Part shown: piece by piece, positions 1-41,679 of the stretch
How positions within the stretch are numbered: the stretch's first letter is position 1
Layout of the letters: every line of letters starts with the position of its first letter
Assembly (NCBI GenBank): GCA_913058215.1
Contig: CAJXQE010000011.1
Coordinates: 1-41,679 of the forward strand
DNA: 41,679 nucleotides
From: an uncultured Verrucomicrobiales bacterium
GTDB lineage: Bacteria; Verrucomicrobiota; Verrucomicrobiia; Verrucomicrobiales; DEV007
Direction of reading: 5' to 3'
Notes under the pieces: generated by a model
The model's database searches: none
What the model was told of the DNA's origin: nothing
What the model saw: only the letters and a program-made list of their open reading frames with translations
Translations under genes and position numbers: made by a program

Positions 1-346
1 GAGAACGCTGCCGGCGATGCCATCGCGGTGAAGTTCGTAGATTTTCCGGCGAAAGGGTTCGGAGGAGTGTCGGTATTTTTTGATACCGGGTAGTGGCGGG
101 ATAAAGGATGTTCCACATTCCCTGCATTGGTAGCGGTGGGTATGAATGTGGAGGCGGACTTTCCTTCCAAAGGAGTCGAGGTGGCGAACACTTCGTAGGT
201 ATGGTCCCTTGCTGTAGACAGGAAGGGCAGCTTGGTCGTGTGGAGGTGTGATCGCGCTTGAGGTGCACGATTGAGAAGCGCCTTTGCTCCTCGATGTGAG
301 TGACGCAGTAGCCGCGTATTCCGATTCTTTGTAGCTCTTCTGACAT
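1..346 (-). pseudogene. ISL3-type transposase, N-terminal fragment, frameshifted and cut by the contig start
   Basis: Read on the minus strand from the ATG at 346, the protein begins MSEELQRIGIRGYCVTHIEE and reaches a CPSC zinc-knuckle at about 218-232. The reading frame must then shift by one base at about 214-218. After the shift it reads through RSVRHLDSFGRKVRL and the second knuckle CREC, then a basic helical stretch (EPFRRKIYELHRDGIAGSVL) that runs off the window. Paired CxxC knuckles around a 'VRHLD' core are typical of the zinc-finger head of ISL3-family transposases. The unshifted frame stays open but loses the second CxxC pair. The catalytic domain is missing because the contig ends here. 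The frameshift may be real decay or a base error at a contig edge. No terminal inverted repeat was recognised. Confidence 0.6.
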
Positions 347-370
347 GAGTGAACTCTTGTTCATATATGC

Positions 371-619
371 TCATGTCCCCATTTGTTGATGAAGAGCCTC
401 GCAATCGGTAGTTTTCAAAACTCTTGAAGCCGAAGGCTCTTCGCGGAGGACTTCGACCTTGCATCGGCGTGGAAGGTCGAAGAGCCGAATTACAATGATC
501 GCGGCATCCATTTTTCGATCACTTAAGTCGCAGTAAAGAGGTTCCGAAGAACCGGGCGCGATGTCCAAAACTAGCTTCGAAGCACTTTCGGATAATCGGC
601 GAACCGCCCTGGGCAACAC
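371..619 (-). CDS. Small ORF of unknown function upstream of the transposase fragment
   Basis: This 82-residue frame has no recognised domain, signal peptide or membrane segment. It ends 24 bases before the transposase start and could be non-coding flank of the insertion sequence or a chance ORF. A perfect 10-bp inverted repeat (451-460 and 473-482) lies inside it. I list it only because the stretch 347-723 has no other candidate gene. Confidence 0.15.
   Translation of the reverse strand: MLPRAVRRLSESASKLVLDIAPGSSEPLYCDLSDRKMDAAIIVIRLFDLPRRCKVEVLREEPSASRVLKTTDCEALHQQMGT
451..482. repeat. Perfect 10-bp inverted repeat with 12-nt loop
   Basis: CTTCGACCTT at 451-460 is matched by AAGGTCGAAG at 473-482, with a 12-nt spacer. 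There is no T-tract on either side, so it does not look like an intrinsic terminator. It lies near the insertion-sequence remnant and may be part of that element. Confidence 0.4.
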
Positions 620-723
620 GTCTATAGGCCCAGCAGAATTCCGCTCAAACGCTATAGTTTCACTTTAGTAATGACAAAAAAAGAACTGCTATCCCCTTCT
701 TGTTCCGGTGATAGGATTTGACT

Positions 724-1107
724 ATGAGAAAGAGAATCATCAACACTGACCGCGCTCCGGCTGCGATCGGGCCCTACAGTCAAGCCGTTCTAGCAGGAGA
801 CGCATTGTATATTTCCGGGCAAATTCCGCTCGGTCCAAGAACCGGAGAAATCGTTGAAGGCGGCCTTTCAGCTCAGACAACGCAGGTCCTCGAAAACATG
901 AAGGCGGTCGTTGAAGCCGCCGGTGCCGAAATGGAATCCATTGTCAAAGTGACGATCTATCTGACCGACATGAAGCAGTTCGCGGTCGTCAACGAAATTT
1001 ACGGATCTTACTTCTCTGCTCCGCATCCTGCGAGGGCTTGCGTCGAAGTATCTGCCCTACCGAAAGGCGTTGAAATCGAGATGGATGCCATTGCCCACCT
1101 CGCTTAA
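724..1107 (+). CDS. ridA: RidA family enamine/imine deaminase
   Basis: The 127-residue product matches the usual length of RidA/YjgF/UK114 proteins. It shows the family pattern: AIGPYSQAV near the N terminus, a LYISGQIPL strand, and the C-terminal HPARACVEVSALPKG segment, whose Arg binds the substrate carboxylate in characterised members. RidA hydrolyses reactive 2-aminoacrylate and related enamines released by PLP enzymes, so protecting other PLP enzymes. I chose ATG 724 over the upstream TTG at 718 because AGGA at 713-716 is 7 nt before it. The gene ends 19 nt before threonine synthase, so the two are probably co-transcribed. Cytosolic homotrimer by family analogy. Confidence 0.9.
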   Translation: MRKRIINTDRAPAAIGPYSQAVLAGDALYISGQIPLGPRTGEIVEGGLSAQTTQVLENMKAVVEAAGAEMESIVKVTIYLTDMKQFAVVNEIYGSYFSAPHPARACVEVSALPKGVEIEMDAIAHLA

Positions 1108-1126
1108 TCAGCAAATTTTTTGTAAC

Positions 1127-2338
1127 ATGAATACCAGCCATTTAGAATGTCCGAAGTGCGCCGCCACTTACGAAACTGAAGAGATTCATCACCTTTGCGA
1201 GTGCGGAAGTCCGTTGCTCGTCAGGTATGACCTCGACAAAGTTCGTGAGACGATGAGCAAAGAGGTCGTCGCGAGCCGTGCCCCGGATCTCTGGCGCTAT
1301 CGCGAACTACTTCCTGTGGTTGATGAAGCGAACATCGTCACCATGGGCGAAGGCATGACTCCTCTTCTCAAGTTGGAACGTCTCGGAAGTGAGATTGGGA
1401 TGACGAATTTGTATATGAAAGACGAAGGCATTATTCCTTCGGGCACGTTCAAAGCACGCGGCTCAGCAGTTGGTGTTTCACGAGCAAAAGAGCTGGGAGT
1501 TAAAACTCTGGCGATGCCGACCAATGGCAATGCTGGCGGTGCCTGGGCTCTTTACTGTGCCAAGGCAGGAATTGAGTGCGTTGTTGTAATGCCGAAAGAC
1601 GCTCCATCCATTCCGCGAAGCGAGTGTGAAATCGCCGGAGCTACCTTTTATCTGGTCGACGGACTCATCAGTGACGCGGGAAAGATTGTGGCTCAAGCCG
1701 TAAAAGAAAATCAGTGGTATGACGCCAGCACGCTGAAAGAGCCTTACCGGATCGAAGGGAAGAAGACGATGGGGCTGGAGCTTGCTGAACAATTTGGTTG
1801 GGAAATGCCGGACGTTATTCTTTATCCAACGGGCGGCGGTGTTGGCATCATTGGAATTTACAAGGCCCTGAACGAACTGAAGGAAATTGGCTGGATCGAA
1901 GGCGACCTGCCGCGACTCGTTGCAGTTCAGGCGACCGGTTGCGCTCCGATTGTTCGGGCGTGGGAAGCAAATGAGAAGGAGTCTGAGTTTTGGGACAACG
2001 CTCAAACCTGCGCGTTTGGAATCACCGTTCCCAAAGCGATTGGTGACTTCCTCGTTCTCGAAGCGGTTTACGATACGAACGGATGCGCAATCGCAATCAC
2101 CGACGAGGAGACGCTTGCCGCTGAGGGATTGCTGGCATCAGTCGAAGGTGCCTTCGTCTGCCCCGAGGGTGCTGCTTGTTTTGCTGCGACTCAAAAACTT
2201 CTCGCTGACGAGTGGATCAAACCTGACGAGAAAGTCGTGTTACTCAACACTGGTTGCGGTATCAAATATCCTGAGACTGTGGAAAGCAATCCTCCGCTGC
2301 TTCAGCCGGGTGAATCCTTGCCAAAGACTCAGAGTTAA
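1127..2338 (+). CDS. thrC: Threonine synthase (PLP-dependent)
   Basis: The product converts O-phosphohomoserine to threonine and phosphate. The 403-residue protein begins with a rubredoxin-like zinc knuckle (C8, C11, C24, C26), found in one class of threonine synthases. It carries the PLP lysine in PSGTFKARG (K109) and a phosphate-binding TGGGVG loop at about residues 230-235. The frame is open upstream to 1070, but that part overlaps ridA, and the zinc knuckle starts soon after ATG 1127, so 1127 is preferred. No clear Shine-Dalgarno is visible. A related cysteate synthase or threonine dehydratase-like enzyme is possible but less likely given the zinc knuckle. Confidence 0.87.
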   Translation: MNTSHLECPKCAATYETEEIHHLCECGSPLLVRYDLDKVRETMSKEVVASRAPDLWRYRELLPVVDEANIVTMGEGMTPLLKLERLGSEIGMTNLYMKDEGIIPSGTFKARGSAVGVSRAKELGVKTLAMPTNGNAGGAWALYCAKAGIECVVVMPKDAPSIPRSECEIAGATFYLVDGLISDAGKIVAQAVKENQWYDASTLKEPYRIEGKKTMGLELAEQFGWEMPDVILYPTGGGVGIIGIYKALNELKEIGWIEGDLPRLVAVQATGCAPIVRAWEANEKESEFWDNAQTCAFGITVPKAIGDFLVLEAVYDTNGCAIAITDEETLAAEGLLASVEGAFVCPEGAACFAATQKLLADEWIKPDEKVVLLNTGCGIKYPETVESNPPLLQPGESLPKTQS

Positions 2339-2398
2339 ACCTTTCTCTATTTTGATTTCACATTACGGAACACCCTTCCCCAAACAGACACGCCGAAG

Positions 2399-2792
2399 AG
2401 TCAACGGGATACAGAATGGGACTCCGCTGCGAACACATATCCTGAATTCAAGATCCCTGCCTGCGTCAAGGATCCGGATCGGTTTAACAGAGACCGCATT
2501 GTCGCAGTTGCTGAAAAGTATGTCGACCTCCCGAATGAACACAAACACATCCCCGCTACCTGCGGCATTGATTATTCGAATTTTGCCGCATGAGTCTACA
2601 ACTATGCCTTGGGCAGTCGGTTTTCATTTGCCGTGGTGAAACAGTCCGAAACAGCGGGAAGGCGACTCGACCCTGATGATAAACACGAGCCGGGAGACTT
2701 CCTCTATCAGCTTGACACGTCTAAAGACCCACGCAACCCAGGTCATTATTCACACCGACGAAGGAACCATTATTGATGCCACCAACGGCAAG
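2399..2792 (+). pseudogene. NlpC/P60-type cell-wall peptidase remnant
   Basis: Two frames have to be joined to read this. The first (codons in phase with 2438) gives YPEFKIPACVKDPDRFNRDR, then GIDYSNFAA, a TGA stop at 2591-2593, VYNYALGSRFSF and EPGDFLY. The second, from about 2742, gives VIIHTDEGTIIDAT. Together they follow the NlpC/P60 order: catalytic DCS motif, PGDL motif, HV...iD motif. The catalytic Cys is replaced by Tyr (TAT, 2573-2575), and the catalytic His region sits across a frameshift near 2740. The stop replaces a position where I would expect Trp. The open frame runs back to the threonine synthase stop, so the original start is unclear. Three lesions make it a pseudogene. Confidence 0.55.
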
Positions 2793-3150
2793 TTCCTTCT
2801 GCTGTCTCCTCTACGCGGACCCATCGCGGATACGGATCGCGTGCTGGAAATCTGTCAGCAATATGACCTTTTTCTAATCGAAGATTGCGCACACCCCATG
2901 GGCGCATCGTGGAAAGGACGCACCAGCGGAAGCGATGCTATCATTGTCTACTACAGCACACAGACCTACAAGCAGTGGTTTGGAGCACCGGAACACCAGT
3001 TCCGCTACGATAGCTGACGCTATCTTTCAGAACCACCAAATTTGCCCCAAACTGATCGAATTTGCGGCGCTCTTTGTGACATGCGGGTCCCCCTCACCTT
3101 TGACGAAGCCGACTGCGATTTGATCTTCACGACTATCGCCGGATCTCCGC
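2793..3150 (+). pseudogene. DegT/DnrJ/EryC1/StrS aminotransferase remnant
   Basis: In one frame this reads LLSPLRGPIADTDRVLEICQ, then LIEDCAHPMGASWKGRTSG, then YYSTQTYK, which is the stretch around the PLP lysine of sugar or amino-acid aminotransferases of the DegT fold. The text then jumps directly to WFGAPE...RYDS, a TGA stop at 3015-3017, and LPQTDRICGALCDMRVPLTF, which resembles the C-terminal end of the same family. The N-terminal half and the region between the lysine and WFGAPE are therefore deleted. Its left edge joins the NlpC/P60 remnant without a break in frame at about 2792. It overlaps or abuts the 3' end of the convergent hydrolase gene. Confidence 0.65.
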
Positions 3151-3179
3151 GATCAAATCGCCGAAGAGGAAGCGAACAA

Positions 3180-4388
3180 TCAGCCTTCAAACAGCACAGT
3201 CTCAACGCGAACCTCGGATTCAAGAGTTCGGTGAACGGGACAGCGATCGGCAATTTCCAGAAGACGACTTTTTTGAGCTTCATCTAAATTGCCCTCCAAA
3301 ATGATTCTCCTTTCGATTACATCGACCCTGCCCTCACTCGTCACGCACTCGTCGCAGTCCCGCGCATGAATCTTGTCATGAACCAGATGAACTTCGACAG
3401 ATTCAAGCGGCCAATCCTTCCGATCTGCATACATCCGTAGAGTCATCGCAGTGCAGGCTCCAAGACCGGCAGAAAGAAAGTCATAGGGTGTCGGTCCGAG
3501 ATTTGTTCCTCCGACATTGATCGGCTCGTCTGCGATGAAGGCTCGGCCATTAGCGAGGACATCTGTGCGAAAGCCGCAATTCCCGATTCTCACAACCACC
3601 TCTTCTGCATCAATCGCCCTATCCACCGGATCAAGATACCGGCTTGCCCATGTAGCGATGCATTTGCCAACATACTGAGAGTCTTTCTCTCTGCTCAAAA
3701 GATGATCGGCGTCGTCAAGGGAAATGAAACTCTTCGGATGTCTCGCTCTCCCGTAAATCGTTGCAGCGTTTTCAATCCCCACCACTCGATCCACAGGCGA
3801 ATGAAAAACTAAAAGCTCCCTGCCCAGGTTTTGAGTCGCTTCCTCCATGCTGATCGATTCAAGATCCTCAATAAATTCGCTTTTTATCAGAAACTCACTC
3901 TTCGCAATGGATACGGTTGCGGAACCTTTGCTTTCAATTTCCTCACGCTCATCGCCGAACAGATGGGTCACGTGGGCGGGATCAGCCGGAGCTCCAATCG
4001 TAGCAACCCCCTTCAATGACTTGATCAAAGCAGCGGCACGAATTGCAGCGGCTCCTCCCAGCGAATGTCCAATAAGGATCTGGGGTGACTCAGCAATTTC
4101 TTCGAGATAAACGGCAGCGCGATAGAGATCATCCACATTCGAAGAAAACGTCGACCCTGAAAAACAACCCTCACTTTTACCGAGGCCGGGGAAATCGAAG
4201 CGGAAAACTCCGATCCCCTCTTCGGTCAAAGCCCTGGCAATATTTCGAACAGCAAGCAACTCTTTGTTGCAGGTGAAACAGTGGGCAAACAAAGCATAGC
4301 CTATCGGCTTTCGAAGCGGAGGCAGATCCAGGAAGGCTGAAAGTTGATGACCGTCGCCATTCGTAAAAGTGTGCTGAACAGTCTTCAT
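3180..4388 (-). CDS. Bifunctional alpha/beta hydrolase - OsmC family protein
   Basis: This is a 402-residue fusion. Residues 1-255 form an alpha/beta hydrolase with the nucleophile elbow GHSLGG (S109), a likely acid D200 and a likely His H229 in DADHL. Residues 265-402 form an OsmC/Ohr-like domain with two conserved cysteines, C312 (GLGACTAMTL) and C383 (DRCPVHRTLE), as in thiol peroxidases that reduce organic hydroperoxides. The fusion is known in many bacteria; its substrate is not established here. It starts 18 nt after the gdhA stop on the same strand and may be its last cistron. No signal peptide, so probably cytosolic. Confidence 0.88.
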   Translation of the reverse strand: MKTVQHTFTNGDGHQLSAFLDLPPLRKPIGYALFAHCFTCNKELLAVRNIARALTEEGIGVFRFDFPGLGKSEGCFSGSTFSSNVDDLYRAAVYLEEIAESPQILIGHSLGGAAAIRAAALIKSLKGVATIGAPADPAHVTHLFGDEREEIESKGSATVSIAKSEFLIKSEFIEDLESISMEEATQNLGRELLVFHSPVDRVVGIENAATIYGRARHPKSFISLDDADHLLSREKDSQYVGKCIATWASRYLDPVDRAIDAEEVVVRIGNCGFRTDVLANGRAFIADEPINVGGTNLGPTPYDFLSAGLGACTAMTLRMYADRKDWPLESVEVHLVHDKIHARDCDECVTSEGRVDVIERRIILEGNLDEAQKSRLLEIADRCPVHRTLESEVRVETVLFEG

Positions 4389-4406
4389 ATTCCCGACGAA
4401 TAAACC

Positions 4407-5750
4407 CTACACGACACCGCACTGGCGAAGAGCATCTCCCACTTTCACAAACCCACCGATGTTGGCGCCTTTGACGTAGTCGATTTTACCATCATCGAGC
4501 TTTCCATACCGCGAACACTTTTCATGAATTCCCGCCATGATGGTCTGCAGGCGCTCATCCACTTCGATAAGCGACCAGCTGATCCGAAGGGAATTCTGAC
4601 TTTGCTCCAATCCGGAAACGGCAACGCCGCCGGCATTTGATGCTTTCCCGGGAGCATACAGAACACTGTTTCTCAGCAAATGCTGGGCCTCCGGTTCGCA
4701 GGGCATATTGGCGCCCTCAGCGAGGGCAAGCAATCCATTGTTGATTAGCGTTTTCGCATCCGACTCGTTCAGCTCATTTTGAGTGGCACAGGGAAAGGCC
4801 AGATCCGCTTTGATCCCCCAGGGAGTGCCTTCATGAAATTCACAACCGAACTCCTCCGCGTATTCCGAAATCCGACCGCGCCGGACTTCCTTTAAATCCT
4901 TGAGCCACTCGAGCTTCTCCTTATCAATTCCTTCCGGATCATGAATAAATCCCCCGCTATCACTCGCGGTCAGAGGTTTCCCTCCCAGCTGGATTATCTT
5001 TTCGATGCAGTAAAGAGCAACATTTCCTGAACCGGAAACCACAGCGGTTTTTCCTTCAATCGTTTCGTCCTTTGTCTTAAGCATTTCCCGCATGAAGTAT
5101 ACAGCGCCATATCCTGTAGCTTCCTTTCTTCCGATACTTCCTCCAAAGGCCAAACCTTTACCCGTCATGGCTCCCGTGAAGGTATTGGAGAGACGGCGAT
5201 ACTGCCCAAAGAGATAACCGATTTCCCTCGCACCAACTCCGATATCGCCTGCCGGTATGTCTGTGTCAGGGCCAATATAGCGATGCAATTCCGTCATGAG
5301 AGACTGACAAAACCGCATCACTTCATCGTCACTTTTCCCTTTGGGATTAAAATTTGATCCACCCTTTCCCCCACCCATAGGAAGACCCGTCAGGCTGTTT
5401 TTAAAAATTTGTTCAAAGCCGAGAAACTTAAGCACACTCTGACTGACCGTTTCATGAAAACGCATCCCTCCCTTGTAGGGTCCGATCGCGTTGCTGAACT
5501 GGACGCGCCAGGCGCGGTTGGCCCTGACATTCCCTAAATCATCCTTCCAACTGACCCTGAAGGAAATAATCCGGTCAGGTTCCGTCAGTCGCTCGAGGAG
5601 GCATTCACCCTGATACTGTTCATTCTCGTTTATGAATGGAATGACGTCAGACGCGACCTCCTGTACGGCATTGTGAAATTCAGATTCCCCGGGATTTCGC
5701 TTCAGGAGTCCCGCCATAAAGGGTTCAATGTCAGAGCAGTTTTTCATCAT
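4407..5750 (-). CDS. gdhA: Glutamate dehydrogenase, NADP-type
   Basis: The 447-residue length fits the hexameric small GDH class. It interconverts 2-oxoglutarate plus ammonia and glutamate. Visible marks are the glycine-rich substrate loop LPMGGGKGGSNF, the PAGDIGVGAREIGYL segment, and the Rossmann VSGSGNVALYC motif. The sequence pattern is that of the biosynthetic GdhA type rather than the large NAD enzymes, but cofactor preference is inferred. The start could be either of two adjacent ATG codons (5750 or 5747); no strong ribosome site is visible. It is followed closely by the hydrolase-OsmC gene, and 98 nt separates it from the AsmA-like gene upstream. Confidence 0.93.
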   Translation of the reverse strand: MMKNCSDIEPFMAGLLKRNPGESEFHNAVQEVASDVIPFINENEQYQGECLLERLTEPDRIISFRVSWKDDLGNVRANRAWRVQFSNAIGPYKGGMRFHETVSQSVLKFLGFEQIFKNSLTGLPMGGGKGGSNFNPKGKSDDEVMRFCQSLMTELHRYIGPDTDIPAGDIGVGAREIGYLFGQYRRLSNTFTGAMTGKGLAFGGSIGRKEATGYGAVYFMREMLKTKDETIEGKTAVVSGSGNVALYCIEKIIQLGGKPLTASDSGGFIHDPEGIDKEKLEWLKDLKEVRRGRISEYAEEFGCEFHEGTPWGIKADLAFPCATQNELNESDAKTLINNGLLALAEGANMPCEPEAQHLLRNSVLYAPGKASNAGGVAVSGLEQSQNSLRISWSLIEVDERLQTIMAGIHEKCSRYGKLDDGKIDYVKGANIGGFVKVGDALRQCGVV

Positions 5751-5848
5751 ATTAAACAGTATCGGACTGTGTAGAAGGCTCTCTTAACGCCAGTCAAGTA
5801 GGCTCCCCTCATAGACCTGGCTCTATAGACGGCAAGCACGCTTCAAGC

Positions 5849-7246
5849 TTACTTTCCTTTTTTCTTCAAAAAACCATCCAAAAACTCTTTCCCCAACTCT
5901 TTCAGGTTCTTGATGGTATCACCGGATCCTTTCATCAAATCACGGAGGTTCCCGATCGGAGTTGCGAGATCCGGCTTCGGTTTTGAGAGGTCACCACTGG
6001 AGACGACTTCGAGGTGAAGCCGGTTCTCTTTAGTGATCGCCATCATGAGAGTGCTCACCACCGCTTCAGGTGCCCGACCACCGGTAAGCTCATTCAAATA
6101 AGCCTGGGCCTTAGTCTTCACTTCTTTGGTAAAAGATTCCGATGCCGTGACCGCTGCCTTAATCTCATGCTGGCTGTCTGCAGAATCAATCCAGCTGTCC
6201 GGGTGCACCTCAATCATTGTGTCTCCAAAGTTGAGAAGAAAATCCTTTTCGAAAGCATACCTTCCCCTCTTGTAGGAAATTTCGGTGACCGCATCTTCCT
6301 CCAGCTCGCCACTTGCCATGATTCCGCTGAGCTCGATCCCGGGACGGTTGACCGCTTCCAGTTTCTTCTTGAGGTTCTCCATAACCGGAACGGTGTCGAG
6401 CCGTGAGCCTTTTGCCAAAACCACTTCGCTCTTCCATGAAGGCTCCCACTGCGCCAGTTCAGGATCAAACGGCTTGGTCTCCCCTGAGCCCCGAATCGCA
6501 GCTTCAAACGCTCTGGCACCACTTGTCCCTTTTCCTACGGCAATTTTCCCGGAGAAATCGAAATCCGCCCGGTTCTGTGCCGCCAGATTCCGGGGATTCA
6601 CATCGATACCGGAAAACTCAAAATTCGCTTCCTTGAGTTGAATGACAGCCCCTGTCTTCTCCACCGTCAGTGACAAGGAACTGTTGGTGAAGCCGGCATG
6701 ATCAGCAAACACCGCAAGCGGAATCTTACCGGCGGTAAAGACTTTCTTCTCCTTCAAAGGCGGTGCTTTTTTTTCAGAATTCGGCTTCTCCATATCCTGC
6801 CCCGGATCGCCCCCGGGAGCGCGTTTAAAGATCGAATTGATGCTTGTCTTACCGTCAGCAAGCATTGTCATATCAATGGCAAGACCATCAAAATTTAACT
6901 CATTCACATAGAGCCGGCGCAACAGAAGACTTCCGGGCTTCAACTTGAGTTCTATCATTCCCACATGAATGGGCGGATCACCCAAAGGAAGCCTTTCGGC
7001 GAATGGGGTTCCGGATTTTACAGCATCATCGCGCTCCGCCAAGGATACCCCTTTAATCACCAGCCTGCTTTTCCCGAGCCAGTAGGCATCGACGGATGCG
7101 ACTTCAGCCCTGCAATTCAGGCGTGACTCCAATTGCTGCACGAGAAGGTCAGGAGTAAAATATCCAATCATAACCCGGCTGAAAATAACTCCGCCGATCA
7201 AGGCTACAAAGAGACAAATCGCGAGAAGAATTAGTACTTTTTTCAT
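5849..7246 (-). CDS. AsmA-like envelope protein (hypothetical)
   Basis: The product has 465 residues, an N-terminal membrane anchor (about residues 4-26, hydrophobic with two leading lysines), then a long periplasmic part. The start of that part (LLVQQLESRLNCRAEVASVD, then LVIKGVSL) is the pattern seen in AsmA/TamB/DUF748-type proteins, which form beta-rich bridges between inner and outer membranes and are linked to lipid traffic. A lysine- and proline-rich linker lies at about residues 145-170. It starts 6 nt after the lactonase stop, so the two are probably co-transcribed. The family assignment rests on the N-terminal pattern only. Confidence 0.55.
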   Translation of the reverse strand: MKKVLILLAICLFVALIGGVIFSRVMIGYFTPDLLVQQLESRLNCRAEVASVDAYWLGKSRLVIKGVSLAERDDAVKSGTPFAERLPLGDPPIHVGMIELKLKPGSLLLRRLYVNELNFDGLAIDMTMLADGKTSINSIFKRAPGGDPGQDMEKPNSEKKAPPLKEKKVFTAGKIPLAVFADHAGFTNSSLSLTVEKTGAVIQLKEANFEFSGIDVNPRNLAAQNRADFDFSGKIAVGKGTSGARAFEAAIRGSGETKPFDPELAQWEPSWKSEVVLAKGSRLDTVPVMENLKKKLEAVNRPGIELSGIMASGELEEDAVTEISYKRGRYAFEKDFLLNFGDTMIEVHPDSWIDSADSQHEIKAAVTASESFTKEVKTKAQAYLNELTGGRAPEAVVSTLMMAITKENRLHLEVVSSGDLSKPKPDLATPIGNLRDLMKGSGDTIKNLKELGKEFLDGFLKKKGK

Positions 7247-7252
7247 CAGGGT

Positions 7253-8383
7253 TCAGTCTTTGGTGCGATTCACAAGCTTGATACAGACAGGGCTGGCAAC
7301 AGGAAATTCAGTGCCGGTAAATTCAAGTAAGCCAGTCTCCTGATTGAGATTAAAGAGAGTCACCAAATTTGATTTATGCCCGGCTGCGAAAAGGAACTTC
7401 CCGCTCAGGTCAAAATTGAAGTTTCTCGGGACTTCGCATCTCACCGACTCCACTTGCAGCTTCGTCAATTTCCCATCCTCTTGGTCAATCCGGTAAACAA
7501 CAATCGAATTGTGCCCCCGGTTTGATCCATAAAGAAACTTCCCGTTCGGATGGATACGCACTTCTGCTGTACTTCCAACATTCTCCTGATTTTCAGGCAA
7601 GGTGCCAATCTTTTGAAATGAGGCCAACGATCCGTCATCCGGATTGCAGCGGTAAGCCGTGACCGTAAGATCCAGTTCATTGATCGCATAGACGAACTTC
7701 CCACCTGGATGAATCGCCATGTGTCTCGGCCCGGCCCCCGGACTGGCAGAAACTGCGCCTGAAGATTCCAGAGTCCCCATCTCCGGGTTCAGTCGATAAA
7801 CAAATACCTTGTCCGCACCAAGATCGGCAGCATACGCAAACCTGTCGCCGGATCCCGGATTAATGGAATGAGCATGGGGTTCTTGCTGCCGCCTTTTATT
7901 GACGCTGCTTCCCTGGTGCTGAATCAAAGATCGCGGCTCTGAGATCTTCCCTTCGCGATCAATCGAATAGGATATGACATTGCCACCCAGGTAGTTCGCG
8001 ACCAGAAGGCATTGCCCTTTTGCATCCATGGATGCGTGACAGGGAGCCCCCCCCTTTGTCGGCTGCCGGTTCAGAAAAACCAATTCCCCGGTATCACGGG
8101 AAATCTTAAAAGCGCTAACCGATCCACCTCCCTTAGAATCCTTCACTTCAGAGACAGCATAAAGCACTGTCTCATTGGGGTGGATCACAAGAAATGAAGG
8201 ATTCTCCAATTCGACGGCGAGCCGGATTTCACCCACTTCACCGGTTCCACTATCGAAAGAAGCGGAGTAAATCCCCTTACTCTCGCCCTTCGTATAGGTT
8301 CCAAAATATGCCCACTGATCTGCGGCGCTCGAAAAGCTCGCCAACATCAGAATCAGTAATATTGCGGAGCGTAGGGCTGACAT
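7253..8383 (-). CDS. Secreted lactonase-type seven-bladed beta-propeller protein
   Basis: The mature part begins WAYFGTYTKGESKGIYSASF and repeats blades such as FLVIHPNETVLYAVSE, HMAIHPGGKFVYAIN and VRIHPNGKFLYGSN. This is typical of the YbhE/Pgl family of 6-phosphogluconolactonase-like propellers. I start it at ATG 8383 because this gives a clear signal peptide (SALRSAILLILMLASFSSAA). The frame is open up to 8479 but that would overlap ftsW. Because it is exported, a role in cytosolic 6-phosphogluconolactone hydrolysis is doubtful, and many exported relatives have no assigned substrate. It sits where murG would be expected after ftsW. Confidence 0.82.
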   Translation of the reverse strand: MSALRSAILLILMLASFSSAADQWAYFGTYTKGESKGIYSASFDSGTGEVGEIRLAVELENPSFLVIHPNETVLYAVSEVKDSKGGGSVSAFKISRDTGELVFLNRQPTKGGAPCHASMDAKGQCLLVANYLGGNVISYSIDREGKISEPRSLIQHQGSSVNKRRQQEPHAHSINPGSGDRFAYAADLGADKVFVYRLNPEMGTLESSGAVSASPGAGPRHMAIHPGGKFVYAINELDLTVTAYRCNPDDGSLASFQKIGTLPENQENVGSTAEVRIHPNGKFLYGSNRGHNSIVVYRIDQEDGKLTKLQVESVRCEVPRNFNFDLSGKFLFAAGHKSNLVTLFNLNQETGLLEFTGTEFPVASPVCIKLVNRTKD

Positions 8384-8442
8384 GCAACAACCAGCACCAG
8401 CAAGCCATATTCCGCAAGAGACAGATTCGCCATCCAGAGAAA

Positions 8443-9588
8443 TTACACTCTCGGTGTAATCCGGGGACGCAGTGTCCAATCGGGCCCACTCTCTTCAGTA
8501 GACTTCCCTTGACGAAAGACATTAATCAAAATTCCTATCGCAAGAAAACTGAACACAAGCGAAGAACCGCCGTAACTGACAAAAGGAAGCGGAAGACCGG
8601 TATTCGGCAAGGTCGAAGTGGTTACCCCAATATTGAGGAATCCCTGAAATCCAATGTAGGAAGCCAGGCCCACAGCAAGCAGCAGACCAAACCGGTCCGG
8701 GGCGTGGAATGCGATGGAAAATCCTGCGATCACAATGAACACAAAACCAAGCACGACACCAATCGTGGCAATCATTCCCATCTCCTCTCCGATCATCGGA
8801 AAAATGAAGTCAGTGTGTGCAAATGGCATATAGAGCATCTTCAGCCTTCCCTCTCCGATACCGCGCCCGGTCATTCCCCCGGATCCAATAGCCATCAATG
8901 AAATCCATTGCTGGAACCCTGCACCAAGCTTGTGTTTTTCCGGGTCTATAAAGGCGAGAATTCGCTCCATTCTGTCAGGCGCATAACTTAGCATCCCAAT
9001 AAAACCGGCAACACCTGTCCCAACAAGGCTCGTCAGAAACTTCCAATCCACACCGGCAACGAAAAGCACAACGAGCGTCGAAACCGTCAACACCGCAGTA
9101 GTTCCGATATCGACCTCGAACAAGACGAGGGCAATGGCGATTCCTGCAATTGACAAAGGAATGATGAACCCTTTAAAGAGGTTCTTACCACTGTCAGGAT
9201 TCCGGGAGAACCAGTGTGCGACCATTACAGCGACTGCGATTTTAGCGAGTTCAGAAGGCTGGAACTGAAGTGGGCCCCAGCCTATCCAACGCTGCTCCCC
9301 GTTTACCTCCATTCCCACTCCGGGGACAAAACAGAGAACCAGGAGTAATACGGTTCCTCCATAAAAGTATCCGGAGACCCTTTTCCAGAACCGATAGTCA
9401 ATGCTCGCAGCACCCCAGCAAACTCCGACGCCCAGCAACAACCATACTCCCTGTTTTTTTGCCTCACGATAGCCGTCCAGGGAATCCGCGTGCGCGCTGA
9501 ATACACAGGTACTCATAAGCATCACAAATCCAATGACAACGAGAAACGAAACTCCCGTAAGAAGGAGGGCAAAACTCTTTTTATGCAT
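8443..9588 (-). CDS. ftsW: Septal peptidoglycan polymerase FtsW (SEDS family)
   Basis: The 381-residue polytopic membrane protein has the SEDS hallmarks GWGPLQFQPSELAKIA, the acidic VLFEVDIGTTAVL segment, a TDFIFPMIGEEMG loop, and the C-terminal NTGLPLPFVSYGGSS. SEDS proteins polymerise lipid II glycan strands with a partner class B PBP, here probably the FtsI encoded upstream. FtsW rather than RodA is chosen because of its place in the dcw cluster with murD, mraY and ftsI. It lies 91 nt downstream of the LysM gene. A 7-bp inverted repeat overlaps its stop codon (8442-8460) without a T-tract. Confidence 0.92.
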   Translation of the reverse strand: MHKKSFALLLTGVSFLVVIGFVMLMSTCVFSAHADSLDGYREAKKQGVWLLLGVGVCWGAASIDYRFWKRVSGYFYGGTVLLLVLCFVPGVGMEVNGEQRWIGWGPLQFQPSELAKIAVAVMVAHWFSRNPDSGKNLFKGFIIPLSIAGIAIALVLFEVDIGTTAVLTVSTLVVLFVAGVDWKFLTSLVGTGVAGFIGMLSYAPDRMERILAFIDPEKHKLGAGFQQWISLMAIGSGGMTGRGIGEGRLKMLYMPFAHTDFIFPMIGEEMGMIATIGVVLGFVFIVIAGFSIAFHAPDRFGLLLAVGLASYIGFQGFLNIGVTTSTLPNTGLPLPFVSYGGSSLVFSFLAIGILINVFRQGKSTEESGPDWTLRPRITPRV

Positions 9589-9679
9589 ACAAAAAACTCA
9601 CTATAGGTTGAGTACGAGACGATCAATCGCCCCGCTCACGAAATACAAATCCGAACAATGGAAACTTTTGAAATCCGGC

Positions 9680-10477
9680 TTACTCAGGAATTTTCAGCGT
9701 TTGACCAATCTGAAGAGACTCAGGCTTATCAATCCCATTGAAGGCCATCAGCTCCTGAAAATTTACACCAAATTTCCGCGAAATCCCCCAGGCTGTATCA
9801 CCTGACTGTACCGTATAGCTTTCCTTCGGTGAAGCAGAAGCAGGAGCCTCGGCAGCCTTCTTCGGCTGAACTGGAGCAACAGCTTGCGATGTAGCAACAG
9901 ACGCCTTCGCTACAGCTGGACTCTTTGGAATATCAAGCCAGCGCCCCGGATACAATTCATTGTCTGAGCGAATATCATTCTCTTTCCGAAGAGCATCCGC
10001 GGTGATTCCCAGACCACGAGCGATTTCGGGAAGGCTATCTCCTGCGAGCACTTTATACTGCCCCTCACCTCCAGCGACTTTCCCGGTCTGACTCACGGCG
10101 GGCTTCGCCACAGAATCTGTAACTGCAGGAGCGGCTATCGCGGCCTGAGACACTGCGGCAACCGCTTGCTCCTGACCGGAAACTTCTACTTCGGTTGATA
10201 CCACTTTGGCTGGAACGGAAGTTTTTGATGCCAATTGCATCGGAGATGATCCAGCAGCCTTATCGATCATTTTGAATGCGAGAATCCCTCCTACTGCGAT
10301 CACGTGAAGGATCAATACGACCATAAAAATGCGGGTCAGCCGTACATCCGGTGTATCAAGATACCAGTCGGCCTCCTCGGTGACATTCGCGGCCAGTTTC
10401 GACTGACTGAATGCTTTCCCCATAATTCCTTTCCGTCCGGTTGGACGGCCCTTTCTGTTTCTTCTTTTATTGCTCAT
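9680..10477 (-). CDS. Membrane-anchored double LysM protein
   Basis: The 265-residue product has a very basic cytoplasmic head (about residues 1-25), one membrane segment at about 50-70 (IFMVVLILHVIAVGGILAF), an Ala/Val/Pro-rich linker, and two LysM domains. The first is at about 140-185 (YKVLAGDSLPEIARGLG) and the second at about 220-265 (YTVQSGDTAWGISRKFG). LysM binds N-acetylglucosamine-containing glycans such as peptidoglycan. Its site between murD and ftsW suggests a division- or wall-linked role, with no catalytic domain of its own. An alternative ATG exists at 10423; the first ATG is kept because the basic head suits an anchored protein. Confidence 0.85.
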   Translation of the reverse strand: MSNKRRNRKGRPTGRKGIMGKAFSQSKLAANVTEEADWYLDTPDVRLTRIFMVVLILHVIAVGGILAFKMIDKAAGSSPMQLASKTSVPAKVVSTEVEVSGQEQAVAAVSQAAIAAPAVTDSVAKPAVSQTGKVAGGEGQYKVLAGDSLPEIARGLGITADALRKENDIRSDNELYPGRWLDIPKSPAVAKASVATSQAVAPVQPKKAAEAPASASPKESYTVQSGDTAWGISRKFGVNFQELMAFNGIDKPESLQIGQTLKIPE

Positions 10478-10478
10478 T

Positions 10479-10529
10479 GCTTAGCTTGGTTAGTTGGTTT
10501 GATTTGCTGGTTTGGTTGGTTGATTGATT
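10479..10529. repeat. Low-complexity GGTT/GATT-rich tract
   Basis: The 64-nt gap between murD and the LysM gene is filled with near-repeats of TTGGTT and TTGATT. On the coding strand it is a run of AACCAA and AATCAA units directly before the LysM start, replacing a recognisable Shine-Dalgarno. It may be an unstructured leader or a slippage-prone tract. Confidence 0.4.
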
Positions 10530-10541
10530 CTGCGAGACGGT

Positions 10542-11864
10542 TCACCTCAGTGCTTGAACAGCAGTTCGGAAAACATCGCCACGCTGCTCGTAGCCGGTAA
10601 ACATATCGAAGCTGGATGTACCCGGTGAAAAGAGGACTGCATCTCCCTGCCGGGCCTTGCCCTTTGCGATCGCGACCGCTTCTTCCAGCGAATCAGCGGA
10701 AGTGCAGGGCACGATTGAATCCCAGGCATCAGAGATCTTGGAAGCGATTTCGCCGATGCATACCACGGCCCTTACGTTCCCTCTAATCAGAGGGGTGACT
10801 TCTGAAAAATCCAGGCCCTTTTCTTTTCCCCCTGCGATCAAAACGACCGGTTGACTCTGTCCGGCGAGCGAACTCTGAATCGCATGAAGATTGGTTGCCT
10901 TGGAATCATTCACATAGACTACCTCATCAATCGTCGCGATCACTTCGCAGCGATGAGGTGGAGGTGTGTAGTTAATGATTGTTTCAACCATATCATCGAA
11001 CTTGATTCCGATGCAGGAAGCCGTGGCCATCGCTGCCATAACATTTTCAGCATTGTGCCGACCGTTCAAACGAGTATCGGAGTAGTCAAGAATCACCGTA
11101 CCTTCAGGACTGATGATCGAACCATCTTCCAGTCGGAAATCAGACTCGGAAGAGTAGGCAGAGAAAGTTACGACATTTCCATTCCCCTGATGTTCTTCCC
11201 CTTCTTTGATCACGCACCAGTCGTCCTCTTTCTGGTTTTCAAAGATACGGAGCTTGGCGTTCCGATAGTCGTCGAGATGCTCGTAACGATCCATGTGATC
11301 CGGAGCGAAATTCATCCAAACGGCAACATCCGCCCGGAATTTTGAAATGGTTTCCAACTGAAAAGAACTCAATTCAAGAGTGTAATAATCGTAGTCGATT
11401 CCGGATAGAACCACCTCTGACAGAGCAAGCCCGTAGTTTCCGCAGGCAACGGTCTTGACGCCGCTGCCATTGAGGATTTGAGCAATCAAGTCGGTGGTAG
11501 TCGTTTTGCCGTTCGTCCCGGTAATCGCAACGACTCCGGCATTCCCAAGACGCCAGGCAAATTCAATTTCACCCTGCAGTTCCGCCCCGGTTGATACGAA
11601 AGCCTTTCCAATGTCCGATTTCTCATCAATCCCTGGACTGATCACTATTAAATCAAGGTTTGCCGGCGGGATCAAAGCATCCTGTCCCGTCGTCAGCACA
11701 ATCCCCTCGTCGAGGAAACGGGAAACGGCGGGAGCCAGGTCTTCAGGCGCACCGCTATCATAGGCGCTAACTTCAGCCCCTCGACTCTTTGCAAGTTTCG
11801 CCGCAGTAAGGCCACTAGTGCCCGCGCCGAGAACAGCAATCTGTTTCCCTTCCAACTCCATCAA
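10542..11864 (-). CDS. murD: UDP-N-acetylmuramoylalanine--D-glutamate ligase
   Basis: MurD adds D-Glu to UDP-MurNAc-L-Ala in the cytosol using ATP. The 440-residue protein shows an N-terminal Rossmann nucleotide site (AVLGAGTSGLTAA), the Mur ligase P-loop AITGTNGKTTTTDLI, the APDHMDRY motif, GRHNAENVMAA, and YVNDSKATN. These are the standard MurD motifs in order. It begins one nucleotide after the mraY stop, indicating translational coupling within the dcw cluster. The stop is followed by the low-complexity tract and then the LysM gene. Confidence 0.96.
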   Translation of the reverse strand: MMELEGKQIAVLGAGTSGLTAAKLAKSRGAEVSAYDSGAPEDLAPAVSRFLDEGIVLTTGQDALIPPANLDLIVISPGIDEKSDIGKAFVSTGAELQGEIEFAWRLGNAGVVAITGTNGKTTTTDLIAQILNGSGVKTVACGNYGLALSEVVLSGIDYDYYTLELSSFQLETISKFRADVAVWMNFAPDHMDRYEHLDDYRNAKLRIFENQKEDDWCVIKEGEEHQGNGNVVTFSAYSSESDFRLEDGSIISPEGTVILDYSDTRLNGRHNAENVMAAMATASCIGIKFDDMVETIINYTPPPHRCEVIATIDEVVYVNDSKATNLHAIQSSLAGQSQPVVLIAGGKEKGLDFSEVTPLIRGNVRAVVCIGEIASKISDAWDSIVPCTSADSLEEAVAIAKGKARQGDAVLFSPGTSSFDMFTGYEQRGDVFRTAVQALR

Positions 11865-11865
11865 T

Positions 11866-12966
11866 TTATCGCAGTTTCAAGGTCATCAATCCGATCATCG
11901 CGAAGATAATTGAGACGATCCAGAAACGGTTTATCACTTTACTTTCCGCCCACCCCATCAACTCAAAGTGATGGTGAATGGGTGACATTTTGAAAATTCG
12001 TTTTCCTGTGAGCTTAAAACTGGCGACCTGAAGGATTACCGACATCGCTTCGATCACGAACACGCCACCAACAATGATCAGTGTGATTTCCTGCTTGCTG
12101 CAGATCGCGACCATTCCAATCATCCCGCCAATGGCAAGAGATCCGGTATCTCCCATAAAGACTTTGGCAGGATGGCAATTAAACCAAAGAAACCCGAGGC
12201 CGGCGCCTACCAGAGCTGTACAAAAAATAGATACCTCACCTGCATACGGATGATGTGGAACAAGCAGGTATCCGGATGCCAGTTGATTACCTGCCACATA
12301 ACAGAAGAGAGCGTAGGTAACCGTCGTCGTAACAGTACAACCCGCTGCCAATCCGTCCAACCCATCAGTCAGATTCACCGCATTGGAACACCCGACAATC
12401 ACCATCGGTAGGAAGAGATAGGCAAACCATCCCATATCCTTGAGAATCGGCTCTTTGAAAAGCGGAATAAAAAGCTGCCCAATATACTCCGAAGTATCTG
12501 GACGATGAAGCAGATAGGACACCGCAATGAAAGCCACCACAAACTGAAAGACCAGTTTGAACCGACTGCTCACACCCGCCGAGCTCTTCTTGGTAACTTT
12601 TTGATAGTCATCAATAAATCCCAGCAATCCGGTTGCAATCGTCACGAAGATCATGACCCAGATAAACGGGTTCGTCATGCGAGCCCAAAGCACAACCGAA
12701 ACAAGAACCGTGCCGACGATCAAGATGCCTCCCATCGTAGGCGTCCCAACTTTCCCTCCGTGAAGCTCAGCCAACTTGTGCACTTCTTCGGCGGTCCGAA
12801 TCGGTTGCCCCAACTTCAATGAAGTCAGCTTAAGAATCACCTTGTTACCGAGGAGCAAACTTAAAAGAAAGGCAGTCAAGCAGGCTCCGGCGGCACGAAA
12901 GGTTTGATACTGAAACACATTCAGTGCGTCCAGGTATTCAGTTAGATCTTTGAGGTAGTAAAGCAT
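11866..12966 (-). CDS. mraY: Phospho-N-acetylmuramoyl-pentapeptide transferase
   Basis: MraY transfers phospho-MurNAc-pentapeptide to undecaprenyl phosphate, making lipid I at the inner membrane. The 366-residue polytopic protein has the family residues: GKVGTPTMGG, the FIDDYQKV aspartates, NLTDGLDGLAAG, FMGDTGSLA, and the C-terminal SPIHHHFELMGW. Length is close to the usual 360. It lies between murF (13 nt gap) and murD (1 nt gap). Confidence 0.97.
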   Translation of the reverse strand: MLYYLKDLTEYLDALNVFQYQTFRAAGACLTAFLLSLLLGNKVILKLTSLKLGQPIRTAEEVHKLAELHGGKVGTPTMGGILIVGTVLVSVVLWARMTNPFIWVMIFVTIATGLLGFIDDYQKVTKKSSAGVSSRFKLVFQFVVAFIAVSYLLHRPDTSEYIGQLFIPLFKEPILKDMGWFAYLFLPMVIVGCSNAVNLTDGLDGLAAGCTVTTTVTYALFCYVAGNQLASGYLLVPHHPYAGEVSIFCTALVGAGLGFLWFNCHPAKVFMGDTGSLAIGGMIGMVAICSKQEITLIIVGGVFVIEAMSVILQVASFKLTGKRIFKMSPIHHHFELMGWAESKVINRFWIVSIIFAMIGLMTLKLR

Positions 12967-12979
12967 TTGGGGTGGAGGA

Positions 12980-14347
12980 TTAGTCGAGTGAGTCTAGAAC
13001 AGTTTCCATTTTTGCCGACCGGCTCCCCTTCAGGAGAATCAGGTCTTTTTCGTCGGCTTGTTCACGAATAAAGTGTCCCGCTTCCTCGTGAGTGGAAAAG
13101 TGATGATGAGGTATTGAATCGGCAGCGCCGTCATTAATGAGCGAAGCAGTATCCCCTACTGTGATTAGCAGATCGACTGACTCATCCTTCAGATCCGCTC
13201 CCAGCGCTTTGTGGGCACTTTCTTCATGCTCACCCAATTCCCCCATTTTTCCGAGGACTGCAATTCTTCTACCCTCTAGATTAAATTCCTTCATCGAGCG
13301 CAAAGCCGCCCGCATTGAATCAGGGTTCGCGTTGTAGGTATCATCGAGAATTTGGAACCCTCCAATGGACTTGCTTTGAAGTCTTCCACCGGTCAAAACA
13401 ACTGCAGCGAGCGCATCTGCAATATCCGAAATCTGAATTCCGGATTTCCACGCGACCGCTGCGGCCAGCAGTGCGTTCATTACCATGTGACGACCACTTA
13501 CTGACAAAGTTACCGAAGCGGATTCCCCTCCGGGAATGGAGAGATCAAAAGTAGTATTCCCCTCACCGCCGGTCACGAGGTTCGAAGCGGATATATCACC
13601 CGAGTCAATTCCCACAGAAATCATCTCGCACGCAATCCTCTTCTTAACGAATTCAAAATAGTCATCCGCAACCGGCATAAAGCAGACGCCTTCCGGGGAC
13701 AAAGCCATGGCAAGCTCAGCCTTCTCCTCAGCGATCGCATCCCGGGTCTTCATATGCTCAATGTGAGCGGTTCCTACATTCGTAATCACAGCGAAATCAG
13801 GGCGGGCTATCTCAGCAAGCACTTCAATCTCACCCGGATGATTCATCCCCATTTCCCAGACGCCGATCTGATGGAAATCGTTAGTGTCGAGTATCGTCAA
13901 AGGAAGTCCGATATGATTGTTGAGATTCCCTTTCGTCGCATTCACGGGACCCGCAGAAGCAAAAACGCCACCAAGGAAATCCTTCGTAGAAGTCTTGCCG
14001 TTACTTCCCGTTACGCCAATAACGCGAAGTTCTTTCAGGCTGCGCCGATATCCGGCCGCAATCATCTGCAGCGCAACCAGAGTGTCGCGAACATGAATGA
14101 CAGCCCCATCAAACGATTCCGTTTCCGCATTGAGTGATTGCACAACCAGCCCCGAACATTTCGCGTCGATCGCCTTCTCAAGCAGATCGTGTGCATCAAA
14201 ATTCTCACCTTTCAAGGCAAGGAAGAGATCTCCCTCCCTGAGTTTTCTCGAGTCGGTGGAAAGAACTGTAACGGTCTCCGAAGGACTACCCTGCAATAGA
14301 ACTCCGCCGCACCAGTCTGCTATCGCTGCTAATGTGATCGAGTTCAT
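12980..14347 (-). CDS. murF: UDP-N-acetylmuramoyl-tripeptide--D-alanyl-D-alanine ligase
   Basis: MurF adds D-Ala-D-Ala to the UDP-MurNAc tripeptide. The P-loop VIGVTGSNGKTSTKDFL, the MGMNHPGEIEVL motif specific to MurF, and DDTYNANPDSM are visible. I chose ATG 14347 rather than the longer frame from 14377. The shorter start lies 2 nt after the murE stop and is preceded by GAGGGA at a suitable distance, while the longer one overlaps murE and adds residues without family similarity. Product 455 residues, normal for MurF. Cytosolic. Confidence 0.94.
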   Translation of the reverse strand: MNSITLAAIADWCGGVLLQGSPSETVTVLSTDSRKLREGDLFLALKGENFDAHDLLEKAIDAKCSGLVVQSLNAETESFDGAVIHVRDTLVALQMIAAGYRRSLKELRVIGVTGSNGKTSTKDFLGGVFASAGPVNATKGNLNNHIGLPLTILDTNDFHQIGVWEMGMNHPGEIEVLAEIARPDFAVITNVGTAHIEHMKTRDAIAEEKAELAMALSPEGVCFMPVADDYFEFVKKRIACEMISVGIDSGDISASNLVTGGEGNTTFDLSIPGGESASVTLSVSGRHMVMNALLAAAVAWKSGIQISDIADALAAVVLTGGRLQSKSIGGFQILDDTYNANPDSMRAALRSMKEFNLEGRRIAVLGKMGELGEHEESAHKALGADLKDESVDLLITVGDTASLINDGAADSIPHHHFSTHEEAGHFIREQADEKDLILLKGSRSAKMETVLDSLD

Positions 14348-14349
14348 AT

Positions 14350-15828
14350 TTATCCCTCGGCACGGGCGGCGATACAATTCCTGGCAGTCTGACGATCATC
14401 AAATTCGTGACGCACTCCATCAATTTCCTGGTAGGCCTCATGCCCCTTCCCGGCGATCAGAACAATATCCCGTTCCTCTGCCATGTTGATTGCCCTTTCA
14501 ATGGCATCCCGGCGGTCAGCAATCACTTCATATCGATCTGACTGAAGCCCCGCCTCAGCATCTCTCAGAATCCTCTCAGGGTCTTCGGTGCGCGGATTAT
14601 CTGAGGTCAAAATCGAAAAATCACTCCCTTCCTCAGCAGCGGCACCCATTTTAGGACGCTTCACTTTGTCGCGATCTCCTCCACATCCGAATACGGTGAT
14701 GATCCGTTGAGGTTCCAGCTCTTTCAGAGTTTTCAGGACATTCACCAAGGCATCAGGAGTATGTGCATAGTCGACATAAACACGGTAATTCATCTGACGA
14801 CCGGCAACGAGTTCCAATCGGCCCGGAACCTGCGGGCATTCTGCGATATTTTTAATCGCTTCACGCAGATTCAAGCCGATACCGTCAGCGGCAGCCAGCG
14901 CAGCCAGAACATTATAGACATTGAACAATCCAATAAGAGGAACCGTCACCAAAAATTGACGGTCTTTATAGCTCAGAGAAAAGGTCGTGCCATTAAATCC
15001 ATACTTAATATTCGACGCCTGGAGGTCATTGCCGGAAGTCTGACCAAAAGTAACCACATCCAAGCTTCCAATCCCCATCTTCAGAAGACGATCGCACCAT
15101 CTGTCGTCACCATTAATTACGGCTAGCCCCTTCTTCACCGTATTGTTCTGCATCTGAGCGAAAAGCAATTTCTTCGATTCGAAGTACCGCTCCATCGTTC
15201 CATGGTAATCGAGATGATCCTGACTCAAGTTGGTAAACACACCGACATCAAACTCCACCCCGGTTACACGGTGCTGAGCCAGGCCGTGAGAGGAAACCTC
15301 CATCACCGCAGCCCGACAATCTTCGTCGCGCATTTCCCGAAGCATCGCCTGGAGATCAGGCGCTTCCGGTGTCGTGTGCGGAGCATCCACCACCCGGTCC
15401 GCAATCAGATACTGGATCGTCCCCAGTAAGCCCGCTCTACGTAAAGTCGCCTGCATCAAATGATGCACCAGAAATGCGGTAGTCGTCTTACCATTCGTCC
15501 CGGTTATTCCAACGACCGGCATCTCGAGCGATGGATTTCCGTAAAAATTTGCCGAGATCTGCCCCATCGCCTCGCGGGAATCCTTTACTTGAATCCAAGT
15601 CGCGGAAGTCGTTGCTGGAAACGAGCGTTCCGCAATCACCGCCACCGCACCATTCTCCAGAGCTGGACCGATGAACGAATGCCCATCGGCGTCCACGCCT
15701 TTCAGCGCAAAGAACAATCCTGCCCCTTCAACATTTCTGGAATCGAGGCACAAAGATTCAACCTCGATATCAAGTGAACCAGTTACCGCTTTTACAGGAA
15801 TCTTTTCAATGATCTGCTCTAACTTCAT
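14350..15828 (-). CDS. murE: UDP-MurNAc-L-Ala-D-Glu--meso-diaminopimelate ligase
   Basis: MurE adds the third residue to the peptidoglycan stem. The 492-residue protein has the P-loop GTNGKTT at residues 110-116, the MEVSSHGL and NLSQDHLDYHG motifs, and VDYAHTPDAL. Substrate choice is visible: DNPR at 410-413 is the motif associated with meso-diaminopimelate ligases, while lysine-adding enzymes differ there. This predicts a Gram-negative type (A1gamma) cell wall. It starts 3 nt after the ftsI stop and ends 2 nt before murF, so translation is likely coupled. Confidence 0.96.
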   Translation of the reverse strand: MKLEQIIEKIPVKAVTGSLDIEVESLCLDSRNVEGAGLFFALKGVDADGHSFIGPALENGAVAVIAERSFPATTSATWIQVKDSREAMGQISANFYGNPSLEMPVVGITGTNGKTTTAFLVHHLMQATLRRAGLLGTIQYLIADRVVDAPHTTPEAPDLQAMLREMRDEDCRAAVMEVSSHGLAQHRVTGVEFDVGVFTNLSQDHLDYHGTMERYFESKKLLFAQMQNNTVKKGLAVINGDDRWCDRLLKMGIGSLDVVTFGQTSGNDLQASNIKYGFNGTTFSLSYKDRQFLVTVPLIGLFNVYNVLAALAAADGIGLNLREAIKNIAECPQVPGRLELVAGRQMNYRVYVDYAHTPDALVNVLKTLKELEPQRIITVFGCGGDRDKVKRPKMGAAAEEGSDFSILTSDNPRTEDPERILRDAEAGLQSDRYEVIADRRDAIERAINMAEERDIVLIAGKGHEAYQEIDGVRHEFDDRQTARNCIAARAEG

Positions 15829-15831
15829 ATA

Positions 15832-17688
15832 CTATTCCCCGGGCGGCACTTGTGAAAGCTCCACACCCTCCTTCTCGTTCAATGCTTCAATTTCCTCAGG
15901 GGCATCCGGTGTGATCCCCATCAGTTTAATGGCCTTTTCAGCCATCTTCTTAAACACCGGTGCGGCAACGGTACCGCCATATAGATTGATCCCTTCAGCC
16001 TTAGGCTCATCGATCACCACAAGGCCAAGAATTTTCGGATCATCCGCCGGAAAGAACCCAAGAAAGGACACGATGTACTTCCCTTCGACATATCCAACAT
16101 TTTCGATGTGCTTACGTGCCGTTCCCGTTTTTCCGGCAATGGTATATCCGGGAATCGCAGCCCTGGTTCCCGTTCCGCCCTCTTTTAAAACACGGACCAT
16201 GCAACGCTTCACATGGTTAGCTGCCGATGCACTCACCACTCGAAGCCCCTCAGCCTTCTCAGGCTTTACGGGCCCCTTATCGTAGTGATCCTTCACCCCT
16301 TTCAAAATGGTCGCTCCATTATAGCGCCCACCATTCGCGATCACACATCCGGCAGCAGCCACCTGAAGAGGAGTAACAGCCACCTCATATCCCATGGCCA
16401 TACTCGAAAACGAAACCGGCGTCCATTTTTTCACCGGATATACACGACCCGATGATTCAGTAGTAAGTTCAATTCCGGTTTTCCGGCCAAATCCAAACTG
16501 ATTCATATAGTAATGAAAAATATGCTCATTCAAAGGCCGGGCGACCATGTAAGCGCCAATATTTGAAGACTTCGCGAAAGCCATCTCAGCAGTAAGGACC
16601 CCATAGTCATGGTGGTCTTTCATCGTAAACCCTTCGAGTGAGTAGTTCCCCATATGGCAGTCAACCGGCATAGAAGGCGTTGCTAAATTTCGATCAAACG
16701 CTCCCGCATAAGCTACAATCTTGAATGTAGAGCCGGGCTGATAGAGATCCGTGATTGCAATATTGCGCCGGGTCCCCTTCCTGGTTTCGAGATCGAAATG
16801 GGGGCGACTACCCATAGCCAAGACCTCGCCAGTTGATGGATCCATCCAAACTGAAGAAACCTTCACTGGATTGTATTCCTCCACCACTTCATCCAGAACA
16901 ACCTCAAGGGCGGACTGCAAGCCCATATCAACCGTAAGGTATACATCCTTACCCGCGACAGGCTCAACGTGGCGCCCACGGTATGCGTGAATCTCGCGGC
17001 GGCTCCGATCCCTTTCCACATAGCGATGACCATCAACACCCTTCATCTCCGCATCAAAGACCCTCTCCACTCCTTCGAGCCCGTTACCATCTCCACCGAC
17101 ATACCCGATGACTTGCGTCAGCGATCTCGGACTTGGATAGTAGCGCCTTTGATCCTTTCGGAGATAGAGACCTCGCAGCGATTTCTCATCGATTAAATCT
17201 GCCAACTCATTGGCAAAATCATCTTCCAGATCACGGGCCAGGACGATCTCACCACGCTCTTTATCTTTTAACTTTTTCCCGAGCGTATGACTGGGGATCC
17301 GAAGAGGAGCAGACATGCATTCAACCACGTATTCCCGATACCGGCTTCGCACCTCTTCAGGCAAATACTTCTTCTTAACCGCAATCGCACTCACCCCCTC
17401 TTTTTTGGAGAGCCCAATACAGCTTAAGCCAAGATCACGAAGGTGATGGCAATCAACCACTAGCGAATACACAGTTTGATTTCGGGCCAACAATTCACCA
17501 TTGCGGTCATAGATCCTACCACGGCTTGCCGTGAGCTTCATCTTGCCCTCATAGTGGGCACGGGCCTGGCGATCCAGCGAAGCGCCCTGCTTCAACTCAA
17601 GCCACACAAGCCGGCCACTCAACACGCAAAGAAGCATGACCATTCCGGCACATGCTACAATCAATCTGGACTTTAATCTTGAATCCAA
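15832..17688 (-). CDS. ftsI: Septal penicillin-binding protein (class B PBP, FtsI/PBP3)
   Basis: This is a single-pass membrane transpeptidase of 618 residues that cross-links septal peptidoglycan. The anchor is at about residues 9-28, followed by the PBP dimer domain (SRGRIYDRNGELLARN at about 55-70). The transpeptidase motifs are S320-T-F-K323 (SxxK), S374-S-N376 (SxN) and K520-T-G522 (KTG). No PASTA domain is present. It is the likely partner of the FtsW encoded further downstream. It is 18 nt after the FtsL-like gene. The C-terminal 40 residues are acidic. Confidence 0.94.
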   Translation of the reverse strand: MDSRLKSRLIVACAGMVMLLCVLSGRLVWLELKQGASLDRQARAHYEGKMKLTASRGRIYDRNGELLARNQTVYSLVVDCHHLRDLGLSCIGLSKKEGVSAIAVKKKYLPEEVRSRYREYVVECMSAPLRIPSHTLGKKLKDKERGEIVLARDLEDDFANELADLIDEKSLRGLYLRKDQRRYYPSPRSLTQVIGYVGGDGNGLEGVERVFDAEMKGVDGHRYVERDRSRREIHAYRGRHVEPVAGKDVYLTVDMGLQSALEVVLDEVVEEYNPVKVSSVWMDPSTGEVLAMGSRPHFDLETRKGTRRNIAITDLYQPGSTFKIVAYAGAFDRNLATPSMPVDCHMGNYSLEGFTMKDHHDYGVLTAEMAFAKSSNIGAYMVARPLNEHIFHYYMNQFGFGRKTGIELTTESSGRVYPVKKWTPVSFSSMAMGYEVAVTPLQVAAAGCVIANGGRYNGATILKGVKDHYDKGPVKPEKAEGLRVVSASAANHVKRCMVRVLKEGGTGTRAAIPGYTIAGKTGTARKHIENVGYVEGKYIVSFLGFFPADDPKILGLVVIDEPKAEGINLYGGTVAAPVFKKMAEKAIKLMGITPDAPEEIEALNEKEGVELSQVPPGE

Positions 17689-17706
17689 GCTTCTGGTTTT
17701 CCTCGA

Positions 17707-18048
17707 TTAAAATACTCCCACTACAGGACGTGAGAATTCGTCGTTCGGATCAATCTGAATCACCCTCGAGGCATCCACCTCGGCAAGATCACTCCCAACC
17801 CATCGAAGCCTGCGCCCCAATTCATTGCGATCCCTGACCCCTGCGATCCGCAACTCCCACATTTCAACTTCCCGAACATGGTCCTCGATCTGCTTTTCCA
17901 TCGCGGAAATCTGATGCCCTTTCATCACGTGCTGATTCCGCATCCAAACAAATGAGCCCCCAATCCCCCCGAGCATCAGCCCGACGAAAAGAAGACGGAA
18001 AATCATCATGAACCGAACCCGACTTTTGTACCTATTCCTCTTTTCCAT
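17707..18048 (-). CDS. FtsL-like small bitopic division protein
   Basis: The 113-residue product has a basic cytoplasmic head (MEKRNRYKSRVRF), one membrane segment at about 14-33, and a following stretch with heptad-like spacing (residues 38-75) suggesting a coiled coil. Sequence similarity to FtsL is not evident, as is usual for this fast-evolving protein. The call rests on its topology and its place between rsmH and ftsI, where ftsL is normally found. Its expected role is to bridge FtsI/FtsW to other divisome proteins. Confidence 0.7.
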   Translation of the reverse strand: MEKRNRYKSRVRFMMIFRLLFVGLMLGGIGGSFVWMRNQHVMKGHQISAMEKQIEDHVREVEMWELRIAGVRDRNELGRRLRWVGSDLAEVDASRVIQIDPNDEFSRPVVGVF

Positions 18049-18060
18049 AACTCTTATCTT

Positions 18061-19164
18061 TTATCGTTTCACAGCCACACGAAGCTTTGCGCTCCGGGCT
18101 CTCGGATTCGTATGCACTTCCTCTTCTGAGGGCACAATCGCCTTTCGATTTGGCAAGCGCAGACAGTAATCAGGATTTGGTCGCGGCTCGGGCCACTCCG
18201 GGCGATCAAGAAATGGCGCACTGGCGTTCCTCATGAAATGCTTCACGATTCGATCTTCCAACGAATGAAATGTAATCACCGCCAACACACCACCTTCAGA
18301 AAGTGCTTCCACAGCATTCTTCAAACCCTCTTCAAGCACTTCAAGCTCACGATTCACCGCAATCCGCAGCGCTTGAAAAACCCGTGTCGCCGGATTTTTC
18401 CGACCAACGCGTGGAATAACCCGGGAGACGATCTCGACCAGTTGAAAGGTAGTTTCGATCACACTCTCTTCCCTGGCTTTCACAATCGCACTGGCGACCT
18501 GGCGGGATTTACGCTCTTCACCATACTTCCAAATCAGATCCGCCAGCTCTTCTTGCGACCACTCATTGACAATTACTTTCGCAGAAAGATCTGAACCCTG
18601 GTCCATCCGCATATCCAAAGGGCCATCCGCACGAAATGAGAACCCACGAGCCGCTTCATCCAACTGATGTGAAGATACCCCAAGATCCATCAGCATCCCA
18701 TCCACCCCATCAATACCCAGATCCTTCAGGATAGAATCAACCCTAGCAAAATTCCCTTTCACAGGAAGAAAACAGTCACCGAACTTCTCCAGTCGCCGGG
18801 ATGCGTAACTGAGCGCATCGTCATCCTGATCGCACCCAATAACGTGAGCCCCTTTTTGAAGCAGCATTTCAGAATGTCCCCCACCACCAAGAGTCCCATC
18901 AAAAACCTGGCGGCCGCTCACCGGGCGCAGCGCATGAAGAATTTCCTGTCCCATCACAGGTTTGTGGTAAAAATCCATACGACTCATTGTTTCAAAATGA
19001 AGAGGCTGCTCATTTCGCTCCCGCCTCAGCTCAGACTCAAGACGAAGCGCCTCAAGCTCATAATCCCGTGACAAAGCAACCCCGCCGTCACTTACACCTC
19101 TCTTGCCCTGCCCTTGATTCATTGACTCCGCCATCTCAAGCCAGGGTTTGATTGAAATAATCAT
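18061..19164 (-). CDS. rsmH: 16S rRNA (cytosine1402-N4)-methyltransferase RsmH
   Basis: RsmH (MraW) methylates C1402 of 16S rRNA with S-adenosylmethionine. The core begins FYHKPVMGQEILHAL and shows the SAM site FDGTLGGGGHSEMLL, the MLMDLGVSSHQLD motif, and VITFHSLEDRIVK near the end. The frame gives a roughly 60-residue extension ahead of the usual family start. Internal ATGs at 19122 and 18987 are possible starts. The one at 19122 has GGAG close upstream; the one at 18987 gives the canonical length but lacks a ribosome site. It is the first gene of the dcw cluster; mraZ is not present upstream. Confidence 0.93.
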   Translation of the reverse strand: MIISIKPWLEMAESMNQGQGKRGVSDGGVALSRDYELEALRLESELRRERNEQPLHFETMSRMDFYHKPVMGQEILHALRPVSGRQVFDGTLGGGGHSEMLLQKGAHVIGCDQDDDALSYASRRLEKFGDCFLPVKGNFARVDSILKDLGIDGVDGMLMDLGVSSHQLDEAARGFSFRADGPLDMRMDQGSDLSAKVIVNEWSQEELADLIWKYGEERKSRQVASAIVKAREESVIETTFQLVEIVSRVIPRVGRKNPATRVFQALRIAVNRELEVLEEGLKNAVEALSEGGVLAVITFHSLEDRIVKHFMRNASAPFLDRPEWPEPRPNPDYCLRLPNRKAIVPSEEEVHTNPRARSAKLRVAVKR

Positions 19165-19487
19165 GATAAATTCTTATTGATGCAGATTCTGTCAGCATAC
19201 GTCTCCTTCCAGTCGATTCTTCCAACTTATAAATATCATAAATTAGAAAAATACTTGGATACTACTATAGTATCCGAAATTAACATTAAGCAAGGCTAAA
19301 ATTTAAGATTTCTAAACTAAATATGGGATTTCCAGATTATGGAAATTCCCGTGATTCCCCGTAATATTGGGAGATCTGGGCGATTCTAAGCTGGATTGAT
19401 AAAGATATCCAGATTATTCAAGGATCGGAACGAGTGATGAAGGTCTCTTTCCTCACTTTAAAGCGAGGGCCTCACTTGAAGAATCGA
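19165..19487 (-). promoter_or_regulatory. AT-rich upstream region of the dcw cluster, no gene seen
   Basis: This 323-nt gap is visibly richer in A and T than its neighbours and contains no convincing ORF. It lies between the start of rsmH and the 3' end of the alcohol dehydrogenase gene, so it should hold the main dcw promoter. It contains a perfect 19-bp palindrome at 19257-19275 and an imperfect one around 19325-19341 (ATTTCC/GGAAAT arms). I could not fix -35 and -10 boxes with confidence. Confidence 0.5.
19257..19275. promoter_or_regulatory. Perfect palindrome upstream of rsmH, possible operator
   Basis: GGATACTA at 19257-19264 and TAGTATCC at 19268-19275 are exact inverse complements around CTA. 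An 8-3-8 palindrome about 95-110 bp upstream of the rsmH frame start is a plausible dimeric repressor site. The region is otherwise gene-free, and no mraZ gene or clear MraZ-type direct repeats (GTGGG/TGGGN) were noticed. Confidence 0.4.
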
Positions 19488-20663
19488 TTACAAAGCAGAT
19501 CGATACACTTTAGCCAGGGCTTCAGCGTCGACTTGGACAGGATTGAATTGTGCCGTCCATTGACTAGCGGCCTCCGTCGATAGCTGATCGATTGCCGACT
19601 CGGTCAAACCGAGATCAGTCGCGCTTTCGTCCATTTTCGCGGCGACCAGCAACTCAGAAACCCGATCCTCTAATGATCCATTTGGATAAAGCTCATTGTA
19701 AACCTTCTCCGCAGCTTCGTTTTGCCGATTGAATCGAATCACATGAGGCAACATCGTTCCTACCGCCTGTCCGTGAACCGTTCCAAAGTGAGCCGTCAAA
19801 GGGTTTGCACAGGAATGAGCAATCCCAAGCATTGAATTCTCAATGGCAGTCCCCGCAAAAGCGGCCCCCAACTGCATCCGTGCCCGCGCCTTCATATTAT
19901 CAGGTTCAGCGAGCACCGTTTCTAAACCTTTTTCCAAAAGGCTCCACGCGGCCCTGGAGTAAGCCATCGAAATATCATTCCCTTTATTGCATACCGCAGT
20001 CTCCAGAGCATGAGCAACGGCATCTATCCCGGTATGCGCGGTGACCGAGGAAGGCTGAGTCAGCGTCAGTTCAGGATCCAATATCGCCACTGCCGCTGCT
20101 GCTTTCTTGTCTCCACACGCCATTTTTGCATGCGACTCCGAATCAGCAATGAGCGCAAAACTCTGGCATTCACTCCCCGTACCGGACGTAGTCGGCACAG
20201 CAATCAAAGGTAACATCGGCTTCTCAGCACGATTCACTCCCTGATAGTCCTGCATCCGACCACCATTGGTCAGGATGAAATTCGCTGCCTTGGCTGTGTC
20301 CATACTTGAACCACCACCAAAACCGATAATCAAATCAACCTCAGCCTCACTGGCGCATTCAACACATCGCTTTACATCAATCGTAGTCGGATTCTCGTGA
20401 ACTTGATCGAAGACCACGACTTCAATGCCGGCATCCTTTAAAATGGACACAGCGCGCTCACTGTGTCCCGTTTTGGCAATGCCCGGATCCGTCACAAGAA
20501 GGGCACGCTTTGCCCCAAGTCGTTTCGCTTCCTCCCCGATCTGCCCAACGACACCGGGACCGAAAAGGACTTTTCCCCCGGGGACATGGTCGAACCCCAA
20601 CACGAAATCCGGAAAATCCAAACCGTGACAGAGCGACTCGATAGAAAGCGCGTTTTGAGGCAT
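19488..20663 (-). CDS. Iron-type (group III) alcohol dehydrogenase
   Basis: The 391-residue protein has the nucleotide-binding GFGGGSSMDTAKA motif, the TSGTGSE loop, and metal-binding positions in HTGIDAVAHALE and GIAHSCANPLTAHFGTVHG, all family hallmarks. It interconverts an alcohol or aldehyde with NAD(P); the substrate cannot be read from sequence. It begins 18 nt after the aldehyde dehydrogenase stop. The pair would carry out successive redox steps between an acid or acyl group, an aldehyde and an alcohol. Cytosolic. Confidence 0.9.
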   Translation of the reverse strand: MPQNALSIESLCHGLDFPDFVLGFDHVPGGKVLFGPGVVGQIGEEAKRLGAKRALLVTDPGIAKTGHSERAVSILKDAGIEVVVFDQVHENPTTIDVKRCVECASEAEVDLIIGFGGGSSMDTAKAANFILTNGGRMQDYQGVNRAEKPMLPLIAVPTTSGTGSECQSFALIADSESHAKMACGDKKAAAAVAILDPELTLTQPSSVTAHTGIDAVAHALETAVCNKGNDISMAYSRAAWSLLEKGLETVLAEPDNMKARARMQLGAAFAGTAIENSMLGIAHSCANPLTAHFGTVHGQAVGTMLPHVIRFNRQNEAAEKVYNELYPNGSLEDRVSELLVAAKMDESATDLGLTESAIDQLSTEAASQWTAQFNPVQVDAEALAKVYRSAL

Positions 20664-20681
20664 CGTCAGGATTCTACGGCC

Positions 20682-22121
20682 TCAGGCAATCTCCGCAATC
20701 TGGAAAGAACGCCGAGTGTAAAGAAAGTCAAAAAGGTTGCCTTCATGCGGCTGGTCCCATTTGATCCGGTTTGTCGGAACATTCCCGACATTCAAACGGT
20801 CAATCGTCGGACAATCGAACAAGTGGTTCACCCACTCAAGATCTTTTGTCACTGCAGTGACGACCAGGGAAGGACCGATTTTTTCAAGCATCTCCGCCTG
20901 TGGACATTCCACCACAGTCGCAAAAGGAAAGAGAAACTCCCGGATCGCCAGTTCCTGATCGAAAGAATCAACCCTGACAATGGTAGGCTGTAAGTAGTTC
21001 ATCCCGTCACGCTCATGAAAACGCTCGCCTTCACGGAACTCCGCGGTGACATCAATCGCTCCACCGGCGTCCAGCCCTGTTTGCACAGCGTCATTGATCC
21101 ATTCGGCAAATTGTGGATTCGCGAATCCGGAAAGCCTTGCTTCAGGATCATCCTGCGCCAAAGGCTTGATTTCCGCGACTCGCTTTGCGACGGCGCGGGC
21201 AATTTCGTCTCCGTATTTGGGCACCACGATCGTCGAGGTACAAATACAACTCCGGCCTGAGTTTGCAGAAACGGATTCAACAATCGTGTCGATGTATTTC
21301 TCCCAGTTTTCAATCTCATCTTCGCCGATGAGAAATTTGGAATACCCGGTTCCGTGGACTTCGATGCGCTCGTCGTTTTCGTACTGCTTCACTGTCGAAT
21401 CATCGCCGAAAAGCATGCACCGACCTGCGCGTCGAATGATCGCACCCGAGCCATCGTGTTGAGTTGGATAAAGAGAAAAGGCTTCTGCGGGGCAACCCGC
21501 TTTGATAAACGCCTGAATCACTCGCCATGGAGTCCAGGGCTCTTCGCGACCGGGCTTCAAGAGAACAGGAACTTTCATCGCAATCGACGGAATCCAAAGG
21601 GCATTTACCGCCGGAGAGTTACTGGGAAGAATCACAGCCAGCTCACTGGTCGTTGCCGAAAAGCTGACCGGTGCCCCGCCCTGCTCGCCATAGCCCTTGT
21701 CGAGAACTTCCCAATCGAGTCCGCGAGTCAATCCCCGGAAGATCGTGTCGATCTCCCCGAAAATTCCGGCGAGACGCTTCATATTCATTCGGATCAGCGA
21801 ATGCGGGAGCCCACTTGTAGCTGCGAGAGAGAACACATAATCATCTGGAGACTGCAACTCCCCTTCGATTCCAATCGGAAGATCAGATTCCAGAAAATAC
21901 TCCCCTGCTTTCTTTGTGATATCGACAAGCTCCTGACAGCTGAACTTTTTCAATACTGCTCGGGCCTCATCCATCTTGAGCAGGTCGTATTTGATCATGT
22001 CTGAACAAGCAAACGAGATCTCTGCGGCTGGTTCGTCGCTTCCGAGTCGATTTACCGTCTGCACATCGAGACTCTTGTAAACCTTACCCTGTCGGAGAAT
22101 TGGAATATGTGGCGCTGTCAT
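20682..22121 (-). CDS. Aldehyde dehydrogenase superfamily protein (possibly acyl-CoA reductase-like)
   Basis: The 479-residue product has ALDH-fold features: VILPSNSPAVNALW with a following LLKPGREEPWTPW (NAD site) and the nucleophile region SANSGRSC, where C292 is the likely catalytic cysteine. It departs from classical ALDHs in lacking the usual GFG/Glu general-base context. Its N terminus (PHIPILRQGKVYKSLD) suggests relation to LuxC-like acyl-CoA reductases, an uncertain call. I start at ATG 22121, dropping an 8-residue hydrophobic extension from 22145. It lies 18 nt upstream of the alcohol dehydrogenase gene and is probably the first gene of a two-gene operon. Confidence 0.72.
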   Translation of the reverse strand: MTAPHIPILRQGKVYKSLDVQTVNRLGSDEPAAEISFACSDMIKYDLLKMDEARAVLKKFSCQELVDITKKAGEYFLESDLPIGIEGELQSPDDYVFSLAATSGLPHSLIRMNMKRLAGIFGEIDTIFRGLTRGLDWEVLDKGYGEQGGAPVSFSATTSELAVILPSNSPAVNALWIPSIAMKVPVLLKPGREEPWTPWRVIQAFIKAGCPAEAFSLYPTQHDGSGAIIRRAGRCMLFGDDSTVKQYENDERIEVHGTGYSKFLIGEDEIENWEKYIDTIVESVSANSGRSCICTSTIVVPKYGDEIARAVAKRVAEIKPLAQDDPEARLSGFANPQFAEWINDAVQTGLDAGGAIDVTAEFREGERFHERDGMNYLQPTIVRVDSFDQELAIREFLFPFATVVECPQAEMLEKIGPSLVVTAVTKDLEWVNHLFDCPTIDRLNVGNVPTNRIKWDQPHEGNLFDFLYTRRSFQIAEIA

Positions 22122-22360
22122 AAAAAAGAAAAATACGCCGGTCAAGGCTCTCCAGATTCCAAATTTTCGAATTGAAAAGAGGCAATGTAAACCGACCCCG
22201 TAAATTCAACGGTTTCCCCGAATTGGCAACCCCGATTCGCTCCCGTGATCTCGGGTAAAATTTGCATATTTTTTTTGTCCGATCATCAACAGGCTTGAAT
22301 CGATTGTAAGGACAAAGTCAGCCTCGCCTTTCAATTATCACAATTGTCGAAATCCGTGAC

Positions 22361-22396
22361 TAAAAACAGAGCAGCCCCTTTACGGGCACTGCTCTG
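22361..22396 (-). terminator. Intrinsic terminator of the NHL-repeat gene
   Basis: On the minus strand an 8-bp perfect stem (22389-22396 with 22367-22374, CAGAGCAG/CTGCTCTG) is strengthened by inner CCC/GGG pairs. It is followed by a TTTTT run (complement of 22362-22366). It lies about 20 nt after the stop of the NHL-repeat gene, the expected place. Confidence 0.85.
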
Positions 22397-22417
22397 CTTC
22401 CGACTCTCAGGTGATTT

Positions 22418-23974
22418 CTATCGAGTCATTTTCACCTTTGCTTTAACGACATCAGATCCCGCAGGATTCGCGATCGACCGTGAGAAGACCCGGAACGTTT
22501 TGCGCTTCGAACCGGCCTTGAATTTTGATCTCACAACCGCTTTGAATCCCACCTTTTCACCAGATTTGAGCTGCCCGGTCCCCAGAAGGCCCCTTGTCAG
22601 ATCTGCCGTCACATTCCCCTTACCCACCTGAAGGTACTTCACTTTGAAATGCCGATCCCCCTTCGTCCCATGCAAGCTGAATTCCCCGGAAAAATTACTC
22701 CCGGTTTTGTTCACCATATCAAAATAGAAGGATGAAGCCCTCTTCGAGCTCCGAAGGTTCAGAGATTGCCCTCCTCCCGATCCGTTGACGACGCCCCTGC
22801 CTCTTTGACCTTCCCGACGTTTCCCAATCGTCGCATCAGGCTGGAACGAAACAGGTGCTCCCGCCAGATCGACCCGGCGAACGACAAGGTTTGACTCATC
22901 CAATATCAGAATATTACCAAGGGAGTCCGCGACTACTCCCCGCGTGCTTGACATCATGGCTTCAGTCGCAGGCCCGCCATCACCTGAGTATCCACTAACG
23001 GTGGTTCCCGCCACGGTTGTGACCAGCTTCGTTGTTGCATCCACCTTGCGAACACACTTGTGAGCATAATCGGCGATAAACAAATTATCATCACCGTCAA
23101 CGCAGATACCATACGGGAAATAGAATCTGGCTGAAGTAGCGAGGACGTTCTCAGTGACAGCTCCAGCTCCTCCAGTTCCTGCATAAGCATTGATGATTCC
23201 TGTCTGTGCGTCAATTCGCCGGATCATGTGATTGGGACGGTCCGAAATATAGAGATGTCCTTTTGAATCGGTACAGAGCCCTCTGGCTTCATTCAAAACA
23301 GCATCAACAGCAGGTCCACCATCTCCATCGAAACCATTGGTGCCATCTCCCGCTATTGTCGTGATGATGCCAGTCGTCCCGTCGATTCGGCGAACCCGGG
23401 TATAAGCATCATCACTGAAGAAAATATTCCCCAGATGATCGACTGCTATCGCCGAGGGAGCATTGAGCTCTGCATCCGTCGCCAGACCGCCATCTCCGGA
23501 GAAGCCGGAAGTGTCCTTACCCGCAATCGTCGAAATGTTTTTGGTGGACGCATCCACTTTCCGAATCCGATGATTTCCACTATCAACAATATAAAGGTTG
23601 CCTTCCTTATCCAGTGCGATCCCGTGGGTAAAAACGCTAAAGCTGGCGTTAATAGCAAGACCTCCATCTCCGGCAAACCCCGGATCCCCTCGTCCTGCAT
23701 AAGCCGCGAAAATGCCCGTATTTACATCTACGCGATAGATGGCGCGGTCACCCGTAGAGAGGTAAAAATTTCCGGCAGAGTCATATGCTGCAAAATGCGG
23801 GGAACCGATAATAGCTTCGGTCGCGATCATTCCGTCGCCAGTCGCGCCATTCATTCCGTTTCCGGCGACCGTGTGAATGTCGCCAGGTGCAGCATTCGAC
23901 AGGACTGAACCGAAAACCATCAGCACGAGGGCCGTTGCAAAAACTTTCGTAGCCTTGTTAGTTAAATATCTCAT
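22418..23974 (-). CDS. Secreted NHL-repeat beta-propeller protein
   Basis: From ATG 23974 the product has 518 residues with a signal peptide ending near SNAA. Six or so repeats follow the pattern IAVDHLGNIFFSDDAYTRVRRID plus a glycine/aspartate loop (GDGTNGFDGDGGPA) recurring each blade. This is the NHL/SMP-30-like propeller typical of exported Verrucomicrobia and Planctomycetes proteins. The last 110 residues form a separate beta-rich domain. The frame is open up to 24259 but that would overlap the methyltransferase and lacks a signal peptide. Function unknown; these propellers bind proteins or ligands. Confidence 0.8.
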   Translation of the reverse strand: MRYLTNKATKVFATALVLMVFGSVLSNAAPGDIHTVAGNGMNGATGDGMIATEAIIGSPHFAAYDSAGNFYLSTGDRAIYRVDVNTGIFAAYAGRGDPGFAGDGGLAINASFSVFTHGIALDKEGNLYIVDSGNHRIRKVDASTKNISTIAGKDTSGFSGDGGLATDAELNAPSAIAVDHLGNIFFSDDAYTRVRRIDGTTGIITTIAGDGTNGFDGDGGPAVDAVLNEARGLCTDSKGHLYISDRPNHMIRRIDAQTGIINAYAGTGGAGAVTENVLATSARFYFPYGICVDGDDNLFIADYAHKCVRKVDATTKLVTTVAGTTVSGYSGDGGPATEAMMSSTRGVVADSLGNILILDESNLVVRRVDLAGAPVSFQPDATIGKRREGQRGRGVVNGSGGGQSLNLRSSKRASSFYFDMVNKTGSNFSGEFSLHGTKGDRHFKVKYLQVGKGNVTADLTRGLLGTGQLKSGEKVGFKAVVRSKFKAGSKRKTFRVFSRSIANPAGSDVVKAKVKMTR

Positions 23975-24017
23975 TGTATAGAACTTGGTTTGGATAATAG
24001 GGCCAGGGTAAAATGCC

Positions 24018-25103
24018 TTAGGCCCTGGCTTCAAGAATGAGGTTGAACGGAGTCTCCGCAGCGCGGCGGAATGACTTGAATCCGGCTTCATCAATGATGA
24101 GCTCGCGCAGTCTCTTCTCACCCGCCTGGGCACCGAGAGCCTTTCCGGTTTCCTGTGCCAACGAAGTCGGAACGCAGACCATGGTGGAAGCGGAGTAATA
24201 CATTCGACCGACTGGATTGAGATTCTCCGAGAGGCTATCGCCGGCCATCGGCTCAACAATCATCACAGTCCCACCGGGATTCAAAGCCTTGCGAACCTTC
24301 TTCATCGCACCAAGGGGATCGCCCATATCATGAAGACAATCGAACAGCGTGATCAGATCATAAGTCCCCGGAATTTCCTTCGCCTCCTGATGATGCAATT
24401 CGAGATTCGTGATTCCGTGCTCCTCTGCATGTTTTGCGGCATCCTGGATCGACTTCTCATGAAAATCGAAGCCGTGAACTTTCGATTTCGGAAAGGACTG
24501 CGCCATAATCATTGAAGACGTAGCGTGACCACAGCCGATGTCTGCGATTGCGCCACCCTGCTCCAATTTTTCAACGACGCCCTCCAGAGCAGGCAGCCAG
24601 GCCTGGACCAGATGATTCTGATATCCCGGACGAAAGAACCGGGCCACAGCACAGGAGAGGCATTCAGTTTGATCTCCCCATGCAACCCCTTCCCCTGTCT
24701 GGAACGCCTCTTTTACTTGAGGCATATTCTGTTGGAATGCGGCTGCTGTTCCGAATGCCGGAGCCAAATAGAAAGGACTATCCGGATTGGCAAAGACAAA
24801 CGCCTGCTCGGTTGTCATAAAAAACTTTTCCCCGCTAGAGTCGTAACTCACATAGCTGGAAGCCGCCTGTGCCGAAAGCCATTCACGCAGATAGCGTTCA
24901 TTTAATCCGGTCAGACTCGCCAGCTCACTGGAAGAAGCTGAGCCATTTTCATGTAGAGCCCGATAGATCCCGAGCTTCTCTCCGATCTGAACGAGCGGAA
25001 CACTGAATGCGCCTCCCAGGTCCTGAAGGACGCCACCCAATAGTGTGTGGAGCCGTTCCTCGTTAATGCTTTCTTTCTTTGGTGTTTTTGCTGTTGTTGT
25101 CAT
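24018..25103 (-). CDS. Class I SAM-dependent methyltransferase with winged-helix head
   Basis: Residues about 20-90 resemble the winged-helix dimerisation head of O-methyltransferases (GIYRALHENGSASSSELAS, then LNERYLREWL). Residues about 170-361 are a Rossmann methyltransferase with the SAM motif IADIGCGHATSSMIMA and post-motif GFDFHEKSI. The overall layout is like Rv2258c-type proteins, whose substrates are mostly unknown. I start at ATG 25103; the frame extends to 25196 without family similarity. The NHL-repeat gene lies 43 nt downstream, on the same strand. Confidence 0.82.
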   Translation of the reverse strand: MTTTAKTPKKESINEERLHTLLGGVLQDLGGAFSVPLVQIGEKLGIYRALHENGSASSSELASLTGLNERYLREWLSAQAASSYVSYDSSGEKFFMTTEQAFVFANPDSPFYLAPAFGTAAAFQQNMPQVKEAFQTGEGVAWGDQTECLSCAVARFFRPGYQNHLVQAWLPALEGVVEKLEQGGAIADIGCGHATSSMIMAQSFPKSKVHGFDFHEKSIQDAAKHAEEHGITNLELHHQEAKEIPGTYDLITLFDCLHDMGDPLGAMKKVRKALNPGGTVMIVEPMAGDSLSENLNPVGRMYYSASTMVCVPTSLAQETGKALGAQAGEKRLRELIIDEAGFKSFRRAAETPFNLILEARA

Positions 25104-25295
25104 AATTCTATTTCTTTGCGCTTGGATTTGTTCGGCATTTCGCTGCCCTACCCTCTCTAAAGAAATATTTTCAGATTCGTTACACAGCTCCCTCACATTT
25201 TTTAAAGAAAACCCCCGCTCCCTGTCAGAAACCCTGTTTCCGGCGCGATTTCGTTCTCCAATTCCCCGCGAATTGAGCTACAATTTTCCCGGATC
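25104..25295. promoter_or_regulatory. Divergent promoter region between methyltransferase and ECF sigma/kinase genes
   Basis: This 192-nt gap lies between two genes read in opposite directions and should carry promoters for both. I see no confident -35/-10 pair and no obvious duplicated ECF-type promoter such as an AAC motif, so nothing finer is claimed. Confidence 0.35.
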
Positions 25296-26036
25296 ATGGA
25301 TGAATCTCCAGGACAGGAATCAATCGACCCGGGCCAGTTCCCTCCAACCCGTTGGAGTTTAGTAATGGGAGCCAGGGTTGGCGGCGAAGAAGAGCGAACT
25401 CGTGCCGTTAGCGAGCTTTGTAAGATGTATTGGTATCCTCTCTATGCCTATGTGCGAAGACGAGGATTGAGCCCCGCCGACGCTGAAGACGCGACTCAGG
25501 GATTCTTTTGCGAACTCCTGGAGAAAGATCGAGTCCAACTTTTTTCGGAGGAGAAAGGGAGACTTCGCGCCTACCTGCTTTCTTCAGTGAAAAACTATCT
25601 TCGTGATCTGGGGAAAAAAGAACGTGCCGAAAAAAGAGGTGGTGGCCAGAAGGTAATCTCTCTCGATCTGGAATCAGCCGAAGAACGGTATTCCTACGAG
25701 CCACCAGAATTTGATACGCCGGAGAAGTTGTTCGAAGTCCGATGGGCCCTCACCATACTTGACCGGGTTTTTGAGAGAGTCCGGCAGGAATACATAAGAC
25801 TCGAGAAGTCCGAAGCCTATGAAGCACTCAAAGGGTTACTCGCAGGCGACGGGGATATTTCCTTTCGGGAAATTGGGGAGCAACTTGGAATCAATGAAGG
25901 GGCGGCCCGCGTCACCCTTTTTCGAATGAGAAAACTCTATCGGAGGTTTTTGGAAGAGGAGATTTCAGAAACAATCTCCGAAGGCGATGCCCTCGAAGAC
26001 GAAATTCACTATCTTAACCAGGTATTCGCGAGTTAA
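25296..26036 (+). CDS. ECF-type sigma factor (kinase-linked)
   Basis: The 246-residue protein has sigma region 2 at about 25-95 (PLYAYVRRRGLSPADAEDAT, then RLRAYLLSSVKNYLRDLGKK). A linker of about 60 residues follows, then region 4 at about 185-220 (ISFREIGEQLGINEGAARVT). The linker is longer than in most ECF factors and carries a Tyr/Glu-rich stretch (EERYSYEPPEF). The gene is followed by the kinase gene 9 nt later. Sigma factors of this layout beside Ser/Thr kinases are known in Planctomycetes and Verrucomicrobia, and phosphorylation of one such group (ECF43) has been shown. Here region 2.2 keeps a DAED-like motif, so classification as ECF43 is not supported. No anti-sigma gene is adjacent. 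Confidence 0.85.
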   Translation: MDESPGQESIDPGQFPPTRWSLVMGARVGGEEERTRAVSELCKMYWYPLYAYVRRRGLSPADAEDATQGFFCELLEKDRVQLFSEEKGRLRAYLLSSVKNYLRDLGKKERAEKRGGGQKVISLDLESAEERYSYEPPEFDTPEKLFEVRWALTILDRVFERVRQEYIRLEKSEAYEALKGLLAGDGDISFREIGEQLGINEGAARVTLFRMRKLYRRFLEEEISETISEGDALEDEIHYLNQVFAS

Positions 26037-26045
26037 GGCTCATCC

Positions 26046-29000
26046 ATGGCACCCGCTCCATCATCCACCGATCATCTTTGTGACCATTGCGGTAAGCCCA
26101 TCCCGGCCTGGGCTCCCGGAGGAAATTGCCCCGGCTGTCTCTTCAAGAAAAATGAGATCCCATCAGCCGGCATTTCGGAGACGGGAAAGCGCGAGAAAAT
26201 CGGGGATTGGGAGTTAGAGGAAAAGATCGGTGAAGGGGCCTTTGGAATCGTATTCGCCGCCGACCAAACGCACCCGGTAAAACGTTCCGCTGCCCTGAAA
26301 ATCCTTCGTCCCGGGATGGGTTCGAAGGAAGTACTGGCCCGATTTGAAGCAGAGTCTCAGGCTCTTGCGCTGTTAAATCACCCTGACATTGTAACGATCT
26401 ACGATGCCGGCAGCACCGATGACGGCCGTCCCTTTTTCGCGATGGAATTTGTTCCGGGAGTTCCGGTCACCCAATTCGCCGGGGATTCCACGATCAACGA
26501 AAAGCTTTCACTTTTTGACCGGATCTGTGCGGTCGTGGAACACGCTCATCGCCGTGGGATCATTCATCGTGATTTAAAGCCGGCAAACATTCTTGCTTAC
26601 GCCGACGACGAGGGAAAACCTGTCATCAAACTGCTCGATTTCGGCATCGCAAAAGCCACGGACAAGATTCTCAGTGAAGGTACAATTCTCACGGGCGAAG
26701 GCAAGCTACTTGGAACTCCCGAGTATATGAGTCCAGAGCAAACCAGCGGCGAGGAAGTCGATACACGGACCGATGTTTACTCTCTTGGAGTCATTCTATT
26801 TGAACTGCTGGTCGGCCGCCCTCCGCTTCGTCTCGATTCCAGTTCCCTGGAGGCGGTGCTTCAATTCATGAACAGAGTTCGGGAGGAAACTGCGCCCCTG
26901 CCCTCATCGCTTTCGACAGAAGATATTGCAAGAGATCTGGATTGCATCGTAGGCAAAGCCATCAATAAGGAACGCGAGCGCCGCTACCCTTCGGTCGGCG
27001 CTCTCCGGGAGGATCTTCATCGCTTTCAATCGAATGAGCCTGTCCGGGCCCGCCCTCCCGACACTCTATATCTGGCTGGCAAATTCCTTCGCCGAAACTG
27101 GAAGCTCACCGCTTCCCTGGCGATCATCGCTTTGTCAATTACCTTCGCAGCAGTCATCAGCAGCGTCATGGCGGTAAAAGCTGGTGTCGCATCCCGGGAA
27201 ACAAGCCGGGCATACTCCAACTCAGATCTTCGGGTTGCCGTGAGTCTCATTGATCAAGGAGCTACAACAAAAGGAATTGCACAATTGGTTCGAAGCTTGC
27301 GGACGGATCCCGAAAACCTTGAATCAACCAGGCTGCTAAGAGCAACCCTGGAACAGTTTCCAATTTCAAAAGTGACACTCCAGAAGGACCTTGCAGATTT
27401 GAATCTTCGAGAGGCTTTTTTTACAGACCCGGAAGGTTCATTTGTCGTGGTCACGGAAATGGGAACCGTTCAGTTTCATGGGCCGGATGGGACTGAAATT
27501 GCTCCGCGAATTGAAATTGTGGGAACCAACCAATATGCAAAACTCAGCCACAACAAAAAGCTTCTCGCAGTTACCAATATTCAGGGAAAGTATGTGCTTG
27601 TAGACCTTGTAACCCGAAAACCCCTCTTCCTCAAAGACCCGCCACCTGACATTGGGCAACACATCACCAGAGTATTATTCTCACCGGATGACGAAAAGCT
27701 CTGCATTACTTCAGTCAACGGAATCGTCAGCCTCTGGAATACCGGAGATGGAGAATTGCAGTGGACGAAAAAGTTGCCGACGACCGCCCTCTCACACGCC
27801 TTCTTTTCAAGGGGAACAGGGATTGCTTTGGCCAGCCACGATGGAAGCAGGATCGATTTGGATGCTGAAACCGGAGATTTCACCACAAAAATCCCCCAGC
27901 AACCTGAACCTATTCACAGCCTCGTGGAATCCGGCTCAGGGTACCGATACTATACCGTCACGAACTCAGGAATTATTTCCGCATGTGACGCAGGAAGAGC
28001 GCCCCGCATTTTCACTCAGCAAAGAGTTGGTGTCCCCCTTCTCTTCTCTGCTTCCGATCCTGTAAGAAGACTGTCGGCCTACTTCAGTGCAGCCGAAGCC
28101 AATATCTGGACAGTAAAAGGTCAAACAATCATCAAGAATCTTCCCCTTCCTGATCCGCCCACCTCCGCGACTATTCATCCTGACAAAAACCTCGCCTACA
28201 TCGGAACCGTGGAATCGGGAGTGCATCTTTGGGATTTTGAAAGAAACGAACTCTTTGGAGCTGAAATCACGAGAGTAAAAAATGCGGAGGAAATACAGAT
28301 TGATAGTACCTCCAAAATACTCCGATGCATCACCCAGGACGCCATCCTCTTTCACTTCAAAGTCCCCGGCCAACATTCAGAATTAAATCCCAGCCAACAA
28401 CTCCCGGAAGGATGGGATACCGTCCCGCTCTCACAGCGGAATAGTCTAATCGTAAAAGCTGAGGCTATCGATCTACAGTCAATCCGCGACCTGCCCGATC
28501 AAGCACCAAGATCGATGGGAGCTTCGCAGGCTCAGCCTTTATTATTTGGAGCGTTCCGGGACGGATTCATTCGAGTATGGAATAAAGAAAGCGGCGAGTT
28601 GGTGGATCAAATCGAGACAACAACATCCAGCGTTCGATCTTGCGACATATCCCCGGACGGGAAACTTCTGGCCTATCGCGATCGATTCAGCCACTTTTCC
28701 ATTTACGATTTAGAGAAGAAGACGACCAAAAGATTCGAGTCCAGACACCACCGGGATATTTCATCAGTCTCCTTTTCACCTACCGGTGAATCAGTTGCTA
28801 TTGCCACTGACGGGGGTATCGCGAATATTTTTGATTCTCAAACCGGTGAGAAGATTTCCCCGGACTTGATTCACGACGTCAAGGGAATCGTATCGGCTCA
28901 CCATTGTCGCTATTCTCCTGACGGAAAAACATTGGTAAGCTGGGGAGCGCCGGATCGTTCCTTTCGATTCTGGGATACCCACTCGTGGAAGCCGGTAGGA

Positions 29001-29291
29001 ATTCCAATCGTCGGCGATGGCACTCCCTACTTCGGCATGTTTCTCGAAGACGACCAACTCTTCGCCGTGATATCAGAAGATCAGAACAGGGAATATACCC
29101 TTAGGGTCTGGTCGATTCCAGAGAACTCCCCGGTAACACCAAAGAGGAAGATTTCGATGGATTCGTTTGATGCATCCCTGCTGCGAATTCCGGAATCCAA
29201 ACGGTTCACAAATTCAGAATTGGAAGCAATCGAGTCTGCCTGCGGCCTACACCTCGGCCCTCATGGATTTACTGAATCCTTTAACCGGTAA
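26046..29291 (+). CDS. Receptor-like Ser/Thr protein kinase with WD40 propeller
   Basis: The 1081-residue protein has four parts. First, residues 1-35 hold a CxxC-x12-CxxC pattern (C12, C15, C28, C31) of a zinc knuckle. Second, a Hanks-type kinase domain at about 52-330 has IGEGAFGIVF, ALKILRPG, HRDLKPAN (D176 catalytic), LLDFGIAKA and GTPEYMSPEQ. Third, a membrane segment lies at about 354-378. Fourth, about 700 outer residues carry WD40-type repeats (VLFSPDDEKLCIT, CDISPDGKLLAYRD, VSFSPTGESVAIATD). All active-site residues seen are intact. AAGG of the sigma stop region precedes the ATG by 7 nt. It is probably co-transcribed with the sigma gene. Confidence 0.9.
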   Translation: MAPAPSSTDHLCDHCGKPIPAWAPGGNCPGCLFKKNEIPSAGISETGKREKIGDWELEEKIGEGAFGIVFAADQTHPVKRSAALKILRPGMGSKEVLARFEAESQALALLNHPDIVTIYDAGSTDDGRPFFAMEFVPGVPVTQFAGDSTINEKLSLFDRICAVVEHAHRRGIIHRDLKPANILAYADDEGKPVIKLLDFGIAKATDKILSEGTILTGEGKLLGTPEYMSPEQTSGEEVDTRTDVYSLGVILFELLVGRPPLRLDSSSLEAVLQFMNRVREETAPLPSSLSTEDIARDLDCIVGKAINKERERRYPSVGALREDLHRFQSNEPVRARPPDTLYLAGKFLRRNWKLTASLAIIALSITFAAVISSVMAVKAGVASRETSRAYSNSDLRVAVSLIDQGATTKGIAQLVRSLRTDPENLESTRLLRATLEQFPISKVTLQKDLADLNLREAFFTDPEGSFVVVTEMGTVQFHGPDGTEIAPRIEIVGTNQYAKLSHNKKLLAVTNIQGKYVLVDLVTRKPLFLKDPPPDIGQHITRVLFSPDDEKLCITSVNGIVSLWNTGDGELQWTKKLPTTALSHAFFSRGTGIALASHDGSRIDLDAETGDFTTKIPQQPEPIHSLVESGSGYRYYTVTNSGIISACDAGRAPRIFTQQRVGVPLLFSASDPVRRLSAYFSAAEANIWTVKGQTIIKNLPLPDPPTSATIHPDKNLAYIGTVESGVHLWDFERNELFGAEITRVKNAEEIQIDSTSKILRCITQDAILFHFKVPGQHSELNPSQQLPEGWDTVPLSQRNSLIVKAEAIDLQSIRDLPDQAPRSMGASQAQPLLFGAFRDGFIRVWNKESGELVDQIETTTSSVRSCDISPDGKLLAYRDRFSHFSIYDLEKKTTKRFESRHHRDISSVSFSPTGESVAIATDGGIANIFDSQTGEKISPDLIHDVKGIVSAHHCRYSPDGKTLVSWGAPDRSFRFWDTHSWKPVGIPIVGDGTPYFGMFLEDDQLFAVISEDQNREYTLRVWSIPENSPVTPKRKISMDSFDASLLRIPESKRFTNSELEAIESACGLHLGPHGFTESFNR

Positions 29292-29374
29292 AAGCCAACT
29301 CGAGACAATCCCACTGCGAACGATCACCAAGCTTGAGCCCGGCAATGTCCGCCGCAGAATTTCTCGCGAGCGAA

Positions 29375-30439
29375 TTAATAAACGCCTTCGATCACCTTAT
29401 TGGTAAGTGCGCCGAATGGGCGGACATCACCAACACCATCCCAGGCATACTTCGCGTGCGGTTCCCTACGAATTGCTTCGTCGCGTTCGAGAAAGCGTGG
29501 CATGAAAAATTCGTGTGACAGTGTCGTCAATTCAACCCGGCCATACTCTCCGTAGCCCATGGTTTTCTCTGTTTGTTCGGCATCGACAATACGAAGGACC
29601 GCACGAGGCTGAGGCGCGTAATAGGTAACGCTGTAATCGTTCTCTTTCAATTCTTCCGGGATACTTACCGCAAGTCCCATCAAGGTATTTCCGTAAGTAG
29701 GAACGAACTGAGCCTTGTCCTCAAGAACCTCTTCCTGAAGAAAGCGGACATATTCAGGAGTCATCGAAGTCCCCCCGCAAAAGCAGCCTTTGATTCCGTG
29801 ATCAGAAATCGAAATGCGCTCGCCAATTGAAGCCAGCAAACGCGGAGTCGTGAAGATACAGGAAATGTCGCGATGCTTGATGATCTCCACCGCCTGCGAC
29901 ATGACATGCGCCTGATAACGCTCCACCTGATCGAGCTCCTTACGACCGATGAGCTTCTTCACCCAACGTGGATCGAGATCCACGTGATAACAGCTTCCCC
30001 CCCTGACATTCGCCAAATGCTCAACAGCAAGCCGCAAACGTCGGGGCCCGGTTGGACCAACCATGATCCAGTTTCCGCCTTTCGGGAAAAACTCATCGCT
30101 GAGCTGATCAGAGAACTGTTCGTAATCGTGTTTGTAATCTTCCCAGCCGACACGCTGTTTTGGAAGACCGGTTGTGCCGCCTGTTTCAAAAACGTTGAAC
30201 GGTTTTCCCTTGTAGGCATTCGGAACAAAGCGCTCGTTCTTCTCATCACGAAGCCACTCATCCTGAAAGTGCGGAAATTTGATGATATCATCATACCCCT
30301 TCACTTCTTCGCGGGGATCCCAGCCGGCTTCCTTTTTCCAGTCCAACCAGAAAGGGCATCCGGTTTCGTCGCTGAAATGCCACGTCATCATTTCGCGGAC
30401 GCGCTCGTCGAGTTGTGATCTTGCTTCGTCTGAGGTCAT
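29375..30439 (-). CDS. Adenylate-forming ligase, LuxE / phenylacetate-CoA ligase-like
   Basis: The 354-residue product carries the AMP-binding signature FETGGTTGLPKQ and a later TYGNTLMGL segment as in LuxE-type acyl-protein synthetases and phenylacetate-CoA ligase relatives. These activate a carboxylic acid with ATP. It is shorter than full ligases (about 430-550 residues) and appears to lack the small C-terminal domain. Acyl acceptor and substrate are unknown. It is the last gene of a run in the same direction with the symporter 71 nt upstream, which suggests activation of a substrate imported by the symporter (inference). Confidence 0.65.
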   Translation of the reverse strand: MTSDEARSQLDERVREMMTWHFSDETGCPFWLDWKKEAGWDPREEVKGYDDIIKFPHFQDEWLRDEKNERFVPNAYKGKPFNVFETGGTTGLPKQRVGWEDYKHDYEQFSDQLSDEFFPKGGNWIMVGPTGPRRLRLAVEHLANVRGGSCYHVDLDPRWVKKLIGRKELDQVERYQAHVMSQAVEIIKHRDISCIFTTPRLLASIGERISISDHGIKGCFCGGTSMTPEYVRFLQEEVLEDKAQFVPTYGNTLMGLAVSIPEELKENDYSVTYYAPQPRAVLRIVDAEQTEKTMGYGEYGRVELTTLSHEFFMPRFLERDEAIRREPHAKYAWDGVGDVRPFGALTNKVIEGVY

Positions 30440-30510
30440 TCTTATCGGGTAAAAGGTAAAAAAACAGGAAAGTAAAAAGGGGTGCCGCGCGTTTTGCGCG
30501 ACATCGGATT

Positions 30511-32148
30511 CTATGCGAAGAATTTACGAATCGTGGCTTCAGAAGGTTTCTTCGTAAACAGGGAAACGATGATGAGCGCAGCTGCACCAGCAGCAAATGC
30601 GATCGCAACCGGCATAACCCCGCCAACAGTAATTTCTTTACCGCCGGACTTGAGGAAAAAGAACAGCCAGGTGGCGGCAACGCTGAGAACGCAGGCATAA
30701 GCACCGGCCTTCGAGGCACCTTTCCAATACAAGGCACCGAACACCAGCGAAGTCAGAGCGGCAAAGCCGGAGAAACTCCACACTGCCAGATCAAAGACGT
30801 TCTGCTGTTTCTCCAAAAAGAGAGATAAGGCGAAAATTGCCGTCACAATCACCGCGATGAATACGCGCGCCATCAGGACGATCTGCTTATCGCTATATTT
30901 ATCCTTCCCGGCTTTGTGAAGCACAATATCATTGGTGAACATCGTTCCAAGACAGAGAAATTGAGAATCGAGCGATGACATAATCGCCGCCAAAATCCCC
31001 GCCGTGACAAGTCCCACAATGATCGGATTCGTTACCAGAAACTTCAGTGATAAACTCAGGACGGCCCCGACGCTGGCATCAGGAAGCCCGCCAAGAATTC
31101 CTTTCGCAGGAGCAGGCCAGGCAGCTCCGGTATTCCCGGAGAAAACTCCAGTGGCCCAAAGGCCGATCAGGACGCAGGGCACCCAGACGATCGCAATACA
31201 AATCGGGTGGGCGACCACCGTGAGGCGAAACGATTTCGCGCTCTTAGCAGTGAGCCAATGTTGAAAAAGGTGCGGAAACATTCCCACCGAAAGCGGGATA
31301 AACATGTAGCTCAAAAAGGTAATCGGACTCACACCGACGTCTCGAAGGAAAGAACCGGATTTCCCGGTGATCTCCAACTCACTCGGAGTCCTCACCAAGT
31401 GTGCGGGATTCGCCTGCTCAATGGCTGCGGCAAGACCACCGAGCTTTGTCGAGATCAGATAAAAAGCGAGAACTCCCATGGCCATAAACACCAGGGTCTG
31501 GAAAGTATTCGCCCAGGCAGCTGCCCGGGAACCCCCTGCAAAAATATAGGACAATACAACACCACAAATGATGATGCCGGTCAGCCAGGATGGGACAGCA
31601 CCCCCGGTTGAGGCAAACAAATCCGGGAACATCCCCTTCGAAAGCGGTCCGATAACACGATAAGAACCAATGATTCCGATCAGAAGGTAAGGAACAACCA
31701 GAAGAACAAGAATCGGGAATAATACATAGCCGAGCCCGTTTGACTCAAATCGGCCCCGGAAAAACTGGATCTGCGTAACATAACCATGGCGTTTGGCGAT
31801 GGCCCACACTTTGATTCCAATAGCAAAAAAACAGGCCGCGTGAATCAGACCTGATGAGGAAGCCATCAGTCCGTAGGTGCCAACTCCTAATTGAAAGGAA
31901 CGCCCGGTGGAGCCGACGAGAGCAAAGGCTGTCATGGTGGTTCCGAAGACCGACATCAATAGCATGAAGGGACCAATGGAGTGACTCGCTACGAAGTAAT
32001 CCTTCGACGTTCCGCGGAACAGTTTGCCACTGAACAGCGCCAGACCGAGGAGCAGACAGAGGTAAATCGCGAGAACGATAATCGGGATTGTGGAAACTGC
32101 CGGGGCAGCAGCGGCCGGAGCTCCGGCCTGAGCAAAAAAGAGATTCAT
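30511..32148 (-). CDS. Sodium:solute symporter family (SSS) transporter
   Basis: The 545-residue polytopic protein has about 13 membrane segments. It shows SSS motifs in order: GTSKDYFVASHSIGPFMLLM near the start, RFESNGLGYVLFP, a SRAAAWANTFQTLVFM segment, and AIMSSLDSQFLC in the middle (part of the family's sodium site region). It should import an organic solute with Na+, substrate unknown. The small membrane protein encoded just upstream is the typical partner of this transporter type. A run of Ala/Pro precedes the first membrane segment. Confidence 0.92.
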   Translation of the reverse strand: MNLFFAQAGAPAAAAPAVSTIPIIVLAIYLCLLLGLALFSGKLFRGTSKDYFVASHSIGPFMLLMSVFGTTMTAFALVGSTGRSFQLGVGTYGLMASSSGLIHAACFFAIGIKVWAIAKRHGYVTQIQFFRGRFESNGLGYVLFPILVLLVVPYLLIGIIGSYRVIGPLSKGMFPDLFASTGGAVPSWLTGIIICGVVLSYIFAGGSRAAAWANTFQTLVFMAMGVLAFYLISTKLGGLAAAIEQANPAHLVRTPSELEITGKSGSFLRDVGVSPITFLSYMFIPLSVGMFPHLFQHWLTAKSAKSFRLTVVAHPICIAIVWVPCVLIGLWATGVFSGNTGAAWPAPAKGILGGLPDASVGAVLSLSLKFLVTNPIIVGLVTAGILAAIMSSLDSQFLCLGTMFTNDIVLHKAGKDKYSDKQIVLMARVFIAVIVTAIFALSLFLEKQQNVFDLAVWSFSGFAALTSLVFGALYWKGASKAGAYACVLSVAATWLFFFLKSGGKEITVGGVMPVAIAFAAGAAALIIVSLFTKKPSEATIRKFFA

Positions 32149-32267
32149 ACGGTTCGTCGTTCGAGAGTGGTGGAAACAGGCGTGGAGATAATTCGATTCA
32201 AGAGGGTCAGGTGATCTATCCTAGCCTCTTGCTTCAGGAAATGATAAAGCGGCAGTTTGTCTTTGGA

Positions 32268-32492
32268 TTACTCCGACTCATCCTTCCCTTCGGCCCACTC
32301 TTCCAAATGAGTTGGCCAGGCGAATTTGATAACGCAGGCCCAAAAGACCACCGCGACCAGTGAGTAGCCTGCGTGATACGCCAGACCAACCGGCATGAAG
32401 CCGAATACGAGATTCGAGTTATCCCAGTTCCAGAAGTCCTGGTGAAGGACTGCCAGAACAATGAAGACTGCGATGATGATTCCGTTTTTCAT
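32268..32492 (-). CDS. DUF3311-like small membrane protein, symporter partner
   Basis: The 74-residue product has two hydrophobic stretches (residues 4-16 and 37-57) separated by a WNWDNSNLVFGFMP loop, then a charged tail (EEWAEGKDESE). Size, two-segment topology and position next to an SSS transporter fit the DUF3311 family, often found as an accessory to such symporters. It lies 119 nt upstream of the symporter and 62 nt downstream of the PQQ-propeller lipoprotein. A larger overlapping frame (32234-32461) is a shadow. Confidence 0.7.
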   Translation of the reverse strand: MKNGIIIAVFIVLAVLHQDFWNWDNSNLVFGFMPVGLAYHAGYSLVAVVFWACVIKFAWPTHLEEWAEGKDESE

Positions 32493-32554
32493 AATAGAAA
32501 ACTTTCTGTTCCCGTATTCAAATCAAGCCTGGCGTTCGCGCCTGACAATATCAC

Positions 32555-34291
32555 TTACTTGGCTGCTGCAACTTTTTCACCCAACTGATAAGCATAGAGG
32601 TGAGTTTGAGTCATCACGTAAAGCACGCCATTCGCAATCGCGGGAGTTGCATAGATTGGCGCTTCGTAAGTGATCGTTGCCAGCTCCTCTTTTTCTTTGC
32701 CGGCTTTCAGCACGAGAAGTTCCCCATCCTCAGTTCCGATCAGCACTTTGCCGTCGACAACCATCGTAGATCCCCAGATGTGGGCAAGGGTGTCATGCTC
32801 CCAGTATTTCTCACCTGTCTCAGCATCGACGCAGTAGATTCTTCCGGAATAATCCGCAAGGTAAACCAGCCCGTCAACGACGGAAGGAGTGGAAATCGTC
32901 CGACCGACTTCTTTAAACTGCCAAACAATGGCATCTTCCCCGGTTCCTTTGGAAGGATCGATGCAGGTAAGACAGCCAACTCCTTCACCGTGCTCAGGAT
33001 CCTGACCAATGGGCACGTACACCTTGTTATTGGCTACGACGGGAGAAGAGATAATCTCTGAAGGTCCGGGATACGTAGCATACTTGATCGGCTCCCCTTT
33101 TTCGTCAAAACGATACTCTTTCGGACAGCAATCCACCGCCCAGAGTTCTTTTAAGAGACCAAATTTCTCACCACCGTCGTCCTCTACGTCGAACTCAGCT
33201 GCGTGGTAACCGTATGTAAACCCATCCCCTGCTCCGAACACCACGGTCGGTGTTCCATTAAGACTTTCAGAGTAGCCGGGCGAAGACCAGTTACAGTGCA
33301 TGATGCGCTCACCGATTCCGCTTCCCTCTTCAGCAACAAGTTTGCCGGTCTTTTTATCAAGAGCCACAAGACAAGGGTTGTAGGGTGCAGGAATATTGAT
33401 GTGAGACCAGTCGACACCGTTCGATGTACTCGCAAAAATGTAGTCACCGGCAATGGTTACTGAGCTACTGGTGATGTTGTGCGGGAAAACTCCAAGATCA
33501 CTTCGCATGTCGTAACCCCAGACGATGTCGGCGCTTTTATCGTCGAGCGTTGCTGCTTCCGCTCCCTCGAGCTTCTCAAGCCCACCGTTCTGATACTTGG
33601 CTTCGTCTTGAAATGGGCCGTCGTTGCCATCGCTCATTCCGTAAACGTCGAGACAGATGACTTCACCACGGTTAGTAATCACGTAACCGTATTTACCATC
33701 GATCGCGATCGATGAACACACCCCGAGGAATTCCCAGTCAGAAACCTTACCCGCCCCGAGTTTTGGAACGGAAAACTGCCAGAGCAATTCACCGCTCTTC
33801 TCGTCGAAACACATGATGACACCGTGGTCACCTTTGACTGAATCGATGCGCGGCTTCTCATTGTTGGTTCCAATGAATACGCGTCCACCGCTCACGGTGG
33901 TGGTTCCGTATGCTTGTGAGCCCATCTCCACGACCCACTTGGCGTGCTTGGCACCCGAGACTTTTCCGTCGCCATCCATTTCACCGGAAGTGAAATCAGT
34001 TGGAACGCCGCTGGCAGGAGACATCATGTTGTTGGAACCGTCACGGCCCCACTGAGTCCACTCGCCACCGCCGGGAGCCGCTGCTTCAGGGGCAGGGCTC
34101 GGAGCTTTTTTCTCATCTGCTGCCTTGGCCTTTTCACCTTTAGGTGCCGCAGGCGGTTTAGTTCCGCTGCCTTTAGCGGCATGCATTTCTTTTTTCGCTG
34201 CGTCTGCTTCGCTGTTTCCGGCATCCTCGTTACAGGATGTGAAGGCAAACAGAACCAGAAGGATGCTCAATAAGTGAATCAGTTTTTTCAT
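32555..34291 (-). CDS. PQQ-type beta-propeller lipoprotein
   Basis: The 578-residue protein starts with a lipoprotein signal (LLVLFAFTSC, C20 the likely lipidated residue). An Ala/Lys/Pro-rich spacer (about 25-75) follows, and then a propeller of PQQ-like blades, for example MCFDEKSGELLWQF, LVALDKKTGKLV, YCVDAETGEKYWEH and VLIGTEDGELLVLK. The W-motif (DxxTGxxxW) of the blades is visible, but no alcohol dehydrogenase catalytic residues were seen. It is likely a structural or binding propeller, as in BamB, rather than a quinoprotein enzyme. It lies 58 nt downstream of a second, larger propeller. Confidence 0.87.
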   Translation of the reverse strand: MKKLIHLLSILLVLFAFTSCNEDAGNSEADAAKKEMHAAKGSGTKPPAAPKGEKAKAADEKKAPSPAPEAAAPGGGEWTQWGRDGSNNMMSPASGVPTDFTSGEMDGDGKVSGAKHAKWVVEMGSQAYGTTTVSGGRVFIGTNNEKPRIDSVKGDHGVIMCFDEKSGELLWQFSVPKLGAGKVSDWEFLGVCSSIAIDGKYGYVITNRGEVICLDVYGMSDGNDGPFQDEAKYQNGGLEKLEGAEAATLDDKSADIVWGYDMRSDLGVFPHNITSSSVTIAGDYIFASTSNGVDWSHINIPAPYNPCLVALDKKTGKLVAEEGSGIGERIMHCNWSSPGYSESLNGTPTVVFGAGDGFTYGYHAAEFDVEDDGGEKFGLLKELWAVDCCPKEYRFDEKGEPIKYATYPGPSEIISSPVVANNKVYVPIGQDPEHGEGVGCLTCIDPSKGTGEDAIVWQFKEVGRTISTPSVVDGLVYLADYSGRIYCVDAETGEKYWEHDTLAHIWGSTMVVDGKVLIGTEDGELLVLKAGKEKEELATITYEAPIYATPAIANGVLYVMTQTHLYAYQLGEKVAAAK

Positions 34292-34349
34292 GGTAAATAG
34301 TTCGTTCGTTTTTGCTGGGTCGAAAAATCAGGATATCTATCGATCTAGA

Positions 34350-36617
34350 TCAGTTCTGGATAATTTGGAGATTGTCGATAAACACGCTCTTCTGACTTTG
34401 GGGAGAAAATCCAAAGAGACCAGGAGCACCTTTTTTGTGTGCAGTGGCATGCTTCACTTCAATGGTCCATGCATCCGGCTCAGCTTGATCCGTTTCCCAG
34501 GCCTTCGCCTTGATGACTCCGGAACCGTCCTCAGCGATGTCCACTTTGGTTTTAAGGGTGTACCACTTGTTCGCCGAGATTCGGAAAGGGACGGACTCTT
34601 TCACGCGTTCATGATTCGAACTCACCTCCAGGAGATTCGCGTTCCCGATAAGAGCAACGATATAGCGTTGATTAATCAAACCAACCACCGACTTCACCCG
34701 GCGACTTCCATCGGTCATTAAATCCGCCTGCACGGTGCAGTTGGTTAGATCGGGATGTCCGATGAAGGAAAGCGAACGTTGGAAAAGGACTCGATCGAGA
34801 GTTTTCGCGAGCACTTTATTTCCATCACGCTCACGGACCTCCCACTTGAGACGTGCACCAATCCAAGGAAGAGGTGGGTAAGCGAATCCACTTTCCCCGA
34901 TTTCAAAGCTTTGAAAGTCCTCTTTGTAAGGAAGGTTGGAAATCACACGGCCGCGTGCGAATCCGGTGAGCCCGTCAGCCGAAGCCTTCCAGGCCCCTGC
35001 AGAAAGAGCCGCATCGTTTCCTGCAGAAATCGTGTTCCCTTTGAAATCGGCATCCATCTTCGCCTTCACTTTTGCAGTGGGAGGAATAAACTTGGCCCAT
35101 TCCGCATCCCCTGCTTCACCAACAGGAATTCCGTTGGCATCCAGTTTCACCATTTTTACGGTCGCGGAGTCTCCTGCCTGAAGGAGCACATCGGTAGGAA
35201 CTGCCGTCAAGGAAGTCGCTTCGCCAGCCGACGGCATTTTGTCCTCAGGGGCATCCGCCCATTTGATTCCGGTATTCTTAATTTCGAAACAGTAAAGCTT
35301 CTCAGTTGTGTGCAGATAAACTTTCCCGTTACAAATGGAAGGCGTACCAATGCAGTTCCCGTCGACTTCAATCTTGTGAAGGATTTTTCCTTCATCACCA
35401 CTCACGTCGATGACATAAAACTCACCGGGATACATCGCTACGTAGAGTTTGCCGTCGGCATAAACCGGACTGGCGTGAAGCTGCTCATTGGAAAGTTTCA
35501 GCTCCCAGAGGCCCTTACCCGACTCAGCATCGAGACAGTGGAGGCTACCGGTCTTGACGATCTGATAAACTTTCCCGTCGTGAAGCGTAGGAGAACTGGT
35601 AAACATCTCCAAGGTCTTGCGCCAGGCTTCAACACCTTCAGTAATCCGTGGTGCACCTTTTTGCTTAGGGTCGATCTCTCCACCTGTGTTGTCGTAGTCT
35701 TTCGGAAGGTTGATCGCAAAAATTCGACCGATCTCTGTGGTATCCAGATTCTCTTTGCCGTGAATACAAATGAGTTGGTCACCCTTAACCACGGGCGAAC
35801 TGTTAACCCCACCTTTGGAAATCTGGTAACGCCAGAGAGGAGATCCGTCATTTACGTTTACACAAACAATGTTGCCACAACCGGTTCCGGCGTAAAAGAC
35901 GCGTTTGCCGTTCCGGGTTTCCACAAAGGGAGTGCTCATCGAGCTGTCACGAAGGAATGGAGGACCGACTCCCGGTGTCGAAGACCAAAGCAACTCGCCG
36001 GTCTTTTTATCAAATCCAAAAAAGCGGTCGCGAGCTGGACCATCTGCTCCCCAGTAACTGGTCACACCGCGTATGATCGCGATATTGCCATCAATCACGG
36101 GAGCACCTGCGCGACCGTTTGGAAAGGTCAAGCGTCCGAAGCGCTCCATCATGGAGTGTTCCCATACCTGATCACCATCCTTGGTGTAACAAGTCACCAG
36201 GCCGTAAGTGGTCGCAACGATTACATTCTCCGTTTCCGTGTCGATCGCCACAGCGCCAATGCTGTAACGATTGTAAATCGTATCTGAAATGAAATCGTGA
36301 GTGGCCCTTTCCCAAAGGACTTTACCAGTCGCTTCTTCACGGGCTTGAACCACTTCTTCCAAGTCGGCCCCTTCACCCCGGTAGGCCCAGGTATACATCC
36401 GGCCTTTAAATATCACAGGTGTTCCCCGGCCGGCAATCTCGTCAGTCCAAACCGGCTCTTCGTTGAACTCGTAGCCTTCGTAGCTTTCAAGGCTGACTCC
36501 GGTTTGTAGAGGCCCCCTCCAGGAAATCCAATTCCCTTTGTGGGATTCGTGGTGATCGGCAAGCAGCGGCAGCGCAGCCAAGGAAAGAAAAGACAGAACG
36601 GAAAATAAACGTTTCAT
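34350..36617 (-). CDS. Secreted PQQ-type beta-propeller protein with C-terminal carbohydrate-binding-like domain
   Basis: The 755-residue protein has a signal peptide (cleavage near LPLLADHHES). A PQQ-like propeller covers residues about 30-470 (GKVLWERATHDF, FDKKTGELLWSS, CLDAESGKGLWEL, FYVIDVSGDEGKILH). A C-terminal region at about 540-755 has a concanavalin-like feel (FQSFEIGESGFAYPPLPWIG, then KWYTLKTKVDIAEDGSG and KSVFIDNLQII). The last part resembles family-16-type sugar-binding or laminin-G-like domains often attached to secreted PVC proteins; that is inference. It is probably the first gene of the run. Confidence 0.83.
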   Translation of the reverse strand: MKRLFSVLSFLSLAALPLLADHHESHKGNWISWRGPLQTGVSLESYEGYEFNEEPVWTDEIAGRGTPVIFKGRMYTWAYRGEGADLEEVVQAREEATGKVLWERATHDFISDTIYNRYSIGAVAIDTETENVIVATTYGLVTCYTKDGDQVWEHSMMERFGRLTFPNGRAGAPVIDGNIAIIRGVTSYWGADGPARDRFFGFDKKTGELLWSSTPGVGPPFLRDSSMSTPFVETRNGKRVFYAGTGCGNIVCVNVNDGSPLWRYQISKGGVNSSPVVKGDQLICIHGKENLDTTEIGRIFAINLPKDYDNTGGEIDPKQKGAPRITEGVEAWRKTLEMFTSSPTLHDGKVYQIVKTGSLHCLDAESGKGLWELKLSNEQLHASPVYADGKLYVAMYPGEFYVIDVSGDEGKILHKIEVDGNCIGTPSICNGKVYLHTTEKLYCFEIKNTGIKWADAPEDKMPSAGEATSLTAVPTDVLLQAGDSATVKMVKLDANGIPVGEAGDAEWAKFIPPTAKVKAKMDADFKGNTISAGNDAALSAGAWKASADGLTGFARGRVISNLPYKEDFQSFEIGESGFAYPPLPWIGARLKWEVRERDGNKVLAKTLDRVLFQRSLSFIGHPDLTNCTVQADLMTDGSRRVKSVVGLINQRYIVALIGNANLLEVSSNHERVKESVPFRISANKWYTLKTKVDIAEDGSGVIKAKAWETDQAEPDAWTIEVKHATAHKKGAPGLFGFSPQSQKSVFIDNLQIIQN

Positions 36618-36928
36618 AAAAAATTAAACCGATTGGTGGACCAGACTACGGATACATTCCGCGCCTCTACACCGGCGCCATGGTAGGATTCTGCAATCCC
36701 CTGCGCAAAGGGAATTTTTGAGAAAATCGCGCCTATTAGAAATTCTAATCAATTTTCCCAAACTTTTCGATTTTCAGCCGAAATGCCGGAAATTCCTCGC
36801 AGTATTATTAATTTTGCTAATCCTAAATCAAGAGGAGTGGATTTTGAGGCCGAAGAATCCCGGTTTCAGCGAGAATAGTGAACTTTCAGTCACAGAATAT
36901 CATTCCTGATGCCAATAAAGGATTGAAG
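36618..36928. promoter_or_regulatory. AT-rich divergent promoter region, no gene seen
   Basis: This 311-nt gap separates two divergent transcripts, the PQQ-propeller run (-) and the ECF sigma gene (+). It contains a 15-bp palindrome (36735-36749). No convincing ORF and no certain promoter boxes were recognised. An ORF from 36718 runs in another frame across this gap but has no ribosome site or domain. Confidence 0.45.
36735..36749. promoter_or_regulatory. Palindrome ATTAGAA-A-TTCTAAT, possible operator
   Basis: The arms 36735-36741 and 36743-36749 are exact inverse complements around one base. Placed between divergent genes, about 120 bp upstream of the PQQ run and 180 bp upstream of the sigma start, it could be a shared repressor or activator site. 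The AT-rich composition makes a chance palindrome more likely than in GC-rich DNA. Confidence 0.3.
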
Positions 36929-37513
36929 ATGTATCTTAGAGCAGTCATCGCAGAAGAAAATTCAGCATTGTCCGGCCCGGCAGAGGAAAAGGATTTTGAG
37001 ACCCTGGTTCGTGAGAATCACCGGGAACTGCTTGTTTATGCACTTGCCCTGACAAAGAATCCCACGACAGCCAAAGATATCGTTCAGGACTCCTTTGTCG
37101 TCGCTTTTCAAAAAAGAGAGACCTTTGATGTGACTCGTGATTTTGGAACCTGGATGCGTGGCATCGTCCGAAACAAGTGGAGGGAATGGATTCGTAAAAA
37201 TTCCCGGTACCAACTTTCCGAAGATGATCTGGCAATAATGGACGCGGACATTGCCCGCTGGCAGGGCGAAAAAGCGACGGGTGACAGCTCGGCCTTTGAC
37301 CGGCTCGATCAATGCCTCAAGCGCCTCCCGGATAACTTGCGGGAAACCATTCACTCATTCTACTACGAAGGTCGTACCGGCGAAGAAGTTTCAGATGTCC
37401 TTGGTATTGCACCGGCAGCAGTGAGGAAAAGACTGCAACGGGCACGGGAGATGCTCAAGGATTGCGTGGACCGAAAGATTGAAGCCGCTGCTGCTGAACT
37501 CCGAAACTCCTGA
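36929..37513 (+). CDS. ECF-type RNA polymerase sigma factor
   Basis: The 194-residue protein has region 2 at about 20-90 (LLVYALALTKNPTTAKDIVQ, then FGTWMRGIVRNKWREWIRK) and region 4 at about 130-175 (LPDNLRETIHSFYYEGRTGE, then VRKRLQRAREML). I start at ATG 36929 because AAAGGA at 36917-36922 sits 6 nt upstream; the earlier GTG at 36878 has no ribosome site. It is followed 29 nt later by a membrane protein that is its likely partner. It is of the short, canonical ECF kind, unlike the other sigma factor in this window. Confidence 0.9.
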   Translation: MYLRAVIAEENSALSGPAEEKDFETLVRENHRELLVYALALTKNPTTAKDIVQDSFVVAFQKRETFDVTRDFGTWMRGIVRNKWREWIRKNSRYQLSEDDLAIMDADIARWQGEKATGDSSAFDRLDQCLKRLPDNLRETIHSFYYEGRTGEEVSDVLGIAPAAVRKRLQRAREMLKDCVDRKIEAAAAELRNS

Positions 37514-37542
37514 GCCTTCCCCAATTTTACACTTATTTTGTT

Positions 37543-38469
37543 ATGGAAAATGAATCGACAAATTTTACTGATCCAACTCCTCCGGGAGGAGCTCTGGCAG
37601 ATGCTCTTCTCCATGAGCATGCGCGATTGGGAACCTCGGACGATGAAGAACTGATTTCCAGAATTCTCGTTCGGACTGTGAACAAAACAAACGCAGCGCC
37701 GGTTTCTCCTGCTGCTGCTCACAGAATGGCTGTGCGTGAATGGATGCAGCTGGGTGGAGCGGTGGCGGCAGTTATCGCCCTTCTCCTGATTGCTCTCTCC
37801 ATGTTCAATGTCAGAGACGGCGCTTCTTCCGACACGTTTCATATGACGGTTAAATTCGTCGAGGCGGCGGAAGGAGACATTCAAGTCGCTTCTGTAGACC
37901 TCCCGAAACCCGATCAAAAACCCGCCCGTCCATTTCAAGGGCAGGTTCTCCCTCAAGTGGTGAACGGCGAAACAGTATCGTCTGTAACCATCGAGGATCA
38001 GGATTTCAATCTGATCACTTACTTTGAACAATCGTTCAAGAGTCCTCCGGCAAAAGCGACGAGGATCGATAGTATCACCATTATCGCCGGCCGAAGCACC
38101 CGTGATGGCGACGAACTCATTTTTGAAGGCAATGTGATTGTGACTCATCATGATTTCGTATTAAAAACAGATAGCCTGCGATTGGTCACTGCCAGTCAGA
38201 AGTCGGGACAAGTTCCCTCATTCATTGCCGAGTTTGCGGAAATTTCCCATCTGGCCACGAACAGCAAGGCGTCCGCCAGGAAAGTAGTCTTTGATACTGC
38301 CACGAGTTCACTGGTCGCCCACGGAGTCGTTTCTCTGACGGGGGCAAATGGAGGGCATCCCGAATTCGACTCGGCCAGCGAGCGCCTTGTTTTCCAGGGC
38401 GATACTTTGAAAATTCTCCCAGATAAAGTCGAGGCCTATGCAAATCCATTGCCTCTGGAACCTCGATAG
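37543..38469 (+). CDS. Putative anti-sigma/partner: one-pass membrane protein with LptA/OstA-like outer domain
   Basis: The 308-residue product has a cytoplasmic N-terminal part of about 68 residues with acidic and charged stretches (EEHARLG-like start, SDDEELISRILVRT), a membrane segment at about 70-88, and a periplasmic part. Residues about 188-292 repeat the LptA/OstA pattern: DELIFEGNVIVTHHDFVLKT, DSLRLVTA, ARKVVFDTATSSLVAHGVV, and RLVFQGDTLKI. No ZAS zinc motif was seen, so it is not the common anti-sigma type. Position right after an ECF gene and topology suggest a sigma regulator. The OstA-like part is from pattern reading only. Confidence 0.6.
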   Translation: MENESTNFTDPTPPGGALADALLHEHARLGTSDDEELISRILVRTVNKTNAAPVSPAAAHRMAVREWMQLGGAVAAVIALLLIALSMFNVRDGASSDTFHMTVKFVEAAEGDIQVASVDLPKPDQKPARPFQGQVLPQVVNGETVSSVTIEDQDFNLITYFEQSFKSPPAKATRIDSITIIAGRSTRDGDELIFEGNVIVTHHDFVLKTDSLRLVTASQKSGQVPSFIAEFAEISHLATNSKASARKVVFDTATSSLVAHGVVSLTGANGGHPEFDSASERLVFQGDTLKILPDKVEAYANPLPLEPR

Positions 38470-38551
38470 TGAAAAACGGCCCTGACTGGGTTGTCGTCCC
38501 GATCACACTCCGCACAAAGCAAGCCCCCTTGCCCAAAACAACAATTCCCCG

Positions 38552-38585
38552 AAAAGCCTGACCGAACATTCCCGGTCAGGCTTTT
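38552..38585 (+). terminator. Strong intrinsic terminator after the ECF/partner operon
   Basis: AAAAGCCTGACCG (38552-38564) and CGGTCAGGCTTTT (38573-38585) are perfect inverse complements with an 8-nt loop. The stem ends in T-runs in both directions, so it may serve as a bidirectional terminator. It closes the operon 83 nt after the partner gene stop. Confidence 0.92.
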
Positions 38586-38632
38586 CTATATCCCCGCTTG
38601 AACGTTTCCCCTGCCCCGCCCATCATATCCAA

Positions 38633-38998
38633 ATGACTCAGGCTTCCCGAATTCGAATCGCTGCTCTCACCGTTTTTCTCGGAATCGCCATCGGCGCCTT
38701 CGGCGCTCACCTTTTCAAAGAAACACTGGCAACCAACAATCGAAGTGAAACCTGGGACACTGCGGTCATGTATCACCTGATCCATGGAGTAGCGATGTTT
38801 GCTCTCGCGTTGGCGTTGCCAAAAGAAAAAAGTGCGACTTTTATTCTCTGGTTGGTCGGAATCGTGATATTTTCAGGGAGTCTCTATGCACTCAGCCTTT
38901 CCGGAATTACGAAGCTCGGAGCGATCACGCCAGTCGGAGGAGTCGTATTCCTGGTGGGCTGGGCCATCTTAATCTTCTCACCCCCAAGCAAGTCATGA
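38633..38998 (+). CDS. DUF423 family membrane protein
   Basis: The 121-residue product has four predicted membrane segments and the DUF423/YgdD features: IGAFGAHLFKE near the N terminus, YHLIHGVAMFALAL in the middle, FSGSLYALSLSG, and LGAITPVGGVVFLVGW towards the end. Length matches the family. Function is unknown; members lie in the inner membrane. Its stop overlaps the start of the next gene by 4 nt (ATGA), indicating coupled translation. Confidence 0.92.
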   Translation: MTQASRIRIAALTVFLGIAIGAFGAHLFKETLATNNRSETWDTAVMYHLIHGVAMFALALALPKEKSATFILWLVGIVIFSGSLYALSLSGITKLGAITPVGGVVFLVGWAILIFSPPSKS

Positions 38999-39393
38999 CT
39001 GTCGAAAAATTCAATACTCTCGCCCAGGCGACCACTTTCCTTCAGGAAAAGCGCCAGGAGGGATATTTCGCTGAGGTCATGAATGAAGGAACCGGCCATC
39101 TGTGGGGCTCTATGACAGTCGGCGGATTTCGGGTAATGGTGTCGGAGGAAAAATTTACCGAAGAGGAAATGGCCGCGATAGAGGAATCGAAGAACCAGGC
39201 CGGGCTCAATCCGCTAGTTCGCTTCGCTTTTCTCGGACTGATTTCTCTTGGCTTGATTTCGGCAGCGTTTCTCGCCATTTTTTACTACCGGTCCACTGCA
39301 GCAATCGTCGCAAGCATCATCGTAATCGGCGGCATTATTTGCATTGGCGGCGGGATCATCGCATTGAAGACCAAATCCAATCCTGGAGAATGA
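38995..39393 (+). CDS. Small membrane protein of unknown function
   Basis: The 132-residue product has a soluble N-terminal part of about 70 residues (including GGFRVMVSEEKFTEEEMAAI) and two C-terminal membrane helices (about 75-97 and 103-123), the second very rich in Ile and Gly. I do not recognise a family. It overlaps the DUF423 gene by 4 nt, and its own stop (TGA, 39391-39393) overlaps an ATG at 39390, so three genes are translationally linked or nearly so. Confidence 0.75.
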   Translation: MTVEKFNTLAQATTFLQEKRQEGYFAEVMNEGTGHLWGSMTVGGFRVMVSEEKFTEEEMAAIEESKNQAGLNPLVRFAFLGLISLGLISAAFLAIFYYRSTAAIVASIIVIGGIICIGGGIIALKTKSNPGE

Positions 39394-39413
39394 AACCACT
39401 TACCCATTTCCCT

Positions 39414-40178
39414 ATGAAAATCCAATCCACCCTCCTCCTCGCAGTTTCCGCGTTATTCCTTTCCTTGTCTTTCGCTCAAGCAGAGGATCCGTCTCTTCTT
39501 TTTGAAATGCGGACTTATCATGCAAACGAGGGCAAACTCGACGCCTTGAACGCTCGTTTTCGTGATCACACAATTGAGCTTTTTGATAAACACAGAATGG
39601 TCAATGTTGGCTATTTCGTCCCGGTTAAAAACGACGGAAACGTGCTGATCTACCTTCTCGCTTACCCTGACAAAGCCTCACGTGAAGCCAGTTGGAAAGC
39701 CTTCATGGACGACAAGGATTGGAAAAAAGCCTACGCGAAATCAATAGCGGACGGCAAACTCGTGAAAAAAGTAGACAGCCTTTTTCTGAATCCCACTCCT
39801 TATTCCCCTATTTTCAGAATTGAAAAAGAGGATCCTGCCCGGATCTTTGAATTGCGTCAGTACACGACCAACAAAGGGAAGCTCGAAAACCTGGACCTCC
39901 GCTTTCAGGATCACACCGTCAACCTCTTTGAAAAACACGGCATGACCAATCTTCCTTACTTTCACATTGCCGATGGGCAGGAAGGCGCTGGAAATACGCT
40001 GGTCTATTTGCTCGCACACAAAGACAAAGAATCCCGTATTGCCAGCTTCAAGAATTTCGGAGCCGATCCCAAATGGAAAGCGGCAAGCACAGCCTCTGAG
40101 GTAGACGGAAAATTACTGATCAAAGGCGGTGTAAAGTCTACGATCTTGGTGCCTACAGATTACTCGCCGATGCAGTGA
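39414..40178 (+). CDS. Secreted protein with two tandem NIPSNAP domains
   Basis: From ATG 39414 the product has 254 residues with a signal peptide (MKIQSTLLLAVSALFLSLSF, cut near QAED). Two homologous halves follow: LLFEMRTYHANEGKLDALNA to about residue 130, and RIFELRQYTTNKGKLENLDL onward. Each has the RFRDHT-type helix (FRDHTIELFDKH, FQDHTVNLFEKH) and a late YLLA/YLLAHKD strand. This is the NIPSNAP fold (ferredoxin-like), here duplicated. An earlier ATG at 39390 overlaps the upstream stop and adds 8 residues in front of the signal peptide; I prefer 39414. Function of exported NIPSNAP proteins is unknown. Confidence 0.85.
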   Translation: MKIQSTLLLAVSALFLSLSFAQAEDPSLLFEMRTYHANEGKLDALNARFRDHTIELFDKHRMVNVGYFVPVKNDGNVLIYLLAYPDKASREASWKAFMDDKDWKKAYAKSIADGKLVKKVDSLFLNPTPYSPIFRIEKEDPARIFELRQYTTNKGKLENLDLRFQDHTVNLFEKHGMTNLPYFHIADGQEGAGNTLVYLLAHKDKESRIASFKNFGADPKWKAASTASEVDGKLLIKGGVKSTILVPTDYSPMQ

Positions 40179-40188
40179 GTCCCAAGAG

Positions 40189-40206
40189 GACCAATCTTTA
40201 TTGGTC
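40189..40206 (+). terminator. Possible weak terminator hairpin after the NIPSNAP gene
   Basis: GACCAAT (40189-40195) and ATTGGTC (40200-40206) form a 7-bp stem with a CTTT loop, 10 nt after the NIPSNAP stop. Only a broken T-tract follows, so efficiency is doubtful. Confidence 0.35.
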
Positions 40207-40266
40207 GATTTGCTGCCTCGCTTACGTTAGTTGCAACCCTTGCATGGCAATACGATTGATTGCGCA

Positions 40267-41633
40267 ATGCGAAAGCTTTCCGCTTCACTCCTTGCAATCG
40301 TGCTCTCGACTTCCCCTGCTCCGGCAGCGGATCTCGATCCATTGGCTTTGCTTCGCGAAAATTGTGTGAGCTGCCATACGGACGCGAAACGCAAAGGAGG
40401 TCTGCTGATCGACTCACGGGAATCGCTTCTCAAAGGAGGCGACACTGTTGCCGCCATCGTTCCCGGAAAGTCCGGAGAGAGCTTCCTCGTCGAGACTCTT
40501 TTCCCGGATGCGGATCCCCACATGCCGCCAAAGGAGCAAATGGAGCCCAGGGCCATCGCCGCCATTGAGAAATGGATTGATGAGGGAGCAAAGTGGGATG
40601 CTGAAAAATGGGCCAGACTTAATCTCCCGGAAAAGTTCGACGTCACTCGCGGCAAGCTCCCGGAGCGATATGAACCCGTTTTTTCTGTCGCAATCTCTCC
40701 CGACAACAAAATTCTCGCAGCCGGTCGGGGAGAAGTCATCGATTGGTATACGGTTAAGCCCGGCGAAGGAGACAAGCCCGTTCCCGAACTGGAGTTCCGC
40801 TCCTCTTCGACAGGCCACGCAGATGCTATTCAATCACTCGCTTTCTCCCCGGACGGCAAGACTCTCGCTTCGGGCGGTTTCCGCTCAGTCAAATTCTGGA
40901 ATCCTGCCGCCCCTGAAAAACCGCTTAAGGAAATCACAGCCCCCTTCCTCGGACGACTGACTGCTCTCCTCTATTTGAAAAGTTCCGATCGCCTCCTTGC
41001 CGCCGATTCCTTTCCCTCGCAGATCGGCCGCCTTCATGTAATCGATTTAAAAACCGATCAAGCCACAACCTTCAACTCCGCTCACCGTGACAGTATCTTT
41101 GACCTCTCAATGAGTCCCGACGGAAAGAGCTATGCCACTGCTTCCGCTGATAAGATCATCACCGTTCGAAATACTTCCGACCACGAGATCACCAAGAGGC
41201 TCGAAGGACATACCGGCTATGTAATTGCGACAGCATTCAACCCGGAAGGTACAAAACTCGCCTCGGTTGGCGATGATGAAGAGATCAAAGTTTGGGAATT
41301 AGAATCCGGAAAAAAGGTGAGTTCATTTGTCAGTTCCAAATCAGGCCCGCTCCACGCAGTGGCCTGGCTTGTTGATCCGACGAACAAAAAGAAGAAGGAC
41401 GAGGAGAAAGACAAAGAAAAGAAAGAAGCAATCAACACTGATCGAATCATTGCCTTCACCGAATCAGGTCGCCCCGATTCATTTACGGACCTCAAGGAAC
41501 ATGAAGGAGAACAACGCTCCACAGGAGCGAAGGCACGTGGTTTCGACAAGGTCGACACTCCCCTCTTTTCCATGACCTTTCACTCAGAGAAGCAGTGGTT
41601 CTTCGCAGGTGGAGAAAATGGCAAGCTCTACGT
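40267..41633 (+). CDS. Planctomycete-type cytochrome c - WD40 protein, 3' end missing
   Basis: From ATG 40267 the product has a signal peptide (MRKLSASLLAIVLSTSPAPA), then a PSCyt1-type cytochrome c domain with the heme motif CVSCH (residues 33-37) and a downstream PHMPPKEQM segment that could supply the axial ligand. WD40-type repeats follow (IQSLAFSPDGKTLASGG, LSMSPDGKSYATASADK, ATAFNPEGTKLASVGDD). A Lys/Glu-rich insert lies near residue 375-390. The start at 40267 is favoured over a TTG at 40231. Real coding stops at 41633, where adapter sequence begins, so the C terminus is lost. Confidence 0.83.
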
Positions 41634-41679
41634 CTGTCTCTTATACACATCTCCGAGCCCACGAGACCGAGGCTGATCT
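41634..41679. other. Illumina Nextera adapter and index, not genomic
   Basis: CTGTCTCTTATACACATCT (41634-41652) is the Nextera transposon mosaic end. CCGAGCCCACGAGAC (41653-41667) is the read-2 adapter. CGAGGCTG (41668-41675) matches an i7 index, and ATCT (41676-41679) begins the flow-cell adapter. Translation through it gives the artificial tail CLLYTSPSPRD on the preceding protein. Confidence 0.97.

Follow-up and report, generated by a model that had tools for sequence, protein, structure and literature searches.

One-pass membrane proteins encoded after ECF sigma factor genes usually act as inhibitors. Inhibition is documented for class I anti-sigma domains (PMC7406223), and class II anti-sigma factors such as CnrY and NepR have two sigma-binding helices (PMC7406223, PMC8103513). 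In the sigmaE–RseA–RseB and AlgU–MucA–MucB systems, lipid A binding in the periplasm steers an ECF sigma factor via a membrane anti-sigma factor: periplasmic RseB and MucB bind lipid A, which frees the anti-sigma factors RseA and MucA for cleavage (PMC7400510). These systems are a conceptual parallel to the locus described here; however, RseB and MucB are separate lipid sensor proteins, whereas the sensor-like domain of the protein we describe has the LptA fold and is fused to a putative membrane regulator. Our literature search returned no report in which an LptA/OstA domain is linked to an anti-sigma factor, although an earlier mention in an ECF classification is possible. The closest relatives in layout are ECF-linked YfbK/VWA membrane proteins of Verrucomicrobiota, and the titles and abstracts that we surveyed contain no account of such VWA-type ECF partners.

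The locus lies in the genome of an uncultured Verrucomicrobiales bacterium (DEV007; assembly GCA_913058215.1). The window, i.e., the whole stretch of DNA that was analysed, comprises 41,679 nucleotides (contig CAJXQE010000011.1, positions 1 to 41,679, forward strand) and contains an ECF sigma factor gene followed by a gene for a membrane protein, referred to below as the partner. The features of the two genes are as follows.

36889..36916, + strand: promoter-like motif GTCACAGAATATCATTCCTGATGCCAAT, with a -35 element GTCACA and a -10-like element GCCAAT; the motif ends 12 bp upstream of the sigma ATG (conservation; sole match in the window)
36929..37513, + strand: ECF sigma factor gene, regions 2 and 4 (Pfam and NCBIfam; orthologues that are 56–66% identical adjoin the same partner)
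37543..38469, + strand: partner gene, one-pass membrane protein of 308 aa, putative sigma regulator with an LptA-like outer domain (ORF and relatives)
37579..37686, + strand: predicted cytoplasmic sigma-linked module, residues 13–48, with helices 16–28 and 32–45 (conservation, sister partners, sigma adjacency)
37732..37803, + strand: transmembrane helix, residues 64–87 (AlphaFold2 helix and charge bias)
37825..37851, + strand: beta strand 95–103, which aligns with the first strand of the LptC and LptD jellyrolls (AlphaFold2, VIA-align)
37852..38055, + strand: low-confidence linker, residues 104–171 (pLDDT, low identity)
38056..38424, + strand: LptA/OstA-like jellyroll, residues 172–294 (profile searches, AlphaFold2, Foldseek, VIA-align)
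38128-38136, + strand: GNV, residues 196–198 (single occurrence in the partner)

The sigma protein consists of regions 2 and 4 (Sigma70_r2, E 7e-14; r4_2, E 6e-11 against Pfam) and has no other sigma regions, the composition of an ECF sigma factor. Among NCBIfam models, TIGR02989 (the Rhodopirellula/Verrucomicrobium ECF family) matches it best, with E 1e-31 and 109.8 bits, under the family cut-off of 124.55. The original prediction that a one-pass membrane protein without a ZAS motif is encoded after the sigma gene is borne out: the partner ORF begins after a gap of 29 bp from the sigma stop, its product has a single transmembrane helix, and its N-terminal 63 residues contain no cysteine. The ORF is, judged by its relatives, a genuine gene, given that these are open frames without internal stops that are mostly 22–32% identical. 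A single-sequence search of the genome contigs with the partner protein gave no matches, probably because the protein diverges too fast; the sigma alignment succeeded as a query in the same contigs. Upstream of the pair, two adjoining genes on the opposite strand (32555-36617) point away from the sigma gene; they encode PQQ/BamB-like repeat proteins whose N-termini resemble signal peptides.

An AlphaFold2 model of the partner, based on an alignment with 28 relatives, divides the protein into parts that differ greatly in conservation. The two short helices of the N-terminal module are modelled with a pLDDT of about 60–69, and mean pairwise identity is highest here (52% for residues 15–48, compared with 29% for the jellyroll). 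The net charge flanking the transmembrane helix averages +2.2 before and 0.0 after it, which places the N-terminus inside the cell. The original prediction had assigned residues 95–308 to the outer domain; strand 95–103 and the jellyroll lie within that span, but residues 104–165 are a disordered linker outside the domain (pLDDT mostly below 50; mean pairwise identity 18.5%), and the part modelled confidently as a beta domain is residues 174–293. Searches for known anti-sigma domains gave no ZAS, RseA, FecR, or other anti-sigma match, either for the window protein against Pfam and NCBIfam or for its 28 relatives against Pfam. The partner thus differs from class I/ZAS anti-sigma factors, in having neither a zinc motif nor a class I domain match. 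The two helices putatively correspond to those of the class II factors; however, we detected no sequence relation of the module to CnrY or NepR, and the module matched no solved structure, anti-sigma domains included, when compared with PDB sequences.

The evidence that the outer domain is related to LptA comes from both profiles and fold. As a single sequence, the window protein has only two Pfam/NCBIfam matches, LptD_N (PF03968; E 0.017, score 15.8 against a Pfam cut-off of 20.4) and LptA (TIGR03002; E 0.0018, 18.1 against an NCBIfam cut-off of 71.7), both below cut-off. Family-level searches are much stronger: PF03968 matches 24 of 28 partner relatives (best E 2.9e-8), and a profile of the partner family finds LptA chains in the PDB (E 1.3e-6) and the LptA of the same genome (E 1.5e-12). 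A profile restricted to the jellyroll retrieves this LptA at E 4.1e-13 (shuffled controls: E 10 or worse), and LptA itself is the top sequence match to the jellyroll in the genome. The fold search against LptA and LptC proposed with the original prediction gave a concordant result. In Foldseek the best 38 PDB matches of the jellyroll are all Lpt proteins (probability 1.00 to LptA and LptD; TMt up to 0.68, to LptA), and VIA-align gives Z-scores of 12.9 to LptA (2r1a_C), 12.4 to LptC (6mjp_C), and 13.4 to LptD in 9rps_A, with the best unrelated rows reaching only about 6. A chance likeness to LptA is ruled out, since the profile and fold evidence agree despite the weak single-sequence scores. 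We conclude from these comparisons that the outer domain is a jellyroll of the LptA type and a homologue of the LptA that the cell itself encodes. The repeated GNV pattern described in the original prediction is reduced to one occurrence; the full LptA domain length and this core GNV strand are retained throughout the partner family.

The partner shares with LptA and the LptD N-terminal domain the jellyroll fold, strand order, GNV core, and sequence homology; unlike them, it is membrane-anchored, has a predicted cytoplasmic N-terminus, is paired with a sigma factor, and is encoded outside the lpt locus. Set against the features of the LptA class, the window protein has the fold, and both a score at the curated cut-off and the character of a soluble periplasmic protein encoded in an lpt locus are absent. 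With LptC it shares a single N-terminal transmembrane helix followed by a periplasmic jellyroll; LptC differs in lacking the long disordered linker and the extra cytoplasmic module, and neither the window protein nor any of 28 family members matches the LptC model (PF06835) at E 0.1. The partner therefore resembles LptC in topology and LptA in sequence. Family searches identified LptA and LptD in the same genome, with lptA on a different locus (L069) far from the partner gene, and LptB-, KdsA-, and LpxA-like genes were named by reading their sequences. Given these Lpt, KdsA-like, and LpxA-like genes, the organism probably makes LPS.

The pairing of the partner with the sigma factor is highly conserved, as a co-occurrence check across other Verrucomicrobiota had been meant to establish. 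Partner relatives are present in 33 of 191 related genomes searched, and 30 relatives were aligned. In all of the loci examined (n=30) a related sigma gene lies directly upstream, 56–66% identical to the window sigma where the locus is outside the window. Conversely, among 72 genomes compared, each of the 29 with a sigma factor at at least 56% identity also has the partner. About 30 named records also contain the pair; with few exceptions they are MAGs of uncultured Verrucomicrobiales or Akkermansiaceae. The partner is missing in most of the family and the order, where Lpt proteins occur.

The N-terminal module extends beyond the LptA-type partners. Sister sigmas (39–49% identity) are followed by partners that have the same module and a transmembrane helix with different outer parts: vWF_A, VWA, and YfbK_C domains (L063, in the same genome, and L065), a weak F5/8C-like, i.e., discoidin-like, match (L107, in G081), and, in L200 from a Planctomycetes MAG, alpha-2-macroglobulin-like domains. 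The two sets of N-terminal regions align in hhalign with 97% probability (P 3.6e-11), and the sister-type profile detects LptA-type partners down to E 2.6e-10, with the best shuffled sequence at 0.6. A module profile searched over the 72 genomes finds 38 places, and by coordinate comparison every one of them immediately follows a sigma gene from the same clade; at G032:C137 the adjoining sigma gene is a fragment at the contig start. The original prediction had proposed residues 1–68 for a sigma-binding test, and the restriction of residues 13–48 to the neighbourhood of such sigma genes lends this proposed binding indirect support. The partner layout hence looks modular: a sigma-linked two-helix module is combined with interchangeable outer domains, the LptA-like one being a lineage-restricted variant. 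The presence of the same module with other outer domains on sister sigmas makes the LptA-like domain look like a swapped-in sensor. The YfbK/VWA partners share the N-terminal module, the transmembrane helix, the adjoining related ECF sigma gene, and mostly a similar GTCACA element; where they carry vWF_A, VWA, and YfbK_C, the window partner carries the LptA-like domain. The layout that the original prediction regarded as novel is accordingly common to the VWA-type partners, and what is new, on these sequence comparisons, is the LptA-like sensor. The LptA-type sigmas cluster in a tree of the sigma factors (support 99/94), together with one exception (L195), the partner of which retains a vWF_A remnant, and the outer-domain change happens once in 42% of bootstrap trees. 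One exchange of the outer domain would account for this tree, which does not, however, prove a single origin. The VWA/YfbK-type pair of the same genome is a paralogous ECF sigma gene and membrane partner on contig C15 (L063 1599-5100), and the wider modular family extends to Planctomycetes MAGs (L197, L198, and L200).

The motif upstream of the sigma gene suggests that this gene is autoregulated, as is common among ECF sigmas. In 28 of 29 genomes the consensus, GTCACA(A)-N14/16-GYCAAT, is found 10–18 bp upstream of the sigma ATG with at least 11 of 14 matches, a level reached by 34 of 580 shuffled sequences; in the window, 0.03 matches are expected by chance and one is found. A similar GTCACA element precedes most sister sigmas, so the motif is not specific to the LptA-type sigma. 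The exact motif has 4 matches in the genome, compared with an estimated 3.7 or so expected, and one of these is the sigma gene's own site. Across the genus there are 35 matches, compared with 3 in a reversed control; 10 are at the sigma gene, and the remaining recurrent sites precede TPR/squalene-cyclase-like genes. Because such sites also occur in G016, a genome without an LptA-type sigma, they may belong to other sigmas. The TPR/squalene-cyclase-like genes include large ORFs with TPR-like N-termini (L156 646-2571, L160 617-2545, L157 621-3110, and others), at least one with squalene-cyclase-like toroid repeats at the C-terminus; GTCACAA-N14/15-GYCAAT is found repeatedly ahead of the TPR-like ORFs in the genus, and it is possible that they are a conserved target of some ECF sigma factor. 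None of the lpt genes examined in the genome has the motif upstream; one relaxed match falls within the lptA coding frame. We found no LPS genes behind the motif at the genus-wide sites either. An exact motif near the start of an exported-metalloprotease-like ORF (L121, C15:23338-23364), about 7 kb from the VWA-type sigma gene, makes this ORF a candidate target.

We posit, with a probability of roughly 0.6, that the two genes form an autoregulated signalling unit in which the ECF sigma factor is paired with a cognate regulator that spans the inner membrane once and has a sigma-binding module, LPS or the Lpt machinery being the most likely signal. That the partner regulates the sigma factor is very probable given the conserved adjacency and the shared module, and its effect is probably inhibitory. 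That the jellyroll's ligand is LPS or an Lpt protein is plausible at somewhat below even odds. The two-helix module would hold the sigma factor in a CnrY-like class II manner and would release it, by regulated proteolysis or a conformational change, upon a change of state in the periplasmic jellyroll; the likeliest signal would be lipid A/LPS, or the Lpt bridge itself, entering or docking to the jellyroll during disturbed LPS export. In its most specific form, which we put forward tentatively, the jellyroll would take up lipid A/LPS or dock on the LptC–LptA bridge, the ECF sigma factor would read jammed or overflowing transport with no RseB-like intermediate, and the LptA domain would have been swapped onto a regulator that elsewhere bears VWA.

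The alternative that survives best retains the regulatory role and assigns the jellyroll a structural or protein-binding function without LPS binding, with misfolded outer-membrane protein, a glycan, envelope spacing, or something else being sensed. The unrelated outer domains of the sister partners (VWA/YfbK, weak F5/8C-like, alpha-2-macroglobulin-like) indicate that the module has no fixed link to LPS, the motif leads to no LPS genes, and the jellyroll is divergent; this quick divergence would fit a ligand that changes, or loose constraints on the fold, as well as LPS. However, the family-wide retention of the LptA domain length and GNV strand, together with LptA as the best match in the genome, favors a link to LPS transport, and we regard LPS-independent sensing as a real but minority possibility. 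That the partner co-activates the sigma factor, or has a dual regulatory role, instead of acting purely as an anti-sigma factor is unlikely: the sign of regulation is not given by sequence alone, and RskA is reported to be an activator-inhibitor of SigK (PMC7509140), but the common inhibitory role of proteins so encoded argues for inhibition. It is very improbable that the partner is a membrane-bound LPS-export accessory, an LptC/LptA-like bridge part that shares the operon by chance without regulatory contact, as its LptC-like topology and the alignment of its first strand after the membrane with the start of LptC might suggest, because the module is also found on non-Lpt proteins behind ECF sigmas and nowhere else, the gene is distant from the lpt loci, and it is missing from most genomes of a family and order that have Lpt proteins. 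If LPS or the Lpt bridge does bind to the jellyroll, as our preferred reading holds, a single protein would connect LPS traffic with transcription, a task that takes several components in the sigmaE pathway. Swapping domains within this modular family would also help to assign signals to the many ECF sigmas of Verrucomicrobiota and Planctomycetota that are still uncharacterised.

The assembly retains Nextera transposase adapter sequence: the 3' end of the window (41634-41679) reads CTGTCTCTTATACACATCTCCGAGCCCACGAGAC..., and contig C425 starts with the reverse complement of the same adapter (L070 1-30). ORFs with the ending LLYTSPSPRDRG or LSLIHISEP are artefacts.

Follow-up and report, generated by a model that had tools for sequence, protein, structure and literature searches.

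The question raised by the 3′ end of this contig is whether its last 46 bases belong to the genome at all. In the stretch of DNA that was analysed (the window; 41,679 nucleotides), it is virtually certain that these bases are untrimmed library adapter, and neither genome nor a biological feature. A sequence-only reading had divided them into transposon mosaic end, read-2 adapter, 8-base index and the start of P7, and comparison with published oligos matched this division exactly: positions 41634–41679 are identical at every base to the opening 46 bases of a Nextera read-through. The features at the end of the window are the following.

40267–41633, + strand: real gene, truncated at its 3′ end; its product opens with a signal-peptide-like stretch and has a planctomycete cytochrome c (PSCyt1) domain and WD40 repeats (Pfam, homologues)
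41492–41677, − strand: spurious 61-residue open frame, ISLGLVGSEMCIRDR..., that starts in the reverse-complement adapter and runs antisense to the real gene (mechanical ORF list)
41634–41652, + strand: 19-base Tn5 mosaic end of the Nextera adapter (exact match; found 469 + 465 times across the assembly)
41635–41673, + strand: 13 artificial residues CLLYTSPSPRDRG (translation), where relatives have W-D/N
41653–41667, + strand: remainder of the Nextera read-2 adapter; these 15 bases are the 3′ end of the i7 primer in reverse complement (exact match to the oligo in the passage of PMC6791352)
41668–41675, + strand: 8-base i7 sample index CGAGGCTG, common to all 26 i7-side tails that are long enough
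41674–41676, + strand: artificial stop codon TGA, formed across the index–P7 boundary, with two bases from the index and one from P7 (translation)
41676–41679, + strand: ATCT, the first four bases of the reverse-complemented P7 flow-cell primer (match to the passage of PMC6791352)

The order of parts at the window end is Tn5 mosaic end, read-2 adapter, index and ATCT of P7, so that 41634–41679 reads CTGTCTCTTATACACATCT CCGAGCCCACGAGAC CGAGGCTG ATCT. In terms of the iNext/Nextera oligos given in the passage of PMC6791352, the 46 bases are a C followed by the iNext read-2 stub, CGAGGCTG and the first four bases of the reverse-complemented P7; the Nextera-compatible stub TGTCTCTTATACACATCTCCGAGCCCACGAGAC sits at 41635–41667, and the index and four P7 bases make up the next 12 bases. 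The window end is identical to these oligos letter for letter, but its sample index is unlike the examples in that passage; CGAGGCTG is number 10 in the index list excerpted from PMC8185305. By chance, 3e-21 matches to the 46-mer would be expected (7.67 Mb, both strands). No further mosaic end was found elsewhere in the window.

The adapter leftover is an ordinary technical error, and hundreds of copies of it are present in this genome. The assembly (7,665,812 bases in 595 contigs) contains 934 copies of the 19-base mosaic end (469 forward and 465 reverse) and no copy of the reversed control pattern of the mosaic end, and the mosaic end was absent from the 32 other genomes of the genus. The longer 34-base i7-side adapter occurs 472 times in the assembly, and the 28-base i5-side adapter 376 times. 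By arithmetic rather than direct count, and with at most one copy per end assumed, 934 of the 1190 contig ends (78%) carry the mosaic end. The 62 copies that were returned as loci by the searches were read individually, and all 62 have tails of 24–51 bases that run to the contig end. The full i7-side adapter is present in 30 tails, with the index visible in 26 and reading CGAGGCTG in every one of them; the full i5-side adapter is present in 28, with the index visible in 23 and reading AGAGGATA throughout; the other 4 tails are shorter than the full adapter. The tails read therefore point to one library with one index pair.

So many copies at contig ends could also suggest a repeat, namely a natural Tn5/IS50-type transposon end at which contigs break because the mobile element is repeated and has a mosaic-end-like terminal inverted repeat, and the 19-base mosaic end does derive from the ends of Tn5. 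However, what follows the mosaic end is adapter, sample index and P7, not transposon sequence, and each of the 62 copies read runs into one or other of two adapters whose index pair does not vary. The native Tn5/IS50 outside end had no match in the genome at up to one mismatch. With index and P7 bases in place and the native outside end absent at that threshold, a native transposon end was rejected, and we regard it as extremely improbable.

Library adapter inserted by a transposase should also leave a mark on the genomic side of the junctions. The Tn5 target consensus AGNTYWRANCT is quoted in a passage of PMC3046479. At junctions cut by the transposase, one would expect the ten genomic bases next to the adapter to follow A-GNTYWRANC, and a footprint score was defined as the mean number of matches over the eight specified consensus positions, with nearby positions as background. 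The mean was 4.11 of 8 for the 62 junctions of this genome (2.71 in the nearby background), 3.92 for 86 junctions in viral contigs (background 2.84) and 4.03 for 93 junctions in other genomes (background 2.80); for each of the three means, 0 of 10000 resamples was as high. At the junction of the window, AGCTCTACGT, 6 of the 8 consensus positions agree. The fit per position is imperfect: A at −3 shows no clear enrichment, A at −2 is enriched, and in the 62 own junctions deviations are also seen at positions −14 and −11, beyond the 9-base target; none of this speaks for a biological origin. The Tn5 target preference at the junctions supports adapter origin. This attribution, proposed in the sequence-only reading, also has on its side the 934 copies against none in the 32 genus genomes, their position at contig ends and the single index pair in the copies read, and relatives in which the gene goes on with other residues.

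The events that produced the window end can be outlined as follows. Tn5 tagmentation would have cut the DNA just after position 41633, leaving an insert shorter than the read, and reads would then have continued past the insert into read-2 adapter, i7 index and the first bases of P7. Left untrimmed, such reads probably led the assembler to extend the contig into the adapter and to stop there. The PSCyt1/WD40 gene is cut at this point and, as its translation shows, carries 13 fake residues and a fake stop codon. The passage of Turner (2014; PMC3906532) describes how, with short Nextera XT inserts, read 1 enters the reverse complement of the read-2 transposase adapter, the index and the primer, and that such sequence can affect de novo assembly; the window end has the same order of parts. 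Whereas that passage describes read-through in reads, here it survived assembly and binning into a genome of a species collection. In the passage of PMC6460022, exactly these adapters are trimmed before assembly.

The gene that runs into the adapter is genuine up to the junction. Both of its Pfam matches are above the cut-offs (PF07635, 45.5 bits; PF00400, 89.8 bits), matches to the protein were found in all 32 genus genomes searched (own genome included), and the genus homologues share 51–66% identity with it. The last forward frame in the mechanical ORF list spans 40231–41676 and opens at TTG 40231; judged from the sequence, ATG 40267, which opens the signal-peptide-like stretch, is a likelier start than this mechanically chosen one. 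The frame reads ...LYV, then CLLYTSPSPRDRG, then TGA, and the genuine sequence stops after residue 468 of the listed frame. Sixteen homologous loci were aligned (L064–L078 and L080), and the own locus L063, the partial L079, which ends earlier, and the more distant L081–L092 were left out. L077 ends before the junction, and thus 15 of the 16 aligned homologues are informative. An alternative even less probable than the transposon end, that the gene of the source species really ends in CLLYTSPSPRDRG, agrees with a frame that is open to a stop codon, but was rejected, as all 15 homologues that reach the junction go on with W and then D or N where the window has C-L, the same tail stands on unrelated frames at other contig ends (6 of 17 junctions, the window's included), and a fitting true tail was found on contig C411.

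The artificial tail thus agrees in kind with what the sequence-only reading had claimed, that the protein ends in a non-biological CLLYTSPSPRD and that its last 16 residues are misleading, and differs in letters and count: the tail is CLLYTSPSPRDRG, which ends PRDRG, and the number of whole residues contributed by the adapter is 13 instead of 16, since the codon GTC at 41632–41634 encodes Val whatever its third base. Two points go beyond that reading, the false stop codon and the genome-wide extent of the adapter. Among 13 indices tried, only CGAGGCTG and TAGGCATG produce a stop at the 41674–41676 codon. Since the TGA is formed by index and P7 bases, the cut gene can pass as complete.

In relatives, another gene follows directly after the PSCyt1/WD40 gene, and the best match to this downstream gene in the own genome lies on contig C411 (75% identity; the next best match has 44%). 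At the C411 end, an in-frame KPAAKPAAKPAAKPAAKPNTDPQKK* stands just before the downstream gene, and the contig ends (L213, last bases, + strand) inside a 12-base tandem repeat that encodes KPAA and would plausibly form the genuine C-terminus of the cut gene; the relative L067 has a long K/P/A-rich C-terminal tail. Synteny therefore places the true end of the cut gene very probably on C411, across a gap. The window end and the fetched part of C411 share no overlap of at least 9 bases, so that an unassembled gap separates the two, and the KPAA repeat may have helped to break the assembly there. The fetched C411 end carries no adapter, and neither does the 5′ end of the window. Positions 1–400 of the window are multi-copy, with 7 other partial matches in the genome at 77–93% identity, and the window's 5′ end probably broke there because of this repeat sequence.

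In related genomes the adapter is rare, and in public collections it recurs. A 27-base form of it was found in 2 of 387 sampled genomes of the phylum, one of them this genome and the other with 2 copies, so heavy contamination is unusual in the group. At least 120 stretches in IMG/VR carry the adapter, and in the 80 loci listed, the distance to the sequence end is at most 60 bases for 81 of 82 copies. For GTDB representatives the corresponding figures are at least 118 stretches and, in the 80 loci listed, 84 of 86 copies within 60 bases of the sequence end; 55 of these 80 loci have titles that name runs beginning SRR3933. The 34-mer was also found in 41 of 50,697 phage records and 9 of 72,556 plasmid records. 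These contigs and records share the same 34-base sequence with the window, in the contig collections nearly always at ends, but their indices mostly differ from the window's, and in finished phage and plasmid records several copies are internal.

Some internal copies can be described individually. In the complete record of Escherichia phage vB_EcoM_G4507 (MK327946.1, 76726–76759; L336:1501–1534), the 34-base adapter sits between two adjacent CDS, with part of it inside them. Both CDS carry the name putative baseplate hub subunit and tail lysozyme, and in this record a single gene appears to have been split by the adapter. In an archaeal MAG (L248:3943–3976), adapter and index stand mid-sequence next to a run of N, and hence at a scaffold gap. 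An IMG/VR contig of 9.7 kb has the adapter in its interior (L151:4953–4986), a possible false join. In the nine plasmid records (H21–H29) the adapter is mostly away from the record ends, and in three of them (H22, H27 and H28) an annotated gene overlies it.

The effect on predicted proteins was followed at the 62 own junctions, where the longest open frame (at least 150 codons) enters the adapter in 17 and leaves it in 22. Of the 17 inward frames, 6, the window's included, carry CLLYTSPSPRD although the frames are unrelated. The tails seen at own junctions were CLLYTSPSPRD, CLLYTSDAAD, VSYTHLRAHET, VSYTHLTLPT and LSLIHI. Six of the 22 outward frames have a methionine inside the adapter (MCIRDR or MCIRDS), which could serve as a false start. 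On its reverse complement (for example the window's 41634–41679 on the − strand), the adapter offers an ATG in the MCIRDR/S frame, which may act as a false start codon for genes that lead away from contig ends. CLLYTSPSPRD was not found in the literature searched, a result that concerns this search and not everything in print, and MCIRD gave five matches that, judging by their listing, are seemingly unrelated.

On balance, we think it somewhat probable that contigs ending in adapter give public collections of microbial and viral sequence a recurrent, barcode-dependent set of fake protein ends, in the form of tails, starts and in-frame stops. As one joint reading held with the same modest confidence, the fake tails would comprise CLLYTSPSPRD, VSYTHLRAHET, LSLIHI and CLLYTSDAADE, the fake starts MCIRDR/S, and some indices such as CGAGGCTG would add a fake in-frame stop that hides truncation. 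If true, such ends could bias gene catalogues and protein training sets.

In summary, the adapter finding matters for data quality only. Both kinds of adapter end should be trimmed from the assembly, the last gene of the window should be marked as partial at 41633, and in protein sets motifs such as CLLYTSPSPRD or MCIRD should be read as signatures of adapter. The practical trap is the false stop codon, which leaves a truncated gene that does not look truncated.
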